64,000 bases of DNA from Acetanaerobacterium elongatum (GTDB lineage: Bacteria > Bacillota > Clostridia > Oscillospirales > Ruminococcaceae). The stretch lies in assembly GCF_900103835.1 (NCBI RefSeq), contig NZ_FNID01000009.1, positions 28,169 to 92,168 of the forward strand. The letters are read 5' to 3'. The translations under genes were made by a program, and so were the position numbers. Each line of letters opens with the position of its first letter. Position 1 is the first letter of the stretch. Of the stretch, positions 1-64,000 are shown piece by piece. Below the pieces are notes generated by a model. It searched no databases, had not been told where the DNA came from, and worked only from the letters and a program-made list of their open reading frames with translations.

Positions 1-2
1 TG

Positions 3-419
3 GACGGAGATGTTTCGCTCGAGATTATCAAGGCTAAAAGCAAGGTAAAGCCCATTCTGCTCCCCGACGGCACCCCGATGGTAAAGGTGGAGGTTACCGA
101 GACCAGCAATCTTGGTGCCCAGAACAGTATGATTGATATGAGCTCGGTAGAAATGATGAACATGCTTGAAAACCGTTCCGCCGAGGTAATAAAGTCTGAG
201 ATTTTATATACCCTGCAAAAAACCAAGGTGCTTGGCACCGATATCTACGGCTTCGGCGATCTTTTCCACCAGCACTATCACAAGGAATGGAAGGCTATGG
301 AGGACAAATGGAAAGACCTCTACCGGGATTTGAAGGTAGAGGTTACGGTAAAAACCCAGCTGAATGCAACGGGGAAGGTTACAAGGCCGGCCTATCCGCC
401 GGTGCAGAAACAAGGATAG
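3..419 (+). CDS. Ger(x)C family spore germination protein, C-terminal part (gene starts before window)
   Basis: Open reading frame that is already open at the first bases of the window, so the N-terminus, signal peptide and lipobox lie outside. The visible 138 residues match the end of the Ger(x)C (GerAC-like) family: an alpha/beta segment with a DIYGFGDLFHQHYHKEWK motif followed by an alternating valine-rich strand, which is the usual C-terminal signature. Known role of the family: lipoprotein subunit of nutrient germinant receptors in the spore inner membrane. Two GerAB-type permease genes follow on the same strand 130 bp downstream, which supports the assignment. The GerAA subunit is expected upstream, outside the window. 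Confidence 0.85.
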   Translation, partial: DGDVSLEIIKAKSKVKPILLPDGTPMVKVEVTETSNLGAQNSMIDMSSVEMMNMLENRSAEVIKSEILYTLQKTKVLGTDIYGFGDLFHQHYHKEWKAMEDKWKDLYRDLKVEVTVKTQLNATGKVTRPAYPPVQKQG

Positions 420-548
420 CCGGTTAAAGCCCTCGCTTGCCCTGACTTTTTTATCCAAGCGGGTTATTTCTGCCGCTTGATTCTATGCCCCACCCCATTA
501 AGCTCAAAACAACCTCGTTAATTTGCAGTTCACCGAGGAGGATCCGCT

Positions 549-1658
549 ATGAATACCGCTGCCAAAGACCAAATATCCTCGCGAGATCTGCTTTTTTCTG
601 CGGCTGCTTATGTACAGGCCTCTTCCCTGTTAACGGCCTTTATCACGGGTACTTTAAGGCAAAGCTCCTGGGTTGGTACGGTTGCCGCCTATGCTCTGGC
701 GCTTATTTTACTGGCCATACTTCTTTTTTTATTCAAAAGGCACCCGGGTATGGGGTTGGTACAGCTTAACGATGCGGTTTTTGGCAAGGTAGCGGGCAGG
801 ATTGTTTCTTTTTGTTACTTCTTCTTTATCTTCACCCTCGTTTCACTAAATATCGGGGACCTAAACGGGTTTCTTAACAGCTACATCCTATCCGACACCC
901 CGCCTATTGCCATCGTTGTGCCCCTGATGCTTGTTTGTGTTATAGCGGTACGCAAAGGGATTGATTCCGTTTTTAGGCTTGGCCCACTGTTCAGTGCTTT
1001 GCAGATTATTACGTTAATCCTGTTTACGGTTATGCTTATACCAAATATGAAGCCTGCAAATATGCTGCCTGTTTTAGATTTAACCCCAAAGGAATTTTGG
1101 CAGGGAACCAACACGCTTTACTCACTGCCCTTCGGGGATCTGTTTATCGTAATACTGGCCATCCCCGCCGTAAGCAACATCAAAAACTATAAAAGTATTA
1201 TTTTTAAGGGGTTTACCATTGGTGCTGTGATTACGCTGCTGATTGTTATTACAGACACCCTGGTGCTTGGCCCGCTGCTAAGCAACATCACTCTGCCCCG
1301 CTTTTTATCCATTCGGCTGATTAATGTCGCCGATGTTTTTACCCGCATGGATATCGTGTATGCATATGTACTGATTGTGCTGCGTTATTTTAAGCTCTGC
1401 GTCCTGCTGTACGTCTGCTCCTTACTTCTGGCGCAGATCTTTGAATTAAAAAGCTATGTCCCTTTAGTTTCCACGCTCGGCATACTTACCGCCATCTATT
1501 CGTTGTTTCTCTTTCGTTCCGGCTCCGAGAGTTCAGAATGGGCAGCAAACACCGCCGGAATATACGGTACGTTCTTTAATACGTTGCTGCCTCTATTAAC
1601 CTTTATCGTATATCTGATTCAACTACTACTCAAAAAGCTTAAGGCAAAAACGTCCTAA
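549..1658 (+). CDS. GerAB/ArcD/ProY-type spore germination permease, first copy
   Basis: 369-residue integral membrane protein with about ten hydrophobic segments, the normal size for GerAB (APC superfamily). The start ATG is preceded by GAGGAGGATCCGCT, a near-ideal ribosome binding site. Family role: the transmembrane subunit of a GerA-type receptor that binds germinant in the spore inner membrane. It lies between the Ger(x)C gene and a second permease that is clearly paralogous: both start with R(D/E)L(L/F)FSAAA(Y/F)VQ, and both carry VRKGID(S/A)VFRLGP and LLPNMKP-like motifs at the same positions. Which germinant it recognises cannot be read from the sequence. Confidence 0.88.
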   Translation: MNTAAKDQISSRDLLFSAAAYVQASSLLTAFITGTLRQSSWVGTVAAYALALILLAILLFLFKRHPGMGLVQLNDAVFGKVAGRIVSFCYFFFIFTLVSLNIGDLNGFLNSYILSDTPPIAIVVPLMLVCVIAVRKGIDSVFRLGPLFSALQIITLILFTVMLIPNMKPANMLPVLDLTPKEFWQGTNTLYSLPFGDLFIVILAIPAVSNIKNYKSIIFKGFTIGAVITLLIVITDTLVLGPLLSNITLPRFLSIRLINVADVFTRMDIVYAYVLIVLRYFKLCVLLYVCSLLLAQIFELKSYVPLVSTLGILTAIYSLFLFRSGSESSEWAANTAGIYGTFFNTLLPLLTFIVYLIQLLLKKLKAKTS

Positions 1659-1682
1659 AGCTGTCACTCCAAGGAGCGGCCT

Positions 1683-2801
1683 ATGAAAGCATCTGATAAG
1701 ATTGTCCCGCGCGAGCTGTTTTTCTCGGCTGCTGCATTCGTGCAGGGGTCTTCTCTGCTTACCTCTTTTTTTGTAGGCGGCTTAAAGCAAAACAGCTGGA
1801 TCGGGGTGTTGATAGCCTACCTTGTTTCACTCGCCACCTTTTCGCTATACCTTTTTTTGTTAAGCAAACACCCAAACAAGAGTTTGGTTCAGCTGAACGA
1901 GGCCGTCTTTGGCAAAATAGCGGGGAAGGCAATTTCATTCTTATATTTCTTTTACTTTCTCTCGCTGGTTCCGCTGAACACGGCGGATGTTGTTGCATTT
2001 ATCGATAATTACATGATGCCCGAAACCCCACCTGTTGCCATCAGCATACTGTGCTTAGTGGTGGTCATCTTTGCCGTTAGAAAAGGGATTGATGCCGTCT
2101 TTCGGCTTGGCCCCTTTTTCAGCATTATGCAGCTAATCGTCACAATAAGCTTTGCATTGCTGCTGCTTCCGAACATGAAGCCCTATAACATGCTTCCGCT
2201 TTTTGATATAACCCCTAAAGCCTTCCTTCAAGGCGTTAATACCATCGTTGCACTGCCCTTTAACGAGCTGATTATCCTTATGATGTTTATGCCGCTGGTT
2301 ACCGAGCAGAACAAGGTGAAGCGTTCCCTTTTCGGCGGCTTTACTCTGGGCGCTTCTGTCATGCTTATGATTGTACTGACCGATACCGCGGTGCTCGGCC
2401 CATTGCTCGAGTATTTCACCATACCCCGCTTTGAATCGGCTCGACTTATTGATGTATATGATGTCATCAGCCGTATGGATACTATATTTGGGCTTATACT
2501 CATCGTCCTGCGTTTTTTCAAAATCAGCATTCTTTTATATGGGGCGGCGCTTTGTCTGGCACAGATTTTTGAGTTTAATGATTATGTCCCTCTTGTTTCA
2601 ACCCTTGGCATATTGGCGGCTTTCTTTGCGCTGTTTGCATTTGAATCAGCCTCCGAAAGCTACGACTGGGGGCAGCATACCGCCGCCGTGTATTCCAGCT
2701 TTTTTAACATTCTGTTGCCGCTGCTAACGCTTTTAATTTACCTGTTACGGGCACTTATTGCCAAGCTGAAGAGTAAAAAGGCTAAAAAGGGGTATGCATA
2801 G
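1683..2801 (+). CDS. GerAB/ArcD/ProY-type spore germination permease, second copy
   Basis: 372-residue polytopic membrane protein, collinear with and obviously homologous to the preceding gene over its whole length, so the pair arose by tandem duplication. The start ATG follows AAGGAGCGGCCT and lies 24 bp after the previous stop, so the two are almost certainly co-transcribed. The family forms the membrane core of germinant receptors. Having two B subunits after one C subunit suggests receptors with alternative B subunits and different germinant specificity, which is inference. The C-terminus is Lys-rich and cytosolic by the positive-inside rule. Confidence 0.88.
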   Translation: MKASDKIVPRELFFSAAAFVQGSSLLTSFFVGGLKQNSWIGVLIAYLVSLATFSLYLFLLSKHPNKSLVQLNEAVFGKIAGKAISFLYFFYFLSLVPLNTADVVAFIDNYMMPETPPVAISILCLVVVIFAVRKGIDAVFRLGPFFSIMQLIVTISFALLLLPNMKPYNMLPLFDITPKAFLQGVNTIVALPFNELIILMMFMPLVTEQNKVKRSLFGGFTLGASVMLMIVLTDTAVLGPLLEYFTIPRFESARLIDVYDVISRMDTIFGLILIVLRFFKISILLYGAALCLAQIFEFNDYVPLVSTLGILAAFFALFAFESASESYDWGQHTAAVYSSFFNILLPLLTLLIYLLRALIAKLKSKKAKKGYA

Positions 2802-2885
2802 GAAGCTGTCGTTAGCATCACCGCTCCTGAAGCAAAGCGTCATTGGTTACACTAAAATCAGTTTGTGAAAGGACAGAAGCTTAAA

Positions 2886-3104
2886 ATGGTATGGTTTGTC
2901 GTCGCCGTTTTTGCCCTTATCGGCTTTACCGAAACCCCGGCGCTCATTCAAAAGAAGATGTGGCGCGAGCTTGTTGTTTTTTCGGTGCTGTTTGTTTTCT
3001 CCTTCGTGGTATGTCTTTTGTACGCCATGGGGGTGGATGTTCCCAGCCCGATCCGCGGCATTAAATACCTGCTTGAGAATGTGCTTAAGCTTACCTACCG
3101 TTAA
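2886..3104 (+). CDS. small two-helix membrane protein downstream of ger genes
   Basis: 72 residues from ATG 2886, with AAAGGA 12 bp upstream; an in-frame GTG at 2865 would add seven residues but has no ribosome binding site. It has two hydrophobic segments (roughly residues 2-17 and 28-48) separated by a short charged loop, then an amphipathic C-terminus. I do not recognise a family with certainty. It follows the second GerAB gene by 84 bp on the same strand and may be the last gene of the germination operon. It could encode an accessory subunit comparable to the small GerD/GerY-type helpers, but that is speculation. Confidence 0.55.
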   Translation: MVWFVVAVFALIGFTETPALIQKKMWRELVVFSVLFVFSFVVCLLYAMGVDVPSPIRGIKYLLENVLKLTYR

Positions 3105-3147
3105 ATATTCTTTCCTTTTAGGCTATATACCGATTTTAACAAGAAAA

Positions 3148-3186
3148 CTCCGCGGATAAGCCTTCTTCAAGGTTCCATCCGCGGAG
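3148..3186 (-). terminator. intrinsic terminator of the aldo/keto reductase operon
   Basis: Inverted repeat CTCCGCGGAT / ATCCGCGGAG (3148-3157 and 3177-3186) with a 19-base loop. On the minus strand it is followed by TTTTCTTGTT, giving a terminator for the leftward genes. It may also stop rightward transcription from the ger operon. Confidence 0.7.
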
Positions 3187-3241
3187 CAGTATATTTATGT
3201 ATCGCTTGTATTCATGCACGGTGTAAAGCCATAGGCCACAA

Positions 3242-3625
3242 TCAGCCTTCCACCTCAAGCTGCTGCGCGTAGGCGCGAATCTGCTCGATGGTGGGCAGCT
3301 GCTCCAGTGTCTCTGCCTTGCTGTCTAAGGCCACCAGTGCTGCAATCTCCTTGCCCTGCTGCTTGGTAAGGGTGGCGTTGCTGCCCATCGCCTTACGGTA
3401 TACAAAGCCGAGGCTGCCCTCTTTTAAATACTGCTTTTTTCCGGCGATAAAGCAGATCAGCAGGTCGATCTGGTCTATCTTCTTCGAATCAATCTCCTTA
3501 AGCAATGCCTCGATTTTTGCGCGCTGCCCGTCGCCCAGCGGAAAAACCAGCCTTCCAAGCTCCTCGGTTTCCTCCTTCAGTTCCTGCTCGCTTTTGCGGG
3601 GTTTAAACAGGTTATCTAAAAACAT
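3242..3625 (-). CDS. hypothetical cytosolic protein
   Basis: 127 residues. The start was set at ATG 3625 because AGAGG lies eight bases upstream; the frame is open further but without a ribosome binding site. Charged and helical, without membrane segments or cysteine motifs; the N-terminus (MFLDNLFKPRKSEQELKEE) is typical of small Clostridia helical proteins. No family recognised. It is the last gene of a leftward unit: zinc-ribbon membrane protein, aldo/keto reductase, then this gene after a 40 bp gap, followed by a terminator. Confidence 0.6.
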   Translation of the reverse strand: MFLDNLFKPRKSEQELKEETEELGRLVFPLGDGQRAKIEALLKEIDSKKIDQIDLLICFIAGKKQYLKEGSLGFVYRKAMGSNATLTKQQGKEIAALVALDSKAETLEQLPTIEQIRAYAQQLEVEG

Positions 3626-3665
3626 GGCTGAACCTCTAATCTGCAATATATTTTTAACTAAAGCG

Positions 3666-4628
3666 TTAAATGGCACCTACGATTTTATGCGGAATATATA
3701 ATTCCTCAAGATAGGCTACATCCTCCGACGCAAGCTTTACATCGAAGGCCCCAACCGCATCATCAAAGTATTTTGCCTTGGTTGCTCCGATAATGGGGGC
3801 TGTAACCCCCTTGGCAAACTGCCATGCAAGAGAAACCTGCGTCATTGTGGCTCCATATTTCTGTGCGATTTCATGTACACGAAGAACAATAGTATAGTCC
3901 GTTTCCTGTGTGCTGTCATATTTAGAAATGGCCGTTTTATCGGTTTGGCTGCGTTTTGTATCCGTATTCCACTCGAGGCGCGAAAGCCTGCCCGCCGCAA
4001 GGGGGCTGTATGGAGTAAGCGCGACCTTCTGCTGTGTGCAGATGGGAATCAGTTCCCGCTCGTCCTCACGGTAAAGCAGATTATAGTGGTTTTGCATGGA
4101 AACAAATGGCGTCCAACCATTCTTCTCTGCAGCAATCTGCATATTATAAAACTGGTATCCGTACATTGCGGAAGCACCAAGGGCTCGCACCTTGCCTGCC
4201 TTTACAAGACTATTCAGCGCCTCCATCGTCTCCTCAATCGGGGTATCATAATCGAAGCGGTGAATGATATAAAGGTCAACATAGTCGGTGCCCAGCCTTT
4301 TAAGTGACCCGTCAATCTCATGCAGTATTGCCGACTTTGAAAGCTTACCCTCATTAAAATAAACCTTTGTTGCGAGTACTACCTTATCCCGTGCAATATT
4401 GTTCTTGATCGCCCGGCCCAGATATTCCTCACTGGTTCCGGCTGAATAGATGTTGGCGGTGTCAAAAAAATTAATACCCCGGTCAAGCGCGTGTTTAACA
4501 AGATTTTCGCTTTCCCCGGCACTTAATGTCCATGCGTGGAAATTGCTTTCGGGGTCACCAAAGCTCATACAGCCTACGCAAAGACGTGAAACCTGAAGAG
4601 TTGAATTTCCTAACTGTGAATATTCCAT
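3666..4628 (-). CDS. aldo/keto reductase
   Basis: 320 residues, normal for the family. The (alpha/beta)8 barrel signature is complete: FDTANIY supplies the catalytic Asp and Tyr, LATK the Lys and YIIHRFD the His; the C-terminal half carries the NADP-binding SLAWQFAKGV(T)APIIGATK stretch. The family reduces aldehydes or ketones with NADPH; this sequence resembles the AKR11/YhdN/general-stress branch, and its substrate is unknown. The start overlaps the end of the upstream zinc-ribbon gene by 19 bp, indicating translational coupling. Confidence 0.88.
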   Translation of the reverse strand: MEYSQLGNSTLQVSRLCVGCMSFGDPESNFHAWTLSAGESENLVKHALDRGINFFDTANIYSAGTSEEYLGRAIKNNIARDKVVLATKVYFNEGKLSKSAILHEIDGSLKRLGTDYVDLYIIHRFDYDTPIEETMEALNSLVKAGKVRALGASAMYGYQFYNMQIAAEKNGWTPFVSMQNHYNLLYREDERELIPICTQQKVALTPYSPLAAGRLSRLEWNTDTKRSQTDKTAISKYDSTQETDYTIVLRVHEIAQKYGATMTQVSLAWQFAKGVTAPIIGATKAKYFDDAVGAFDVKLASEDVAYLEELYIPHKIVGAI

Positions 4629-4963
4629 TTTTGTTCCTCCTGCCGAGCTGCTGTATTATAAATGGATGAATCGTTTTCAAATCGCACCCCGCAGGTGGGG
4701 CACACCTTGTCGCCCTGCTTTAACCTTGTGCTCCCGCAGTGCTGACATTCGTATCTGCCGTCTGAAAGCGGCAGCGCCCGGTTTTGGTGCTTTTCATAGT
4801 AGCGGGCTATACGCTTATCCTGCCTAAGCTCTGTCATCAGCAGCACCGCCAGAAACACCGCCAGCAGCCCGCCGATCATCAGCGAAACCGTAAGCAGCAC
4901 CCAGAACACCGGCAGCGGCCAAAACCACCGCAGCAGCAGTATCACGCACGGCAGCACAACCAA
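4610..4963 (-). CDS. zinc-ribbon membrane protein (start uncertain)
   Basis: At least 117 residues: two hydrophobic segments (about residues 1-22 and 25-45), a basic linker, then a C-terminal zinc ribbon with CQHCGSTRLKQGDKVCPTCG, i.e. CxxC-x10-CxxC. The only conventional start in this frame is TTG 4963, but the hydrophobic reading continues upstream without a stop to 5026 (residues read IGYGYKLVLAILLF), so the real start may be a non-standard codon upstream. It overlaps the following aldo/keto reductase gene. Function unknown; the layout suggests a membrane-anchored metal-binding or assembly protein. Confidence 0.55.
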   Translation of the reverse strand: MVVLPCVILLLRWFWPLPVFWVLLTVSLMIGGLLAVFLAVLLMTELRQDKRIARYYEKHQNRALPLSDGRYECQHCGSTRLKQGDKVCPTCGVRFENDSSIYNTAARQEEQKWNIHS

Positions 4964-5075
4964 AAACAGCAGGATTGCTAAAACAAGCTTATACCCATAG
5001 CCGATGGAGTTAATCTTCTTGATACTTTACGCCCCCGTTCGGCTGTTGTCGTTTCAATAATCGTAATACAAAACC

Positions 5076-5109
5076 CTGCCGCCGTCAAGGCTTAAACCGA
5101 GGGCGGCAG
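5076..5109 (-). terminator. terminator at the end of hicB
   Basis: CTGCCGCC (5076-5083) pairs with GGCGGCAG (5102-5109); on the minus strand it is followed by GGTTTTGTATT. The stem covers the last codons of the HicB gene. Confidence 0.6.
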
Positions 5110-5478
5110 CGCCTCGGTTTCTCTAGCTTCCTTCAGCCCGTTATGATATCCAATCCGCTGTGCAACCGCGTCGCTGATAAACTGGTTTACGGTGATATTC
5201 TCTCTTTCCGCATAACGCATAAGCTGCCGGTGCAGGGTTTTAGAAAGCCGTATTGTCAGCTTGCCGTTATACTCTTCGGGCGGCGCCCCCTGCTCGGGTA
5301 TAGGAATGCCGTGCTTCTGCGCAGAGCTCAGCCACTCCCGCTCGTTTACCTCCAGCCGCGCAATCGCCTCGGCCAGTGTTTCCCCCTGCGCCGCACAGCC
5401 CTTGAGCACCGTGCTTTCCGCCGACCAATAGTACTGTCCGTCCACCTGCGTGGGGGTAATCTGAAACGCGTAGTTCAT
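5092..5478 (-). CDS. hicB: HicB-family antitoxin-like protein (orphan)
   Basis: 128 residues. N-terminal half: partly degraded RNase H-like HicB fold (YYWSAE, KGCAAQGETLAEAIARLE). C-terminal half: a ribbon-helix-helix DNA-binding segment (KLTIRLSKTLHRQLMRYAERENITVNQFISDAV). Known role of the family: neutralise the HicA mRNase and autorepress the operon. No HicA-like small basic ORF with the double-stranded RNA-binding fold is visible on either side (5479-5753 is non-coding), so this is an orphan that may act as a stand-alone repressor. Confidence 0.8.
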   Translation of the reverse strand: MNYAFQITPTQVDGQYYWSAESTVLKGCAAQGETLAEAIARLEVNEREWLSSAQKHGIPIPEQGAPPEEYNGKLTIRLSKTLHRQLMRYAERENITVNQFISDAVAQRIGYHNGLKEARETEALPPSV

Positions 5479-5753
5479 CCCGCAAGCCTCCTATGTTTTC
5501 CGATTCACTGATATACACCATTAGGATACCCACAGAGCGCACGGCTATGAATGCAGACGACAATCTATCCCCGCAATAAAAAGATTACCCGCCGGATGAT
5601 ATACCGACGGGCTTTAGCTATTATATATATTTATCTTATTCCTCTCCTTGTTTCATCATCTGCTTATACTAATACCCGATTAAGAAGTATATAAGAATAA
5701 AACCAAAACCTTTTGTTTATAATTTTTGATTCAGATTATTATCAATAATTTCA
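5479..5753. other. non-coding gap with weak hairpin
   Basis: 275 bases without a credible gene. There is an imperfect inverted repeat (CCCGCCGG / CCGACGGG) near 5588-5614 and an AT-rich stretch 5660-5753. No HicA gene and no clear promoter seen. Confidence 0.4.
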
Positions 5754-6188
5754 TCAAAGATTAGTATTAACCCACCTGTTGACTAATCGCTTGCCGGCCG
5801 CCGAATTCCAATCCTTTTCAATATCCTCATGACATTTCTGCCCCAGCCCTTTTCGCTCGTGATGACAGAAAAGGCATTCCAGCGGTTCAAAGCCTGTTCC
5901 GTGTAACTCGCACAGACCGTTTCTCATAAAATTACATCCGTTGTTTGCATATTCCTGCAATGCAAAATTCCCTTCGCAGCCTTTGAATGCGGGGGAAAGC
6001 ACCCCAAACGTCATATCGGGGGCTATTTCCAGCATCATTCGCCCACCATAGCCTGCCCTGATTGCCTGTGCCGCCTCTTCTACAGTCCACCAGCCGGGAC
6101 GAGCGCAGTATGATCTGCATATTTCACAGCTGCACGGCTCGGAGGAAGGATATTTTTCTTTTAAAGACCTATTCTTCTTTCTTTTCAT
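5754..6188 (-). CDS. cysteine-rich protein, probable metal-cluster binding
   Basis: 144 residues from ATG 6188 (GGTGA six bases upstream); ATG 6206 would add six residues. It contains ten cysteines: an N-terminal CSCEICRSYC knot, then single Cys in GCEGN, NGCNF and GLCELHG, and a C-terminal ECLFCHH ... KCHED group. That pattern suggests one or two Zn or Fe-S sites. A PGWWTVEEAAQAIRAGYGGRM segment follows the first knot. It resembles YkgJ-like zinc/iron-chelating cluster proteins, but I cannot confirm membership. The gene overlaps the end of the upstream TetR gene, so they are co-translated. Confidence 0.6.
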   Translation of the reverse strand: MKRKKNRSLKEKYPSSEPCSCEICRSYCARPGWWTVEEAAQAIRAGYGGRMMLEIAPDMTFGVLSPAFKGCEGNFALQEYANNGCNFMRNGLCELHGTGFEPLECLFCHHERKGLGQKCHEDIEKDWNSAAGKRLVNRWVNTNL

Positions 6189-6837
6189 TGCAGTCACCGG
6201 TGTCATTCTTCATCAGTCCACAGAAGAACTTTAATGTCTTAACCATATACGCCACAACGGCATGGATATCTGCAAAGCCATACCGTGCCATGATGAATTC
6301 CTTTGTCAACGCAACTGATATATAGTTGTACTGCTCTGCTATTAAGCGTGCGTCAACAGGCTTCACCATCTTTCGGTCAATCATCTTGTTAATCAGGCGC
6401 TCATAATATCCGGCAGGCTCATTTATTACATATTGATAGTACATCTCGGCAGCGCGTTGATTCCGAAACTTCTCATAGTTTATAATCATTGCCGTGTTAG
6501 AGAGCGTTCCGTTTACGCTTTTTCCTACATGAAAAAGTATGGCCTTAAATACCTCTTCCGGCTCCATCATCATAAGCATGTTGTCAAGCTCTTGGTCAGA
6601 TGGCCTTGTTTCGGGAACATGCCGTATAAAATCGTCAAAGAGTGTTTCAAGAATATCCGATTTACTCTTAAAATGGTTGTACAGCGAGCTTTCCTTAATC
6701 CCGACCTTTTCCGCAATCTCCCGTACCGAGACACCCTCATATCCGTTTCGTGCAAATAAATCTGAGGCTGCTTCTAGGATTTGCTGCTGCGTTTCTAGTC
6801 CCTTTTTTCTTTTGTTTGTATTTTTGTTTTCTAGCAT
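6169..6837 (-). CDS. TetR/AcrR family transcriptional regulator
   Basis: 222 residues. The N-terminal helix-turn-helix is textbook: QILEAASDLFARNGYEGVSV followed by REIAEKVGIKESSLYNHFKSK (about residues 17-60). The C-terminal ligand-binding domain is helical and not assignable. It heads a two-gene leftward unit with the Cys-rich protein, whose start lies inside this gene. A palindrome just upstream (6892-6909) abuts the -35 box, consistent with autorepression. Confidence 0.88.
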   Translation of the reverse strand: MLENKNTNKRKKGLETQQQILEAASDLFARNGYEGVSVREIAEKVGIKESSLYNHFKSKSDILETLFDDFIRHVPETRPSDQELDNMLMMMEPEEVFKAILFHVGKSVNGTLSNTAMIINYEKFRNQRAAEMYYQYVINEPAGYYERLINKMIDRKMVKPVDARLIAEQYNYISVALTKEFIMARYGFADIHAVVAYMVKTLKFFCGLMKNDTGDCNEKKEE

Positions 6838-6863
6838 ATTAAGTATTTTCTCCCCTTTTTAAT

Positions 6864-6892
6864 ATTATACTATCATTCCATAGTTTTTTCAA
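6864..6892 (-). promoter_or_regulatory. sigma-A promoter of the TetR gene
   Basis: Reading leftward: TTGAAA (6887-6892), 17 bases, TATAAT (6864-6869). The tetR start is at 6837. Confidence 0.7.
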
Positions 6893-6909
6893 TACATAAA
6901 TTAATGTAT
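6892..6909. promoter_or_regulatory. candidate TetR operator
   Basis: Near-perfect palindrome ATACATAAATTAATGTAT, mismatched only at two inner bases, touching the -35 box of the TetR promoter. Its size and position fit a TetR dimer site. Confidence 0.55.
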
Positions 6910-6935
6910 GTTAGTTTATAACCGTGGAATAAAAA

Positions 6936-6971
6936 GCCGCCCGCATACAAACAACGCTTCTATGCGGGCGG
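6936..6971 (-). terminator. terminator (distal) of the zinc-ribbon/TM2 gene
   Basis: GCCGCCCGCATA and TATGCGGGCGG arms; on the minus strand followed by CTTTTTATT. A second stem (AAGCAGC / GCTGCTT, 6992-6998 and 7021-7027) followed by TTTGCTTTG lies just before it, so the gene appears to have tandem terminators. Confidence 0.75.
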
Positions 6972-7083
6972 TAAAGAAACGGCAAAGCAAAAAGCAGCCG
7001 ACTCTGCCTGCGCAAAATCAGCTGCTTGAATAACTATTCTATTGCCGTTACCTAACGGTGCGTCTCTCTGTGATAGCAGCGGC

Positions 7084-7500
7084 TTACTCCTTGAGCGGAA
7101 CGCCGTTTGCGTCAAAACTCATACTGCCGGTCAGGATCATAATGCCCTCAACAAACCCCCAGATGCCCGAAACCACACCCAGAGCGCCGCAGGATAATAC
7201 GGTGATGAGCAGCTGGGCAATTGCCTTGTTGGTAAAGCCAAGGTAGAAGTTATGTATGCCCAACGATCCCAGCAGGATACCCAGAAGGCCCGCAGCAATC
7301 TTGCTCTTCTGCTCGGTGCCGTAGGCAGGGATCGGTCGGCCGGTAAGCTGATAGCCGCATTTTACGCATACAACGGCAAGCGGATCAGTCTGCTGGCCGC
7401 AGTTGGGGCAAAAGTTACCGCCTGCGCCTACCTGCGCACCGCACTTTGTACAAACGCTTGCGCCCCGAAACAGTTCGTTGCCACAGTTCTTGCAATACAT
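7084..7500 (-). CDS. zinc-ribbon and TM2-domain protein
   Basis: 138 residues. The N-terminal half has three zinc-ribbon CxxC pairs (CKNCG, CTKCG, CPNCG) plus CVKCG, making two complete zinc ribbons. The C-terminal half is a TM2 domain: a first helix (KIAAGLLGILLGSLGIHNFYLG), a short turn and a second helix with the conserved GIWGFVEGIMILTG. Such proteins are common in Clostridia; function unknown, probably membrane-associated. It stands alone between terminators. Confidence 0.88.
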   Translation of the reverse strand: MYCKNCGNELFRGASVCTKCGAQVGAGGNFCPNCGQQTDPLAVVCVKCGYQLTGRPIPAYGTEQKSKIAAGLLGILLGSLGIHNFYLGFTNKAIAQLLITVLSCGALGVVSGIWGFVEGIMILTGSMSFDANGVPLKE

Positions 7501-7956
7501 GATTCATCATCCAATCCGCCGTTATATATCGGCATAAATTTTATAAGTAGCGGCTGTTCCCACTGTAATATGGCAGGTTATAGCCACTGATTTACATTTT
7601 TGTGCTTTACATCTTGAAGTATAACATAACGATGCTTGTCTTTCAACAGCGGCAAGTAAATGTTTTCCATCCGGCTGTTTTCAAAAGACTAACCTCATAT
7701 TTTATATCTGTATACTCTTTTCTTTACATATATGATACGATACAGCAGAATAATTAACTTCAACATTACAAAAGTGAGTTCTGCTGCAACATAAACAAGC
7801 CGCCCGCACCGAAGCAATCTACGGTGCGGGCGGCCCATTATTTCAGGCAGTAGATTGAAAGAACATCTTTCAATCCTTGTAAAAATGTCTGTCGCGGTAA
7901 AACCACTCCTGCCGCTAAAGCGGCAACGACACTTTTCAAATCGGTTTTGTTATTGA
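7501..7956. other. intergenic region between TM2 gene and ppdK
   Basis: About 450 bases without a supported gene. It is AT-rich from 7600 to 7790 and contains the ppdK terminator near 7799-7834. An inverted AAGATGTTC-like repeat near 7850-7880 could be a second weak hairpin. Confidence 0.4.
7799..7834 (-). terminator. terminator downstream of ppdK
   Basis: 13-base arms GCCGCCCGCACCG / CGGTGCGGGCGGC with a ten-base loop; on the minus strand followed by TTGTTTATG. Confidence 0.7.
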
Positions 7957-10593
7957 TTAGCGGGGATATTTGATTGCGGCCTGTGCAGCGGCAAGGCGGG
8001 CAATCGGCACGCGGAAGGGCGAGCAGGAAACGTAGGTGAGCCCAACCTTGTGGCAGAACTCGATGGTGGAAGGATCACCGCCGTGCTCGCCGCAGATGCC
8101 CAGCTTGATGTCGGGGCGGGTCTGCTTGCCGAGGTCGGAAGCCATCTTCACCAGCTTGCCTACGCCGATCTGGTCGAGTTTAGCAAACGGATCGTTCTCG
8201 TAGATCTTCTTTGCATAGTAAGCCTCCAGGAACTTACCGGCGTCGTCACGGCTGAAGCCGAAGGTCATCTGGGTAAGATCGTTGGTGCCGAAGCTGAAGA
8301 ACTCAGCCTCTTTTGCAATCTCGTCAGCGGTAAGGGCAGCACGCGGAATCTCGATCATGGTACCAACCTTGTAGTGCAGGCTGGAACCGCTCTTGGCGAT
8401 GATAGCGTCTGCGGTGGTGGTTACCACGTTCTTAACATACTGCAGCTCCTTGATATCGCCAACCAGCGGAATCATAATCTCGGGCACGATATCCCAATCG
8501 GAGTGCTTCTTCTTAACGTTGATAGCAGCCTCGATAACGGCAGTGGTCTGCATCTCGGCAATTTCGGGGTAGGAAACAGCCAGACGGCAGCCGCGGTGAC
8601 CCATCATCGGGTTGAACTCGTGCAGGGATGCAATAACATCCTTCAGAGCCTGAACGCTCATCTTCATCTCGCCGGCAAGGGCAACAATGTCATCCTCGGC
8701 GGTGGGCAGGAACTCGTGGAGCGGCGGGTCAAGGAAGCGGATGGTTACGGCATAGCCGCCCATTGCCTCATACAGCGCCTCGAAGTCGCCTCTCTGCATC
8801 GGCAGAAGCTTTGCAAGAGCGGTTCTTCTCTGCTCCTCGGTCTCGGAAACGATCATCTCGCGCATAGCGGCGATACGGTCGGTATCAAAGAACATATGCT
8901 CGGTACGGCACAGGCCAATGCCCTCCGCGCCGAAGGAAGCAGCCTGCTTCGCATCCTTGGGGGTATCGGCGTTGGTGCGAACCTTCAGCTGTCTGAACTC
9001 GTCGGCCCAGCCCATCAGGGTGCCGAAGTAGCCCGAGATCGAAGCGGGAACGGTGGGGATTGCTTCGCCGTAAATCTTACCGGTAGAGCCGTCGAGCGAG
9101 ATATAATCGCCCTCGCTGATGGTCTTGCCGCCAAGGGTGAACTTCTTGTTTGCTTCATCCATCTTAATGTCGCCGCAGCCGGATACACAGCAGGTGCCCA
9201 TGCCGCGCGCAACAACAGCGGCGTGAGAGGTCATACCGCCGCGAACGGTGAGGATACCCTGCGAGTAGTGCATACCCTCGATGTCCTCAGGAGAGGTCTC
9301 AAGGCGGCAGAGAACAACCTTCTCGCCTCTCTTGGCCCACTCGGTAGCATCTTCGGCGGTGAATACCACACGGCCGCAGGCAGCGCCCGGGGAAGCGGGA
9401 AGAGCGGAACCGATGGGCTGTGCCTTCTTCAGGGCAGCGGCATCAAACTGCGGGTGCAGCAGCGCATCAAGCTGCTTGGGGTCTACCATGCAAACAGCCT
9501 CTTGCTTTGTAATCATGCCTTCCTCTACAAGGTCGCAGGCAATCTTTAAAGCGGCGGCAGCGGTGCGCTTGCCGTTACGGGTCTGAAGCATATAGAGCTT
9601 TTTATCTTCAATGGTGAATTCCATGTCCTGCATATCGCGGTAGTGGTTTTCCAGAATGCCGCAGATCTTAACAAACTGGTTGTAAGCGTCGGGCATGATC
9701 TTTGCAAGCTGGTCGATGGTTTGAGGGGTTCTAACACCTGCAACCACGTCCTCGCCCTGTGCGTTCATCAAGAACTCGCCGTACAGCTTCTTTTCGCCGG
9801 TGGAGGGGTTACGGGTGAACGCAACGCCGGTGCCGGAGGTATCGCCCATGTTGCCGAATACCATTGCCTGTACGTTAACGGCAGTACCCCAAGAGGAGGG
9901 GATGTCGTTCATGCGGCGGTAGTAGATAGCGCGGGGGTTATCCCACGAACGGAACACAGCCTTAACTGCGCCCATCAGCTGCTCAACCGGATCAGAGGGG
10001 AACTCTACGCCCTTGGCCTTTTTATACTCAGCCTTAAACTGTTTTGCCAGCTCCTTCAGGTCGTCGGCATCCAGCTCGGTATCAAGCTTAACGCCCTTCT
10101 CTTCCTTCATCTTGTCGATGAGCTCTTCGAAGTATTTCTTGCCAACCTCCATAACAACGTCGGAGTACATCTGGATGAAACGACGGTAGGAGTCGTAGGC
10201 GAAACGGGGGTTGTTGGTAAGCTTTGCAAAGCTCTCAACCACCTCTTCGTTTAAGCCGAGGTTTAAGATGGTGTCCATCATGCCGGGCATCGAAGCACGA
10301 GCGCCGGAACGAACGGAAACCAGCAGGGGGTTCTTGGGGTCGCCGAACTTTTTGCCCGAGATTTTCTCAAGCTCAGTAATATACTTGAGGATCTCTGCCT
10401 GAATCTCGTCGTTAATCTTGCCGCCGTCAGCATAATACTGGGTGCAGGCCTCGGTGGTTACGGTAAAGCCCTGAGGAACCGGCAGACCAAGGTTGGTCAT
10501 TTCTGCAAGGTTAGCACCTTTGCCGCCCAGCAGTTCTCTCATTTTTCCGTTACCTTCGGAAAAAAGGTAAACAAACTTTTTGCTCACTATCAT
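7957..10593 (-). CDS. ppdK: pyruvate, phosphate dikinase
   Basis: 878 residues, the standard PPDK length. The start was placed at ATG 10593, four bases after AGGAGG; the frame also opens eight codons earlier. In order: an N-terminal nucleotide-binding domain (GGKGANLAEMTNLGLPVPQGFTVTT), a central phosphohistidine domain with GGMTSHAAVVARGMGTCCVSG carrying the catalytic His, and a C-terminal PEP/pyruvate TIM barrel with LGICGEHGGDPSTIEFC including the catalytic Cys. It interconverts pyruvate + ATP + Pi and PEP + AMP + PPi; in fermentative Clostridia it works in PPi-based glycolysis or gluconeogenesis. Transcribed alone. Confidence 0.97.
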   Translation of the reverse strand: MIVSKKFVYLFSEGNGKMRELLGGKGANLAEMTNLGLPVPQGFTVTTEACTQYYADGGKINDEIQAEILKYITELEKISGKKFGDPKNPLLVSVRSGARASMPGMMDTILNLGLNEEVVESFAKLTNNPRFAYDSYRRFIQMYSDVVMEVGKKYFEELIDKMKEEKGVKLDTELDADDLKELAKQFKAEYKKAKGVEFPSDPVEQLMGAVKAVFRSWDNPRAIYYRRMNDIPSSWGTAVNVQAMVFGNMGDTSGTGVAFTRNPSTGEKKLYGEFLMNAQGEDVVAGVRTPQTIDQLAKIMPDAYNQFVKICGILENHYRDMQDMEFTIEDKKLYMLQTRNGKRTAAAALKIACDLVEEGMITKQEAVCMVDPKQLDALLHPQFDAAALKKAQPIGSALPASPGAACGRVVFTAEDATEWAKRGEKVVLCRLETSPEDIEGMHYSQGILTVRGGMTSHAAVVARGMGTCCVSGCGDIKMDEANKKFTLGGKTISEGDYISLDGSTGKIYGEAIPTVPASISGYFGTLMGWADEFRQLKVRTNADTPKDAKQAASFGAEGIGLCRTEHMFFDTDRIAAMREMIVSETEEQRRTALAKLLPMQRGDFEALYEAMGGYAVTIRFLDPPLHEFLPTAEDDIVALAGEMKMSVQALKDVIASLHEFNPMMGHRGCRLAVSYPEIAEMQTTAVIEAAINVKKKHSDWDIVPEIMIPLVGDIKELQYVKNVVTTTADAIIAKSGSSLHYKVGTMIEIPRAALTADEIAKEAEFFSFGTNDLTQMTFGFSRDDAGKFLEAYYAKKIYENDPFAKLDQIGVGKLVKMASDLGKQTRPDIKLGICGEHGGDPSTIEFCHKVGLTYVSCSPFRVPIARLAAAQAAIKYPR

Positions 10594-10671
10594 TCTACCT
10601 CCTGAAATAATATACAACTTATATTAAACTGCGAAAACGCAGTGTTAAGCCATTTATGCAGTTATCAATTT

Positions 10672-10677
10672 ATTATA
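10672..10677 (-). promoter_or_regulatory. extended -10 promoter of ppdK
   Basis: On the minus strand TTTGCTATAAT: TG one base before TATAAT, i.e. an extended -10 element about 80 bases before the start codon; no good -35 box. Confidence 0.45.
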
Positions 10678-10878
10678 GCAAATCCTTTTTTATTTTTCCA
10701 GAATTATTTTTAAATATTTCATAAGATTAAAGTAAATCTTGATATTATACCCCAGAATCTGCTTAGGCATAATCTACCCTTTCCGCCTGTTATGCCGAAT
10801 ACAAGCAACGCCCGTCTGCCTATACCGATATTAGGGTGCCTTCTATTTGTATAGTATATACCGCAAAGATAAAAACAA

Positions 10879-10916
10879 CGTAAAAGCGGCCGCCCATCAC
10901 AGCAGCCGCTTTTACG
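10879..10916 (-). terminator. terminator of the glnN-amt unit
   Basis: CGTAAAAGCGGC (10879-10890) pairs with GCCGCTTTTACG (10905-10916); leftward it is followed by TTGTTTTTATC. Confidence 0.7.
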
Positions 10917-10992
10917 CATCATTTTATGGTAAACAGGGATAAAAAGAAGTAAGCAGAGTAGTAAGGGTAACCTCTAAACAATCAATTGTCTG

Positions 10993-12693
10993 CTATTCGT
11001 CCTGCAGGGCGTCGTAGCCCTCCTCGCCGGTACGAACCTTTATCACATTCTCAACATCATATACGAATATCTTACCGTCGCCGATACGGCCGGTGTACAG
11101 CGTCTTCTTGGCGGTTTCAACCACCTGGGCAACAGGCACCTTGCACACAACAACCTCCACCTTAATCTTGGGCAGCAGCGTCATCTCCATCGGCACGCCT
11201 CTATAGTACTCCGGGGCACCCTTCTGCTGGCCGCAGCCAAGCACCTGGGTTACGGTAATACCGGTTACGCCAATTTCGTTAAGCGCCGCCTTCAGGGCTT
11301 CAAATCGGTTCTGGTTCATCAGAATCACTACGTTTGACATCTTTACGCCGTCAACCGGGGTACTGTCGATTACCTTTACGGGTACAGCCTTCTCTATCGG
11401 CACATTGCCGCTTACCGCCGAAGCCTCTGCAGGTTCGCTGCCGATGGATTCAACTGCGGGCATAAAGTCAGCATATGCGCTAACCAGTCCGTGCTCCTCC
11501 ACGTCAAGGCCAACAATCTCTTCCGCCTTGGTAACGCGCAGGCCAACTGTCTTTTTAATTACAAAGAAGATGATGGTCATGGTAACAACTACCCACGCCA
11601 TTACCGAGAACACACCCAGCGCCTGCTTGCCAAGGTAGGCAAAGCCGCCGCCGTAGAACAGGCCGCCGTCTGTTGCGAACAGGCCCACGCACAGGGTGCC
11701 GAAGGCACCGCACACGCCGTGAACGCTGATAGCGCCAACCGGGTCGTCAATCTTAACTACCTTGTCAAAGAACTCAACTGCCAGCACAACTATAATACCG
11801 GCAAGAAGGCCGATAATCGCAGCGCCTGCGGGAGAAACCGCGTCGCAGCCTGCCGTAATGGCAACCAGTCCTGCAAGGGCGCCGTTAAGCGTCATCGAAA
11901 CATCGGGTTTTTTATAGCGGATCCATGTAAAGATCATGGTGGCACATGCAGCTACCGCCGCAGCGATGTTGGTAGTTACGAATATATGGCCCATTAAGCC
12001 TTCAAAGCCTTCCGCCGCAATGGTGGAGGCGGGGTTGAACCCGAACCAGCCGAACCAAAGGATGAATACGCCCAAAGCGCCAAGGGTAATGCTGTGGCCG
12101 GGAATCGCCTTCGGCTTGCCCTGCTTATCGTATTTCCCGATACGCGGGCCAAGAAACGCCGCGCCAATCAGCGCCGAAACGCCGCCTACCATATGTACCG
12201 CGGTGGAACCGGCAAAATCATGGAAGCCGAGCTGAGCCAGCCAGCCGCCGCCCCAGATCCAGTGGCCGGAAATCGGGTAAACCACGGCGCTGATCATAAA
12301 GCTGTAGATACAGTAAGAGATAAACTTGGTTCTCTCTGCCATCGCGCCGGATACAATCGTCGCGGCGGTGGCACAGAACATCGTCTGGAATACCAGATAC
12401 GCGAGTGTCGGCACCTGATACCCGGCAACCACATGAGAGTAGTCGCCGCGGCTGAAAAAGTCTATCCAGCCAAAGAAGCCGTTGCCGGCACCGAACATAA
12501 TGCCGAAGCCCAGAATCCAGAAGATCGGTGTGCCGATACAAAAGTCCATCAGGTTCTTCATTACGATGTTACCGGCGTTTTTGGCGCGGGTAAAGCCTGT
12601 TTCTACCATTGCAAAGCCGGCTTGCATAAAGAATACGAGCGCGGCGCCAACCAGTAGCCAAATCGTGTTGGAAGTTGAAAAAACCTCCGACAT
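10993..12693 (-). CDS. amt: ammonium transporter fused to a C-terminal P-II domain
   Basis: 566 residues against roughly 400-450 for ordinary Amt. Residues 1-400 form the eleven-helix channel without a signal peptide: FVETGF-like AMVETGF, twin pore histidines in STAVHMVGG and AISVHGVCGAFG, and GFNPAST. After an about 45-residue linker, residues about 450-566 are a complete P-II (GlnB/GlnK) domain: VVILMNQNRFEALKAAL, T-loop GCGQQKGAPEYYRGV with the tyrosine that GlnD would uridylylate, and TGRIGDGKIFVYDVENVIKVRTGEEG. Free GlnK normally plugs Amt in response to ADP/ATP/2-oxoglutarate, so here the regulator is tethered. Lies 131 bp downstream of type III glutamine synthetase on the same strand. 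Confidence 0.93.
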   Translation of the reverse strand: MSEVFSTSNTIWLLVGAALVFFMQAGFAMVETGFTRAKNAGNIVMKNLMDFCIGTPIFWILGFGIMFGAGNGFFGWIDFFSRGDYSHVVAGYQVPTLAYLVFQTMFCATAATIVSGAMAERTKFISYCIYSFMISAVVYPISGHWIWGGGWLAQLGFHDFAGSTAVHMVGGVSALIGAAFLGPRIGKYDKQGKPKAIPGHSITLGALGVFILWFGWFGFNPASTIAAEGFEGLMGHIFVTTNIAAAVAACATMIFTWIRYKKPDVSMTLNGALAGLVAITAGCDAVSPAGAAIIGLLAGIIVVLAVEFFDKVVKIDDPVGAISVHGVCGAFGTLCVGLFATDGGLFYGGGFAYLGKQALGVFSVMAWVVVTMTIIFFVIKKTVGLRVTKAEEIVGLDVEEHGLVSAYADFMPAVESIGSEPAEASAVSGNVPIEKAVPVKVIDSTPVDGVKMSNVVILMNQNRFEALKAALNEIGVTGITVTQVLGCGQQKGAPEYYRGVPMEMTLLPKIKVEVVVCKVPVAQVVETAKKTLYTGRIGDGKIFVYDVENVIKVRTGEEGYDALQDE

Positions 12694-12824
12694 AGTTACT
12701 CCTCCTCATACACACTTGCTGGTGTTACTTATTTATTCTAACGCCCTCTATCCCCAGAAAGCATTAAAACCTTTTTTTACGGCGGCTGTGCGGCATCCCC
12801 TCCGCGCAGCTGCCAAGGCAGTGA

Positions 12825-14915
12825 TTATGCGTAAAACAGCAGGTCGCCGTAGGTCGGGAACGGCCAGTACTTCTTGGCGGTAAGGCCCTCCAGCTCGTCG
12901 GCAATCGCACGCAGCTCCACCATGGCGGGAATTACGCTGCCCCTGTAGAACTTCGCAAGCTCCATGCCGTCGCTGTAGTTCTTTACATCCAGCATCACGG
13001 CATCCAGCGCCTCAATCTTCTTATACATGCAGGAAGCAAGGTTGGAAAGCTTGGTGATGAGCTTCTCCTCCACGTCGCAGGTAATGGCGCTCGAAACGCT
13101 CTTCTTGGCTGCGGCAGTGGTGCTCAGCTCGCTTACATAGCTCATAACGGCGGGCAGAATCTCCTTCTTCGCCATATCAACCATGGTAAGCGCCTCTATG
13201 TTGATAATCTTAGAGTAGCTCTCCAGCAGAATCTCGTAGCGGGAGTGCATCTCAACCTCCGAGAATACCTTGTGCGCGGTAAACAGCGCGATATTCTTGG
13301 GGCTTATAAAGTAAGGCAGCGCCTCTACGGTGTTTTTGAGGTTTAAGAGGCCTCTCTTCTCGGCTTCCGCCACCCACTCTTCCGAGTAGTTGTTGCCGTT
13401 AAAGATAATGCGCCTGTGTTCTTTAATAGTATCCTTAATAAGCTTGTTAAGGGTGCCGGTAAAGTCGGAGGTGTTCTCCAGCACATCGGCAAACTGCTTA
13501 AGCGCTTCGGCTACGATGGTGTTCAGGATGATGTTCGGCCCCGCAATCGAGAACGCCGAGCCAAGGCTGCGGAATTCAAACTTATTGCCGGTAAAGGCAA
13601 AGGGCGAGGTGCGGTTTCTGTCGGTGGTGTCTTTCGGGAAGGTGGGCAGAACGTTTACGCCAATCTGCATCTGAACCTTCTCTTTTTTATCGTAGGCGGT
13701 GCCGTCAACAATCGAGTCAACAATCGCAGAAAGCTCCTCGCCAAGGAACATCGACATGATGGCGGGAGGGGCCTCGTTGGCGCCCAGACGGTGGTCGTTG
13801 GCAGCGCTGGATACCGAAATCCTCAGCAGATCCTGATACTCGTCAACCGCCTTGATTACGGCGCTTAAAATGGTTAAAAACTGTGCGTTCTCCAGCGGGG
13901 AATCTCCGGGCTCCAGCAGGTTTACGCCGGTATCGGTAGACATCGACCAGTTGTTGTGCTTGCCCGAGCCGTTTACACCCGCAAAGGGCTTCTCGTGCAA
14001 AAGGCAAACCAGGCCATGGTGGGGTGCTATCTTTTTCATCAGCTCCATGGTCAGCTGGTTGTGGTCGGTGGCGATGTTGGTGGTGGTAAAGATCGGCGCA
14101 AGCTCGTGCTGGCAGGGTGCAACCTCGTTATGCTTGGTTTTTGCAAGGATGCCGAGCTTCCACAGCTCCTCGTCAAGCTCCTTCATAAATGCGGATACAC
14201 GGGCGCGGATAGCGCCGAAGTAATGGTCATCCAGCTCCTGGCCCTTGGGGGGCTTTGCGCCAAACAGGGTTCTGCCGGTATAGATTAAGTCTTTTCTTTG
14301 GTTATAAAGCTTCTCATCTACAAGGAAGTACTCCTGCTCGGGGCCAACGGTGGTTCTTACATGCTTCGCCTTGTCGTTGCCGAACAGCCTTAGAATGCGC
14401 ATGGCCTGCACGTCAATGGCGTCCATCGAGCGCAGCAGCGGGGTCTTCTTATCCAGTGCCTCGCCGCCGTAAGAGCAGAAGGCGGTGGGAATGCAGAGGG
14501 TGCCGTCCTTAATAAAGGCATAGGAGGTGGGATCCCATGCGGTGTAGCCTCTCGCCTCAAAGGTGGCGCGCAGGCCGCCGGAGGGGAAGCTGGAGGCATC
14601 AGGCTCGCCCTTGATAAGCTCCTTGCCCGAAAACTCCATAATAACCTCTCCGTCCTTGGTGGGGGAGATAAAGCTGTCGTGCTTCTCGGCGGTAATGCCG
14701 GTCATGGGCTGGAACCAGTGGGTGAAGTGGGTTGCGCCCTTCTCAATCGCCCAATCCTTCATGGCGTTTGCAATAACGCCTGCGGTTCCTACATCCAGCG
14801 GCTTGCCGTCTGCAACCGCTGCCTTAAAGGCCTTGTAGGTTTCCTTGGGAAGTCTGGCTTTCATGGTTTTGTCGTTAAACACCAAGCTTCCGAATAACTC
14901 TGGAACATTGCTCAT
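12825..14915 (-). CDS. glnN: glutamine synthetase type III
   Basis: 696 residues, typical of the large GSIII (GlnN) family rather than the 440-residue GSI. Diagnostic N-terminus ([20 protein letters not shown]), [17 protein letters not shown], the [20 protein letters not shown] family block, the [11 protein letters not shown] metal-binding Glu region, KHNNWS and [16 protein letters not shown]. It catalyses ATP-dependent ligation of ammonia to glutamate in the cytosol as a dodecamer. It precedes the Amt-PII gene and runs divergently from the glutamate synthase operon, forming a nitrogen-assimilation block. A strong promoter and a hairpin/terminator leader lie upstream. Confidence 0.96.
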
Positions 14916-14980
14916 ACCATTTACCTCACATTCTAAAAAGTTTTCATCTCGGCTATCCCTGTAAAAATACCGATTAAAAC

Positions 14981-15023
14981 AAAAAAAGACACCGTGGGTT
15001 TATGCCCACAGCGCCTTCGCTGT
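14981..15023 (-). promoter_or_regulatory. glnN leader: hairpin overlapping an intrinsic terminator
   Basis: Leftward transcript. The first hairpin has stem ACAGC/GCUGU and loop GAAGGC (15008-15023); the second has stem CUGUGGG/CCCACGG and loop CAUAAA (14992-15011) and is followed by UGUCUUUUUUU. The two share 15008-15011, so they are mutually exclusive: forming the first should block the terminator. This layout fits antitermination, possibly by the ANTAR protein encoded at 23952. The loop has G at position 4 but G, not A, at position 1. Confidence 0.55.
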
Positions 15024-15033
15024 TGATATTAAC

Positions 15034-15062
15034 AGTATATACTTGGGCTTTTAATTTGTCAA
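15034..15062 (-). promoter_or_regulatory. sigma-A promoter of glnN
   Basis: Leftward TTGACA (15057-15062), 17 bases, TATACT (15034-15039). The predicted start of transcription lies just before the leader hairpin. Confidence 0.8.
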
Positions 15063-15200
15063 CCCCCTTTTTGCCAAAAATTTTGCAAGAACATAAAAAC
15101 AATCTTGCATTATACAATTGTTAAAACACCGTAGCAGCGGCATGTCAGCGGTAAATATTTGTGTATATTGCAGTAAATTTAGTTTTCGCATTCAATTTGC

Positions 15201-15228
15201 TTGACATCAGGCCCGTATAATGTATAAT
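15201..15228 (+). promoter_or_regulatory. sigma-A promoter of the glutamate synthase operon
   Basis: TTGACA (15201-15206), 16 bases, TATAAT (15223-15228). Transcription should begin near 15235, immediately before the leader hairpin. Confidence 0.8.
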
Positions 15229-15237
15229 ATAAAGCAA

Positions 15238-15307
15238 TGAACAATGGCGTTCATCAAGGGGCACGAGGCGGCAAGCCACGCGTCCCCTTGGTGAACGCTA
15301 TTTTTTT
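15238..15307 (+). promoter_or_regulatory. glutamate synthase leader: hexaloop hairpin overlapping a strong terminator
   Basis: TGAAC-AATGGC-GTTCA (15238-15253) is a five-pair hairpin with a six-base loop having A at position 1 and G at position 4, the loop rule described for ANTAR-protein targets. Its 3' arm is part of the next structure, a 15-pair stem (15247-15261 with 15284-15298) followed by seven T (15301-15307), a strong terminator. Stabilising the small hairpin would prevent the terminator. The second ANTAR hexaloop hairpin expected from the published motif is not evident: the inner loop around 15269-15280 does not obey the A1/G4 rule. Confidence 0.6.
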
Positions 15308-15340
15308 GTCTTTTGCCTGACCGGTTACGGGCGGGCCGAC

Positions 15341-15370
15341 AGCCGACACCTTTGCGGTCGGCTTCTTTTA
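15341..15370 (+). terminator. second leader terminator before the glutamate synthase operon
   Basis: AGCCGAC (15341-15347) pairs with GTCGGCT (15357-15363) with a nine-base loop, then TCTTTTA. It lies about 260 bases before the first gene, so the operon has two consecutive leader terminators. Confidence 0.55.
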
Positions 15371-15633
15371 GACCATGGCAATTCACAGGGGTAAAACTTT
15401 AAAGCATTGCATCAAACGCCGTGTGCGGGGAGCAATGCGCGAATGCCGCCTGCCAACGGGGCGGCTGCACCACGGGGTGCCGCTATCTAAACGTGCTTGA
15501 TACAGCTTTTTATGGGCATCTTCTTTTTTTGCACATTTCACAAGAAAAAGAGGGAACGCCGGCGAAAGGCCGCCGCTATGAAAGGCCGGTATTACCGCAG
15601 AACTATATCACGTTGGAGGAAAGAGAGAGTACC

Positions 15634-16734
15634 ATGCAGACTATTCCAAGAGAAGGCGAGGTTAGAATCCCGTCGGGCTGCGCCATTTCGGGAATCTTCT
15701 CAAAAAGCGGCAAGCGCTTAAGCGGCGAGGGTGTCATCAAATCCATCGCCACCATGCACGACCGTTCTAACGGCCTGGGCGGCGGCTTTGCCGGCTACGG
15801 CATCTACCCGCAGCACAAGGATCTTTATGCGTTTCACATCTTTTACGAAAACAAGGCTGCCAAGCAAACCTGTGAGGAGTATCTTGCAAAAAGGTTTGAG
15901 ATAGCCGATTGCGGCGAGATCCCCGTAAAAAAGATGCTGATTATCAAAAACGAGCCGCTCATCTGGCGGTATTTTATGCTGCCGCTGCCCAAGAAGCTGG
16001 AGCACAGCCTTGTGGATGAAAAGGAATTTGTGGCACAGGTGGTTACCGAAATCAACACCAAAATTCAGGGCGCCTTTGTGTTCTCCAGCGGCAAAAACAT
16101 GGGCGTGTTCAAGGCCGTAGGCTTCCCCGAGGATGTGGGCGAGTACTACCGTCTGGAGGAATACTCCGGCTATTGCTGGACAGCGCACGGCCGTTACCCC
16201 ACAAACACCCCCGGCTGGTGGGGCGGCGCGCACCCCTTTGCGCTGCTTGACTACTCCATCGTGCACAACGGCGAGATCTCGAGCTACGACGCCAACCGCC
16301 GCTGCATCGAGATGTTCGGCTACAAGTGCACCCTGTTAACCGATACCGAGGCCATTACCTATATCATCGACTATCTGGTGCGCAAGGTAGGGCTTACGCT
16401 GGAGGAGGTTGCGAGCGTAATCGCCGCCCCCTTCTGGAAAGAGATCGACCGCCTGCCCGAAGAGGAGAAGGCGCGCCTTACATACCTGCGCAACGCGTTT
16501 GCGGGCATGCTGATTACCGGGCCGTTTTCCATCCTGCTGGGCTTTGAAGGCGGCATGATGGCGCTAAACGACCGCCTAAAGCTGCGCTCGATGGTAGTGG
16601 GCGAAAAGGATGATATGGTTTATATCGCGAGTGAGGAATGCGCCATCCGCGTAATTGAGCCGAATGTTGACCGTATCTGGGCGCCCAAGGGCGGCCAGCC
16701 GGTAATTGTAACCTTAAACGGAGGTGTGCGCTAG
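15634..16734 (+). CDS. glutamate synthase, glutaminase (class II amidotransferase) subunit
   Basis: 366 residues from ATG 15634, with GGAGGA upstream; the frame opens 71 codons earlier but that part is not conserved-looking. A class II glutamine amidotransferase as a separate polypeptide, as in archaeal-type split glutamate synthase. The candidate nucleophilic Cys is in SGCAISGIF near residue 17, and the fold signatures GGFAGYG, HGRYPTNTPGWWGGAHPF and VHNGEISSYDANRR follow. Role: release ammonia from glutamine for the partner synthase domain. First of five genes; stop and next ATG are adjacent. Confidence 0.9.
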   Translation: MQTIPREGEVRIPSGCAISGIFSKSGKRLSGEGVIKSIATMHDRSNGLGGGFAGYGIYPQHKDLYAFHIFYENKAAKQTCEEYLAKRFEIADCGEIPVKKMLIIKNEPLIWRYFMLPLPKKLEHSLVDEKEFVAQVVTEINTKIQGAFVFSSGKNMGVFKAVGFPEDVGEYYRLEEYSGYCWTAHGRYPTNTPGWWGGAHPFALLDYSIVHNGEISSYDANRRCIEMFGYKCTLLTDTEAITYIIDYLVRKVGLTLEEVASVIAAPFWKEIDRLPEEEKARLTYLRNAFAGMLITGPFSILLGFEGGMMALNDRLKLRSMVVGEKDDMVYIASEECAIRVIEPNVDRIWAPKGGQPVIVTLNGGVR

Positions 16735-18246
16735 ATGGCTGTTAATTATATCTACCCAGAATACGAAGTAATCCGTAACCCAGACCGCTGCATCGCCTGC
16801 CGTGTGTGCGAGCGCCAGTGCGCCAACGAGGTGCACCGCTACGATGAAGACCTAAAGCGTATGAAGGCCGACGAAACCAAATGCGTAAACTGTCAGCGCT
16901 GCGTTTCGCTCTGCCCCACCCGCGCATTAAAGATTGTTAAAACCGACAATACCTTTAAAGAGAGCGCCAACTGGAGCAACCAGACGATCTCCGAAATCTA
17001 CAAGCAGGCCGAATCGGGCGGCGTACTGCTTTCCTCGATGGGCACCCCCAAGGCCTACCCCGTTTACTGGGATAAGATGCTCATCAACGCCTCGCAGGTA
17101 ACCAACCCCCCCATCGACCCGCTGCGTGAGCCGATGGAAACCCGCACCTTCCTAGGCAAAAAGCCCGACGGCATTGTGCGCGATAAAGACGGTAAGCTTA
17201 AAAACAACCTCACCCCTCAGCTAGAGCTTTCGGTGCCGATTATGTTCTCGGCCATGAGCTACGGCTCCATCAGCTACAACGCGCACGAGAGCCTTGCGCG
17301 CGCCGCGCAGGAGCTGGGCATCTACTACAACACCGGCGAGGGCGGCCTGCATAAGGACTTTTATCAGTACGGCAAAAACACCATCGTTCAGGTAGCCTCC
17401 GGCCGCTTCGGCGTGCACAAGGATTACCTCGAGGCTGCCGCCGCCATCGAAATCAAGATGGGCCAGGGTGCAAAGCCCGGCATCGGCGGGCATCTGCCCG
17501 GTGCCAAGATTGTAGGCGACGTTTCCGCCACCCGCATGATACCCGAGGGTGCCGATGCCATCTCCCCCGCCCCGCACCACGATATCTACTCCATCGAAGA
17601 CCTCCGTCAGCTGGTTTACTCGCTGAAGGAAGCCACCGAGTATAAAAAGCCGGTTATCGTAAAGATTGCTGCGGTTCATAACGTGGCCGCCATCGCCAGC
17701 GGTATTGCCCGAAGCGGCGCCGATATCATCGCCATCGACGGCTTCCGCGGCGGCACGGGCGCTGCGCCCACCCGCATCCGCGATAACGTGGGCATCCCCA
17801 TCGAGCTTGCACTGGCCAACGTAGACGAGCGCCTGCGTCAGGAGGGCATCCGCAACAACGTGTCCATCGTTGTGGGCGGCTCCATCCGCAGCAGCGCCGA
17901 CGTTGTAAAGGCCGTGGCCCTTGGCGCCGACGCGGTATACATCGGCACCGGCGCGCTGCTGGCCCTCGGCTGCCACCTGTGCCGCAGCTGCCATGCGGGC
18001 AAATGCAACTGGGGTATCGCCACCCAGCGCCCCGAGCTTGTAAAGCGCCTAAACCCCGATGTGGGCTACAAGCGTCTGGTAAACCTCATTACCGCGTGGG
18101 ACCACGAGGTAAAGGAGATCATGGGCGGCATGGGCATCAACTCGATTGAAGCATTAAGAGGCAACCGCCTGATGCTCAGAGGCGTAGGCTTAAACGAGAA
18201 AGAGCTGGAGATGCTCGGCATCAAGCATGCGGGCGAGGCGTTCTAA
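16735..18246 (+). CDS. glutamate synthase, FMN/Fe-S synthase subunit
   Basis: 503 residues. The N-terminal 70 residues form a two-cluster ferredoxin domain (CIACRVCERQC and CVNCQRCVSLCP). From about residue 90 it is the GltB FMN-binding TIM barrel: PIMFSAMSYGSIS, GEGGLHKDFYQYG, KPGIGGHLPGAKI, IDGFRGGTGAAPTR and a C-terminal CHLCRSCHAGKCNWGIATQ cysteine segment that binds the 3Fe-4S-type cluster. It makes glutamate from 2-oxoglutarate and the ammonia delivered by the previous subunit. The start follows the previous stop directly, so they are translationally coupled. Confidence 0.93.
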   Translation: MAVNYIYPEYEVIRNPDRCIACRVCERQCANEVHRYDEDLKRMKADETKCVNCQRCVSLCPTRALKIVKTDNTFKESANWSNQTISEIYKQAESGGVLLSSMGTPKAYPVYWDKMLINASQVTNPPIDPLREPMETRTFLGKKPDGIVRDKDGKLKNNLTPQLELSVPIMFSAMSYGSISYNAHESLARAAQELGIYYNTGEGGLHKDFYQYGKNTIVQVASGRFGVHKDYLEAAAAIEIKMGQGAKPGIGGHLPGAKIVGDVSATRMIPEGADAISPAPHHDIYSIEDLRQLVYSLKEATEYKKPVIVKIAAVHNVAAIASGIARSGADIIAIDGFRGGTGAAPTRIRDNVGIPIELALANVDERLRQEGIRNNVSIVVGGSIRSSADVVKAVALGADAVYIGTGALLALGCHLCRSCHAGKCNWGIATQRPELVKRLNPDVGYKRLVNLITAWDHEVKEIMGGMGINSIEALRGNRLMLRGVGLNEKELEMLGIKHAGEAF

Positions 18247-18292
18247 TCTGTCTTTCTTCTGCCCCTGCAACCAACGCAGAAAATGGCCCGCC

Positions 18293-18372
18293 TGTAGGGG
18301 CGAACTGTGTTCGCCCGCAGTTTCACCGGTAGCCGCATGAATACCGCGTGGCATGGGGCGCCTGATAAGGCC
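18293..18372. repeat. palindromic intergenic repeat, type A unit (degenerate right end)
   Basis: Starts TGTAGGGG; the first palindrome has core GGGCGAAC-TGT-GTTCGCCC, then a CACCGGTAGCCGCA spacer, then a second, weaker palindrome GGGCGCC..GGCCC. Confidence 0.65.
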
Positions 18373-18466
18373 CACCCCCAACCCCCTCCCGCATTTTAAG
18401 GCGGATATTGTCCAAGATTTCTTTATGCGGGAGGGGGAAAGATGTTCGGGGGCTTCGCCCCCGAAC
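18371..18466. repeat. intergenic repeat, type C unit (G-rich arm plus hairpin)
   Basis: CCCCCTCCCGCAT (18382-18394) pairs with ATGCGGGAGGGGG (18425-18437); then a nine-pair hairpin GTTCGGGGG-CTTCG-CCCCCGAAC (18444-18466). The complement of 18371-18390 is GGGAGGGGGTTGGGGGTGGG, four G-runs with short loops. Confidence 0.7.
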
Positions 18467-18484
18467 GGGTACCCCCGTATATTC

Positions 18485-18535
18485 ACCGCATTCTGCGGTG
18501 GGATGTAGGGAGCGGCGTCCCCGATGCCCCACGGA
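18485..18535. repeat. intergenic repeat, type D unit
   Basis: ACCGCA-TTC-TGCGGT hairpin followed by GGATGTAGGGAGCGGCGTCC and GATGCCCCACGG; related copies at about 21885, 22227 and 44370 always follow or neighbour a type C unit. Confidence 0.5.
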
Positions 18536-18611
18536 TTTTGAACAGACGTGCGGTGAGGCATAGGGGCGGGGTTCTCCCGCCTGCGGTCTACAACCAAATC
18601 CACGACGGGAA

Positions 18612-18690
18612 TGTAGGGGCGCGCATTGCGCGTCCGCGGTCTCACCGGCAGCCGCAGGAATACCGCGGACGGCCGATGGCCGCCCCTACA
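18612..18690. repeat. intergenic repeat, type A unit, complete
   Basis: Begins TGTAGGGG and ends CCCCTACA. Left palindrome GGCGCGC-ATT-GCGCGTC then CGCGG; spacer TCACCGGCAGCCGCAG; right palindrome GGACGGCC-GAT-GGCCGCCC. The cleanest copy in the window. Confidence 0.75.
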
Positions 18691-18730
18691 AGGGTTATTT
18701 CACATCGGCAGCGGATGAAACGTAAAAGGC

Positions 18731-18755
18731 GGAACGGTCAAGACCGTTCCCTACA
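18731..18755. repeat. intergenic repeat, half unit
   Basis: GGAACGGTC-AA-GACCGTTCC followed by CTACA: the right half of a type A unit without its left partner. The nine-pair stem is perfect. Confidence 0.65.
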
Positions 18756-18814
18756 ATACCGGCAACAAGGTCATTTTTTGCAGTAAGGGATTAAACCGAA
18801 AGGATTTGTTACGA

Positions 18815-19246
18815 ATGAAGCGTATCTACGTCAATGAGAAATGGTGCCTCGGGTGCCATCTTTGCGAATATTACTGCGCTTTTGCCGCCTCCGGCGAGGA
18901 CGACATGGCCAAGGCGCTTAAAGACATTACCATCAACCCGCGCATTAAGATCGAGGAGCAGGGCGACATCTCGTTTGCCGTATCCTGCCGCCACTGTGAC
19001 GAGCCACTTTGCGTAAAGGGCTGCATCACCGGCGCGCTCACGGTGGAAAACGGCGTCATCTCCATCGACCAGAACAAATGCGTGGGCTGCTACACCTGCA
19101 TCCTCTCCTGCCCCTACGGTGCCGTAATGCCTTCAGAAACGGGCGCCGTGCAGAAGTGCGAGCTGTGCACCAAAAACGCCTGCGGCGAGCCCGCGTGCGT
19201 TAAGGGCTGCCCCAACCGCGCAATCGTATTTGAGGAAAGGGGTTAG
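18815..19246 (+). CDS. 4Fe-4S dicluster/ferredoxin-like electron-transfer subunit
   Basis: 143 residues from ATG 18815 (AAAGGA ten bases upstream). Sixteen or more cysteines in four groups: CLGCHLCEYYC, CRHCDEPLCVKGC, CVGCYTCILSCP and CELCTKNACGEPACVKGCP, the arrangement of the four-cluster DmsB/HycB electron-transfer family. Inferred role: pass electrons to the glutamate synthase FMN subunit from the FAD oxidoreductase encoded 5 bp downstream. A 570 bp repeat-filled gap separates it from the synthase subunit, yet order and strand keep it in the same unit. Confidence 0.85.
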   Translation: MKRIYVNEKWCLGCHLCEYYCAFAASGEDDMAKALKDITINPRIKIEEQGDISFAVSCRHCDEPLCVKGCITGALTVENGVISIDQNKCVGCYTCILSCPYGAVMPSETGAVQKCELCTKNACGEPACVKGCPNRAIVFEERG

Positions 19247-19251
19247 GCGAA

Positions 19252-20493
19252 ATGAAGAACTATGTAATACTCGGCAACTCCGCCGCCGCTGTCGGCTGCA
19301 TCGAGGGCATCCGTCAGGTAGATAAAGAGGGTGTCATCACCGTAATCTCGAGCGAGCTGCACCACACCTACTCCCGCCCGCTGATCTCCTACCTTATATA
19401 CGGCAAAACCGACGAGCAGCGCATGAAGTACCGCCCCGACGATTTCTACACGAAAAACGGCGTTACCGCCCTGCTGGGCAAAACCGCCGTGAAGATTGAT
19501 AAAGACTTAAAGAAGGTAATGCTCGACGACGGCAGCGCCGTTGCCTACGACAAGCTGCTGGTTGCCACCGGTTCACGCCCGTTCGTGCCCCCCATGCAGG
19601 GGCTGGAGAAGGTGAAGAACCAGTTTACCTTCATGACGCTCGATTCCGCCAAGGCCCTGCAGGCAGCGCTCACCAAGCAGAGCCGCGTGCTCATCATCGG
19701 CGCGGGCCTAATCGGCTTAAAATGCGCCGAGGGTATTCGCAAAGACGTTGCCTCCATCACGGTGGTAGACCTTGCCGACCGTATCCTCCCCAGCATCCTG
19801 GATACCGAGGGCTCTGCCATGATGCAGCGGCACATTGAAAAAAGCGGCGTTGAGTTTATCTTAGGCGACAGCGTAAAGGAATTCTCCGAGCACTCCGCCG
19901 TTCTAAACAGCGGCAAGACAATAGATTTTGATATTCTGGTGATCGCCGTAGGCGTACGCCCCAACACCGAGCTTGTAAAAGAGGCTGGCGGCGTTGTAAA
20001 CCGCGGCATTGCCACCAACGACCACTGCCAAACCACCCTTGCGGATATCTATGCCGCGGGCGACTGCACCGAGAGCACCGACATCACCGACGACACCGTA
20101 AAGGTGCTGGCGCTTCTGCCCAACGCCTATATGCAGGGCGAGTGCGCGGGTATCAACATGGCGGGCGGCGAAAAGCTGTATAACAAGGCTATCCCCATGA
20201 ACGCCATCGGGTTCTTCGGGCTGCACATCATCACCGCGGGCAGCTACAAGGGCGATGAAACCATCAGCAGGGGCAACGGCAGCTACAAGAAGCTGGTAAC
20301 CAGAGACGGCCTTCTCAAGGGCTACATCCTCATCGGCGAGGTTGCGCGCGCGGGCATCTACACCGCGCTCATCCGCGAGAAAACACCGCTTGATACCATA
20401 GACTTCGACCTGATTAAGGAAAAGCCCCAGCTCATGGCCTTCAGCAAAGCCGACCGTGCGCACAAGCTGGCGGAACACAGCCACAGCCTGTAG
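19252..20493 (+). CDS. FAD-dependent NAD(P)H oxidoreductase of the glutamate synthase operon
   Basis: 413 residues, pyridine nucleotide-disulfide oxidoreductase class I fold, closest in pattern to NADH:rubredoxin reductase or the nitrite reductase flavoprotein. The FAD-binding start is YVILGNSAAAVGCIEGIR, the NAD site VLIIGAGLIGLKCAEGI, the second FAD site DIYAAGDCTE. It lacks the redox-active CxxC or CxxxxC of disulfide reductases, so electrons probably go to the adjacent Fe-S protein. Inferred role: NAD(P)H-oxidising module for the split glutamate synthase. Its stop codon TAG lies inside the TGTAGGGG end of a repeat unit. Confidence 0.88.
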   Translation: MKNYVILGNSAAAVGCIEGIRQVDKEGVITVISSELHHTYSRPLISYLIYGKTDEQRMKYRPDDFYTKNGVTALLGKTAVKIDKDLKKVMLDDGSAVAYDKLLVATGSRPFVPPMQGLEKVKNQFTFMTLDSAKALQAALTKQSRVLIIGAGLIGLKCAEGIRKDVASITVVDLADRILPSILDTEGSAMMQRHIEKSGVEFILGDSVKEFSEHSAVLNSGKTIDFDILVIAVGVRPNTELVKEAGGVVNRGIATNDHCQTTLADIYAAGDCTESTDITDDTVKVLALLPNAYMQGECAGINMAGGEKLYNKAIPMNAIGFFGLHIITAGSYKGDETISRGNGSYKKLVTRDGLLKGYILIGEVARAGIYTALIREKTPLDTIDFDLIKEKPQLMAFSKADRAHKLAEHSHSL

Positions 20494-20611
20494 GGGCGCG
20501 CATTGCGCACCCGCGGTTTCACCGGAAGGCTTGGATTCGATGAGCCGCCAAATGCCCCTGCTTATCGGGAGGTTGTACGGATACCGCGGAAGGCCAATGG
20601 CCTTTCCTACA
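20489..20611. repeat. intergenic repeat, type A unit inside the glutamate synthase operon
   Basis: Left end TGTAGGGG overlaps the stop codon of the preceding gene; core GGGCGCGC-ATT-GCGCACCC; long spacer; right core GGAAGGCC-AAT-GGCCTTTCC and TACA. The spacer is longer (123 bp total) than in the other units. Confidence 0.65.
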
Positions 20612-20671
20612 ATCGTTCCCTGCAAGAAGGGGATGGCGAGAGAAACAACTATTCATGAAGGGAATGGTATT

Positions 20672-21394
20672 ATGAAAATTACTGCAGGGCTTCTGCATTT
20701 TCAGCTTTTAAACGAACAGGTTCGCGAAACAACAGATGCCGAGGTAGTTATCGACAACTGCATCGGGCAGCGGTATATCGGCAGCGGTCTCGGCAATAAG
20801 CACATCACCATCAACGGCGTGCCGGGCAACGCACTGGGGGCCTACTTAAACGGCGCCACCATCGAGGTAAACGGCAACGCACAGGATGCCACCGGCGACA
20901 CCATGAACGACGGGCGCATCATCATCCACGGCTCCTCCGGCGACGCCACCGGCTACGCCATGCGCGGCGGCAGAATCTATGTGCAGGGCAACGCGGGTTA
21001 CCGCGCGGGCATTCACATGAAGGCGTACAAGGAGAAGCTGCCGGTGCTCATCATCGGCGGCAAGGCGGGCAGCTTCCTCGGCGAGTATCAGGCCGGCGGG
21101 CTGATTGTGGTGCTCGGCCTGCGCCAGACGCGCGATAAGGATTACTGCAGCTTCTGCGGCACCGGTATGCACGGCGGCAAGATCTTTCTGCGCACCGATA
21201 CCCCGCCCGAGGGCCTGCCCAAGCAGGTAACCGTGCGCGAGGCAACGGTGGAGGATTTAAACGAAATCGCCCCGTATATCGATGAGTTCTGCGCAGCCTT
21301 CGGCGAGAGCAAGGAAGAGATCATTAAAGAGAAGTTCCTTGTGCTGGTGCCCGACACCAAAAACCCCTACAAGCAGCTTTACACCCACAACTAG
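20672..21394 (+). CDS. glutamate synthase GXGXG (beta-helix) subunit
   Basis: 240 residues from ATG 20672 (GAAGGGAATGGTATT before it); the longer open frame upstream runs through repeat DNA. It is a right-handed beta-helix with repeated G-rich turns (GSGLGNKHITINGVPGNALG, GNAQDATGDTMNDGRIIIHG, GNAGYRAG), corresponding to the C-terminal domain of bacterial GltB, here a separate protein as in archaeal-type enzymes. Structural role: hold the ammonia channel between glutaminase and synthase parts. A CSFCGTGMHGG loop carries two cysteines. Last gene of the five-gene unit. Confidence 0.9.
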   Translation: MKITAGLLHFQLLNEQVRETTDAEVVIDNCIGQRYIGSGLGNKHITINGVPGNALGAYLNGATIEVNGNAQDATGDTMNDGRIIIHGSSGDATGYAMRGGRIYVQGNAGYRAGIHMKAYKEKLPVLIIGGKAGSFLGEYQAGGLIVVLGLRQTRDKDYCSFCGTGMHGGKIFLRTDTPPEGLPKQVTVREATVEDLNEIAPYIDEFCAAFGESKEEIIKEKFLVLVPDTKNPYKQLYTHN

Positions 21395-21420
21395 TTGCTG
21401 TACAATAAAAGGAATTATTC

Positions 21421-21467
21421 AGCGCGGCCATAATACCAGTCTTTTTTCAAGACGGTATAGCCGCGCT
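21421..21467 (+). terminator. terminator of the glutamate synthase operon
   Basis: AGCGCGGC (21421-21428) pairs with GCCGCGCT (21460-21467), with the inner stem ATACC.GTCTT / AAGAC.GGTAT nested inside: a long hairpin followed by GGTATTTAATC. The U-tract is short. Confidence 0.6.
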
Positions 21468-21500
21468 GGTATTTAATCTGACATTAAGGATGATTGACTG

Positions 21501-21830
21501 ATGAAGATTGAGAATGTTCCGTTTTGTACCGTTGATTGGAGTGCCGTCTCCCAGACTGTTCACCCCGGCGTAACCGGAGAGGCAATCTGGAAAACCTTCG
21601 AGATGGGCAATATCCGTGTGCGGATGGTGGAGTATACGCCCGGCTACCTTGCCGACCATTGGTGCAGCCGCGGCCACGTTCTGCTTGTGCTGGAGGGGGA
21701 GCTTGTCACCGAGCTTTCCGACGGGCGCAGTTTTGTTTTAACCGCCGGAATGAGCTATCAGGTGTCTGACGAGCTGAACCCGCACCGCTCCCACACAAAA
21801 AACGGTGCCAAGCTGTTTATCGTAGACTAA
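21501..21830 (+). CDS. small cupin protein (DHCW-motif type)
   Basis: 109 residues, single cupin barrel. Diagnostic block ADHWCSRGHVLLVLEGEL, with His/Cys that could bind a metal, then LSDGRSFVLTAGMSYQVSDELNPHRS. The start ATG follows AAGGATGATTGACTG. The family is annotated as DHCW-motif cupins without known reaction. Stands alone after the glutamate synthase terminator; no obvious link to nitrogen metabolism besides position. Confidence 0.8.
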   Translation: MKIENVPFCTVDWSAVSQTVHPGVTGEAIWKTFEMGNIRVRMVEYTPGYLADHWCSRGHVLLVLEGELVTELSDGRSFVLTAGMSYQVSDELNPHRSHTKNGAKLFIVD

Positions 21831-21884
21831 GATTCTTGCATAAAGCCGGCAGCCACCATGCAGCCTCATCAGCCCCGCAGCAGG

Positions 21885-21916
21885 ATGTAGAGGGCGGCGT
21901 CCCCGGCACCCCGCGG
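21885..21916. repeat. intergenic repeat, type D unit
   Basis: ATGTAGAGGGCGGCGTCC then CGGCACCCCGCGG, resembling the unit at 18500; begins a repeat block of about 480 bp. Confidence 0.45.
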
Positions 21917-21995
21917 TCTGCAACCAAATCCGCGGCGGGAATGTGGGGGGCGATTATCAATCGAACGCAGAATTTCATCAGACTCGCGGCAGAAA

Positions 21996-22073
21996 TGCAG
22001 GGGCGCGCATTGCGCGTCCGCGCTTCTAACACAGCCGCATAATTTCCGCGGAACGGTCAAGACCGTTCCCTAC
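21996..22073. repeat. intergenic repeat, type A unit
   Basis: TGCAGGGG end; core GGCGCGC-ATT-GCGCGTC; spacer with ACAGCCGCATAATT; right core GGAACGGTC-AA-GACCGTTCC and CTAC. Confidence 0.7.
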
Positions 22074-22096
22074 GGCGTTTGCTTCTGCCCTCTCGA

Positions 22097-22193
22097 AACC
22101 TACCCCCAACCCCCTCCCGCAACGGCGCAGACGAAAAATCCAAGCCAACCCATGCGGGAGGGGGAGAAATGTCCGGGGGCTTCGCCCCCGGAC
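22097..22193. repeat. intergenic repeat, type C unit
   Basis: ACCCCCAACCCCCTCCCGC arm, then the complementary GCGGGAGGGGG at 22153-22163 and the hairpin GTCCGGGGG-CTTCG-CCCCCGGAC (22171-22193). Same layout as 18371-18466. Confidence 0.7.
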
Positions 22194-22283
22194 GGATACC
22201 CCCATATATTCGCTGCCCAGCGGCGGGATGTAGGGGGCTGCATCCCTGACGCCCGTGGCCTACAACCGAATCCTCGATGGGGA

Positions 22284-22361
22284 TGTAGGGGCGCTTATTA
22301 AGCGCCCGCGGCTCCTACGCAACCGCAGATAATCCCGTGCGAGGTTGATAACCTCTCCTAC
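22284..22361. repeat. intergenic repeat, type A unit
   Basis: TGTAGGGG end; core GGGCGCTT-ATT-AAGCGCCC then GCGG; right core GAGGTT-GAT-AACCTC then TCCTACA. Confidence 0.7.
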
Positions 22362-22462
22362 AAGGAAAGCCGCGGAATTTATCAGGTCTATCCACATCTG
22401 CGTAACTCGATTCTTTATGCAGAATTTGGCTTTGCACAGTTTATTGTTGAATAAAAAAGTAG

Positions 22463-22546
22463 TATAATACTATCAATAAGTATAAAACCATTGGTGTCTG
22501 CCGGTGGGATTGGGCTTAATAAAAGGGTGCGTCGCGCCCTTTTTTT
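22463..22546 (+). promoter_or_regulatory. promoter and leader hairpin/terminator of the type I glutamine synthetase homologue
   Basis: TATAAT at 22463-22468 with a poor -35. The leader then has a seven-pair hairpin CCATTGG/CCGGTGG around the six-base loop TGTCTG (22488-22507) and an intrinsic terminator AGGGTGC-GTC-GCGCCCT (22524-22540) with seven T, just before the ribosome binding site. Transcription must read through this terminator, so attenuation is likely. The loop does not have the A1/G4 bases of classical ANTAR sites. Confidence 0.55.
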
Positions 22547-22568
22547 GAAAGAAAGGCGTGGATTAGCT

Positions 22569-23891
22569 ATGGACTACACGGCAACCGAGGTTCTGCAGTT
22601 TGTTCGCGAAAACGATGTGAAGTTTATACGGCTTGCGTTCTGCGATGTGTTCGGCACGCTCAAAAACATGTCTATTATGTCGGATGAGCTCTCCAGAGCG
22701 TTTGAACAGGGCATCTTCTTTGACGCATCTGCGGTAAACGGCTTTACCTATGTAGAGGAATCGGAGCTCTGCCTGTTCCCCGACCCCTCCACCCTCTCGG
22801 TGCTGCCGTGGCGCCCGCAGCAGGGCCGCGTGGTGCGCCTGTTCTGCGATATCAAGCACCAGGACGGCTCCCCCTTCGAGGGCGACGGCCGCTATATCCT
22901 GCGCAACGCAATACAAAAGGCCGAGGAGATGGGCTACACCTGCCGCATCGGCTCCGACTGCGAGTTTTATCTGTTCGAGGCCGACGACGACGGCCGCCCC
23001 ACCAAAACGCCGCACGACAGCGCGCGTTATTTCGACGTAGCGCCGCTCGATAAGGGCGAAAATGTGCGGCGCGATATCTGCCTCACCCTGGAGGAGATGG
23101 ATATCAAACCCGAAAGCTCTCATCATGAGATGGGGCCCGGGCAGAACGAGATCGACTTTAAAAGCGGTGCGGCCCTGCGCGCAGCCGATAACTTCGCCAC
23201 CTTCAAATCGGTGGTAAAAACCATGGCCGCGCGAAACGGGCTGTTCGCCTCCTTTATGCCCAAGCCCATCCACGATGAATGCGGCAGCGGGCTGCATATC
23301 AAGATATCGCTGTACAAAAGCGGGTTTAACATCTTTCACAGTGAGCAGGGCGAGATGAGCACCGAGGGTAAATCGTTTATCGCGGGCCTGCTCAAGTATG
23401 CGCGCGAAACCACCATCTTCTTAAATCCGCTCACCAATTCCTACGCACGCCTGTGCAGCCCCGAGGGGTTAAAGTATGTGGGGTGGTCGTCCTCCAGCCT
23501 TTCGCAGATTCTGCGTGTACCGGGCAGCACAAGCCATACCCCTTTTGTAGAGCTGCGCTCCAGCGACCCCTCCTGCAACCCCTACATCGCGTTTGCGCTT
23601 GCGCTGCGCGCGGGGCTTTCGGGCATTGAAAAAAACCTGCCTCTTGCCGACACGCTGCACTATATTCCGTCGCAGGCTAACGTGAAGGTGCCCGAAAACA
23701 AGCTCAGCATCCTGCCCGAATCACTGTTTGAAGCGATTGTAGAAGCACAGAACAGCAGCTTTTTATCTACCGTGCTGCCTGCTAAAACCATCGACAACTT
23801 CCTTATGGCAAAGCGCCGCGAATGGGAAAAGTTCAGCGCGCACACCGATAAAGACGGCATCGAGCGCGATATGTACTTTAATACGATTTAA
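22569..23891 (+). CDS. glutamine synthetase type I homologue, divergent
   Basis: 440 residues from ATG 22569, the length of GSI-alpha. Recognisable: FCDVFGTLKN, GSDCEFYLF (metal Glu), HHEMGPGQNEIDF (two metal Glu), SGLHIKISL (His), NPLTNSYARL (Arg) and VELRSSDPSCNPY. In the stretch corresponding to SARNRSASIRIP of the enteric enzyme it reads SSSSLSQILRVP, so the first two arginines are missing, including the one I take to be the ATP-phosphate-contacting Arg339. It may have weak or altered activity, or act as a regulator. Next gene downstream is an ANTAR antiterminator. Confidence 0.85.
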   Translation: MDYTATEVLQFVRENDVKFIRLAFCDVFGTLKNMSIMSDELSRAFEQGIFFDASAVNGFTYVEESELCLFPDPSTLSVLPWRPQQGRVVRLFCDIKHQDGSPFEGDGRYILRNAIQKAEEMGYTCRIGSDCEFYLFEADDDGRPTKTPHDSARYFDVAPLDKGENVRRDICLTLEEMDIKPESSHHEMGPGQNEIDFKSGAALRAADNFATFKSVVKTMAARNGLFASFMPKPIHDECGSGLHIKISLYKSGFNIFHSEQGEMSTEGKSFIAGLLKYARETTIFLNPLTNSYARLCSPEGLKYVGWSSSSLSQILRVPGSTSHTPFVELRSSDPSCNPYIAFALALRAGLSGIEKNLPLADTLHYIPSQANVKVPENKLSILPESLFEAIVEAQNSSFLSTVLPAKTIDNFLMAKRREWEKFSAHTDKDGIERDMYFNTI

Positions 23892-23951
23892 AACAACAAC
23901 GCGAATCTCTATCGAGATAAGTATACGCTAAAGCGGATTGGTGGTGGTGGT

Positions 23952-24521
23952 ATGGATAGCGTGCTTCTCGTCTCAAGCACCGATAAGAGCATAGAGTTTA
24001 TTTCACAGCTGCTCAAGGAGGACTCCGCGGCGCAGATTACCACCGCGCAGAGCGGAAGCGAGGCCCGGCGCATGTATTCCGGGCAGGATTACGACCTGAT
24101 TATCATCAACGCCCCTCTTTCCGATGAATTCGGCCATGAGCTTGCGATTATCACCGCCGAAAAAACCATGTCGGGCGTCATCATGATGGTAAAAAGCGAG
24201 CTTGCCGACGATGTCGCAGCCAGGGTGGAAAACTTCGGTGTGTTTGTCCTCCCCAAGCCCCTTTCCCGTCAGCTGTTTTTTCAAACCTTAAAGCTGGTTA
24301 CCGCCGCCCGCCGGCGTTTGCAGATGCTCAAGCGCGAAAACCTCAAGCTGCAGAAGAATATCGAGGAGATTCGGCTCATCGACCGCGGCAAGTGCGCGCT
24401 GATACAATACTTAAGCATGACAGAGGAGCAGGCACACAAATACATCGAGCGTCAGGCCATGGATATGCGCATTACCAAAAAAGAGGTCGCCGAAGGCATC
24501 CTTCGCACCTATGAATGGTAA
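23952..24521 (+). CDS. ANTAR-domain antiterminator with degenerate receiver
   Basis: 189 residues. Residues 1-115 have the CheY-like fold, but the acidic pair after the first strand is SS (LLVSSTD), the phospho-acceptor Asp is Asn (DLIIINAPL) and the conserved Thr/Ser is not evident; the Lys in LPKPLS is kept. A coiled-coil linker (RRRLQMLKRENLKLQKNIEEI) leads to a C-terminal ANTAR domain (about 135-189) with DRGKCALIQYLSMTEEQAHKYIERQAMDMRITKKEVAEGIL. ANTAR proteins bind RNA hairpins and prevent termination. Lacking the Asp, it is probably controlled by protein contact or ligand, as described for AmiR. It lies 60 bp after the glutamine synthetase homologue. Confidence 0.9.
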   Translation: MDSVLLVSSTDKSIEFISQLLKEDSAAQITTAQSGSEARRMYSGQDYDLIIINAPLSDEFGHELAIITAEKTMSGVIMMVKSELADDVAARVENFGVFVLPKPLSRQLFFQTLKLVTAARRRLQMLKRENLKLQKNIEEIRLIDRGKCALIQYLSMTEEQAHKYIERQAMDMRITKKEVAEGILRTYEW

Positions 24522-24543
24522 ACGGCTATAACAATACGGCTTT

Positions 24544-24568
24544 AGGGGCGGACCTGTGCGTCCGCCCT
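24544..24568 (+). terminator. repeat half unit acting as terminator of the ANTAR gene
   Basis: GGGCGGAC-CTGTGC-GTCCGCCC (starting in TTTAGGGGCGG) followed by TTTCATTATATTT, 20 bases after the ANTAR stop codon. It is recognisably the left palindrome of the type A repeat. Confidence 0.55.
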
Positions 24569-24721
24569 TTCATTATATTTAAACCGTCCACGGTTGCAGG
24601 GAATGGCTGCCGCTTCTACCCCTCTCCCCCGGTTTCTGCCCCGTTAGCCATCGAACGTTGGGATAAGAATTGTAGGGAAAGGTCTTGGCCGTTTTGCTAA
24701 TCCACCTCATAGCCTGATACA

Positions 24722-24801
24722 TGTAGGGGCGCGCATTACGCGTCCGCCGCTCTGATGCAATTACAGATAATACACGCGGGCGATTGATAATCGCCCCTAC
24801 A
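24722..24801. repeat. intergenic repeat, type A unit
   Basis: TGTAGGGG to CCCCTACA. Left core GGCGCGCATTACGCGTCC; right core GGGCGATT-GAT-AATCGCCC. Confidence 0.7.
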
Positions 24802-24854
24802 AGGAGAAACGAGAACTGCAATCCCGTTGCCCACCGTTTTCCGCAATCCCCATC

Positions 24855-24881
24855 GCAGGGGCGGGGTTCTCCCGCCCGCGG
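24855..24881. repeat. intergenic repeat, half unit
   Basis: GCAGGGGCGGGGTTCTCCCG then CCCGCGG; core GGGCGGG-GTTCT-CCCGCCC. A near-identical half unit lies at about 18561-18585. Confidence 0.55.
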
Positions 24882-24905
24882 AAATTCATCAAACCCTCAA
24901 CAGGA

Positions 24906-24984
24906 TGCAGGGGCGCTTACTAAGCGCCCGCGATTCTAACGCAGCCACATAATTTTTGCGGAATGGTCAAGACCATTCCCTGCA
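24906..24984. repeat. intergenic repeat, type A unit
   Basis: TGCAGGGG end; left core GGGCGCTT-ACT-AAGCGCCC; right core GAATGGTC-AA-GACCATTC then CCTGCA. Compared with the 21996 unit the right stem changes C to T on one arm and G to A on the other, keeping pairing. Confidence 0.7.
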
Positions 24985-25078
24985 AAAAAGCTGCTATTTA
25001 CCCACCCCCAGAGCTTCGCCGCAGCAAAGCTTTACCCTCATCCCACAACAGGATTGGTTCTGAATTTTAAGCAACCAT

Positions 25079-25330
25079 ATGCGGGAGGGGGAGAAATGTC
25101 CGGGGGCTTCGTCGCCAGACGATTGCCCCCGCTTATTTCCCGGGAAACACCTGTTGTTCCCCCTGTGATATTTCCACGGCAATTGTAGGGGCTTCATTGC
25201 GCGCCCGCGGTATTTGTACCATCCGATTATAACCGCACAAGGGCTGATAATTGCCCCTCCCGTTTTGGTACGCTAAAAACTTCTCCCTTACCCAAAAAAC
25301 GGGAGGGGTTGGGGTGGGCTTTCAGAGGCT
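25079..25330. repeat. degenerate repeat block before the AEC transporter gene
   Basis: Decayed type C unit (ATGCGGGAGGGGGAGAAATG then GGGGGCTTCGTCG) from 25079, a half type A unit near 25183-25210 (TGTAGGGGCTTCATTGCGCG), and a reversed C arm CGGGAGGGGTTGGGGTGGG at 25300-25318 with four G-runs on the plus strand. Confidence 0.5.
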
Positions 25331-25447
25331 AAAGCACGCAGACAAAGGACAGAACGCAACACCTCGCTCCCCTTATTGTTTATTTAGCCTCAAGCCACTA
25401 TAATGAATACAGCACTGTCAAATAAACAGGGATTACGGAGCTTACCC

Positions 25448-26389
25448 ATGAACGATTTCATCTTCTCTTTAAACGCCGTCCTGCCCATCTTTTTAATCAT
25501 GAGCGCGGGCTATCTGCTTTCGCGCTTAAAGGTTTTTACCCCGCCCTTTGTTGAAAAGGCCAACAACGTGTGCTTTACGGTCTTTCTGCCCGTACTGCTT
25601 TTTTATAATATCTCGTCTTCCGATTTTAAAACCGCCTTTAACCTGAAAACTCTGCTGTTCGGCGTGGGCGGCACTACGCTGCTCTGTGTGTTAATGAGCG
25701 TGATCGTCCCCCTTATTATCAAACAAAACCCGCGCCGCGGGGTAATCATTCAGGCGTTGTTCCGCAGCAACTTCCTGCTGCTGGGCGTTCCGCTCTGCAC
25801 ACGCTTAACCGGTTGCGAGGGTACACAGGCCGCCTCGCTAATGGCCGCTTTTGTCATCCCCACCTTCAACCTGCTGGCTACCGTTGTGCTGGCACGCTAT
25901 TCGTTTAACGGAAAGCCCAAATTCACTGCGGTAGCGAAAAAGGTACTGCTCAACCCCCTGATTATCGCAAGCGTTATCGGTCTTGCCTTCTCGCTTGCCG
26001 GCATCAGGCTGCCCGAAGCAGTAAATTCCGCCGTATCGGATGTGGCGGCTATCGCCACCCCGCTTGCCCTACTCATGCTCGGCGCGGGGTTTGAGTTCAA
26101 GGCCGTCCCGCACAACGCTCGCGCGCTTACCGCTGTATTGTTTCTTAAGCTGCTTGTTTTCCCCGCGCTCATGCTCTCTTTGGCGGCGCTCGCGGGCTTT
26201 GATAAAACCGGCTACGCGGTGCTGCTGTGCGTGTTCGGCACCCCCATCGCGGTTTCCAGCTATGTGATGGCAGTGCGTGAAAAAGCCGACGGCGAGCTTG
26301 CCGGGCAGCTGGTTGTCATCTCCTCGGCGGTGTCGGCGGTAACGATGTTTGTGCTCGTATACGTTTCAAGGCTCTTCGGGCTTTTATAA
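25448..26389 (+). CDS. AEC family (auxin efflux carrier-like) transporter
   Basis: 313 residues from ATG 25448 (GGAG eight bases before); an ATG 15 codons upstream lacks a site. About ten transmembrane helices in two five-helix repeats, starting NDFIFSLNAVLPIFLIMSAGYLLSRL and including KANNVCFTVFLPVLLFYNI and a second-repeat LMLGAGFEFKAV. The bacterial AEC family includes malate and other organic acid exporters; substrate not deducible. Monocistronic by context, between two repeat-filled gaps. Confidence 0.85.
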   Translation: MNDFIFSLNAVLPIFLIMSAGYLLSRLKVFTPPFVEKANNVCFTVFLPVLLFYNISSSDFKTAFNLKTLLFGVGGTTLLCVLMSVIVPLIIKQNPRRGVIIQALFRSNFLLLGVPLCTRLTGCEGTQAASLMAAFVIPTFNLLATVVLARYSFNGKPKFTAVAKKVLLNPLIIASVIGLAFSLAGIRLPEAVNSAVSDVAAIATPLALLMLGAGFEFKAVPHNARALTAVLFLKLLVFPALMLSLAALAGFDKTGYAVLLCVFGTPIAVSSYVMAVREKADGELAGQLVVISSAVSAVTMFVLVYVSRLFGLL

Positions 26390-26484
26390 ATACTGCAAAC
26401 GTATAATGCGCACTCCTGCAGGGGCACACATATAGTGCGGCGCCCTCGGCGCCCCACAGTCTACAGCCAAATCCACGATGGGGA

Positions 26485-26561
26485 TGCAGGGGCGCTTGCT
26501 AAGCGCCCGCGGCCTAACGCATTCGCTGAAATACCGCGGGCGCGCAATGCGCGCCCCTACA
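26485..26561. repeat. intergenic repeat, type A unit
   Basis: TGCAGGGG to CCCCTACA. Left core GGGCGCTT-GCT-AAGCGCCC; right core GGGCGCGC-AAT-GCGCGCCC, both perfect eight-pair stems. A D-like unit precedes it at about 26416-26455. Confidence 0.75.
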
Positions 26562-26711
26562 TATTACCGTAGACTGTGAATCATACATTCGGGCGGAATA
26601 ACCCCGGCCCCACAGCGAACTGATGAACGGTTATATAATCGCATGTTCCGCGATAGAGCACAGGTCTTTTATACAATCAACCCTGCGCTATCAATGCAGA
26701 AAGGACACCCC

Positions 26712-27323
26712 ATGATTTTCGACGGATTAAAATTCGGGATGCTGCTGCAGCTTTCCGTCGGGCCGGTGTGCCTGTTTGTGTTCCAAACCTCCGGCAGCAG
26801 GGGGCTGCTGGCGGGGCTGTTGTGCGTGCTTGCCGCAGCGCTCGCCGATGCCGCCTATATCACCCTTGCGGGGTTTGGCGCCTCGGTATTTTTTAATCGC
26901 CCGCGCGTCCGGCTGTGTGTAAAGCTGTTCGGCTGCGTCATCCTCTGCCTGTTCGGGCTGAACATGGTGCTTAGCGTCTTCGGCCTTTCGCTGCTGCCCA
27001 AGCTCAGCCTGTTCGGGCAGGTGCCCGCGGGCGGTGTTTTCGTGCAGGGGCTGCTGCTTACCGCCTCAAACCCGCTCACCATCCTGTTCTGGGGCGGGGT
27101 GTTCTCGGCCAAGGCGGCGGAAAAGAATATGAGCAAGTCGGGGCTGTTCTTCTTCGGCCTAGGGTGCGTGCTTGCCACCCTCTTGTTTTTAACCGCGGTT
27201 GCTCTGCTGGGCAGTATTTTCAACACCTTCTTACCCGCCATCGTGCTCACCGTACTCAATGCTGCCGTGGGGTGCCTGCTGGTGTTCTTCGGCATCCGGC
27301 TTATGATTAAAAAGGAAGGCTGA
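26712..27323 (+). CDS. LysE-family export protein
   Basis: 203 residues from ATG 26712 (AAAGGACACCCC before it). Six hydrophobic helices; the start FDGLKFGMLLQLSVGPVCLFVFQTSGSRG has the family's G-x3-Q/G-x-S-x-GP pattern, and SNPLTILFWGGVF fits the conserved (A/S)NPx(T/A)xxF block. Family members export amino acids (Lys, Arg, Thr, homoserine). Specific substrate unknown. It ends just before a bidirectional terminator. Confidence 0.85.
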   Translation: MIFDGLKFGMLLQLSVGPVCLFVFQTSGSRGLLAGLLCVLAAALADAAYITLAGFGASVFFNRPRVRLCVKLFGCVILCLFGLNMVLSVFGLSLLPKLSLFGQVPAGGVFVQGLLLTASNPLTILFWGGVFSAKAAEKNMSKSGLFFFGLGCVLATLLFLTAVALLGSIFNTFLPAIVLTVLNAAVGCLLVFFGIRLMIKKEG

Positions 27324-27360
27324 GGTCTAAACCTCTTGTTGTCCTCCTAAATACCATAAA

Positions 27361-27397
27361 AAACTGGGAAGCATCCTTAAAGCATGCTTCCCAGTTT
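27361..27397. terminator. bidirectional terminator between lysE-like and FMN reductase genes
   Basis: AAACTGGGAAGCAT / ATGCTTCCCAGTTT, fourteen perfect pairs with a nine-base loop and A/T tracts on both sides. Serves both convergent genes and covers the last codons of the leftward one. Confidence 0.85.
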
Positions 27398-27988
27398 TAC
27401 TGCAAGCTTGTAAACCCGCCTGATTTGCTTATCGCTCACCTGTTCTTTGGAGTACGCACTCGTAACCTCAATTTTCTTTACCTTACTGCATCCAAACCCT
27501 CGGCAAAACATACCCAGAATATCTAAGGGATATTTTGTAATGCCTTGTATTCTGTTCACAGGGAAAGGGGTTCCGCAGGATACCAGCACAACACCAACTT
27601 TTTTATCGTTCACTGCATTTCTGGGTACCGGCCCCGTTTCGCCCAGATACAGTATCGTCATCGACCTTTCTAAGAATCGCTTCAACAGGGCTGTCACCGC
27701 TTTTTCATAAACGGGGGATGCATAAACCAGGATATCGCAATCAATCATATCCTGAAGGATTCCCTTTATCGCCGGGTAATCCGGCTGCGGGCATTCCGCA
27801 AGGCTTTTCCCGTCATTCTTAACACAACAGCCGCAGCCCTTACAAAGCTTTAGCGGCACCTGCGACAGGTTAACCTCTTCTACTTCAATACCGCTTTTGC
27901 TTTCTTTCAGGCCACGGATAAACTCGTGCACCATAAGCGCCGTTACACCATTTTGATGATAGGAACCATTCACAATTACTGCTTTCAT
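27377..27988 (-). CDS. NADPH-dependent FMN reductase/flavodoxin-fold protein
   Basis: 203 residues. Flavodoxin-like start KAVIVNGSYHQNGVTALMV (phosphate loop GSxxxxG), then a CKGCGCCVKNDGKSLAECPQ cysteine insertion typical of the iron-sulfur flavoprotein-like branch, and VYASPVYEKAVTALLKRFLER. Likely an FMN-dependent oxidoreductase with a possible Fe-S cluster or disulfide. Alone in its unit, under a promoter overlapped by three repeats of a GGTAATTA operator motif. Confidence 0.82.
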   Translation of the reverse strand: MKAVIVNGSYHQNGVTALMVHEFIRGLKESKSGIEVEEVNLSQVPLKLCKGCGCCVKNDGKSLAECPQPDYPAIKGILQDMIDCDILVYASPVYEKAVTALLKRFLERSMTILYLGETGPVPRNAVNDKKVGVVLVSCGTPFPVNRIQGITKYPLDILGMFCRGFGCSKVKKIEVTSAYSKEQVSDKQIRRVYKLAVKLGSML

Positions 27989-28018
27989 TTAGGCTTTACC
28001 CTCCGGTTGTCGTTCTTT

Positions 28019-28052
28019 TAATTACCACTGGTAATTACCATAGGTAATTATA
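28019..28052. promoter_or_regulatory. operator array before the FMN reductase gene
   Basis: TAATTACC-ACT-GGTAATTA-CCATA-GGTAATTA: an inverted pair plus a further direct copy of an eight-base half-site. The rightmost copy overlaps the -10 box, so a bound repressor (TetR, MarR or HxlR type) would block transcription. No cognate regulator gene is adjacent. Confidence 0.65.
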
Positions 28053-28075
28053 GCAGAAAAGCTTTGTGAAGTCAA
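28047..28075 (-). promoter_or_regulatory. sigma-A promoter of the FMN reductase gene
   Basis: Leftward TTGACT (28070-28075), 17 bases, TATAAT (28047-28052). Confidence 0.75.
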
Positions 28076-28317
28076 ATAGTTATCCGTAAAAAATATTGTC
28101 TGCCCGTTAAAAAGTAAAAGCAAGGGTTCAAGCCGTCGCTCTCTTTATCGCACATATCACTTTCTTTGTAATAAACGGCAAAAAACCGTAATATCCTGCC
28201 TCATAGTTTAGCGAAACGGCTTGTGGAAATACTGAAATAATAGCAGTATAATAAAAAAGTATGATTTTTGCCGCATGAGTGCGCCATAAGCGCCTCGCAT
28301 AGAAGGAGTAATATCGT
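28076..28317. other. intergenic region before typA
   Basis: About 240 bases without a gene. The leader of typA lies here; I see no clear riboswitch or terminator, only a GAAGGAG ribosome binding site before the TTG start. Confidence 0.35.
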
Positions 28318-30153
28318 TTGATAAGAGAAGATTTGCGCAATATTGCAATCATCGCACATGTAGACCACGGTAAAACCACGCTGGTGGACGAGATGCTCAA
28401 GCAGGGCGGCGCGTTCCGTGAAAACCAGGTGGTAAACGACCGCGTAATGGATAGCAACGACCTCGAGCGCGAGCGCGGCATTACCATCCTTGCCAAAAAC
28501 ACCGCCGTTCGCTACAACGGCGTTAAGATCAATATCGTAGACACCCCCGGCCATGCCGACTTCGGCGGCGAGGTAGAGCGTATTTTAAAGATGGTAAACG
28601 GCGTGCTGCTGCTGGTAGACGCGTTTGAAGGCCCCATGCCGCAAACCCGCTTTGTGCTGGAGCGCGCGCTGGCGCTAGGGCACAAGGTAATCGTGGTGGT
28701 AAACAAGATGGACCGCCCCGATGCCCGCCTGTACGAGATCGGCGACGAGGTGCTCGAGCTGCTGCTTGACCTTGACGCCACCGAGGAGCAGCTTGAAAGC
28801 CCCGTAATCTTCTGCTCGGGCCGCGACGGCACCGCCACCCTTTCCCCCGACTCACCCGGCACCGACCTGAAACCCCTGTTTGACATGATTCTTGACTATA
28901 TCCCCGCCCCAGAGGGCGAGCCGGAACAGCCGTTGCAGATGCTGGTATCCTCCATCGACTACAACGAGTATGTGGGCAGAATCGCCATCGGGCGCGTAGA
29001 GCGCGGCGTTATCCGGCAGAACATGGACGTCATGGTAGCCGACTACCACAACACCAAAACCCCCTACCGCTCCAAGGTCGTATCCCTCTATCAGATTGAG
29101 GGCCTTAGGCGCGAGCCGGTAACGGAAGCAAAGATCGGCGATATCGTCTGCCTCTCGGGCATCGAGGGCATCTCGATCGGCGACACCATCTGCGACCCGG
29201 CCGCCGTAGAGCCGCTGCCGTTTGTAAAGATTTCCGAGCCCACCGTGGAGATGACCTTCTCGGTAAACGACAGCCCGTTTGCGGGGCGCGAGGGCAAGTT
29301 TGTAACCAGCCGCCACCTGCGCGACCGCCTGTTTAAGGAGCTTTTAAAGGATGTATCCCTGCGCGTGGAGGAAACCGACTCCGCCGACAGCTTCAAGGTG
29401 TCCGGCCGCGGCGAGATGCACCTTTCCATCCTCATAGAAACCATGCGCCGCGAGGGCTACGAGTTTCAGGTGAGCACCCCGCACGTGCTCTACCATATGG
29501 TAGACGGCGAGCTGCACGAGCCGATGGAACGCCTGATTATCGACGTGCCCGAGGAGTCGCTCGGCTCGGTAATGGAGAAGATGGGCCTGCGCAAGGGCGA
29601 GCTTGTGCAGATGCACCCGCAGGGCAGCCGTATGCGCGTGGAGTTTATCATTCCCGCCCGCGGCCTGTTCGGCTACCGCAGCGAGTTCTTAACCGATACC
29701 CGCGGCGAGGGCATTATGAACACCCTGTTCGAGGGCTACGCGCCGTATAAGGGCGATATCCCCAAGCGTTTAACCGGTTCGCTGATTGCCTATGAGTCGG
29801 GCGAAACCGTTACCTACGGCCTGTATAACGCACAGGAGCGCGGTGCGCTGTTCCTTGGCCCGGGCGTTCCGGTTTACGAGGGCATGATTGTAGGCCAGTC
29901 CCCCAAGGCGGAGGATATTGTGGTAAACGTGTGCAAGCGCAAGCACATCACCAACATGCGTGCCTCCGGCAGCGACGAGGCCCTGCGCCTCACCCCCTGC
30001 AAGATCCTGAGCCTGGAGGACTCGCTTGAGTTCATCGCCGAGGACGAGCTTTTGGAGGTAACCCCCAAGACCATCCGCATCCGCAAGCGCATTCTGGATA
30101 ACAACCTGCGCGCCAAGGCGGTTAATGCCAAAAAGGTAGCCGCAGAAAACTAA
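28318..30153 (+). CDS. typA: translational GTPase TypA/BipA
   Basis: 611 residues, the family's usual length. It begins with TTG (AAGGAG nine bases before). G1 [14 protein letters not shown], switch [26 protein letters not shown] (G4), then EF-G-like beta domains II and III and the TypA-specific C-terminal domain ([43 protein letters not shown]). A ribosome-associated GTPase that binds 70S under stress or cold and helps 50S assembly. Monocistronic, with its own terminator. Confidence 0.97.
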
Positions 30154-30180
30154 AATACTATATACGCTCAATAGATAGCA

Positions 30181-30214
30181 CCGGGCAGCGGCTATGCCGC
30201 TGACCGGTTTTATT
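30181..30214 (+). terminator. terminator of typA
   Basis: CCGGGCAGCGGC-TAT-GCCGCTGACCGG followed by TTTTATT. Confidence 0.75.
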
Positions 30215-30261
30215 ACTGCCCTTACCAACTCGCTCTGCCCGCACACTGTGTAGAAATCCCC

Positions 30262-30291
30262 TAGACAACTTTTCATCAAATCAAGTATAAT
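30262..30291 (+). promoter_or_regulatory. promoter of the broken coiled-coil gene
   Basis: TAGACA (30262-30267), 18 bases, TATAAT (30286-30291). The same TCTAGACAA-like box precedes the intact coiled-coil gene at 62614. Confidence 0.65.
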
Positions 30292-30314
30292 GACAATTAC
30301 AGGGAGAGTGTGCC

Positions 30315-30522
30315 ATGACGAATGAAGAGATGCTTAATCAGGTTGCGGAAATGCTAAAAGAGCATACAAGGCGAATTGAGATTAAGATTGAAAACGAAGT
30401 TACAAAACGGATTGATGCCCTCTTTGATGGCTACAAGCCTACCCATGGAAAAGTAATGGGAGCTTGAGAAAAAGGTGGAATCCCTCGAAAAGCGTATTAA
30501 ACGTTTAGAAAACGCCGGTTAA
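30315..30522 (+). pseudogene. small coiled-coil protein gene, frameshifted
   Basis: ATG 30315, preceded by AGGGAGAG, opens a helical frame (MTNEEMLNQVAEMLKEHTRR ... DALFDGYKPTH) that stops at 30465-30467. In the frame one base ahead the reading continues as WELEKKVESLEKRIKRLENAG from 30457 to a stop at 30520-30522. An inserted G near 30446-30447 and a TAA at 30454-30456, where a Gln codon would be expected, separate the halves. The full product would be about 68 residues with a leucine-zipper end. Promoter and terminator are intact, so the decay looks recent, or there is a sequencing error (two changes make this less likely). Confidence 0.65.
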
Positions 30523-30535
30523 AATACAAGCACCT

Positions 30536-30562
30536 AAAGCAGGGTTGTCCCCTGCTTTTTAT
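30536..30562 (+). terminator. terminator of the coiled-coil pseudogene
   Basis: AAAGCAGGG / CCCTGCTTT around a five-base loop, then TTATTT. Confidence 0.8.
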
Positions 30563-30586
30563 TTACCAAAAATTTGAAAGTTCAAA

Positions 30587-30817
30587 TTACTCGTCAGTCT
30601 TTTTATCGAAAGAAGCAGCTGTATTTGTTTTAGTTTTGATATCAGGCGGGCACGCCGCCCGCTGCGCCGCAATAATCCCCAAGCCGTCCCCTATGGCGCA
30701 AAAAGGGCTGCTTAATATATTGATGTCCTCAAGGTCAAATACCTTCGCCAGTGCAACAGAAATCGTCGTAGCCGTGTACGCAAGCTGCTCCCCCGCTATA
30801 CATTTAATCCCAGACAT
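30587..30817 (-). CDS. small hypothetical protein
   Basis: 76 residues from ATG 30817 (AGGTGAG six bases before). The N-terminal 55 residues are a hydrophobic-helical domain with a single Cys (GIKCIAGEQLAYTATTISVALAK, then SSPFCAIGDGLGIIAAQRA). The pattern resembles small Clostridia proteins annotated DUF6774, but I cannot confirm that. The C-terminus is polar and disordered (TKTNTAASFDKKTDE). Convergent to the coiled-coil pseudogene. Confidence 0.6.
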   Translation of the reverse strand: MSGIKCIAGEQLAYTATTISVALAKVFDLEDINILSSPFCAIGDGLGIIAAQRAACPPDIKTKTNTAASFDKKTDE

Positions 30818-30914
30818 CAATTCTCACCTCGCGCCATTATATGAGAAATCTAACGGAACGTCCCCAACGAATAGCCTAAAGCCGTACCGTTTCCCCTTAT
30901 TCTCTGAAAAACAG

Positions 30915-30942
30915 AAAGGAGAGGGCTTTCATCCTCTCCTTT
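30915..30942. terminator. terminator of the arsC-ridA unit
   Basis: AAAGGAGAGG / CCTCTCCTTT with an eight-base loop; leftward it is followed by CTGTTTTTC. Confidence 0.7.
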
Positions 30943-30958
30943 GTGATTATATAAAACC

Positions 30959-31342
30959 TTAATAAACCGCCACAGCCTCAATCTCCACCAGCGCCCCCTT
31001 GGGCAGCTTGGATACCTGAACGCAGCTGCGCGCGGGCGGTGTGCTGCCGGTAAAAAAGCTCGCGTACACCTCGTTTACCGCGGCAAAATCCTCAAGGCTT
31101 GCAAGGAACACGGTCGTCTTTACCACGCTGCTGCAGCTTAACTTCTCGCTTTCAAGGATTGCCCCGAGGTTTTTGAGCGCAAGGGCCGCCTGCTCCCGCA
31201 CATCGGGGGCAAGCTCTCCGGTTGTCCTGTCCACGCCTAACTGTCCGGATACATACAGCGCCCCGCCCGCCTTCACCGCCTGCGAATACGGCCCGATGGG
31301 CTTCGGCGCCGCTTCGGTAAATACCTGCTTCTTCTCTGTCAT
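30959..31342 (-). CDS. ridA: RidA family enamine/imine deaminase
   Basis: 127 residues. Conserved blocks of the YjgF/YER057c/UK114 family are all present: PKPIGPYSQAVKAGGALYVSGQ, the LGVD start of the second block, LKNLGAILE, VNEVYASFF and the substrate-binding Arg in PPARSCVQVSKLPKGALVEIEAVA. Hydrolyses reactive 2-aminoacrylate-type enamines from PLP enzymes, in the cytosol as a trimer. Follows the arsC-like gene by 64 bp. Confidence 0.95.
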   Translation of the reverse strand: MTEKKQVFTEAAPKPIGPYSQAVKAGGALYVSGQLGVDRTTGELAPDVREQAALALKNLGAILESEKLSCSSVVKTTVFLASLEDFAAVNEVYASFFTGSTPPARSCVQVSKLPKGALVEIEAVAVY

Positions 31343-31406
31343 ACTACTCCACCTCTTAGCGTAAGGACGGTTTTTTCTTGCGTCTGCCTCGCCCTTTTCG
31401 CTGTCA

Positions 31407-31817
31407 TTATAATGTATCGGATTCTACTCGCTCTTTTAATGACAGGATGTTTCTCTCAATCTGCTTCATCACCTTTAAAAAGGCCTCGTCGTCCTTGCCG
31501 GTGGGGTCGTCCAGGCCCCAATCCTCGCGGTGGCTGCACGGCAAAAAAGGGCATTGCACGTTACAGCCCATCGTCACCACAATGTCTACCGGCGGGATGT
31601 CTGCAAGCAGCTTGGATCGCTGTGTCAGCTCCATGTCAATCCCGTACCCCTTTTTCATCAGGCGTACGGCGTCCTGATTGATCTGAGGCCTGGTCTCGGT
31701 GCCCGCCGAATAGCTTTCAAACACGTCGGCGGCAAGCAACTTTCCCAGCGCCTCGGCCATCTGGCTCCGGCAGGAGTTGTGCACGCAGATAAACGCCACC
31801 TTCGGCTTTTGGTTCAT
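31407..31817 (-). CDS. arsC: arsenate reductase / low-molecular-weight phosphatase-fold protein
   Basis: 136 residues from ATG 31817 (an in-frame GTG precedes it by one codon). Thioredoxin-coupled ArsC type: P-loop CVHNSCRSQMAEAL with nucleophilic Cys, YSAGTE, then VVTMGCNVQCPFLPCSHREDWGLDDPTGK, where the DDP Asp and the downstream cysteines complete the redox relay. Reduces arsenate to arsenite. No arsR or arsB gene is nearby, so a stand-alone detoxification gene. Confidence 0.9.
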   Translation of the reverse strand: MNQKPKVAFICVHNSCRSQMAEALGKLLAADVFESYSAGTETRPQINQDAVRLMKKGYGIDMELTQRSKLLADIPPVDIVVTMGCNVQCPFLPCSHREDWGLDDPTGKDDEAFLKVMKQIERNILSLKERVESDTL

Positions 31818-32055
31818 CACAAAAACACCCCGTTTCCCGCTTTTTATTTTTCTTATTATACCCCATCCTCAATAACATTGTACAGTCTGTTCAGCAGCCC
31901 GTAACGGTTGTGCATAAAAAAAGCCTTTCCCCGCTACAATTCTATTTGAATTTACGCAGTAGGTATTGTATAATTTAAAAAGCTTTATATCCAAGCTCTG
32001 CTCTCAGAATTAGCGGGCAGCTTGAGTTGATTCATTCTATGTGCGGAGGATGCTT

Positions 32056-33477
32056 ATGCGTAAACTGACAGCCTTGATCATGACCGTGGTGCTCATCGCG
32101 GCATTTTTAGTATCCTGTTCCTCTAAGCCGGTGCAAAAACCGGTAGCGGAAACCTCCTCCGAGGCGGCCTCTTCGTCTGCCCCGGCGGAAAAGGTTACCA
32201 TCAACTTTTACAGCCTGCCCTATTTTGCCGCAGCCGACAATGAGAACGGCTCGTTCGAGCAGCAGCTCATTGCCGCCTTCAACCAGCTTCACCCCGAGAT
32301 TACCGTAAACTACATCAAGCTGGAAACCGGCACCTCGGGCGAGGAAGCGTTAAAGAAGGCGTTGGAAGCCAAAGAGCTCGACCTTCTTTACGACAGCGCC
32401 GAGCGTCTGGCGGGCTATGCGCGGGAGGGCAAGCTTGCCGACCTGAGCAGCCTTTTCACCGACGAGCTGAAAAAGAACCTGCCCGAGAATGTTGTTCTGG
32501 CGTGCGGCGTAAGCGGCAAGCCTTACATGATGCCGCTGAGCGTTTCCCCCTACCTGATGGCGTTTAACAAAGAGATGCTTGAAAAGGCCGGCATCCTCAA
32601 CCTGCTGCCCTACGAACGCAACAAAGACCGCAGCTGGACGGTGGAGGAATACACCGCGCTGCTTGCAGCCATGAAGGAGAAGCTGCCCGCGGGGGCCTCC
32701 TCGGGTGTGCTTTACGCCAAAAGCTCCTCGGGTGACGGTGCCACCCGTTCGCTCATGGAAAACCTCTACGGCGCCGAGTTTGTAAACAACGAGTACTCCG
32801 CCTACACCATCGGCAGCTCGCAGGGCGAACAGGCCTTCGCGTGGCTGAACAAAACGGTGCAGGACGGCCTGCTGGCTGTCGATGCCTCAAAAACCGCCTC
32901 CGACACAGTAAAGGATTTTGCCGACGGAAAAACGGCACACACCCTGCTTTACACCGTGGGGCTTAAAAACAACTACGCCCAGAGCAAAAAGGATAATTTC
33001 ACCGAGCTTCTCATGCCCTACCCCGGGCAGAGCGGCAAGGCGCCTACCTTTGAATACGCCCTTTCGGGTGCCTCGGTGTTTGATAACGGCGACAACAAGC
33101 GCATCGAGGCCGCCAAGGTGTTTATTGATTTTTTGGCAAATAACCGCCAGTGGAGCCGTATTCTTGCCGTGAGCACCGGCGGGTTGAGCCCACAGCTTTC
33201 CAAGGACGAGCTGCGCTACGACACGGAGTTTGCCTACGCCGAATCGGTTCGCCCGCTGCTCGGGCGGCATGTGCCGCTCACCGAGGGCTACGATATGATG
33301 AAAACCTACTGGTTTTCCACCCTTGCCGCCGCCACGCAGAAGGACGCCAAAACCGCCGACCTGCTGAAAGCGTTTGTACAAACCGCCGACCAAACCGTTA
33401 CCGACGCAATCAAGGCGCGTGAGAGTGCTGCCAAGAAGGGCGACGAAAACACCTCCAGCGCCGCAAGCAGTAAATAG
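32056..33477 (+). CDS. extracellular solute-binding lipoprotein (orphan ABC component)
   Basis: 473 residues from ATG 32056 (GGAGGATGCTT before it). Signal peptide with lipobox FLVSC (Cys near residue 22), a Ser/Ala-rich spacer, then a type 2 periplasmic-binding fold of the family 1 (maltose-type) extracellular solute-binding proteins: INFYSLPYFAA, FNQLHPEITVNYIKLETG, LLYDSAERLAGYAREGKLADLSSL, YMMPLSVSPYLMAFNKEML. The C-terminal tail is Ser/Lys-rich. No permease or ATPase gene follows; substrate unknown, probably oligosaccharide or peptide. Confidence 0.85.
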   Translation: MRKLTALIMTVVLIAAFLVSCSSKPVQKPVAETSSEAASSSAPAEKVTINFYSLPYFAAADNENGSFEQQLIAAFNQLHPEITVNYIKLETGTSGEEALKKALEAKELDLLYDSAERLAGYAREGKLADLSSLFTDELKKNLPENVVLACGVSGKPYMMPLSVSPYLMAFNKEMLEKAGILNLLPYERNKDRSWTVEEYTALLAAMKEKLPAGASSGVLYAKSSSGDGATRSLMENLYGAEFVNNEYSAYTIGSSQGEQAFAWLNKTVQDGLLAVDASKTASDTVKDFADGKTAHTLLYTVGLKNNYAQSKKDNFTELLMPYPGQSGKAPTFEYALSGASVFDNGDNKRIEAAKVFIDFLANNRQWSRILAVSTGGLSPQLSKDELRYDTEFAYAESVRPLLGRHVPLTEGYDMMKTYWFSTLAAATQKDAKTADLLKAFVQTADQTVTDAIKARESAAKKGDENTSSAASSK

Positions 33478-33556
33478 GGCAGTAAAAATTATTCCTAAGA
33501 ATGCAGCAAATAGACGTAGTAATTATGTTTTGAAAAATAAGGAAAATTGAATCAAT

Positions 33557-35257
33557 ATGAGTCTCATCAATAATACTAATCCGTTACAGCAACTATCCCG
33601 TTTGTTTTTTAATCACGAAGACCATAATCCTAAATCTATCTCACTATTAACAAAACTTCTATTTATATTCTCTGGAACGGCAATGTCTGCCTTGTTATCC
33701 TTAAGGGGATCGTATTTTTCTGTTCTTATCAGTGTCGCATGTGCATTTCTTGTCTTTTGCATAATCACCTTTAGATACCGTTTTATTGAATTGCAATTTA
33801 CGCACACAAATACAAAATTAGCTGTTATTACTGCCATTCTGACTGTATTTATGTGCGCTGAATTTACAAAATGGTTTTATTATCAAAATGCAAAAGCTTT
33901 TTATAATTTAAGTATTTATTTAAGGTTTCCCTCTAAGGAAGTTTTGGGTAAATGTATCGCGATATTCTGCGGTGTAATCTCTCTATTTGCTATTTATGTT
34001 TTTTTATATATCGGCAGCAGATATTTGATCCAACTGTTTCGCGGCTGGTATAAAAGCACTGATACTATAGAAAAGAGCTTTTTAATAATTGCCGGCATAA
34101 TTAGTGCTGTTGCGATTATTGTGGTTTATAACTTTACTACCGCTTTTTACGCACCAAGCATTAACGGAAATTTGATAGATTATGATGTTGTTTATACCTC
34201 AGATTCAGCTAATCAACTGGCCACCAATGTTTATCTCAACATCAACGCCCCCGAAAATGATTTCCGCCAGCCTTTGTTTGGTTTATTTGCAGCACCATTT
34301 GCAATTGTTGCCTTAATTATATCAAAGCTGTTATTCTTTATACCTAATTGCTATCCTATTGCTATTGGTATTATTCAGGTTTTGCTTTTGCTTTTCTGTT
34401 TTACTCTTTTAGCACGGTTATTACAGTTAACGGGTGCTGTTAAAGTAATGTTTTTCATCATATTAACATTTACTTACCCGGTTTTACTTTACATGTTTAA
34501 CATTGAGCAGTATATATTTGCGCTATTCTGGCTATTATTGTTTGTTTACGCATGTGAAAATAAAATACAAGATAATGATTATTTATTTATTGGAGCAACC
34601 GGTACTTTACTTACCAGCGGCATACTCTTCCCCTTACTGTTACGTCAATCGAAGCCAAATAAATGGGTTTCCATCTTAATTTCTACCGGAGCAAAGTTTT
34701 TTGCTGTCATTACTATCTTTGGTCAACTACCTCTGTTTTTTAATCCTGTTGCTACTTATAACAAATTAGTGCACTTTGCGGGAGCTAAAATATCGTTTGG
34801 CGGTAGAATGCTTCAATTCTTTAATTTTATCTCTTCTTGTATTATAAAGCCGCAGGCCGGTGTTAGCACAACTGCTTATACACATGTATCTTATCAATTA
34901 GCACCCGTAACCGGTATAAATATCATTGGTGTAATCCTTTTGGTTGTTGCTATTTTAGGATTTGTTCTTAATTACAAGAAGTATTTTGCACAAGTCTGTA
35001 TGGGATGGATTATATTTTCATTCCTTCTTCTATGCATTTTAGGATGGGGCACAGCCGAGAACGGACTAATACTATATACATTATATTTTTCATGGGCATA
35101 TGTATCCCTTGCTTTTATGGCTATAGAAACATTGTTTAGAAAATGGAGGATTGTTAAACATACCCTTTATACTATGTTTGCCGTACTTTTCGCTCTAATA
35201 AACGTCGTTGGAATCTATGATTTAATTAGCTTTGGAATCAGCTATTATACGGTGTAA
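33557..35257 (+). CDS. polytopic membrane protein, GT-C glycosyltransferase-like, AT-rich
   Basis: 566 residues with about 12-13 hydrophobic helices and a longer extracytoplasmic loop near 215-245 (LIDYDVVYTSDSANQLATNV), as seen in GT-C membrane glycosyltransferases that use polyprenyl-phosphate sugars. No family motif is certain. Codon use is strikingly AT-rich compared with both flanks. The stop lies 5 bp before the UbiA-like gene, which would make a polyprenyl-phosphate pentose donor; together they suggest a small surface-glycan transfer module gained horizontally (inference). Confidence 0.6.
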   Translation: MSLINNTNPLQQLSRLFFNHEDHNPKSISLLTKLLFIFSGTAMSALLSLRGSYFSVLISVACAFLVFCIITFRYRFIELQFTHTNTKLAVITAILTVFMCAEFTKWFYYQNAKAFYNLSIYLRFPSKEVLGKCIAIFCGVISLFAIYVFLYIGSRYLIQLFRGWYKSTDTIEKSFLIIAGIISAVAIIVVYNFTTAFYAPSINGNLIDYDVVYTSDSANQLATNVYLNINAPENDFRQPLFGLFAAPFAIVALIISKLLFFIPNCYPIAIGIIQVLLLLFCFTLLARLLQLTGAVKVMFFIILTFTYPVLLYMFNIEQYIFALFWLLLFVYACENKIQDNDYLFIGATGTLLTSGILFPLLLRQSKPNKWVSILISTGAKFFAVITIFGQLPLFFNPVATYNKLVHFAGAKISFGGRMLQFFNFISSCIIKPQAGVSTTAYTHVSYQLAPVTGINIIGVILLVVAILGFVLNYKKYFAQVCMGWIIFSFLLLCILGWGTAENGLILYTLYFSWAYVSLAFMAIETLFRKWRIVKHTLYTMFAVLFALINVVGIYDLISFGISYYTV

Positions 35258-35262
35258 TTAAT

Positions 35263-36132
35263 ATGAAAAAATATTTAAAACTTATGCGCATCAAGCATTA
35301 CGTTAAAAACGGGTTAATTTTTCTACCCCTTATTTTCAGCGGACAGTTTTTTTATACGAACTTACTTGTAAAAGTGATGGAAGGCATCCTCTGTTTTAGT
35401 TTTCTTTCATCCGCCATCTATATCTTTAATGATATTAAGGATGTTGATCACGATCGTTGTCACCCAATAAAAAAAGCACGACCTATTGCCAGTGGAGAAG
35501 TGTCTGTTTTCTCGGCAAGTTTGATTGCTTGCATATTGTTGGCTTTATCTGTTATATTTAATTGCTTGGCTTTTGGCGCCGGGTGGCGTTCTTGGTTCAT
35601 TTTAATACTATATTTACTATTGAATGTGGGTTACAGTCTGGGGCTTAAAAATATACCGATTGTTGATGTTGCCATTTTGGTTTTGGGCTTTTTACTAAGA
35701 GTTCTCTATGGTTCGGTAATTACAAACATCGAAATTTCAAAATGGCTCTATTTAACTGTAATCTCAAGTTCGTTTTATTTAGCGCTTGGAAAACGCAGAA
35801 ATGAATTATCCCGGGTTTCTGCCAGCGGAACAACCCGCAAGGTTCTGCAACTATACAACTATGGCTTTCTAGATAAAAACATGTACATATGCTTAGCCCT
35901 TACCATAACGTTTTATTCTCTGTGGAGTGTTGACCTGCTTACTATACAAAAAGCAAACAGTGAGAATTTGATATGGACAGTCCCTCTTATCATCCTAATT
36001 TGCATGAAATATAGCCTGTCTGTTGAAAACAACTCCGACGGGGATCCGGTTGAAGTAATTTGGGGCGATAAAATCTTGCTTTCGATTGTGGCTGTGTTTT
36101 GTCTTGTCGTTTTTGGTATTATTTACTTTTGA
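35263..36132 (+). CDS. UbiA-superfamily prenyl-phosphate phosphoribosyltransferase-like protein
   Basis: 289 residues, about nine helices. The N-terminus LKLMRIKHYVKNGLIFLPLIFSG and the signature NDIKDVDHDRCHPIKKARPI match decaprenyl-phosphate phosphoribosyltransferase (Rv3806c type), in which PRPP and polyprenyl phosphate give polyprenyl-phospho-ribose. The second Asp-rich loop is reduced to GLKNIPIVDVAIL, as in that branch. AT-rich like its upstream partner and unlike the rest of the window. Confidence 0.85.
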   Translation: MKKYLKLMRIKHYVKNGLIFLPLIFSGQFFYTNLLVKVMEGILCFSFLSSAIYIFNDIKDVDHDRCHPIKKARPIASGEVSVFSASLIACILLALSVIFNCLAFGAGWRSWFILILYLLLNVGYSLGLKNIPIVDVAILVLGFLLRVLYGSVITNIEISKWLYLTVISSSFYLALGKRRNELSRVSASGTTRKVLQLYNYGFLDKNMYICLALTITFYSLWSVDLLTIQKANSENLIWTVPLIILICMKYSLSVENNSDGDPVEVIWGDKILLSIVAVFCLVVFGIIYF

Positions 36133-36237
36133 TTAGTTCAAGCAAGCTTACTATTGTAAGATATTACTTGTATGAGGAACGACAATAAAGCACCTTCTCA
36201 ATCCGCTAAACACTTACTAATGAAAGCTGTAACCATC

Positions 36238-36735
36238 ATGAATATTCGAGAAGTGGGGATTGCCGATATCCCCGAGCTTACGCGCATCTACAACGAGGGT
36301 GTGGAGGATCGTATTGCCACCTACCTCACCCAACCCCAAACGGAATCTACCCGTCTGGCATGGTTTTTAATGCTCCCCGCTCGCTGCAAGGTGCTGGCTG
36401 CATTTGACGAGACTGGCCGCATGGCCGGCTGGGCCTCGCTAAACCCGGTAAAGCATTCCGCCGCGCCACATGTGTTTGACCATATCTCCAACATCTCGGT
36501 CTATGTGGCACGCGAAAGCAGAGGCAAGGGCATCGGCTTAGCACTTCTTCATGCGTTGGATAAAACCGCGCGGGCGCAGGGCTTTACAAGGCTGGAGCTA
36601 GATGTGTTCGACTTTAATACCGCCGCCATACGCTTGTATGAAAAGGCGGGGTTTACGGTGGCGGGCACCTACCACAACCGCGCCGTCTACGAGGGCAAGC
36701 CGTCAAACGTGGTGTTCATGGAAAAAAGCCTTTAG
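36238..36735 (+). CDS. GNAT family N-acetyltransferase
   Basis: 165 residues from ATG 36238; earlier in-frame ATGs exist and no strong ribosome binding site decides between them. Phosphinothricin/methionine-sulfoximine acetyltransferase-like (MnaT/YncA) pattern: IYNEGVEDRIATY, the acetyl-CoA loop ESRGKGIGLALL, and AIRLYEKAGFTVAGTYHNRAVYEGK. Acylates small amino compounds. GC content returns to the chromosomal level here, so it marks the right edge of the AT-rich island. Confidence 0.85.
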   Translation: MNIREVGIADIPELTRIYNEGVEDRIATYLTQPQTESTRLAWFLMLPARCKVLAAFDETGRMAGWASLNPVKHSAAPHVFDHISNISVYVARESRGKGIGLALLHALDKTARAQGFTRLELDVFDFNTAAIRLYEKAGFTVAGTYHNRAVYEGKPSNVVFMEKSL

Positions 36736-36865
36736 CGATATAGTGTTATCTCAAGCCTCCGCTTTCCCGGCGGAGGTTTGGTTCATATTCATTAGTACTA
36801 CTGATACCGAGACAAACTGAATCTTATCAACCTACGGTGTTTTTACTTCTAAGGAGGCCGTCAAA

Positions 36866-38245
36866 ATGCAAAAAGAGGACATCGCAAAAATCGTAGCAGA
36901 GCAGCGCGCATTCTTTGCCACCGGCATTACCCGTGATATCAGCTACCGTTTGGGCGCGCTCGCGGCGCTCAGGGGTTCCATCCAGCAGCACGAGGCCGAG
37001 ATTCTGGAGGCGCTCAGGCAGGACTTAGGCAAATCCTCGCTTGAAAGCTATATGTTTGAGGTTGGCATCGTGCTCTCCGAGATCACCTATGTGATGAAGC
37101 ACCTGCGCGGCTGGGCTAAACCCAAGCGCTATTCGGGCGGGCTTTCGGTGTTGCCCGCATACAACCGCGTGTACAGCGACCCCTACGGCTGCGTGCTGAT
37201 TATCTCGCCGTGGAACTACCCGTTTGGGCTGTCACTAACACCGGTGATAGACGCCATCGCCGCAGGCAACTGCGTGGTTGTAAAACCCTCGAACTATTCT
37301 AAGCACGTTTCACAGGTGATCGAAACCATCCTTACCGAATGCTTCGAGCCAACACTGGCAGCCGTAGTTCAGGGCGGGCGCGACGAGAACACCGCGCTCC
37401 TGGAACAGCGGTTTGATTACATCTTCTTCACCGGCAGCCCCGCCGTCGGGCATATTGTTATGGAGAAGGCCGCACAGCACCTCACCCCCGTTACACTGGA
37501 GCTGGGCGGCAAAAGCCCCTGCATTGTTGATGCTACCGCCGACATTCCGCTCGCCGCAAAGCGCATTGTATGGGGCAAGCTGGCCAATGCCGGGCAAACC
37601 TGCATCGCACCCGACTATGTGCTGGTGCAGCGCGAGGTAAAGGAGCCACTGATACAGGCACTAAAAGCCGAGATTACCGCCCAGTTTGGCGATAACCCGC
37701 TCTCGGCCCCCTACTACCCCGCCATCATCAACGAGCACCACTTCCGCCGCCTGCTGGGGCTTATCGAGGGCGAGGAGCTTGCCTGCGGCGGGCAGTACGA
37801 CGAGGCCGCGCGCAAAATCGCCCCCGTCATCCTTCCAAACGCCACCGAGCAGAGCAAGGCCATGCAGGAGGAGATCTTCGGCCCCATCCTGCCCATCCTA
37901 GCCTTTGATGATATCGAAGATGTCATCGCACGCCTCGAGCAGCTTGAGCTCCCGCTGGCGCTGTATCTGTTCACCCGCGATAAACGCACCGAAAAGAGAG
38001 TAATAGCACTCACCCGTTTCGGCGGCGGCTGCATAAACGATACGCTGATGCACTCCCTCTCCCACACGGTGCCGTTCGGCGGCGTGGGCCAGAGCGGCAT
38101 GGGCGGCTACCACGGCAAGGCGGGGTTTGATACCTTTACCCACAAGAAGACGATGCTTATCCGCCACATCGGCCTCGACCACGAGATGCGTTTTATACAC
38201 AACCAGCAGAAGTACGAAAAACTGGTTAAAATGATTTTGAAGTAG
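36866..38245 (+). CDS. aldehyde dehydrogenase (class 3-like)
   Basis: 459 residues; ideal AAGGAGG eight bases before ATG. ISPWNYPFGLSLTPVIDAIAAGN and VVKPS cofactor region, FTGSPAVGHIVMEKAA, general base Glu in LELGGKSP, nucleophile in NAGQTCIAPDY, and a C-terminal VPFGGVGQSGMGGYHGKAGFDTFTHKK. The short length and lack of an N-terminal extension match the ALDH3/fatty aldehyde type. Oxidises aldehydes to acids with NAD(P). Monocistronic. Confidence 0.95.
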   Translation: MQKEDIAKIVAEQRAFFATGITRDISYRLGALAALRGSIQQHEAEILEALRQDLGKSSLESYMFEVGIVLSEITYVMKHLRGWAKPKRYSGGLSVLPAYNRVYSDPYGCVLIISPWNYPFGLSLTPVIDAIAAGNCVVVKPSNYSKHVSQVIETILTECFEPTLAAVVQGGRDENTALLEQRFDYIFFTGSPAVGHIVMEKAAQHLTPVTLELGGKSPCIVDATADIPLAAKRIVWGKLANAGQTCIAPDYVLVQREVKEPLIQALKAEITAQFGDNPLSAPYYPAIINEHHFRRLLGLIEGEELACGGQYDEAARKIAPVILPNATEQSKAMQEEIFGPILPILAFDDIEDVIARLEQLELPLALYLFTRDKRTEKRVIALTRFGGGCINDTLMHSLSHTVPFGGVGQSGMGGYHGKAGFDTFTHKKTMLIRHIGLDHEMRFIHNQQKYEKLVKMILK

Positions 38246-38313
38246 CGGATAGCTTCCAATAAGCTGTTACAGCGAACCCCTGTACCCGCATTAGTTCTCT
38301 ACGATTATACGAC

Positions 38314-38348
38314 AAAAGCCGGATGGTACCCCCCCATCCGGCTTATTT
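38314..38348. terminator. bidirectional terminator between ALDH and DUF4870-like genes
   Basis: AAGCCGGATGG / CCATCCGGCTT with a seven-base loop, TTATTTTC on the right and TTTTGTC on the left strand. Confidence 0.85.
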
Positions 38349-38363
38349 TCTATATTGCGATGA

Positions 38364-38675
38364 TTACCTTATCAGATGTATATCCCCGATAATCGGCAGC
38401 GGCTTCATCTCCAGCTTGGCGGCGCTTACAATGCCGAGGATGGAAAACACAAAGCAAACCAGCATCAGCAGGCTGCCGAACAGCGACAGGATGCTGAGAA
38501 CCGAACCAAGGGTTATCAGAATCTGCCCGGCAATCTCGGCAATCAGCAGCACCAGGCCTTGATTAGCATGAAAGCGGCAAACCTGCGAATCCTGCGCCAC
38601 AATAATCGGCACCAATACCAATACGCTGATGTAGGCTAATATGGAATATAGCTTGTCGTTAGAATTATCTGCCAT
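38364..38675 (-). CDS. DUF4870-like small membrane protein
   Basis: 103 residues with three to four helices. The start DKLYSILAYISVLVLVPIIVAQDSQVCRFHANQGLVLLIAEI has the FHxxQ(G)L pattern of DUF4870/YtkA-like stress membrane proteins. AAAGGAG lies ten bases before ATG. Function unknown. It follows the sensor-like gene by 33 bp on the minus strand, so the two probably form one unit. Confidence 0.75.
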   Translation of the reverse strand: MADNSNDKLYSILAYISVLVLVPIIVAQDSQVCRFHANQGLVLLIAEIAGQILITLGSVLSILSLFGSLLMLVCFVFSILGIVSAAKLEMKPLPIIGDIHLIR

Positions 38676-38708
38676 GTTTCATTGCTCCTTTATATCTGAA
38701 TTTTGGCT

Positions 38709-39581
38709 TTACTGTTTTATCCCCTCATCGTCGGGGCCCGGTTTTTCCTGCAACGCCGTGAGCGGTTTCTCTTGCCGGGGTGCCTCCACCGGCTCCTCTG
38801 CCACCGCTGCGGCGGCACGTTTTGCCTTGCGGTATTTAAACAGCAGGTTCAGTGCAGTAATCAGGCTCGCCGCAAGCAGCAGCGCCGCAAGCATATAAAA
38901 TGGCAGGGCCAGCGCCCCTGTTTTTGCAAACAGCCCGCCGGTAATATGGGCAAGCACAACGCCCAGGGCTGAGCCGTCGCTGTTATAAAGCGCAAACGCG
39001 CAGGTCATTGTGGGTACTCCCTCTTTCGAAGCAGCAACAACATACCCATACTCCTGCTCTTTGCTCTGTATGCGGGAGACAAGCCGTTCTAGCGAAGCAC
39101 CGCCCTCCTGCCGCAGGTCGCAGGCCGCACCCACGGTATGGTAATCAACATTGGGTGTCAGCTTCCTTGAAAACCTGGAGTCCAGTATATACGCGTAGCC
39201 GCCTGAATCAGCGCGGCGGGCAATCGTTACAAGACTGTCGATATTATTATTACGCGCGGTACGGGAAAGCAGGGCGCAAAGCTCGTCAAACCGGGTATCC
39301 TGCGCGTCGGTTTTTACATGCAGGCTGCTTAAGTCGTCGCTGTAGGCTGCCGCGGTTTCACTCAGCACAGCCTTTACCGACAAAGCGGCAGCACGCGCGG
39401 CGGAATCATTTAGCGCATTCTTCAACCCAGCAGCGCCAAAGAGTGCGTAAACAGCACCCGCAAGCAGCACAACTGCTGAAAGTGCCAGCAGAAATAGGCA
39501 AAAGCGCAGCTGCGGGTTTCGTCTTTGTGAGGGTTTAATATCTGTCTTTTTCAACGAATAGCCCCATTTCCTGTCGTACAT
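38709..39581 (-). CDS. membrane protein with an extracytoplasmic sensor-like domain and no output domain
   Basis: 290 residues: a basic N-terminus, TM helix about 27-49, an about 155-residue extracytoplasmic region with a Cache-like pattern (YAYILDSRFSRKLTPNVDYHTVG, SKEQEYGYVVAASKEGVPTMTCAFALYNSDGSALGVVLA), a second TM helix about 223-245 and a basic, then Pro/Glu-rich cytosolic tail of about 45 residues. It has the layout of a chemoreceptor or kinase input without HAMP, kinase or signalling domain. A TTG nine codons downstream is an alternative start. It may signal through the DUF4870-like partner, which is speculation. Confidence 0.6.
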   Translation of the reverse strand: MYDRKWGYSLKKTDIKPSQRRNPQLRFCLFLLALSAVVLLAGAVYALFGAAGLKNALNDSAARAAALSVKAVLSETAAAYSDDLSSLHVKTDAQDTRFDELCALLSRTARNNNIDSLVTIARRADSGGYAYILDSRFSRKLTPNVDYHTVGAACDLRQEGGASLERLVSRIQSKEQEYGYVVAASKEGVPTMTCAFALYNSDGSALGVVLAHITGGLFAKTGALALPFYMLAALLLAASLITALNLLFKYRKAKRAAAAVAEEPVEAPRQEKPLTALQEKPGPDDEGIKQ

Positions 39582-39594
39582 CCTGTTTTAAATT

Positions 39595-39618
39595 TTAGCT
39601 TAAATTAGTCTAAGCTAA
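39595..39618. promoter_or_regulatory. candidate operator before the sensor-like gene
   Basis: TTAGCTTA-AATTAGTC-TAAGCTAA, perfect eight-base arms, overlapping the last -10 base and the expected transcription start of the leftward gene. Confidence 0.5.
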
Positions 39619-39646
39619 TTATAGCGAAGCGCTTGGTGTTATGCAA
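39618..39646 (-). promoter_or_regulatory. sigma-A promoter of the sensor-like gene
   Basis: Leftward TTGCAT (39641-39646), 17 bases, TATAAT (39618-39623). Confidence 0.65.
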
Positions 39647-39788
39647 GAACAGGCGAGCATTGTTTACAAAATAATCAAGCCGGATTAAAGATTTGACAAA
39701 CAATCCGGCATGGGTTACCATAAAAGGAACAGATATTTTTCGGAAGGGATTCGCGTGAATTTTTTCGCGTTCTTTGTGGGTGGGGTGC

Positions 39789-40130
39789 ATGAACATACCA
39801 ATCATCAATCTTGAAAAGGGCATGCCCTATGCCGAGGACGCTGTCAGAATCATGAACGCCGCCCTGCGCCTGCAGCGTTCGGCGGGCAGCAAGGCTGTCA
39901 AGCTGATACACGGCTACGGCTCCAGCGGCACAGGCGGCCGCATTAAAGCCGAGGTGCACCGGGCGCTGGAGGAAAAGAAGCGGCGCGGCGAGATTCGGGA
40001 GTATATCAAGGGCGAGGAGTTCTCGCTGTTTTACGCTCCCTGCCGCAAAATGCTCGATACCCTGCCTCAGCTGCAGAACGACAAAGACTACCTGCGCTGT
40101 AATCAGGGCATTACCATCGTATTTTTTTAA
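39789..40130 (+). CDS. Smr-domain-like small protein
   Basis: 113 residues from ATG 39789. The first half has the Smr fold core: AEDAVRIMNAALRLQRSAGSKAVKLIHGYGSSGTGGRIKAEVHRAL, where HGYGSSGTG is the active-loop HGxGxG of the stand-alone Smr nickase/endonuclease family. The C-terminal 50 residues are unassigned (EFSLFYAPCRKMLDTLPQL). No MutS2 part is attached. It may act on structured nucleic acid. Own terminator at 40139-40178. Confidence 0.75.
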   Translation: MNIPIINLEKGMPYAEDAVRIMNAALRLQRSAGSKAVKLIHGYGSSGTGGRIKAEVHRALEEKKRRGEIREYIKGEEFSLFYAPCRKMLDTLPQLQNDKDYLRCNQGITIVFF

Positions 40131-40138
40131 AGCAGATT

Positions 40139-40178
40139 AAGCAGCTTGCCGCTAACAAAGGTACGGCAGGCTGCTTTT
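40139..40178 (+). terminator. terminator of the Smr-like gene
   Basis: AGCAGCTTGCCG and CGGCAGGCTGC arms followed by TTTTGTTT. Confidence 0.7.
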
Positions 40179-40390
40179 GTTTAAGATATACAAATTTCTT
40201 GGGCTGTATTATGTAATCAACTGCGCGAATTTTCGCGAAATGTGTAAAAGAAACAAAAAGGAATAATTGTTTCGTATTTTTTTATTGTATTTACCCATAT
40301 TATAGCGTATAATAAAGGAAAGGCCTGCTAATCACAACAAGGGACTTAGACATTTGTTCGCAGACAATTATGTAAATTGGGGCGATACAA

Positions 40391-42322
40391 TTGAAAACAA
40401 TTAACAAGAGCATCCGAGGTGCTATGTTGCTTTGTGCCGTTGTGATGGGGCTTGCCATCACTCTGGTAACCACTCTGTTACTCTACAACAGCTCTATCTC
40501 CTCCTCAAAGCAGCTGCTTAACGAAACGGTAAAGGCCTACGCGCTCAACCTGAACAATGAGAGCGAGCTACTGAAAAGCGAGCTGAAATGGGTATCCGCA
40601 AACAGTGTGGTATCCGACTCTCAGCAGCCCAAGCAGGTGCGCGTTGATAAGCTGGGTGCCTTGGTAAAGGAAACCAAGTTTAAAGATTTTTCGGTCTCCG
40701 ACACCTCGGGCAAAACCTTTAACAACACCGATATCAGTGACCGCGACTATTTTAAGAATGCGCTCGGCGGCACTGCTTACATATCTAGCCCCCTGATACG
40801 CAAAACCGATAACTCCCTCACCATCATGGCCGGTGCCAAGATGGGCAACGAGGTGCTATACGGCGGCATCGATTATAGTATCTTCAGCGCTATCATCTCC
40901 AAGGTTCAGGTCGGAGAATCCGGCTACGGCTTTGTGGTGGATCAAAAAGGCACTGTCATCGCACACCCCGATGAAAAGGTGGTGCGTGAAATGACCAACT
41001 ATACCGAGCTTGCCAAAAAGGATGCCTCCTACGCCGACCTTGCGAAGATTATCGGTGAGATGACGCAGGGCAAAACGGGCATAGAAACGGCGGTAATCGG
41101 CGGGCAGAAAAGCTATATCGCCTACGCACCGGTAGGCAACCCCGAGGGCTGGTCTGTAGGTGTGGTGCTCTCGCTCAATGAGGTGGTTGCAAGATACCTT
41201 GAGGCAGTTACCATCTCCGCACTGCTTCTGCTGGTGTTCATCGTCCTCACCTTTCTCTTTGCCGCAAAGGTTTCCAAGCGCATTTCCAAGCCCGTGGTGG
41301 TGGTTACCGAGCGCCTTAAACTGCTTTCCGAAGGCGATTTAACCACACCGGTGCCAAGCGTACAAGCCAAGGATGAAACCGGGGTTTTAGCCACCTCCCT
41401 GAGCGCGACCGTCAATACGCTAAACGAGTATATCCTTGAGATTTCACAGGTGCTCAACGGCCTTGCAGACGGAAACCTGCGCCAGCAGCTTAAAACGAAC
41501 TACAAGGGCGACTTTGCCCCGATACACGAGGCGCTTGATCGCATCATCGGCTCCCTCAACAGCGCGTTTACCGATATCCTGCAGTCTGCCGAGCAGGTGG
41601 AGCAGGGCTCGGAGCAGATTGCCTCGGGCGCACAGGCGCTTTCACAAAGCACAATGGAGCAGGCCGCCGCTATGGAGGAGTTCTCCGCCAATATTGCCGA
41701 TATCACCAACGGCATTCACGGCATCGCCCAAAACGCCGAGGAGGCGCGAAAGCTCTCAGTCAGCTCCAGCGAAAGCGTAAATCAGGGCACCGCGCAGATG
41801 AACGAGATGCTCTCGGCTATGAGCGAGATCGACCAGTCTGCTGAGCAGATTTCCAAGATTGTAAAGGCCATTAACGATATCGCGTTTCAAACCAATATTC
41901 TGGCCCTTAACGCTGCCGTAGAGGCTGCGCGTGCAGGCGCCGCAGGTAAGGGCTTTGCCGTGGTAGCCGACGAGGTGAGAAACCTTGCGGGCAAGAGTGC
42001 CGAGGCCTCTACCGAAACCACCGCCCTCATTGAGCAGACCATCTCCGCCGTAAACCGCGGCAGCAAGCTGACAACCAGCACGGCAGCCACATTGAACGAT
42101 GTCGCCCGGCAGGTGGAAAGCGTAAACGAGATGATTAAGCGTATTAACGACGAAACCAGCCTGCAAAATGCCTCGGTAACCCATATCAACGCTGGGATGG
42201 AGACGGTATCCGAAGCCATACAAACCAATTCAGCAACCGCCGAACAAAGCGCCGCCTCGAGCGAGGAGCTCAGCAGTCAGGCGCAGACGCTCAAAACGCT
42301 TATCTCACGGTTTAAATTTTAA
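40391..42322 (+). CDS. methyl-accepting chemotaxis protein (dCache sensor)
   Basis: 643 residues, starting at TTG. TM1 about 11-33, an extracytoplasmic double-Cache domain with [30 protein letters not shown] and [24 protein letters not shown]2 about 277-297, HAMP ([27 protein letters not shown]), then a cytosolic signalling helix with the hairpin tip [44 protein letters not shown] and adaptation helices. It responds to a small molecule outside the cell, likely amino or organic acid, and controls CheA. No che genes nearby. Its 3' end is followed by an 18-pair terminator. Confidence 0.95.
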
Positions 42323-42352
42323 ACCGACTTTCATCATTTTTCCTCTACATTC

Positions 42353-42393
42353 AGCAAGCCGCCCGCCGTATAACCTACGGCGGGCGGCTTGCT
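42353..42393. terminator. bidirectional terminator between MCP and lipoprotein genes
   Basis: 18 perfect pairs (arms 42353-42370 and 42376-42393, GC-rich) with a five-base loop. Shares the GCCGCCCGC theme with terminators at 6936 and 7799. Confidence 0.85.
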
Positions 42394-42410
42394 TATAGGC
42401 ATTACAACCG

Positions 42411-43025
42411 CTATTCTTTAGTGAACCGGCATTTTATAAGATGCACATAATCGTACTCTTGCAGGGCTTCCCCATTATTCAAGCTCTGCGGGTCATCAAA
42501 GGTCCTTAACACGTTACCTTCATTAAAGACGTTGGCATATAATACAATCTCTTTATCCGATTCTATCGCAACCGGCCCGCGGATGACAGTATAGGCGCTG
42601 CCTCCCTTGGCGGTATAAGTTCTGTTTGGCTCACTGCGCTGGCTTGCTCCCGAACCGTCCTGCTCCCGCACCGCAAAGGACCACTGATAATCGGGTGTAT
42701 GGGTGATGGTTACCGCCGCCTGAATGTCCAGCGGTTTTGCCTGCTCATCTCCCAGCTTCAATCCCGCAGGCCATGAATCCACAAGCTTACCGGCCTTGTA
42801 GGTTTCCACCCAGAGCTCTTGGGTTTTATAGGCCTCCTCGGTCTTAAAGTGAAACAGCAGCACCTGCTGGCCGCCGGTTGAAATCAAATCAACCAGCTGC
42901 TTTTGCTCCTTTGTAAGCGGCATCGGCTCAGCATAGTTTTTAAGCGGTGCCGCGGCAGTACCGCAGCCTGTAACGCATAACAAAACCATGCTCAACGATA
43001 GCATCAGCCCAATTACCTTTCGCAT
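42411..43025 (-). CDS. hypothetical lipoprotein
   Basis: 204 residues from ATG 43025 (AAGGGG seven bases before). Signal peptide MRKVIGLMLSLSMVLLCVTGC with lipobox VTGC, so lipid-anchored outside. The rest is a beta-rich domain (LLFHFKTEEAYKTQELWVETYKAGKLVDSWPAG) with no recognised family. It sits convergent to the chemoreceptor and downstream of the epimerase gene. Confidence 0.7.
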   Translation of the reverse strand: MRKVIGLMLSLSMVLLCVTGCGTAAAPLKNYAEPMPLTKEQKQLVDLISTGGQQVLLFHFKTEEAYKTQELWVETYKAGKLVDSWPAGLKLGDEQAKPLDIQAAVTITHTPDYQWSFAVREQDGSGASQRSEPNRTYTAKGGSAYTVIRGPVAIESDKEIVLYANVFNEGNVLRTFDDPQSLNNGEALQEYDYVHLIKCRFTKE

Positions 43026-43074
43026 AACCATGCCCCTTTTTGTCTGTACCCTGCTGTCTATAAATATCCGCCCA

Positions 43075-43941
43075 TCAATTCTTACGGATACACCCCTTGA
43101 TGGATTCCTCAAACCCGTACCTATTATACTCCATCTCCGGCGCGCTTAACGCAAAATTACAGGTTTTATTGCCGAATACCTTTTCAAAGGTACCGTTGTG
43201 CCGCGCAAGCAGGCGCACCAAGGGATTAAAGCAGCCGATGACACACGCCTTTTTCCCCGCGGCGCGGCGAAGCTGTATGTAAATCTCCCGCGTGCTTACA
43301 TATTCGGCGTTCTGCGGGCAGTATACCGCGGTGTGCAAAGCCCCAAGCGGCACCGTAAGGCAGAGGCGCAAAAACTCGCAGAGGTTCTCGATATAGATCA
43401 TACTGCGCGCGTTTTCCAGCGACGGAAAAACCGGGCAGCGCAGCGCAAGGCTCTTTAGCCGCGCAAAATTTCCCGGGCAATCGGGGCCGTACACCATCGG
43501 CGGGCGCACGATTACCACCTCAAAGCCTTCATCTGCGAGAAAACGCAGCCCCTCCTCCGCCTCCAGCTTGCTTCTGCCGTAAGCCGTAACGGGCGCAAGC
43601 GGGGTGTTCTGCTCGATATACTCAGCCTTCGGCTCATATACGTTAAAGGTACTTACAAAAACAAACCGCCCCGCCCCCTCCGCCTTTGCCTTGTTTGCAA
43701 CGCGAAGCGTCAGGTCGCGGTTTACCTCGGTGTAAAGTGCCCTGTTCTGCTCAGTTTCCTTACTGTGCGCCAGCCCCGCAAGGTGAACCACCGCGTCATA
43801 CCCCGCAAAGCTCTGCTGTTGCCATGTATCGCCGCGCAAAGACAGCATGGTAACCTCATATTCCTGCTTAAACTGCCCAAGCCACGCGGCAAGGTGGGTG
43901 GAGATGTACCCGCTCGCCCCGGTAATAACAATCCTTTTCAT
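43075..43941 (-). CDS. NAD-dependent epimerase/dehydratase family protein
   Basis: 288 residues, extended SDR fold. Nucleotide loop VITGASGYISTHLA (GxxGxxx), DAVVHLAGLAHS, catalytic FVSTFNVYEP and YGRSK (YxxxK), and VVRPPMVYGP-like substrate region. Resembles Gal/quinovosamine-type reductases (WbpV/CapF-like UDP-4-keto sugar reductases) acting in surface polysaccharide precursors. Fits the neighbouring sugar transferase and FlaA1/CapD genes, though a repeat block separates them. Confidence 0.85.
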   Translation of the reverse strand: MKRIVITGASGYISTHLAAWLGQFKQEYEVTMLSLRGDTWQQQSFAGYDAVVHLAGLAHSKETEQNRALYTEVNRDLTLRVANKAKAEGAGRFVFVSTFNVYEPKAEYIEQNTPLAPVTAYGRSKLEAEEGLRFLADEGFEVVIVRPPMVYGPDCPGNFARLKSLALRCPVFPSLENARSMIYIENLCEFLRLCLTVPLGALHTAVYCPQNAEYVSTREIYIQLRRAAGKKACVIGCFNPLVRLLARHNGTFEKVFGNKTCNFALSAPEMEYNRYGFEESIKGCIRKN

Positions 43942-44041
43942 GTACAGTCCCTGCCTTTATGTGTATTTATCGTCGGCGTGAGCTTTGTAGCGGCGGCCAT
44001 TGTGTTTGCTCGATGGTCTATAATCAAATCCACAACGGAAG

Positions 44042-44120
44042 CGTAGGGGCGCTTAGTAAGCGCCCGCGGTTCAATCTCAGACCACAAATAATCCACGGGC
44101 GATTGATAATCGCCCCTACA
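44042..44120. repeat. intergenic repeat, type A unit
   Basis: CGTAGGGG to CCCCTACA. Left core GGGCGCTT-AGT-AAGCGCCC; right core GGGCGATT-GAT-AATCGCCC, both perfect. Confidence 0.7.
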
Positions 44121-44145
44121 AACCGCTATCGGGCAGGTATAATAA

Positions 44146-44219
44146 CGCGGACGCGCAATGCGCACCCCTACGGGAATACGGTTTCGGTTTCGCGGTACGG
44201 TCAAGACCGTTCTCTGCGG
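44146..44219. repeat. intergenic repeat, inverted and partly decayed unit
   Basis: CGCGGACGCGCAATGCGCAC then CCCTACGG, followed by a tACGGTC-AA-GACCGTt stem and CTCTGCGG. The first half is in reverse orientation relative to 44042-44120. Confidence 0.5.
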
Positions 44220-44242
44220 CATTTGCCTCTGTCCTCTCGAAA

Positions 44243-44340
44243 CCCACCCCCAACCCCCTCCCGTTTCTATGCAACGGTGGGTGTTGTAAGCGTATCAAAA
44301 CGGGAGGGGGAGGAATGTCCGGGGGCTGGCGCCCCCGGAC
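44243..44340. repeat. intergenic repeat, type C unit
   Basis: C-rich arm ACCCCCAACCCCCTCCCG with TTT, complement AAACGGGAGGGGG at 44298-44310, hairpin GTCCGGGGG-CTGGCG-CCCCCGGAC (44317-44340). The stem end is CCCGTTT/AAACGGG instead of CCCGCAT/ATGCGGG, a paired change. Confidence 0.7.
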
Positions 44341-44359
44341 GGGTTCCCCCCATATATTC

Positions 44360-44405
44360 GCCACCCGGCGGCGGGATGTAGGGGGCGGCGTCCTCGACGC
44401 CCCGT
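44360..44405. repeat. intergenic repeat, type D unit
   Basis: GGCGGCGGGATGTAGGGGGC then GGCGTCCTCGACGCC and CCG: hairpin GGCGTC-CTC-GACGCC, again a type D unit just after a type C unit. Confidence 0.5.
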
Positions 44406-44529
44406 TCTGGTTTCTTACGACCCCTGCGGGGAAGTGCCGACGCAGGGAGGATTAGCACAATCTGAAAGTGGAAGGCGGGTTACGGTTGCGGAGAAAAACA
44501 GGTAAACGACGATTGAGCAAACGAGGGGA

Positions 44530-44710
44530 CAGAATACGCAGTATTCTGCGGCGGCACAAATCCTGAGTCTGGGGGCGAATTTTGTGCCGCCGCCGAGTTC
44601 ACCAAAGTAGTGAGCACAGCTACGCTCCGAAGCCGTAAGCCGCGGGGTGCAGGGAACTCCCTGCTTCGCTTTTGGTTTCTTTTCCCGAACAGGAAAAGAA
44701 ACCCGCCCGT
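44530..44710. other. multi-hairpin non-coding element
   Basis: A run of perfect hairpins without coding potential: GAATAC-GCA-GTATTC (44532-44546); GCGGCGGCACAAA with TTTGTGCCGCCGC (44548-44560 / 44581-44593); CAGGGAACTCCCTG (44650-44663); GTTTCTTTTCC-CGAACA-GGAAAAGAAAC (44675-44702); then CCCGCCCGTCCGTGCGGGTACGG. Different from the A/C/D repeats. Could be a remnant of a mobile element or a structured RNA; not identified. Confidence 0.45.
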
Positions 44711-44838
44711 CCGTGCGGGTACGGACAATCCGATTGACTAGTTAATTTTGATTGTAAGAATCCCAGCCATAGTCAAAGCAAAAATCTAACTGTAAAAAAG
44801 TTAAAGGGCGAACCATTCCCCGCCCTTAAACAATTCTT

Positions 44839-45438
44839 CTATTCCCTTGCATTGGCCTTTGCGCCCTCCACCACGCCCTCGTGCTTGGCCACCTTGCCTA
44901 CTGTGGCAAACAGGATGCGGGTATCGGTTACAAAGCTGATCTTCTTCACATACTCGCCGTCATACGCTGCCTTTACGGGTATAGCCAGCTCGTCGCGCCC
45001 GTTTACCTGCGCAAGGCCGGTCAAGCCCGGGCGCACGGCGTTGGCGTTGTAGCGGTCACGCTCGGCCACCAGATCGTCCTGATTGTAAAGCGCCGGGCGC
45101 GGGCCCACAAAGCTCATTTCACCGCGCAGAATGTTAATCAGCTGGGGCAGCTCGTCCAAACTTGTTTTGCGCAAAAACGCGCCCGTTTTTGTAATGTAGG
45201 CGTCAGGGCTCGTAAGCAGGTGCGTGGGCACGTCCTTGGGTGTATCGGTGCGCATGGTGCGATACTTATAGATATGAAACAGCTTCTTGTCCCTGCCCAC
45301 CCGCAGCTGCTTAAACAGCACGGGGCCGGGGGAATCCAGCTTAATCAGCAGCGCCAATATTCCCAGCAGCGGCGAAAGCAACACCAGCGCCAGTATTGAA
45401 AGCACCATATCCATCGCCCGTTTCATAAACCGATACAT
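44839..45438 (-). CDS. undecaprenyl-phosphate sugar phosphotransferase (bacterial sugar transferase)
   Basis: 199 residues, minimal PglC/WcaJ C-terminal type. One reentrant hydrophobic helix ([21 protein letters not shown]), the [16 protein letters not shown] catalytic start, [35 protein letters not shown] and [13 protein letters not shown]. Transfers a sugar-1-phosphate to undecaprenyl phosphate, the first step of capsule or exopolysaccharide repeat-unit assembly at the membrane. Follows the FlaA1/CapD gene by 39 bp. Confidence 0.95.
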
Positions 45439-45477
45439 CGTCCGGCACGCTTCCTTCCTGCAGTGTTTTACGTTCTA

Positions 45478-47367
45478 TTATAATACGGTTTCTTCCTTGC
45501 TGGGGGAATGAAAGGTGGGCACCAGCTCGTGCAGCCTGCGCACCGCCTCTTCGGTTTGGTTGGCAAGCACCACGGGCTTTAGCTCCTCAAGGCTTTCAAA
45601 CACCTTGTCGGGGTTCATCACCGTCGGCTTACCGACGAATATCTTCTCGTTCTCGGTTTTCTCTAAACCTTCCTCGCTCAGCAGCAGCTCTTCAAACAGC
45701 TTTTCGCCGGGGCGCAGGCCGGTATAGGTGATGGCAATCTCGGTTTCGGGCTCAAACCCCGAAAGGCGGATGAGGTTTTCGGCAAGGTCTTTGATTCTTA
45801 CCGGCTCACCCATATCCAGCACAAAGATCTCGCCGCCGCCCACCATCTCCCCGGCCTTGAGCACCAGGCTCACCGCCTCGGGGATCGTCATAAAGTAGCG
45901 CACGATATCGGGGTGGGTAACGGTCACCGGCCCGCCGTTTGCAATCTGCTCTTTAAACAGCGGTATTACCGAACCGTTGGAACCCAGCACATTGCCAAAG
46001 CGCACCGCCGAAAAGTGGGTGTCGCTTCTGGTGTTCATGCTTTGCACAATCATCTCGCATACGCGCTTGGTCGCACCCATGATGTTGGTGGGGTTCACGG
46101 CCTTGTCGGTCGAAATCATTACAAACTTGGCCGTATGGTACTTATCGGCACAGCGCGCAACATTCAAGGTGCCGAAGATATTGTTCTTAATGGCCTCCTC
46201 CGGGCAGGCCTCCATCAGCGGCACATGCTTGTGTGCGGCGGCATGGAACACAATGTCCGGGCGGTAGTGGTCAAACAGCAGGTCGATCTTTTCCTCGTCG
46301 CGTACCGAGCAGATCTCCACCCGCAGGTCAAGCTTCTCGCCATACCGGCGCACCAGCTCCTGCTGTATGCTGTAGGCGTTATTTTCATAAATATCTAAGA
46401 TAACCAGCCTTTTTGGGTTCTGCGCCGCAATCTGACGGCAGAGCTCCGAACCGATAGACCCGCCGCCGCCGGTAACCAGCACCGTTTTCCCCGTGATAAG
46501 CTGGGTGGTGTGGGCGGAAATGGTGATGACATCGCGGCCCAGCAGGTCCTCCACATTTACGTCGCGGATATGTGAAACGATGCTCTCGTCGCCTGTCATG
46601 GCGGTAAGCACATCGGGCACAATGCGCAGCGTACAGCGCGTTTTGGAGCAGATAGAAAGGATGCGCTTCTTATCCCGCTGCGAGGCGGAGGGCAGCGCCA
46701 CAATAATCAGGTTGATGCCGTACTTCTCTACAATCTGGGGAATATCGTTGGTGGTACCCTCAATCTTCACCCGCTGAATGCGCCGGCCCACCTTATCCAT
46801 GTCATCGTCCACCGCGCAGACAACAAAGAAGCGGCCTTCTCCCGTCTTGTGCAGCTCAGAAAGCACCGACGAGGCCGCGTTGCCCGCGCCCACCAGCAGC
46901 ACCTTCTTCTGCCCCGCGCCCGGCTTGTGCCCCAGCTTGGCAGAGCGGTACACGCGGTAGAACATACGGTAATAAAGCGTCATCGACGAGGCAAACAGCG
47001 ACGAGATAAAATAAACCGAGATCGGCAGCCGCGGGCTGCGGTAGATAATCAGGGTAATTACCAGAAAGATGAAAATCGAACAGAGCGAAGCCAGACAGCA
47101 TTTTAAGAATTCATAGGTTTCGGCATAGCGCCACAGGCTGTCGTACATTCCGAACACCCGAAAAATCAGCAAAAAGATTGCCACAAATATCAGGCCGCTC
47201 GAAAACCAGATCGGCTTGTACGCCACTACCGAGATGCGCCCAAGCAGCATACCCCAGGTGGAGATATAGCACATTGATATAATAATGAAATCCGCAAGCA
47301 TCAAAAAGACGCTGCGGTGTCTGCTGAAGTAGTTGTGTAATGGTATCTGTTTTGCGTCCTTGCTCAT
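45478..47367 (-). CDS. polysaccharide biosynthesis nucleoside-diphosphate-sugar epimerase/dehydratase (CapD/FlaA1 type)
   Basis: 629 residues from ATG 47367 (AGAGG six bases before). Four N-terminal TM helices (about 20-135), a first Rossmann-like domain with LLVGAGNAASSVLSEL, and a catalytic SDR domain with VTGGGGSIGSELCRQ, the STDKAVNPTNIMGATKR active site (Met in place of the SDR Tyr, as in this family) and SNGSVIPLFKEQI. It matches UDP-GlcNAc 4,6-dehydratases PglF/WbpM/CapD, making a keto-sugar precursor for surface glycans. Supplies the sugar for the sugar transferase encoded next. Confidence 0.93.
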   Translation of the reverse strand: MSKDAKQIPLHNYFSRHRSVFLMLADFIIISMCYISTWGMLLGRISVVAYKPIWFSSGLIFVAIFLLIFRVFGMYDSLWRYAETYEFLKCCLASLCSIFIFLVITLIIYRSPRLPISVYFISSLFASSMTLYYRMFYRVYRSAKLGHKPGAGQKKVLLVGAGNAASSVLSELHKTGEGRFFVVCAVDDDMDKVGRRIQRVKIEGTTNDIPQIVEKYGINLIIVALPSASQRDKKRILSICSKTRCTLRIVPDVLTAMTGDESIVSHIRDVNVEDLLGRDVITISAHTTQLITGKTVLVTGGGGSIGSELCRQIAAQNPKRLVILDIYENNAYSIQQELVRRYGEKLDLRVEICSVRDEEKIDLLFDHYRPDIVFHAAAHKHVPLMEACPEEAIKNNIFGTLNVARCADKYHTAKFVMISTDKAVNPTNIMGATKRVCEMIVQSMNTRSDTHFSAVRFGNVLGSNGSVIPLFKEQIANGGPVTVTHPDIVRYFMTIPEAVSLVLKAGEMVGGGEIFVLDMGEPVRIKDLAENLIRLSGFEPETEIAITYTGLRPGEKLFEELLLSEEGLEKTENEKIFVGKPTVMNPDKVFESLEELKPVVLANQTEEAVRRLHELVPTFHSPSKEETVL

Positions 47368-47412
47368 AATAACCTCTGTTTCACCGCTGCTGTAATCTAT
47401 TAAAAATAAAAC

Positions 47413-47443
47413 AGCCCTTATCTGTGCACAACTCATAAGGGCT
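47413..47443 (-). terminator. leader terminator before the CapD-like gene
   Basis: AGCCCTTAT / ATAAGGGCT arms with a 13-base loop; leftward followed by GTTTTATTTTTA, about 45 bases before the start codon. Either it ends an upstream transcript or attenuates the polysaccharide genes. Confidence 0.55.
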
Positions 47444-47936
47444 TTAGGGCAAAACTGCGTAAGCGCCGAATCCTTTATCTACTCTGATTCTGGGTAGAAA
47501 CGGAAAAACATAAACAGCTTTGGAAATGATTCTGCACCGGTATGCTACCGCTTTTAAATAATTATAACCTATCAAGGCAGGCATTTCAATATTATACGGC
47601 GAAAAGCGCCAGAATTCATGACCTTTTGGTGCACTTATAAAGCCGCATAAAATCAAGATTTTTCGGTTTGGAAATGATATTGGATAATTTTTCATGAGGG
47701 TATAGTTCATTCAAAACGTCGAATAATAAATAAGAACTTTGAAAAATCGGCTTAAAGGGTGTAGTATGCCGCTTAACGCCGCTGAATCAAGGTTCCTCTG
47801 TTGTTTTTGGTAATCTGATGCCTTATGTGCACCGCATGCAGAGCTCTATCTCCCCCGTGCCGCCTGTGCGGCAGCTTATAACGTTTGGCCGTTTTAAGCA
47901 AAAGGTTAAACCGAAAGATTAGAAAGGAGCAATACC
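47444..47936. other. intergenic region before the coat protein genes
   Basis: About 490 bases without a supported gene. Presumably contains the promoter of the coat genes; I could not fix a sporulation sigma factor consensus. The only strong signal is the AGAAAGGAGCAATACC ribosome binding site at its right edge. Confidence 0.4.
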
Positions 47937-48122
47937 ATGTCTCAGTTAACTCAGGTAGAACTGCAAAACCTTCGTCATCTAATCGGCTCGCACGACACCG
48001 CATACCAAAAGATGCAAGCCTATGCACAGCAGTGCAGCGACCCGCAGATGAAAGCCTATTTTGAAAAATCGGCCCAGGACGCCCAGCAAACCAAGCAGCA
48101 GCTGATGGGGTTCTTAAAATAA
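47937..48122 (+). CDS. small CotF-like spore coat protein
   Basis: 61 residues, ATG directly after AGAAAGGAGCAATACC. Fully helical and Gln-rich: MSQLTQVELQNLRHLIGSHD then TAYQKMQAYAQQCSDPQMKAY and KSAQDAQQTKQQLMGFLK. This matches short proteins paired with CotF in spore-forming Clostridia. A structural coat component is inferred; the following gene is a second CotF-like protein 53 bp away. Confidence 0.75.
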   Translation: MSQLTQVELQNLRHLIGSHDTAYQKMQAYAQQCSDPQMKAYFEKSAQDAQQTKQQLMGFLK

Positions 48123-48175
48123 GGCCCCTGCCCGGTTTGTATCGGCCCGTAATATAAGGAAAGGAATGTATAACA

Positions 48176-48424
48176 ATGCTACAGGATAAGTATATGGTAA
48201 ACGATGCTCTTGCTTCGGTAAAGAGCAGCCTTACCTTTTACGCAAACACCATTTCAGAGTGCACCAACCCCAACCTGCGCTGCACGATTCAGCAGATTCG
48301 TGATAAGTGCGAAACCTCGCAGTACGACCTGTTCAAGATGGCTCAGGCCAAGGGCTTTTACCAGCCCGCAACCCTTGCCAACGACGCCGAGGTTCAGCAG
48401 GTAAAAACTCAGGTGCAGGGGTAA
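48176..48424 (+). CDS. CotF family spore coat protein
   Basis: 82 residues. Pattern of the C-terminal CotF helical bundle: MLQDKYMVNDALASVKSSLT, ISECTNPNLRCTIQQIRDKCE and FKMAQAKGFYQPATLA, with two or three cysteines that could cross-link. RBS AAGGAATGTATAACA. Probably in the same transcript as the preceding small coat gene; a hexaloop terminator follows. Confidence 0.82.
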   Translation: MLQDKYMVNDALASVKSSLTFYANTISECTNPNLRCTIQQIRDKCETSQYDLFKMAQAKGFYQPATLANDAEVQQVKTQVQG

Positions 48425-48445
48425 CGGATCTTTTAGCATAAGCGC

Positions 48446-48480
48446 GCAGCCTAAAGCGGTTCTGCTTTAGGCTGCTTTAT
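48446..48480 (+). terminator. terminator of the coat gene pair
   Basis: GCAGCCTAAAGC-GGTTCT-GCTTTAGGCTGC then TTTATTGTG. Confidence 0.85.
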
Positions 48481-48554
48481 TGTGTTTTTGAAGTATTCGC
48501 GGTGTATTGTTCGTTGTAATCATTGACAACTATGAGGCTAGGATGGTAATTCAC

Positions 48555-50039
48555 ATGAAAAAAGGCATTGTTTTTATTCTTGCACTTCTTCTTGCAGCCT
48601 GCTCTGCTGGGTATTATTTACTTGGGCCCCAGCCGATTACCCTCAAGGGCAGCACCGCAGCAGATACCGACAGCTATGTTTCGGCCAAGATGCAGGAGCT
48701 CGGCATACCGGGGATGGCGCTGGGCATTGTAAACGGTGGCAACACCTACCTAAAGGGCTACGGAAGGGCAGATTCAGCGGGAAAGCCCGTTACCCCCTCC
48801 ACCCCGTTTATGCTGGGCTCCACCACCAAATCCATTACCGCCGCCGCTGTGATGCAGCTTGCGGAGCAGGGCAAAATCAATCTGGATGAGAGGGTAACCG
48901 CTTACCTGCCCGATTTCAGGTTTAAGGATGCACAAAGCTCTGCCCTTATTACCGTACGCCAGCTGCTCAACCAAACCAGCGGTATTGCGGGCCAGGCCGG
49001 GCACAGTGATTATTGGAACGACAAGAGCACCTCACGGGATTTTGTTTTCGCACTTGCAAACGAATCTCTTCTATCGGCCCCGGGCAAGCGCTTTGAGTAT
49101 GCCGAGGCAAATTATGTAATCTTAGGCGAGATCATTGCGGCGGTATCCGGCCAGAGCTATGAAAGCTACATCCGAGAGCACCTGTTTAACCCGCTTGCTA
49201 TGGCGCACAGCTACACCAATCGGGCCGATGCCGAACAGGGTTCTCTTTCCGCGGGCCATATCACCTGGTTCGGGCTGCCGGTGCAAACCAAGCTTCCCTA
49301 CCCCAGGCAATATGTATCGGCTTCCTCCCTGTTCTCCTGTGCGGAGGATTTAACCCATTACATCCGCATGTATCTGCAGGATGGCAGCTATAACGGCAAC
49401 GCGGTGCTTTCCGCAGAAAGCATAAAATCCATCGTCAATCCGGCAGTAACGCTTGAGCATCCTGCGGGGTATTCCTATGGCATGGGTTGGTTTGTTAAAG
49501 AAAACCTGATCATGCACGACGGGCGCCCCACCAACTACTACTCTATCCTGCTTATCAGCCGCGAAAAGGGTGCGGGCGTGGTGCTGCTGGCAAACGCCAA
49601 CAACCGCCTGATTACCGCCGAATACCTGATGCCGATGGCTTATGAACTGATGAACGTTCAAACCGGCGAGCCCACACTGCCGCAGGGCATGAGCTTTGGC
49701 AGGATGTATGCCACTATCAACATATTGTTCTTATGGGTTGGCGTGTTGCTCGTCTTTCGAATCATACTTACCTTCACCTCTTGGCGCAAAAAGGTTTCGG
49801 GCATACCTACTCGGGCAGGGGTTGTAATAAAGGGCCTTTGGCCGGATATCCTAAGCCTTGCGCTCGTCGGCCTGCTGTTCGGGTACCTTCTAAACGCCTA
49901 CGGGGTGCCCCTGCAGGTTGCCTACCTTGGCCAGCCAGATATCGTCTGCAGCCTGTTTGTCTTTCTGCTGCTGCCGGTTATAAATATAGTCTGTCGAGTT
50001 ATGCTGATGCTCAACAGTCACAGGAAGGGCAGTATATAG
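48555..50039 (+). CDS. serine hydrolase, beta-lactamase/PBP-like, membrane bound
   Basis: 494 residues from ATG 48555 (AGGATGG nine bases before). The N-terminal hydrophobic segment has a possible lipobox LLAAC. The beta-lactamase family fold follows: SxxK as STTKSITAAAVMQLAEQGK, Tyr motif YAEANYVILGEI and FVKENLIMHDGRPTNYYS near the KTG-equivalent position. Three or four TM helices close the protein (about 400-490). Resembles class C-type esterases/D-Ala-D-Ala peptidases (Pfam Beta-lactamase). Substrate unknown; extracytoplasmic. Confidence 0.88.
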   Translation: MKKGIVFILALLLAACSAGYYLLGPQPITLKGSTAADTDSYVSAKMQELGIPGMALGIVNGGNTYLKGYGRADSAGKPVTPSTPFMLGSTTKSITAAAVMQLAEQGKINLDERVTAYLPDFRFKDAQSSALITVRQLLNQTSGIAGQAGHSDYWNDKSTSRDFVFALANESLLSAPGKRFEYAEANYVILGEIIAAVSGQSYESYIREHLFNPLAMAHSYTNRADAEQGSLSAGHITWFGLPVQTKLPYPRQYVSASSLFSCAEDLTHYIRMYLQDGSYNGNAVLSAESIKSIVNPAVTLEHPAGYSYGMGWFVKENLIMHDGRPTNYYSILLISREKGAGVVLLANANNRLITAEYLMPMAYELMNVQTGEPTLPQGMSFGRMYATINILFLWVGVLLVFRIILTFTSWRKKVSGIPTRAGVVIKGLWPDILSLALVGLLFGYLLNAYGVPLQVAYLGQPDIVCSLFVFLLLPVINIVCRVMLMLNSHRKGSI

Positions 50040-50046
50040 TTTTGTC

Positions 50047-50081
50047 AGAGGCAGCTTTCCCGCTGCCTCTGCTATTTTTTT
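50047..50081 (+). terminator. terminator after the serine hydrolase
   Basis: AGAGGCAGC-TTTCCC-GCTGCCTCT followed by GCTATTTTTTTAG. Confidence 0.85.
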
Positions 50082-50142
50082 AGTGACGTCTACCCTATAA
50101 TGTCCTATAATAGAGTTAAAACCAAAGAAGGAGGCACCCGCC

Positions 50143-51042
50143 ATGCGCACACTCGGCTTTTTTGCCTGCCACCCGGCAACGCAGCTGTTGTATTTTGCGG
50201 CGGTGCTCACCCTTTCGCTGCTCTCGATGAACCCCGTCATCATTACAACCAGTATAGTTTTTGCATTGTGCGTCAATCTGTATTACTGCGGCAGGCAGGA
50301 GCTGGTGCTGATGCTGCGCGTCGCCCTGCCGCTGTTTGTCCTGATTACCCTTGCAAACCCGCTCATCAGCCACCGCGGCCGGATGGTGCTGTTTACGCTC
50401 TTTAACCGTTCCTTTACCCTCGAGGCGCTGCTCTACGGCGCGGTTTCCGGGCTGATGCTTGCGGCGGTGCTCTTGTGGTTCAACGCCTTTACCTTAGTGG
50501 TAAACAACGACCGCCTGCGCTTTCTGCTGGGAGGCGCGCTGCCCTCGGCCGCGCTGATTGTCACCATGACGCTGCGGCTCATCCCCCACCTTTTGCGCCG
50601 CCAGAGCGAGATTGACGGCGCCCTGTCGCTGCTCGAGCAGGACAAGCCCTTCGGGGGCGACAAAAAGCACAAACTCCGTATCACAATCCTCAAGGCTAAA
50701 AGGCTTTCTTCGGTGTTTACCATACTGCTTGCCGCCGCGCTGGAGGATTCGCTGGATACCGCACGCTCGATGAACGCGCGCGGCTACGGCACAGCAAGGC
50801 GAACGCAGTATACCCGCCACCGATTCAAGTTGCAGGATGCGGTGATTTGCGTGTTGCTTTCGTTACTTACCGTACTGTCAATTCTGTTGTATACCTTATG
50901 TAATGTCCGCTTCGCGTTCTATCCGGTGATGACACCGCTAACCTTTTCAGGCTATGAAGGGCTTTTCTACCTGCTCTTTGCCGGCTTAGCGGCGGTTCCC
51001 TTTATCTGTGACGGCTGGGAGGCTTTGCGTTGGAGATTTTAA
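50143..51042 (+). CDS. ecfT: energy-coupling factor transporter transmembrane (T) component
   Basis: 299 residues; AAGGAGG nine bases before ATG. About six helices and the EcfT coupling helices with the two A-R-G type motifs: SLDTARSMNARGYGTARRT is the classic second one. Role: scaffold linking S component and ATPases in uptake of a vitamin-like micronutrient. The next gene starts 13 bp inside this one. Confidence 0.93.
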   Translation: MRTLGFFACHPATQLLYFAAVLTLSLLSMNPVIITTSIVFALCVNLYYCGRQELVLMLRVALPLFVLITLANPLISHRGRMVLFTLFNRSFTLEALLYGAVSGLMLAAVLLWFNAFTLVVNNDRLRFLLGGALPSAALIVTMTLRLIPHLLRRQSEIDGALSLLEQDKPFGGDKKHKLRITILKAKRLSSVFTILLAAALEDSLDTARSMNARGYGTARRTQYTRHRFKLQDAVICVLLSLLTVLSILLYTLCNVRFAFYPVMTPLTFSGYEGLFYLLFAGLAAVPFICDGWEALRWRF

Positions 51043-52697
51043 GGCTTGACAGCTTCAGCTTTCGCTACCCCCATACACAACGCTGTGCGCTGAAGGATAT
51101 CACCCTCTCGGCAGACGAGGGGGACTTTGTGCTGCTCTGCGGCGCCTCGGGCAGCGGGAAAAGCACCCTGCTTGAAAACCTTAAGCCCGAGCTGCGGCGT
51201 AACGGCGAGCGCACGGGTGAAATCACCTGCCTTGGCCGGCCGCTGCAGTCTTTATCCCGCATGGAATCGGCCTGCGATATCGGCTTTGTGATGCAGAACC
51301 TCGAGGCGCAGCTGGTGGCCGACACCGTGCGCGGCGAGCTGTGCTTCGGGCTGGAATCGCTCGGCTTTCCGCCCGAGGTCATCCGCCGCCGGGTGGCCGA
51401 GATGGCAAGCTACTTCGGCTTGGGCAAGCTGCTAAACCGCAGTGTGAACACCCTCTCGGGCGGCGAAAAGCAGCTGGTTAGCCTGGCCTCGGTGCTTTCG
51501 CTCTCGCCCAAGCTGCTGCTGCTCGACGAGCCCGCCTCGCAGCTCGACCCCGTTGCGGCAAGGGAGCTGTTCTCGATGCTCGCGCGCATCAACAGCGAGC
51601 TGGGCATTACCATATTGTTGGCCGAGCATCATACCGAGGAGCTTTTTACCCTCTGCAGCAAAGCGGTACTGCTCCACAACGGTCAGGTGTCCTTCTGCGG
51701 AGCCCCCCGCGAGGCCGCACGGTTTATCACCCAAAACCGCACGCTCTCGAGTGATGCTATACCGCCCCAAACGAAAGAATCCGGTTCAGCCTATGTGTTT
51801 ACATCGCTGCTGCCCTCCGCAGCAAAGATTTTCCCCGATGAGCCGAGCCTTCCGCTTTCGGTGCGGGAGGGGCGCGCGCTGTTTAAGCAGAAAATAAGCG
51901 GCAGAACACCCCCCGCCCCCATGCCGGTAATACCGCCCACCGCGCCGCCCGCCGTATCGGTAACGGACGTGTATTTTGGCTACGGCAGCAAGGATACCCT
52001 GCTGTTTCATGACCTCTCGCTTACCCTGTATGAGGGCGAGCTCTCGGCAGTTATGGGGGCTAACGGCTCGGGTAAAAGCACGCTGCTCAAGCTGCTGTGC
52101 GGCCTGTTAAAGCCCAAGCGCGGTACCATCGAGCTGTTTGGAAAACGCGGCGCTAAACCTACGCTCGGCTATCTGCCGCAGAACCCCCGCCTGCTGTTTT
52201 TGGCCGACACGGTACAGCAGGATTTAACCGCCTGCGCCGAGAACCTAAGGCTTTTACACCCCGAGGAGCGTATACAATCCCTTTCGGAAGCATTGGGTAT
52301 TTCAGATATTTTAAGCAGCCACCCCTACGACATCAGCGCGGGAGAGCTTCAGCGCGCCGCCCTTGCCAAGGTGCTGCTCTCCTCCCCCCGCCTGCTGCTG
52401 CTCGACGAACCCACCAAGGCGCTGGACCCCTTCGCAAAGTCAAAGCTCGCCGCCCTGCTGCGCGGTCTTGTGCAAAGCGGCGTTACTGTTCTTTTCGCAA
52501 GCCACGACACCGAGTTCTGCGCCAGCTACTGCGACCGCTGCGCCCTGCTGTTCGACGGCCAAACCGCCGCAACAGGCGCTCCCGCACAATTTTTCGGCGG
52601 AAATGTCTTTTACTCCACCGCCGCCGCGCGCATCGCGGCAGGCTTTTCGTACGATTCCGTCACCTGCGGGGAGGTGCGCAATCTTTGGATAAAGTAA
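51030..52697 (+). CDS. ECF transporter ATPase with two fused ABC domains
   Basis: 555 residues, starting at TTG inside the ecfT end. Two complete nucleotide-binding domains in one chain: Walker A GASGSGKSTL and GANGSGKSTL, signatures LSGGEKQLV and ISAGELQRA, Walker B LLLLDEPASQLDP and LLLLDEPTKALDP. An about 60-residue Pro-rich linker around 265-310 joins them. Replaces the separate EcfA1/EcfA2 pair. Overlaps the downstream S-component gene by 13 bp. Confidence 0.95.
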   Translation: MEILRLDSFSFRYPHTQRCALKDITLSADEGDFVLLCGASGSGKSTLLENLKPELRRNGERTGEITCLGRPLQSLSRMESACDIGFVMQNLEAQLVADTVRGELCFGLESLGFPPEVIRRRVAEMASYFGLGKLLNRSVNTLSGGEKQLVSLASVLSLSPKLLLLDEPASQLDPVAARELFSMLARINSELGITILLAEHHTEELFTLCSKAVLLHNGQVSFCGAPREAARFITQNRTLSSDAIPPQTKESGSAYVFTSLLPSAAKIFPDEPSLPLSVREGRALFKQKISGRTPPAPMPVIPPTAPPAVSVTDVYFGYGSKDTLLFHDLSLTLYEGELSAVMGANGSGKSTLLKLLCGLLKPKRGTIELFGKRGAKPTLGYLPQNPRLLFLADTVQQDLTACAENLRLLHPEERIQSLSEALGISDILSSHPYDISAGELQRAALAKVLLSSPRLLLLDEPTKALDPFAKSKLAALLRGLVQSGVTVLFASHDTEFCASYCDRCALLFDGQTAATGAPAQFFGGNVFYSTAAARIAAGFSYDSVTCGEVRNLWIK

Positions 52698-53371
52698 ACA
52701 CCTCCCTTCGACGTGCGCTCATTCTTTTTGCAGCAGCCGCGGTACTAACCGCCGCGGTGCTCTACTCGGTGTTCCCGCAGGCGGTATCGCCGCAGCTATT
52801 GCCGCTTGCCGCGGTGCTGGTGCTGATTATCATCGGCTTTCTGTACTACGAGCTCACCCGTCCCTCTGCGCAGGAGTCCGCCGCCGTGGCGGTGCTGTGC
52901 GCGGCAGCGGTGGCTGGCCGGGTGCTGTTTGCGCCGCTGCCCAACTTCAAGCCGGTGGGTGCGGTGGTCATCATCGCAGGGGCGGTGTTCGGCGCGCCCG
53001 CGGGGTTTATCACGGGGGCGGTCAGCGCCCTGTGCTCTAACCTGCTGTTCGGGCAGGGCGCGTGGACACCGTGGCAGATGCTCGGCTTCGCCTTGGCGGG
53101 CGCTCTTTCGGGGGTGCTAAACCGCCGCGGCTGGCTGCTAAAGCGTACCCGCCTGTGCCTGTTCGGCGTTGCGATGGGCTACCTTTACGGTATCATCGTC
53201 GACGGCTTTTACCTCATCGGCTATGTAGAGCCCTCCCCCCAGGCGGTTTTTGCTGCACTGATGGGCGGGCTGCTGTTTAATACCATTCACGCCGCGGCAA
53301 ACGGCTTCTTTTTGTTCTGCTTCGGCGAGGCATGGGCAAAAAAGCTTGTACGCATCCGCGATAAGGGCTGA
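52685..53371 (+). CDS. ECF transporter substrate-binding (S) component
   Basis: 228 residues, TTG start within the ATPase gene end. Six hydrophobic helices; core FKPVGAVVIIAGAVFGAPAGFITGAVSALCSNLLFGQGAWTPWQM is the typical S-component loop between helices 3 and 4. The pattern is close to the CbrT-like cobalamin branch as I remember it, but no cobalamin riboswitch precedes the operon. Substrate therefore open: a B12-type or other vitamin. Confidence 0.88.
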   Translation: MDKVNTSLRRALILFAAAAVLTAAVLYSVFPQAVSPQLLPLAAVLVLIIIGFLYYELTRPSAQESAAVAVLCAAAVAGRVLFAPLPNFKPVGAVVIIAGAVFGAPAGFITGAVSALCSNLLFGQGAWTPWQMLGFALAGALSGVLNRRGWLLKRTRLCLFGVAMGYLYGIIVDGFYLIGYVEPSPQAVFAALMGGLLFNTIHAAANGFFLFCFGEAWAKKLVRIRDKG

Positions 53372-53534
53372 TATCTGCCTTGTTTTCGGTACGGTTTATC
53401 CTGCCTTCAGGCAGAAAAATTATTCGGGCAGTTTTTCACACGATAGTAAACCGTTATCGCCAGAAATATCATTCTTTTTAGGGTTTAAGGGTTTCGGGCA
53501 ATACCGACGCGTTTTTGGTATGTCGCTTAATGAC

Positions 53535-53987
53535 GGGCAGCAGCATACTATAGAACATAAGAGGCCGCAGAAAAGCGCCCGCGGCAGTGGCGGAGGATGC
53601 CGGATGTGCAAAGGCTCTGGGCGTTCAACTCTCCGCCGGCTTTTGCTGCGCCTGAAGCACCCGACGGATTGGCGGGCAAATATGCCCCCATCCCCGGTTT
53701 TTCAGCGCCGAGCGGTACCGTCCGCCCGCAGGGGAGCTGCCGTAAAAGCGCGTAAGCTGCACCTCTTTCATATAATGCCGCCGCCCGCGGCAATGGCCTT
53801 CCTATTTCCCAGGCTTTCTGGTAAACGAGTCGGCTTCGGCAAGGCGGCGGACGGCGGCAGTATGTACCTATCCCTTCCCTTTGCGGCATCAAAGGCAGGG
53901 AACCTTTGCACGCAGCCCACCTTTCAAAACGCAGGAACATAAACATCAACAAAAGAGCGGCTTTGTATTTGCCGCTCCTTTGTTTTT
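53535..53987 (+). ncRNA. candidate structured non-coding RNA
   Basis: GC-rich, no convincing coding frame, many complementary segments: GGCGGAG (53589-53595) with CTCCGCC (53631-53637); GGGCA-AATA-TGCCC (53674-53687); alternating CCGCCCGCGGC blocks. It ends in an intrinsic terminator with GAGCGGC (53955-53961), GCCGCTC (53971-53977) and a T-rich tail, so the transcript should run rightward. The shadow peptide pattern resembles spurious proteins I have seen predicted in related Oscillospirales, hinting at a conserved RNA. It lacks the core sequences of RNase P, tmRNA and SRP RNA. The raiA family is a possibility I cannot verify. The 5' end is approximate. Confidence 0.45.
53953..53987 (+). terminator. 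terminator of the candidate RNA
   Basis: GAGCGGC / GCCGCTC with a nine-base loop, then CTTTGTTTTT. Confidence 0.75.
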
Positions 53988-54186
53988 ATCGGCAGGGGTA
54001 CCCGTTGGAAGGAATCGCGCCCGCTGTACTACCACAACTGCATCATTACCCCTCAGCGGTCAAGGCCGGATGCTTTCTGCTAACAACCAATCACTACTCT
54101 CTAGCTGCTACTGGCCCATTCCCAACCACCTTTTGCATCGTAGCCGCATATTGCCGCAGATTGCTTTACGCGGGAGCAGGAGAGAT

Positions 54187-54283
54187 GTTCGGGGGCTTAT
54201 GCCCCCGAACGGGTACCCCCGTGTTGGGTGCCCCTGCCATTCTTCAGCGGAGGCTTGCAGGGGCGCGCATTGCGCGTCTGCGG
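54187..54283. repeat. intergenic repeat block (C-type hairpin and A-type half unit)
   Basis: GTTCGGGGGCTTATGCCCCC then GAAC (54187-54210) is the hairpin of a type C unit; the G-rich arm before it is decayed. TGCAGGGG with core GGCGCGC-ATT-GCGCGTC (54256-54283) is a left type A half. Confidence 0.6.
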
Positions 54284-54728
54284 TATTTTTTAATATCTCA
54301 GTTAAAATCTTGTGGGGGCAAAACCCCTGTATCTGCCCCAATAAAAGAGCTTTCGTCAATCTATCCAGCTTCTAGTGGTTCTTTTTGTAAAATTAAGAAT
54401 ATAATACTCAAAAGTTTACGGTAAATTCACTTATTTACGCTGTGTATTGTTGACGTTTTTTCACCCGTGGTTTAAAATAAAACAGTAATCGGCCTTTTTC
54501 GCCGGTTGGCCTGCCTATGGCCGTCTTTATTTTATGACTGTACTCTTATCTGCTAACTTACGCACCGGTTTTCACCTGTCTTCGGGCTTATTGCCGCAAG
54601 GCACACTGCCCAAGGTCAATAATCGTGGTACATAAGCGAGGATCTTTAATTGTATTTGACTATGGGCGGCCTGAAAACATCGCCAACCCTTCGTTTTCAG
54701 CGGCGCTTTTATGGAGGTGGATATTATC

Positions 54729-55385
54729 TTGCCGCACGAGATTAAAATTGCGCCGTCGGTTCTGGCCTGTGATTTCGCACATATCGCCGACGAGATTAAA
54801 AAGGTAGAGGCTGCGGGGGCAGACTGGATTCATCTTGACGTAATGGACGGGCATTTTGTGCCCAACATCACCTTTGGGCCGCCTGTGGTAAGCAGCCTGC
54901 GCAAGATTACCACACTGCCTTTTGACGTACACCTGATGCTTACCGACCCGCTCATGTATGCAAAAGCCTTTGCGCTTGCGGGTGCCGACAGCATCACCTT
55001 TCATATTGAATCGGTGGGCGACCCTCACGCCGCAATCGAGTATATCCGCTCGCTGGGGGTTAGGGTGGGCATCTCCATCAAGCCCCACACCCCGGCGGAG
55101 GCCTTGTTGCCCTACTTAAAAGAGCTTGACCTTGTTTTGGTTATGACGGTAGAGCCCGGCTTTGGCGGCCAGCGCTTTATGAGCGATATGCTGCCCAAGA
55201 TCGAGATGCTGCGCAGCGGCATTACACGCCAGCGCCTTATCACCAACCTTCAGGTAGACGGCGGCATAGACGAGCACACCGCCTATCTGGTAAAGAAGTC
55301 GGGCGCTGATGTGCTGGTGGCGGGCAGCGCTATCTTTAGCCGCGAGGATTATAAAACCGCCATTGTCAGCCTTAAAAACGCATAA
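54729..55385 (+). CDS. rpe: ribulose-phosphate 3-epimerase
   Basis: 218 residues from TTG 54729. The earlier ATG at 54711 is part of ATGGAGGTG, which itself is the ribosome binding site nine bases before the TTG; starting there also matches the family N-terminus (KIAPSVLACDF). TIM barrel with HLDVMDGHFVPNITFGP, DVHLMLTDP, VMTVEPGFGGQRF and LQVDGGIDEHT: metal-binding His/Asp and catalytic Asp residues all present. Interconverts ribulose-5-P and xylulose-5-P in the pentose phosphate pathway. Confidence 0.97.
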   Translation: MPHEIKIAPSVLACDFAHIADEIKKVEAAGADWIHLDVMDGHFVPNITFGPPVVSSLRKITTLPFDVHLMLTDPLMYAKAFALAGADSITFHIESVGDPHAAIEYIRSLGVRVGISIKPHTPAEALLPYLKELDLVLVMTVEPGFGGQRFMSDMLPKIEMLRSGITRQRLITNLQVDGGIDEHTAYLVKKSGADVLVAGSAIFSREDYKTAIVSLKNA

Positions 55386-55388
55386 GCA

Positions 55389-55946
55389 TCACAGGGTTTT
55401 TAAAACCTCCAGCGTGTTCTTTGAAAGCAGCAGTGAGCCGTGCTCATCCAGCACCGAGAGTGCGAGCAGCCCCCCGCCGCACAGTCTGCCAAACTCCGAA
55501 AGCCCGGGCGCCAAGCGTTCCGCACTTTTTGCCCCCAGCACAATCCGGTACTTCCCGTTATAGCTGTAAAGCGCCAGCAACGGCAGGCGCAGCGGGCAGG
55601 TTCTGGCCCATGCCGCGGCATCCGAGATACCGTCAAACTCATAGATTACCGGGGTGCTTTCGGCAAGTGAGGATTTCTTTTTACCCTCGCCAAACAAGCC
55701 GGCCTCCAGCTTGGTAAACAGCAGGGTGCAGCTGCCGTCACTGTTGGAAAACGCCTCTATATAAAGCTTGGCACCCGTAAAGTCAAAGCCGGTTTTCACC
55801 TTGGCAAACGACAAAATTTCTGAAATTGCACGCTTGCTGGAGGGGCTTTGGTAATCCAGCTCCTCATAGGTGAGGTTTAAGCGTTCCATATCCGAGGTTG
55901 TCAGCAGTATCTTAATCTTATCGCTGTTGATTGCCTTAATAATCAC
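55389..55946 (-). CDS. MecA-like adaptor protein
   Basis: 185 residues from GTG 55946 (GGAGGG eight bases before). N-terminal IIKAINSDKIKILLTTSDMERLNLTYEELDYQSPSSKRAISEILSFAK matches the substrate-binding N-domain of MecA (negative regulator of genetic competence); the C-terminal half has a YEFDGISDAAAWARTC pattern like the ClpC-binding domain. Role in the family: present substrates to ClpCP protease. Convergent with rpe, 3 bp apart. Confidence 0.8.
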   Translation of the reverse strand: MIIKAINSDKIKILLTTSDMERLNLTYEELDYQSPSSKRAISEILSFAKVKTGFDFTGAKLYIEAFSNSDGSCTLLFTKLEAGLFGEGKKKSSLAESTPVIYEFDGISDAAAWARTCPLRLPLLALYSYNGKYRIVLGAKSAERLAPGLSEFGRLCGGGLLALSVLDEHGSLLLSKNTLEVLKTL

Positions 55947-56120
55947 AAAAACCACCCTCCAACAGCTTTAATAAGTTATAACCAATACAGTATATGCTCA
56001 AAAGCCGTGGTTTGAACCGCCGCGGCACATCAATGCTTTTCTTTGGCAAACAACTTCTTTATAGGCTCGCTTCGGGGCCTGCCGACATTATTTTAAAATG
56101 AAAGGGCGTGGATCTTACAT

Positions 56121-57383
56121 ATGGCAAGCTGGTTATGCGGCGAAAACCTGTATCAGGCAAAGGAGCCCGCTTTTTCACGTGAGCAGAAGGAATTCCTAAC
56201 CCCTTCTGTCCTTTATCTGCCCGAGTATGACGAGGCCGACGAGCCGCCCGCGAAGGTGCTTACGGCTGATGCGAGCTATCAGGGGAGCTACGAGTTTGAA
56301 TATCCCCGGCTTTCCTGCACCACCTTTTTGCGCTATCGCCTTAAAGCGGATAAGCCGAAGCACGAAGGCGAGGATGCTCTTTCCTACTCCTTTACCGATG
56401 CCCCTAAAAAGAAGCATAAGCACGAACCTAGCCTTCTCAGCAACAGGCAGGATCCGCTTGCAATAGATCATATCGAGCCCGAAGAACTGCTGGGCTTTGC
56501 CGAAGCCGCGCAGATTATAGACGAAACCGACGGAAAGCCCTTAACCCAAAAGCTTGAGGTGCTGTTTGAGGGCGGCTTTAACGCGCTGGTTTGCGACGCT
56601 ATCGACGAGCAGCCCTATGTATCCTCCAACATCAACACCCTGATGCATAAATCCGAGGAGGTATTGGGCGGGCTTTCGATGATTGCGAAGGCCGCAGGCA
56701 TCTCCAATATCTTTGCGCTGTGCTACGCCGATATCGACGATGCCGAAACCGTTATCCCCCACAAGATGTTTACCATCCCCATCAAGCGTGTCTATGGGCG
56801 CTACCCCGTGCGCGACCGCGTAAAGAAGCTGCTCGCCAAAAACGGCAGATGCTATGTTTTCGGCACGCAGGCCCTCATGCACCTTTATCGTGCCGTTACC
56901 AAAAAGGCGGTACATAACACCACCATTATCACCGTTGCGGGCGACTGTGTGGGCAACCCGCGCAACCTGGAGGTTCGCGTCGGCACCACCGCCCGAGAGG
57001 TGCTTGAATTCTGCGGCCTTGTTAAGAACCCCTCCCGCGTGATTATGGGCGGCAGTATGCGTGGTGCCGCTATTACCGACCTCGACCTGCCGGTGCTCTA
57101 CACCACCCGTGCCGTTTTGGCATTCGAAAGGCCTATCGAAAACGTGGTGCTCAGCTGCATCTCCTGCGGCCGCTGCATCGTCGACTGCCCGCGCGGTCTT
57201 GCACCGAACTATCTGTATAAGCAGTTTAACGCCCATAACCTCGATGCCCTCATCCAGCTTCGGGCCGACCGGTGCATCGAATGCGGCGTTTGTTCCTATA
57301 TCTGCCCCGCAAACCTGGAGCTTCTCCATGTAGTTAAAAGGGCGAAAACACTTGTGCTGGAAGTGAAGGCACAGGAGGAGTAA
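56121..57383 (+). CDS. rnfC: RnfC-like Fe-S subunit, divergent
   Basis: 420 residues; AAAGGGCGTGGATCTTACAT precedes ATG. The second half is RnfC: ALVCDAIDEQPYVSSNINTLM aligns with the NGAECEPYLT block, then VRVGTTAREVLEFCGL, VIMGGSMRGAAITDLDLPV, and two 4Fe-4S sites CISCGRCIVDCP and CIECGVCSYICP. The first 150 residues differ from ordinary RnfC: the N-terminal GGIHP-type start and the GGAxFP glycine loop for NADH/FMN, expected just before residue 150, are absent. Cytosolic peripheral subunit of an Rnf-like complex; first of four co-directional genes. Confidence 0.8.
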   Translation: MASWLCGENLYQAKEPAFSREQKEFLTPSVLYLPEYDEADEPPAKVLTADASYQGSYEFEYPRLSCTTFLRYRLKADKPKHEGEDALSYSFTDAPKKKHKHEPSLLSNRQDPLAIDHIEPEELLGFAEAAQIIDETDGKPLTQKLEVLFEGGFNALVCDAIDEQPYVSSNINTLMHKSEEVLGGLSMIAKAAGISNIFALCYADIDDAETVIPHKMFTIPIKRVYGRYPVRDRVKKLLAKNGRCYVFGTQALMHLYRAVTKKAVHNTTIITVAGDCVGNPRNLEVRVGTTAREVLEFCGLVKNPSRVIMGGSMRGAAITDLDLPVLYTTRAVLAFERPIENVVLSCISCGRCIVDCPRGLAPNYLYKQFNAHNLDALIQLRADRCIECGVCSYICPANLELLHVVKRAKTLVLEVKAQEE

Positions 57384-57451
57384 CCTGCCCTTAAAAGCGG
57401 GAATCCCTTCTTTCAGGCCACATCAATGTTGGAAAGGCAAGGTCATTTTAT

Positions 57452-58585
57452 ATGAATCTTCAACCTGCCAAGGCCCCACATATACGCTTTAAAGAGAGCG
57501 TACATACCTTGTTTACCGATGTCATCATCGCGCTGCTGCCGCTTTATGCCATGGCGTTTTTCTACTATGGCGGGCGCACACTGATTATGGCTCTTATCGC
57601 CGCAGCGGTATGCTATCTGCTCGATATCCTCTGCCGCAAGATGGCGGGTAAGGTTATTAAAATCAACGACTTCTCGGCCGTGATTACCGGCCTGCTGATA
57701 CCGCTGATGCTGCCAGCCTCGGTGCCCTACTATGTGGTGGTTGCGGCCTGCGCGTTTGCAATTCTTATTGCCAAGCACCCGTTCGGCGGCCTTGGCTACA
57801 ACCTGTTCAACCCTGCTGCCGCAGGCATCGCCTTTGCTACCGCCTGCTGGCCGAAGGAGGTATTCCGCTACCCCAAGCCGTTTGAGCAGATTCCGCTCAT
57901 ATTAAACAACCCGGTGGAGCTGTTCTCCTCCCCCGCAGCCGCTTTAAAGATTAACGGCGCCCCCTCCGGCGACCTGCTGCAGTTTTTCCTCGGCAATTCG
58001 CTCGGGCCGATGGGTGCTACGGCTATTCTGGTTATTTTAAGCTGCATGTTCTTTCTCATCTACCGCAGAACCATCTCGTGGCACATCCCCGTGTCGGCGC
58101 TGGCTGCGGCGGCTGTGTTTTCTTTGCTGTTCCCGCGCGTTTCCATCAGCCTGCTCAGCAGCACGGTGTACGAGCTGTTTGCGGGCACGCTGGTGTTCGG
58201 TGCGGCGTTTGTGGCAACCGATCCTGTTACCTCTCCGTCCTTCCCCATTGCCAAGATTATCTACGGCGCGGGAATCGGGCTGCTTACCATGCTGCTGCGC
58301 TGGTTCGGCGGCTTCGAGGAAGGCTTTATCTTTGCGCTGCTGATGATGAACACCCTTTCCTTTGCGCTGGACCGTCTTGCCATCTGGCTGCGGTTTGACT
58401 TAAACTCCGGCCGGGTACCCATAAGGCGGGTAAAGGCGGCGGCAAAGGGCTTTATGGCGCGCCGTGAGCACAAAAAGATCTATATCGATACCTCTGCCGA
58501 GCCCGTCACCGAGCCGGAACAGCAGCAGGACGAGGCTCAAAAGGAAGAGGCCACGGCACAATCGAAGGGAGGGCGGAACGTTTGA
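57452..58585 (+). CDS. rnfD: RnfD-like membrane subunit, flavin site altered
   Basis: 377 residues; AAAGGCAAGGTCATTTTAT before ATG. About ten helices, with the family blocks FTDVIIALLPLYAMAFFYYGGR, DFSAVITGLLIPLMLP, AKHPFGGLGYNLFNPAAAGIAF and FGAAFVATDPVTSPSFP. Where RnfD/NqrB carry (S/G)AT with the Thr that bears covalent FMN, this protein reads NPVELFSSPAAALK: Ser160 is at the Thr place. A 60-residue charged C-terminal tail (EQQQDEAQKEEATAQ) is extra. Membrane core of the Rnf-like complex. Confidence 0.88.
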   Translation: MNLQPAKAPHIRFKESVHTLFTDVIIALLPLYAMAFFYYGGRTLIMALIAAAVCYLLDILCRKMAGKVIKINDFSAVITGLLIPLMLPASVPYYVVVAACAFAILIAKHPFGGLGYNLFNPAAAGIAFATACWPKEVFRYPKPFEQIPLILNNPVELFSSPAAALKINGAPSGDLLQFFLGNSLGPMGATAILVILSCMFFLIYRRTISWHIPVSALAAAAVFSLLFPRVSISLLSSTVYELFAGTLVFGAAFVATDPVTSPSFPIAKIIYGAGIGLLTMLLRWFGGFEEGFIFALLMMNTLSFALDRLAIWLRFDLNSGRVPIRRVKAAAKGFMARREHKKIYIDTSAEPVTEPEQQQDEAQKEEATAQSKGGRNV

Positions 58586-58633
58586 AAAACTTCGCGTTCA
58601 GATTATCTCCCGCCGGAAAAGGGGGGCTGTTAA

Positions 58634-59317
58634 ATGGCTAAAAAGCGTAAAAACCGCTTTTTGATGAAGGTAAGGGAGTTCTGGTCGGCAAACCCCGTGC
58701 TGGTAAACGGCCTTACGCTTGCGCCGGTTGCGGTAGCCGCCATTTACCTTAAAAATGCGGTAGCCCTTTCGTTAACACTTGCGGTCATCACCATACCCAC
58801 CCTGCTTGTGGCATCGCTTATTCGTCAGCGGCTGCCGCTTGCACACCGCATCCCCATCTATGCGGTTATCTCCGCCATCTGCTATGCGGGAGCCACCGCG
58901 CTGATAAAGCTTTGGCTGCCTGAAACTGTTGAAACGGTTGGCATCTACCTGCCATTAATGATTACCAACACCATCGTTGTAATGCGTGCCGAGGCCTTCG
59001 GTGTACGCAACAAAACCCGTTGGGTGCTTCTGGATGCCCTGGTTCAGGTTCTGGGCTACGCGTTTGTGATCTGTACAGTCGGTCTTGTTCGCGAGTATAT
59101 CGGCAACGCCACCCTGTGGGGCAACCCGGTGGATAACGCGCTGCCCATCACCGGCATTGCGTTGCCGTTCGGCGGGCTTATTCTGCTCGGCCTGTTTGCG
59201 GCGTTGTACCAGTATATCAATAACCACGCGGCTCAGCGGCGTCTGAATGCGCATATCACAGTAAGCACCGGCGATGACGAGCCCGCTGCCGCTCAAACAA
59301 TGGAGGTGACAGGCTGA
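58634..59317 (+). CDS. rnfE: RnfE-like membrane subunit lacking cluster cysteines
   Basis: 227 residues, six helices. Clear RnfE/NqrD collinearity: FWSANPVLVNGLTLAPVAVA, HRIPIYAVISAICYA, YLPLMITNTIVVMRAEAFGVRNK and VREYIGNATLWG. In the canonical protein the first block is LGLCP and the second TNCIV; here they read LTLAP (Ala30) and TNTIV (Thr113), so both cysteines that hold the intramembrane 2Fe-2S cluster are gone. The gene directly follows rnfD (no rnfG between, gap 48 bp) and overlaps the rnfA start. Confidence 0.88.
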   Translation: MAKKRKNRFLMKVREFWSANPVLVNGLTLAPVAVAAIYLKNAVALSLTLAVITIPTLLVASLIRQRLPLAHRIPIYAVISAICYAGATALIKLWLPETVETVGIYLPLMITNTIVVMRAEAFGVRNKTRWVLLDALVQVLGYAFVICTVGLVREYIGNATLWGNPVDNALPITGIALPFGGLILLGLFAALYQYINNHAAQRRLNAHITVSTGDDEPAAAQTMEVTG

Positions 59318-59910
59318 TGGAGCTGCTGGCACAATTCTTTTCCGCCTCTCTGCTGGCGATTTTTGTAGAAAACCTTGTGCTCTCGCGCGGTCTTGGCACC
59401 AGCACGGTGCTGTTCTCCGCCCGCGGGGCAAAGCCGATCTTTATGTTCGGCGGCCTGCTTACGCTCATGACCACGCTCTCTTCCATGGCGGCCTTCGGCG
59501 TAAACCTTCTGGTCGGTTCGTTATCCTTTAAGGCATATGTTCGGCCTCTTGCGTTCATCCTCGCGATGACTGCCATATACTATATAGTATATTTTACACT
59601 GGGCCGGTTTATGAAATCCGGCGGCGAATATATCCGCAGATACTTAGGCTATGCAACCTTTAACTGCGCGGTGCTCGGCTCCGCCTACCTTGTTATCAAC
59701 GGAAAGTACGATATTATACAAACCCTTGGCTTCGGCATCGGCGCAGGCGTAGGCTTTACGCTGGCCTCGCTGCTCATCGCCGAGGGCAGGCGTCGGGTAG
59801 AGATGGCTGCGGTACCCAAGGCCTTTAAGGGCCTGCCCGTCACCCTGCTCTACATCGGTATCCTCTCTCTTGCCTTCTTCGGCTTTATCGGTCACCAGCT
59901 GCCGTTTTAA
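59317..59910 (+). CDS. rnfA: RnfA-like membrane subunit lacking one cluster cysteine
   Basis: 197 residues, six helices. Matches RnfA/NqrE over its full length: FVENLVLSRGLGTSTVLFS, RPLAFILAMTAIYYIV, YATFNCAVLGSAYLV, GFGIGAGVGFTLASLLIAEGRRR and LSLAFFGFIGHQL. The canonical GLCPF motif is GTSTV here (Ser29 for Cys); the second Cys (Cys117, FNCAVLG) is kept. Its ATG overlaps the previous stop (ATGA-type coupling). No RnfB gene follows; the cluster ends here. Confidence 0.9.
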   Translation: MELLAQFFSASLLAIFVENLVLSRGLGTSTVLFSARGAKPIFMFGGLLTLMTTLSSMAAFGVNLLVGSLSFKAYVRPLAFILAMTAIYYIVYFTLGRFMKSGGEYIRRYLGYATFNCAVLGSAYLVINGKYDIIQTLGFGIGAGVGFTLASLLIAEGRRRVEMAAVPKAFKGLPVTLLYIGILSLAFFGFIGHQLPF

Positions 59911-60142
59911 TCCCCCGCAAAGGGTTGTTATTCTGGCTGCTTTAAATTTTAACGACTTTATATGACTTCTTTTGTAGAATGACACGCATTATAATAGGTA
60001 TAGCCGGTTGTAAGATTATACCATTTATTTAACCCGGCAGCCTTACCATAAAGCCGCTGCCGCTTTAAAACCCTACCCACTCTGCGGCTATACCGGTTGA
60101 ATCAGGTTTTTGCCAGGCAAAAATCGGAAAGGCGTGATAGCG

Positions 60143-61363
60143 TTGTCTGACTTTCCGGGCTTTAAGATAAAGCGCAACAAAAGAAAATACCTTACTAAAA
60201 AGCAGCGGAGGTTCGCGGTTGTTAAAACCGTTGCCTCGGTTTTAGGTTTCTGTGTGCTCTTCTTCTTCGGCTACAGCATCGCCGAGCCGGTGATGAGCTT
60301 TTTAAACGGGGATATGCGCAAGCGTGTAGACGCAGCCTATGCCTCCTCGCAAACAGCCTCTCAGGCGCCTTCCTCCCAACCGGAGGAGAGTAGCAGTGCT
60401 TCCCCTGCGCAGGGGCTTAGCTTCTCCGATATCCGCGCCGCATTTATGCCGCACGATGTATTTATCAACGATGATCGCTTCAATGAGTTTATCGCTCAGG
60501 CTGGCTCTGTCGGCATCAACACGGCGGTGATTGAGCTAAAGGATGAAAGCGGTATAATCTATTACCGCTCCTCGGTTTCTCAGGCAAACGAGATCGGTGC
60601 CGTTGTTGAGGACGCCCCGAATCTCAGCGACCGGATTGCTGCACTCTCTGCGTCGGGCATACAAACCATTGCGCGCATCAGCACCTTTGAAGACCCTCTT
60701 GCCGCACGAAAGATTAAAGGCGCCGCCGCCCGTTACAGCAAGGATGTAACCAGCATCTGGCTGGATAACTACGAAACCGAAGGCGGAAAGCCGTGGATTA
60801 GCCCCGAATCGGGTGAAGGCGTAGGCTATATCACATCTATCGTCGAAGAGCTTGCCAAGTCCGGCGCTTCGTATGTAATGGCCGACACCCTTCACTACCC
60901 CAAGGGCAAGGGCTTAAATCTTGCCTACTTCGGCCCCAAGAGCAGCGATTCCCGCCAGAATGTGCTTAACGGCGTAATCGCCGGGTTGGAATCCGCCCTT
61001 TCAAGCACTAAAGCCAAGCTGATTGTATCGTACAACGCACAGGATTACCTTACCAAGGATGCGCTTGTATACGGCGGTGCGCCGAGTGAGCTTAACGCCG
61101 CTATTATAGCGCCAAAAATTCTGCCCGAGAGTTTCCCGGAGAACATCACAATCGGTACCGTAACGATTTCCGGCCCCGCGCAGATGCCCTACCAGCTCAC
61201 GCTGGCCTTTGCCGAAAGCTTTCAGGAGGATATCCCGCCCGAGACGCAGGTGCTGCCGTTTGTGTCCTATACCGACGAGGGTACCCAGGCCGAGCAGATC
61301 AAGGCTCTGAACGAGTGCTCCATCCCCCAGAGCATCCTGTATGCCGCTGACGGAAGATATTAA
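60143..61363 (+). CDS. DUF4015-like putative glycoside hydrolase, membrane anchored
   Basis: 406 residues from TTG 60143 (AAAGG ten bases before); another TTG 11 codons earlier is possible. Basic cytosolic N-terminus, one TM helix about 30-52 (ASVLGFCVLFFFGYSIAEPV), a Ser/Gln/Pro-rich linker (about 75-100), then a TIM-barrel-like domain: GINTAVIELKDESGIIYYRS, ALSASGIQTIARISTFEDP, IWLDNYE, YITSIVEELAKSGASYVMADTLHYP and LIVSYNAQDYL. Family function is predicted sugar hydrolysis at the cell wall. About 230 bp after the Rnf-like genes. Confidence 0.7.
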   Translation: MSDFPGFKIKRNKRKYLTKKQRRFAVVKTVASVLGFCVLFFFGYSIAEPVMSFLNGDMRKRVDAAYASSQTASQAPSSQPEESSSASPAQGLSFSDIRAAFMPHDVFINDDRFNEFIAQAGSVGINTAVIELKDESGIIYYRSSVSQANEIGAVVEDAPNLSDRIAALSASGIQTIARISTFEDPLAARKIKGAAARYSKDVTSIWLDNYETEGGKPWISPESGEGVGYITSIVEELAKSGASYVMADTLHYPKGKGLNLAYFGPKSSDSRQNVLNGVIAGLESALSSTKAKLIVSYNAQDYLTKDALVYGGAPSELNAAIIAPKILPESFPENITIGTVTISGPAQMPYQLTLAFAESFQEDIPPETQVLPFVSYTDEGTQAEQIKALNECSIPQSILYAADGRY

Positions 61364-61382
61364 AGGCAACGAGGTTAACGAC

Positions 61383-61670
61383 ATGAAAAAGATTCTACAG
61401 GCTATCGGCATTATTACGATTGTTGCGGGTTTTTGTGCATTCGTTGCGGGAATCCTTTATAAGCTTGCAGATAAGCATTTTCAGCTCGGCTCATTACATT
61501 CGAGCGATGCCGCTTCTATCGGCATCATCGGCGGTGCTGACGGGCCAACCGCTGTTTATATCTCTAATAAGGAGACCCTATCCGTCTTTCTAACTGCCGC
61601 CATCAATCTTATTGTTTCGGCAGCTGCGCTGGTTCTGCGCCTGCGCAAGCGTCTGCGCCCCAAGAGATGA
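61383..61670 (+). CDS. mini membrane protein with the GADGPT motif of Na+-decarboxylase beta subunits
   Basis: 95 residues from ATG 61383. Helix 1 about 4-27, then IGIIGGADGPTAVYIS (about 46-61), helix 2 about 64-84, basic tail. The central motif is diagnostic of OadB/GcdB/MmdB, the roughly 400-residue sodium-pumping decarboxylase beta subunits, where it forms part of the ion pathway. Here it is a short free-standing protein; no alpha, gamma or full-length beta subunit gene is nearby. Coupled to the preceding hydrolase gene (19 bp gap). Confidence 0.65.
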   Translation: MKKILQAIGIITIVAGFCAFVAGILYKLADKHFQLGSLHSSDAASIGIIGGADGPTAVYISNKETLSVFLTAAINLIVSAAALVLRLRKRLRPKR

Positions 61671-61716
61671 ATCGTGCTTTCTATAATGCTTATATAAGCC
61701 TTTTACATTGTATAAC

Positions 61717-61757
61717 AAAAAGCAGCTGCGCTTGTTCTAAAAGCACAGCTGCTTTTT
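61717..61757 (+). terminator. terminator after the GADGPT mini protein
   Basis: AAAAAGCAGCTG / CAGCTGCTTTTTT arms around a 16-base loop. Confidence 0.8.
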
Positions 61758-61912
61758 TACTTACTTCCCTAGCAGGTGTTTCTTTCGTGAATTGTCATGT
61801 GCCCGATACGCTATAAGCAGCGGCATACAGGCCTGAAATAAAGCCCATGTGTCGCATTTTACTTATAACCTGCCATAATCTTAATAACCCTGTGAAGGCA
61901 GTACAGGCACCG

Positions 61913-62131
61913 TTACTCCCCGATGTAGGTAAACCTCTTCAGGATAACGCCGTCTCGTTCCACCGTATCATTCCACATGAAAGCCGGGCGAACCCATATG
62001 CCCCCCTCGCCGTAAAGCGCCTGATATACCACCATCGTCTCCAGCGTTTCAGAATGCTTTGCAAGATATAAAACCCTGTATTCGTTGCCCTTAAAATGGC
62101 GGTAACGGCCAAGCTTAATCTCGGTATCCAT
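61913..62131 (-). CDS. DUF1653 protein
   Basis: 72 residues covering the whole domain: KLGRYRHFKGNEYRVLYLAKHS, ETLETMVVYQALYGEGGIWVRP, FMWNDTVERDGVILKRFTYI. Invariant HFKG and WVRP blocks are intact. Function unknown in the family. RBS GGAGGGTTGT before ATG. Confidence 0.9.
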   Translation of the reverse strand: MDTEIKLGRYRHFKGNEYRVLYLAKHSETLETMVVYQALYGEGGIWVRPAFMWNDTVERDGVILKRFTYIGE

Positions 62132-62168
62132 ACAACCCTCCTGCAGTTAAATCTTACGGTATAAAGAA

Positions 62169-62189
62169 GGCAGGGTGCTTTACCCTGCC
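62169..62189 (-). terminator. terminator of the coiled-coil gene
   Basis: GGCAGGGT / ACCCTGCC arms; leftward followed by TTCTTTAT. Confidence 0.75.
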
Positions 62190-62206
62190 ATATGTACTCT
62201 GTTTTT

Positions 62207-62614
62207 CTATTCTGCCTTTTTATAAAGTGGTGTTTTAACCTCAATCTGTGCCTGCTCCGCCCAATCAAGAAGCATGTTTACTCCGTTTCGGGTTATTGCA
62301 GAATCCTCTTTCAGAACATCTATATCCTGTTCTATACTCGTTAATCGCTCTTCAATTGACTGTGTGCGATTTTCAATATTAGATGTGCGCTCCTCAATTG
62401 ATAATGTGCGTTCTTCTATATTAGATGCGCGCTCCTCAATTCTTAATGCGCGCTCTTCTATTTTAGACGCGCGCTCCTCAATTCTTAATGCGCGCTCCTC
62501 GATTTCTAGGGTACGCTCTTCGATTATAGATGTGCGCCCCTTAATTTCAGAAATATCCTTTTGCAGGGGTGCTAGCATGGCCTTCATGGCTAACAGCAGC
62601 TCTAGATCGTCCAC
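62207..62614 (-). CDS. heptad-repeat coiled-coil protein
   Basis: 135 residues from GTG 62614 (AAGGGG ten bases before); the promoter -10 at 62649 excludes the longer frame. Residues about 25-95 are nine or more tandem seven-residue repeats of the type IEERAxx/IEERTxx, a continuous parallel coiled coil with Ile at core positions and Arg at a core-flanking position; the DNA carries matching 21-base repeats. The tail (AITRNGVNMLLDWAEQAQIEV) is a separate helix. Similar in promoter and style to the broken gene at 30315. Function unknown. Confidence 0.75.
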   Translation of the reverse strand: MDDLELLLAMKAMLAPLQKDISEIKGRTSIIEERTLEIEERALRIEERASKIEERALRIEERASNIEERTLSIEERTSNIENRTQSIEERLTSIEQDIDVLKEDSAITRNGVNMLLDWAEQAQIEVKTPLYKKAE

Positions 62615-62648
62615 AAATGCTATTCCCCTTCCATTTTTCTGTAACACC

Positions 62649-62677
62649 ATTATACCTGTTTTCAGTATCATTGTCTA
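62649..62677 (-). promoter_or_regulatory. promoter of the coiled-coil gene
   Basis: Leftward TAGACA (62672-62677), 17 bases, TATAAT (62649-62654). Confidence 0.7.
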
Positions 62678-62729
62678 GTATATATTCACGCACAACAGTT
62701 GCTGGAATTACAACTAACCACAATAACGA

Positions 62730-62755
62730 GGCAGGGAAGTTATCCCTGCCCTTTT
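62730..62755. terminator. terminator near the PLDc_N-like gene
   Basis: GGCAGGGA / TCCCTGCC arms followed by CTTTTTG on the plus strand and a weaker T-tract leftward. Confidence 0.55.
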
Positions 62756-62759
62756 TGCT

Positions 62760-62942
62760 TCAATTATTGGATTCAAGTGCTAAATAAATACCCTGTCCTA
62801 GTAGCGATCCAAAGAAGATAATGATAATCCATAGCGTTTTGTTTAAGTACTTTGTTCTACTTTTTTTGGAAAGATTTATTAAGCAGTAAACCATAATGGC
62901 TATTTGAATTATAACAACGGCAGAAGTTAATATCCACTCCAT
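62760..62942 (-). CDS. small PLDc_N-like membrane protein
   Basis: 60 residues; AAAGGAG eight bases before ATG. Two helices: WILTSAVVIIQIAIMVYCLINL and TLWIIIIFFGSLLGQGIYLAL, with KSRTKYLNK between. The spacing, the Trp-Ile-rich second helix and GxxIY match the PLDc_N (phospholipase D N-terminal) small-protein domain, where the usual P-x-G-x-IIY is LLGQGIY. Stand-alone, function unknown. Confidence 0.7.
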   Translation of the reverse strand: MEWILTSAVVIIQIAIMVYCLINLSKKSRTKYLNKTLWIIIIFFGSLLGQGIYLALESNN

Positions 62943-63260
62943 TTTACTGGCTCCTTTAAATAATAGTATGGTTTCATAAATAATTATACTCGTGTTCTCT
63001 ATTGTTGTCTAAAGGTAACTGATACCAAATAGGGGGATGAAAAAGAACAGTAATAATGTTTCTTTTCGTCCTATACAGGTCGGCAAGCGCCTGCCAGCAG
63101 CCCCTGCGGGTGCGGGGGTGAGAATTGGAAGTCGTTAAGAGGGTTTTCAACGATTTCGAGGAATAATAATAGTTAAAGCCTACCGCGATAACGCGATAGG
63201 CTTTATTCATTGTAGTGGTAATCGGCTGGCTGCTGTTTCCGCCATCCTGATTACAAAACA
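62943..63260. other. intergenic region downstream of the rRNA operon
   Basis: About 320 bases with no gene seen. It holds a short palindrome GGCAAGCGCCTGCC near 63081-63094 and a hairpin AAAGCCTA..TAGGCTTT at 63175-63204, which leftward is followed by AACTATTATTATT and may be a backup terminator for the tRNA/rRNA unit. Confidence 0.4.
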
Positions 63261-63293
63261 ATAACCCGCACAAACATAACATCTGTGCGGGTT
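63261..63293 (-). terminator. terminator of the tRNA/rRNA operon
   Basis: AACCCGCACA / TGTGCGGGTTT arms; leftward followed by ATTGTTTTG. Confidence 0.8.
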
Positions 63294-63295
63294 TT

Positions 63296-63371
63296 TGGAG
63301 CTGATGGCCCGATTCGAACGGGTGACCTCTTCCTTACCAAGGAAGTGCTCTGCCGACTGAGCTACATCAGC
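63296..63371 (-). tRNA. tRNA-Thr (GGT)
   Basis: Acceptor GCTGATG/CATCAGC, D-loop AGCTCAGTCGGCAGAGC, anticodon loop TTGGTAA, T-arm GTTCGAATC, encoded CCA. Confidence 0.95.
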
Positions 63372-63382
63372 ATATTTAAAAT

Positions 63383-63459
63383 TGGCGACCTGAAGGGGGC
63401 TCGAACCCCTGACCTCTAGCGTGACAGGCTAGCGTTCTAACCAACTGAACTACCAGGCC
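63383..63459 (-). tRNA. tRNA-Asp (GTC)
   Basis: Acceptor GGCCTGG, anticodon loop CTGTCAC, T-arm GGGGTTCGAGCCCC, encoded CCA. Confidence 0.95.
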
Positions 63460-63464
63460 TAATA

Positions 63465-63540
63465 TGGCAGGGGCAGAAGGATTCGAACCCTCGGCACGTG
63501 GTTTTGGAGACCACTGCTCTACCAGCTGAGCTATACCCCT
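63465..63540 (-). tRNA. tRNA-Trp (CCA)
   Basis: Acceptor AGGGGTA/TGCCCCT, anticodon loop CTCCAAA, T-arm GGGTTCGAATCC, encoded CCA. Confidence 0.95.
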
Positions 63541-63547
63541 AAATGTT

Positions 63548-63624
63548 TGGTGGGCCTTCAGGGACTCGAACCCCGGACCAACCGGTTATGAGCCGGTGGC
63601 TCTAACCAACTGAGCTAAAGGCCC
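63548..63624 (-). tRNA. tRNA-Met (CAT), elongator type
   Basis: Acceptor GGGCCTT/AAGGCCC, anticodon loop CTCATAA, T-arm GGGGTTCGAGTCCC, encoded CCA. The CAT anticodon could also be a lysidine-modified tRNA-Ile2; a fully paired acceptor excludes the initiator. Confidence 0.9.
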
Positions 63625-63667
63625 CTGTAATATATAACGCCGATAGTAATCCGGCTAAGTATTCAAT

Positions 63668-63743
63668 TGGCTCCCCAAGTTGGACTCGAACCAACGACCC
63701 TGCGGTTAACAGCCGCATGCTCTACCGACTGAGCTATTGAGGA
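63668..63743 (-). tRNA. tRNA-Asn (GTT)
   Basis: Acceptor TCCTCAA/TTGGGGA, anticodon loop CTGTTAA, T-arm TTGGTTCGAGTCCAA, encoded CCA. Confidence 0.95.
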
Positions 63744-63808
63744 ATATATAACCTCACAGGCTCGAAGTGGAATATAAGAAAGCCGGATGAGGGATGATTA
63801 AATTTGAT

Positions 63809-63838
63809 TGATACCAACCCTTTGTAGAGTTGGTATCA
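63809..63838. other. hairpin between 5S rRNA and tRNA-Asn
   Basis: TGATACCAAC / GTTGGTATCA, ten perfect pairs with a ten-base loop; probably an rRNA processing stem or weak terminator. Confidence 0.5.
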
Positions 63839-63850
63839 GTCGTTTTGTGG

Positions 63851-63968
<118 letters not shown>

Positions 63969-64000
63969 GAAGAGTGATGAAGGATAAACTTCTCAACCCA

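Follow-up and report, generated by a model that had tools for sequence, protein, structure and literature searches.

A Selected, Rnf-Derived C-D-E-A Operon of Clostridia That Has Lost Most of Its Electron-Carrying Parts, a Possible Redox-Gated Membrane Transporter or Switch

The window, a 64,000-nucleotide stretch of Acetanaerobacterium elongatum DNA, carries an operon of four rnf homologues that we call the stripped set. Most of the electron-carrying parts of Rnf are lost from this four-protein set, yet strong selection maintains it, which makes a new role likely. Judged by gene content and residues, it has lost the ferredoxin entry (RnfB), the membrane-crossing part (the A/E [2Fe-2S] ligand set, RnfG, and the FMN-bearing Thr of RnfD), and the NADH loop of RnfC, and it has retained the ligands for two [4Fe-4S] clusters in C and for riboflavin in D. 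The anatomy and history of the set are well supported, and its function is inferred. An ancestral Rnf operon was most likely altered in place to produce it. Our tentative reading is that it is a redox-gated membrane transporter or switch, not a ferredoxin:NAD+ oxidoreductase.

Four intact open reading frames lie on the + strand in the order C, D, E, A: an RnfC homologue (positions 56121 to 57383) with the SLBB and both 4Fe-4S motifs present and the GGAGFP loop absent, an RnfD homologue (57452 to 58585), an RnfE homologue (58634 to 59317), and an RnfA homologue (59317 to 59910). C and D are 68 nt apart and D and E are 48 nt apart, while E and A overlap by 1 nt. Against the NCBIfam profiles, D scores above the RnfD cut-off (223.1 versus 207.05 bits), and C (RnfC TIGR01945, 148.8 versus 245.95), E (RnfE, 94.3 versus 213.4), and A (RnfA, 97.0 versus 229.3) score below theirs; the Pfam PF03116 and PF02508 scores of the window proteins are far above the cut-offs. 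No G or B gene is among the open reading frames of the operon. These results bear out the initial annotation, made from the sequence alone, in its description of ordered, tightly spaced C-D-E-A homologues without G and B. Its picture of four genes standing alone is not supported, since a DUF4015 gene (60110 to 61363, + strand, starting at TTG 60110 or possibly TTG 60143) is the fifth gene of the cluster and follows A on the same strand at 85/91 stripped loci. Upstream are rpe (ribulose-phosphate 3-epimerase; 54711 to 55385, + strand), which marks a conserved chromosomal slot, and a divergent MecA-like gene (55389 to 55955, - strand) that is also in the slot at 26/91 loci.

Of the 91 stripped loci, 62 come from named Clostridia, with Oscillospiraceae accounting for 52, and the other 29 come from the genome, family, and order of the window. 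The hosts are relatives of Anaerotruncus, and animal guts are the source of many. Neither rnfG nor rnfB was detected at any of the 91 loci; at canonical loci, G was detected in 35/36 and B in 32/36. By gene content, then, the set does not appear to be a six-subunit (C, D, G, E, A, B) Rnf. A single branch with an SH-aLRT of 100 splits 82 stripped rows from 36 canonical rows, and the stem branch of the stripped clade is 1.04 changes per column long. Almost throughout this clade the [2Fe-2S] Cys set has been lost, as have D's FMN Thr and C's NADH/FMN loop, and the trees thus agree with the initial suggestion of a separate clade that shares the same losses.

In RnfE and RnfA, we compared window residues by A. 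woodii numbering. Cys25 of A is Ser29 in the window, Cys25 of E is Ala30, and Cys108 of E is Thr113; Cys113 of A, now Cys117, is the sole [2Fe-2S] Cys of the four that is left. Asn112 of A is also retained (Asn116), as are the ion-pair residues Arg72 and Glu120 of the window's E. Across 82 stripped loci, none of the four Cys is left in 30, one is left in 51, and two are left in 1, while all 4 are present in 16/16 canonical rows scored. With no locus holding more than two of the four, an A/E [2Fe-2S] cluster is not predicted for the set, and decay confined to this genome, which would leave other clade members with the cysteines and the flavin Thr, does not fit. Ser, Thr, Asn, or Asp occupies A25 in 66/82 loci, A112 in 77/82, E107 in 76/82, and E108 in 55/82; the mean fraction of these residues over membrane columns is 0.15 in A and 0.14 in E. 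Speaking against a polar site there, E25 became Ala, Pro, or Gly, which are not polar, and A113 remains Cys in 52/82.

In RnfD, Asn120 (57809 to 57811) and Asp257 (58220 to 58222) are the riboflavin ligands N123 and D249 of A. woodii RnfD, and both are retained. Ser160 (57929 to 57931) sits where the FMN-bearing Thr (A. woodii T156) was, and the surrounding motif is gone as well. That Thr is present in only 2/87 D rows, so that covalent FMN is not expected in D. Over all D rows, N123 is found in 75/87 and D/E249 in 84/87, and these ligand residues by themselves predict a riboflavin.

In RnfC, codons 132 to 145 (56514 to 56555), IIDETDGKPLTQKL, form an acidic motif where the Gly-rich NADH/FMN loop sat, and this replacement is clade-wide: in the 55 stripped loci that have C, three loop positions are Asp, Glu, and Asp in 53, 51, and 53 loci, respectively, and in 55/55 no residue aligns with the Ala of GGAGFP. 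The G, GG, A, and FP of this loop (GxGGAxFP) are present in 14/14 canonical rows. Codons 159 to 166 (56595 to 56618) read DAIDEQPY in place of the canonical NAAECEPY. The eight cysteines for two [4Fe-4S] clusters are complete in codons 346 to 395 (57156 to 57305); they are present in 14/14 canonical rows and in 56/56 rows that carry the stripped label. The window is one of these 56 rows, and L140, a C from a canonical-type locus, is the only one that does not belong to the 55 stripped loci. These ligands argue for two [4Fe-4S] clusters in C, the structure model of which is closest to 8ahx_C, 8rbq_C, and 9eri_C. No fusion partner was found, in that six long C open reading frames (L123, L100, L086, L135, L098, and L109) have no further Pfam domain; the two inspected whole have low-complexity C-terminal extensions. 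The initial statement that all the cofactor sites had been altered or lost is therefore right for three of the four [2Fe-2S] Cys, the FMN Thr of D, and the GGAGFP loop of C, and wrong for the eight C cysteines, the two D riboflavin ligands, and Cys117 of A. Likewise, a loss of all known electron carriers is not supported, since the cluster and riboflavin ligands stay. C itself is present in 51/82 non-redundant loci and absent from 31/82, although the upstream DNA at L054 and L133 is too short to judge, and its presence changes 4 times on the tree.

The chromosomal setting speaks to the history of the set. The recurring slot is rpe-(mecA)-[C]-D-E-A-DUF4015, with rpe in front at 83/91 stripped loci. 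One outgroup locus (L056) reads rpe-rnfCDGEAB-DUF4015; the stripped set has the same two flanking genes, so it is most simply read as the ancestral rnf of these bacteria, altered in place. This history rests on few outgroups, since of the 11 canonical loci initially retrieved from the order's other families only 4 are followed by DUF4015 and only one is preceded by rpe. A recent duplication of the family's canonical Rnf was rejected because the family's canonical rows group with other canonical rows and not with the stripped clade; neither rpe nor DUF4015 is present in the stretch fetched at any of the 22 family canonical loci. Another locus, L162, is a nearly canonical transitional form. In the D tree, L162 and the stripped clade are neighbours (97), which makes an early branch of one shared event just as good a reading. 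For this reason, and because a single clade of L162 and the stripped rows is not rejected by an AU test (p 0.73), a wholly independent second stripping was set aside. In the C tree, the smallest starred set that joins L162 to the stripped rows takes in a canonical row as well. A Rex site before rpe in Caproicibacterium, reported in PMC9600882, prompted us to consider Rex control, which was rejected because upstream of the stripped operon there is no general signal (14-position consensus, mononucleotide shuffles): at least 12/14 matches occur in 1/85 (0.05 expected) and at least 11 in 2/85 (1.4 expected). Upstream of canonical C, at least 12/14 matches occur in 2/35 (0.1 expected).

The DUF4015 gene, taken as the longest open reading frame, begins 199 nt downstream of A. 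Its product scores 93.5 bits against PF13200 (cut-off 27), which places it in DUF4015, and it has a single membrane segment at its N-terminus, together with a barrel of the glycoside-hydrolase type; the Foldseek order is 4s1a, followed by PgaB and GH20 glycoside-hydrolase domains. Its activity is uncertain because 38/85 DUF4015 proteins of stripped loci have Asp at the acidic position of the 4s1a FDYIRFP strand. The pairing with D-E-A is not obligatory, as five genomes (L165, L167, L168, L170, and L171) have rpe and then DUF4015 with no rnf gene between, and DUF4015 was not found in three D-E-A genomes (G014, G017, and G031).

These features can be assembled into a mechanism in which the set may be a cell-surface transporter under redox control. 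C would accept an electron from a soluble donor, and its clusters would set the redox state of the D riboflavin. With FMN, G, and the A/E cluster missing, there would be no known onward route for the electron, so the riboflavin change in D would instead shift how the D-E-A core is folded together. At the former [2Fe-2S] place, the Ser/Thr/Asn-rich positions would provide a site for an ion or small solute, with alternating access. DUF4015 is predicted to lie on the outer face and would have a neighbouring wall or surface glycan as its substrate or ligand, and in lineages without C the D-E-A core would operate without redox control. It is conceivable, though we hold the whole combination to be somewhat doubtful, that a pump was turned once, in place, into a machine needing no membrane-crossing electrons, in which the A/E cavity offers a polar site for ions or solutes, the stub from C to riboflavin works as a gate (since dropped in some lineages), and the product serves the wall-facing DUF4015.

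A rather unlikely alternative, although the best of those considered, is that redox plays no part, D-E-A being a plain secondary transporter, channel, or scaffold, perhaps serving DUF4015, and the C and D ligands being structural leftovers. The repeated changes and frequent absence of C fit this, as does the RnfE ion pair R67/E115, which is retained in 28/31 loci without C. It is retained in only 11/51 loci that have C, which weighs against the redox-gated reading, as these loci may not move ions by this pair; RnfA E88, of the same network, is retained in 1/91 loci and is Tyr in the window. On the other hand, all eight cluster cysteines and both riboflavin ligands (Asn at 123, Asp or Glu at 249) are present in 51/51 non-redundant loci that have C, which is not expected of leftovers over such long branches, and the window's own locus carries C. 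Asn at 123 is found in 19/31 non-redundant loci without C, and this coupling of C to the riboflavin ligands comes from few events (2 to 4 independent pairs; sign test p of 1).

The same retained ligands are exactly the C-to-riboflavin segment, and they would also suit a short oxidoreductase in which electrons run from a donor through the C clusters and D riboflavin to an acceptor in the membrane or outside it, much as NqrB passes them on to a quinone; according to PMC12174285, the riboflavin of NQR hands electrons directly to ubiquinone. We consider this unlikely: we identified no acceptor or acceptor site in the operon and its neighbours, the path is impossible in loci without C, and the conserved E and A would be left without a clear role.

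That the stripped subunits mix or compete with those of a canonical Rnf in the same cell, as partner or regulator, is less probable still. In its favour, the window's own genome has a full rnfCDGEAB at another place, a canonical-type RnfE/A pair is present in 6/6 named genomes tested, and 20/20 second loci chosen in the family's other genomes are of the canonical kind, 18 of them with each of the six genes detected. In contrast, the single RnfE/A pair of G042, G001, G022, and G036 is the stripped one, and genome profile searches of these four (G042 98% complete, the other three 84 to 86%) gave no FMN_bind protein and no RnfB match above the cut-off; ApbE was not found in G042 and G036. The possibility raised at the outset, that G and B are encoded elsewhere and co-purify, is thus half borne out, by their presence in the window's own genome, but these four genomes argue against borrowed subunits as a general answer.

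A decaying remnant without function is very improbable: long branches, many lost sites, and the five rpe-DUF4015 slots devoid of rnf would agree with it, but the frames are open, the new residues are conserved clade-wide, and dN/dS is 0.03 to 0.22 in nine close pairs of relatives (the window, with no close DNA relative among the sequences compared, is outside them) compared with 0.125 to 0.257 for C, D, E, and A of the one canonical pair computed. Together with the clade-wide losses, these low values led us to reject isolated decay in this genome and support the initial view of a conserved Rnf-derived set that lacks the parts a ferredoxin:NAD+ oxidoreductase requires and is under purifying selection.

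If the pump was indeed converted as sketched above, with a polar A/E site and a C-to-riboflavin gate, it would represent a new transporter class with the Rnf fold. Ion movement by A/E is hard to study in Rnf and NQR because redox and conformation are hard to separate there, and a clade in which the A/E/D core is selected and the [2Fe-2S] cluster discarded would offer a test system for transport without the cluster. The database names of stripped proteins, where given, are mostly Rnf names, so counting stripped sets as Rnf would overstate energy-conserving capacity. Among the literature matches listed, titles and abstract openings hold no description of the stripped set, most subscription journals lying outside the search.

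Several known systems resemble parts of the set. The fifth gene belongs to the family of the solved DUF4015 member 4s1a. PrdC, which is proline-reductase associated, and other RnfC-like proteins are examples of an RnfC-like protein in a non-Rnf context, although the window's C matches the PrdC profile only weakly (35.8 bits, far under the cut-off of 490). PrdC is not known to occur with D-E-A. Rnf itself (RnfCDGEAB, ferredoxin:NAD+ oxidoreductase; PDB 7zc6, 9eri, and 8ahx) has homologous C, D, E, and A in the same order, the same 4Fe-4S and riboflavin ligands, and, in one outgroup, the same slot; the stripped set differs in having no RnfB, RnfG, [2Fe-2S] ligand set, FMN Thr, or NADH/FMN loop. 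Na+-NQR (NqrABCDEF) is likewise proposed in Reyes-Prieto 2014 (PMC4014512) to derive from an rnf operon, by loss of rnfB and alteration of the C subunit. In NQR, according to PMC12174285, the trans-membrane electron path of Rnf was retained, NqrA is cofactor-free, and NqrF was gained. The stripped set made the reverse choice. Its operon has no added reductase, with no NqrF gene among its open reading frames, and its C, unlike NqrA, holds cluster cysteines. It looks like a second instance, besides NQR, of an Rnf operon that was redeployed, with L162 as a transitional form and the outgroup loci showing the starting point.

The stretch at 56121..59910 (+) contains four intact open reading frames, C, D, E, and A in that order, which Pfam and NCBIfam profiles name as relatives of RnfC, RnfD, RnfE, and RnfA; D alone passes its NCBIfam curated cutoff, while C, E, and A score under theirs. 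In a PDB sequence search, D, A, and E match subunits of both Rnf and NQR, and C matches Rnf subunits. The structures nearest to the predicted model of C (mean pLDDT, 85.0) are also Rnf C subunits. Elsewhere in the window, genes at 50143-53371 (+) resemble by eye the components of an ECF-type importer (transmembrane, double-ATPase, and substrate). A 96-amino-acid open reading frame at 61380-61667 (+) aligns with 47 positions of the OAD_beta family (beta subunit of Na+-translocating decarboxylases); it is a short stand-alone protein rather than a full subunit.

When the window A protein was searched against 61 genomes, matches were found in 55. The first 42 loci from those genomes comprise 28 stripped loci (C-D-E-A or D-E-A), 13 canonical six-gene loci (rnfCDGEAB), and one locus, L076, truncated by a contig end immediately ahead of A; its A gets 101 bits from the stripped model versus 85 bits from the canonical model. 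An A-protein alignment scanned against GTDB contigs picked out 65 loci, of which 62 are stripped (for L099, L107, and L139, the sequence in hand covers only A and the DUF4015 gene 3' of it) and 3 are canonical type (L137, L140, and L141). With L076 counted in, the total is 91 stripped loci; 5 loci duplicate others from the second collection, and 82 nonredundant stripped loci have D, E, and A. The 62 named stripped loci are all from Clostridia, 52 of them from Oscillospiraceae (NCBI ranks), with hosts such as Anaerotruncus colihominis DSM 17241, Merdimmobilis hominis, Massilioclostridium coli, Clostridium methylpentosum, "Candidatus Soleaferrea massiliensis," and Marasmitruncus massiliensis. 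The remaining 29 consist of the window's own locus plus 24 loci of the same family and 4 of the same order. Among 99 genomes sampled across the class (E values up to 1e-30), a survey that may overlook weakly scoring forms such as locus L162 of genome G042, only the window's own genome gave a stripped-type score (237 bits). The runner-up scored 145 bits, and three loci fetched from among the next best are canonical.

The losses are largely shared across these loci. RnfG and RnfB (G and B) are found in none of the 91 stripped loci, compared with 35 and 32, respectively, of 36 canonical loci. In Acetobacterium woodii Rnf numbering, Cys25 of A survives in 1 and Cys113 of A in 57 of the 91 stripped loci, and neither Cys25 nor Cys108 of E is kept in any of 87. 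Among the 82 nonredundant loci, 30 have none of the four [2Fe-2S] cysteines, 51 have one, and 1 has two; all four are retained in each of the 16 canonical rows scored. The FMN-binding Thr of D persists in 2 of 87 loci, each time within an altered motif. In C, an acidic motif (D, E, and D in 53, 51, and 53 of 55) stands where the Gly-rich loop had been, and a DA-x-DDEPY-like motif takes the place of NAAECEPY.

In a D+E+A tree of 118 rows, a quick search with SH-aLRT support and no bootstrap, a single branch (SH-aLRT, 100; stem, 1.04) separates the 82 stripped rows from all others. The three A proteins nearest to that of the window (P0003, P0006, and P0011; 86 to 88% identity) have, as it does, Ser at Cys25 and a retained Cys113. 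None of the sequences compared is a close DNA relative of the window. Among other stripped loci, dN/dS is 0.028 to 0.219 across C, D, E, A, and DUF4015 in nine close pairs wherever dS was computable (dS was not obtained for D and DUF4015 of L125/L138), and 0.125 to 0.257 for C, D, E, and A in a single canonical pair.

Of the 91 stripped loci, 83 have rpe and 26 have a MecA-like gene within the fetched stretches. In 85 of 91, DUF4015 lies 3' of A in the same orientation, at 100 nt or less in 78 (longest-ORF starts). Of the 11 canonical loci that were fetched first in other families of the order, four (L056, L058, L065, and L069) carry a full rnfCDGEAB with DUF4015 behind it; L056 also has rpe ahead of it, and L069 also has the MecA-like gene. 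The simplest history, for which these outgroup loci are few, is that the stripped set arose by in-place loss at the rpe-DUF4015 slot, with a complete second Rnf elsewhere. The window's own genome has a second, ordinary rnfCDGEAB on a separate contig, and all six named genomes tested carry two kinds of RnfE/A pair, one canonical type and one stripped. Of the five matches to FMN_bind, the RnfG-type domain, in the window's own genome, one is within the canonical locus. On contigs C24 and C25 of the same genome, genes for FMN_bind proteins are close neighbors of ApbE genes away from the rnf loci, which hints at additional flavinylated systems.

In four genomes (G042, 98% complete; G001, G022, and G036, 84 to 86% complete), the stripped RnfE/A pair is the sole pair, and we found no FMN_bind protein and no RnfB match over the cutoff. 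L162 reads C-D-E-A-DUF4015, with G and B absent. It has lost both cysteines of A, one of E, the Thr of D, and the loop of C, but its D remains canonical-like (449 versus 320 bits) and adjoins the stripped clade in the D tree (support, 97). By sequence, L162 may be labelled a transitional stripped Rnf. Its E carries a long N-terminal extension rich in Pro, Ala, and Glu.

The DUF4015 protein (60110..61363, +; start uncertain) has a single N-terminal membrane segment by hydropathy, and its predicted model has a mean pLDDT of 89.3. Foldseek places 4s1a at the top, with PgaB and GH20 hexosaminidase domains next and PelA tenth; TM-scores (query length) for the first ten are 0.39 to 0.54. At the acidic position of the FDYIRFP strand, 38 of 85 DUF4015 proteins, the window's among them, have Asp, and therefore some members need not be active. 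In L167, L168, and L170, DUF4015 comes after rpe and no rnf gene separates the two; the same holds for L171 and L165, where the gap is ~0.8 to 1 kb. The rnf genes of these five loci were either lost or never present. Conversely, DUF4015 was not found in G014, G017, and G031, genomes having D-E-A. Since each is seen without the other, DUF4015 and the rnf set share a neighborhood but are separable. A figure legend in PMC12700454 mentions DUF4015-YkyA domain fusions, and a literature search for the term DUF4015 found no other paper.

All eight cluster cysteines of C are retained in each of the 56 rows given the stripped label (55 stripped loci plus L140, labelled by score though its locus is canonical type). 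The riboflavin ligands of D, identified in PMC11889175, are mostly retained (N123 in 75 of 87; Asp or Glu at 249 in 84 of 87). Among nonredundant loci, both are present in 51 of 51 where C is present, and Asn is at 123 in 19 of 31 where C is absent. The RnfE ion pair R67/E115 occurs in 28 of 31 loci without C versus 11 of 51 with C (raw Fisher P = 6e-10), and the window, which has C, retains both residues. The tree requires 12 changes for the ion pair and 4 for C, with only 2 to 4 independent pairs, so this association is a pattern and not a proven link. In some relatives (L123, 3237-6290; L098, 4220-6130), C ends in a long extension, Ala-rich or Glu/Pro-rich, with no recognized domain.

Around the former [2Fe-2S] cluster, Ser, Thr, Asn, or Asp is found at A25 in 66, A112 in 77, E107 in 76, and E108 in 55 of 82 loci, against mean fractions over membrane columns of 0.15 (A) and 0.14 (E); the exceptions are E25 (Ala, Pro, or Gly) and A113 (mostly still Cys). 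The main rival explanation is a plain transporter. Given the retained riboflavin-to-C ligands together with these polar positions, we favor a redox-gated transporter or switch, as far as sequence can indicate function. An electron placed on the riboflavin-to-C segment would have no known exit, so that a gate or sensor would fit better than a pump. In Rnf, as outlined in PMC11889175 and PMC12174285, electrons pass from B through the A/E cluster to the FMN of G, and then through the D flavins and the C clusters to NAD+. Compared with Rnf, the stripped set retains ligands for the riboflavin-to-C segment only.
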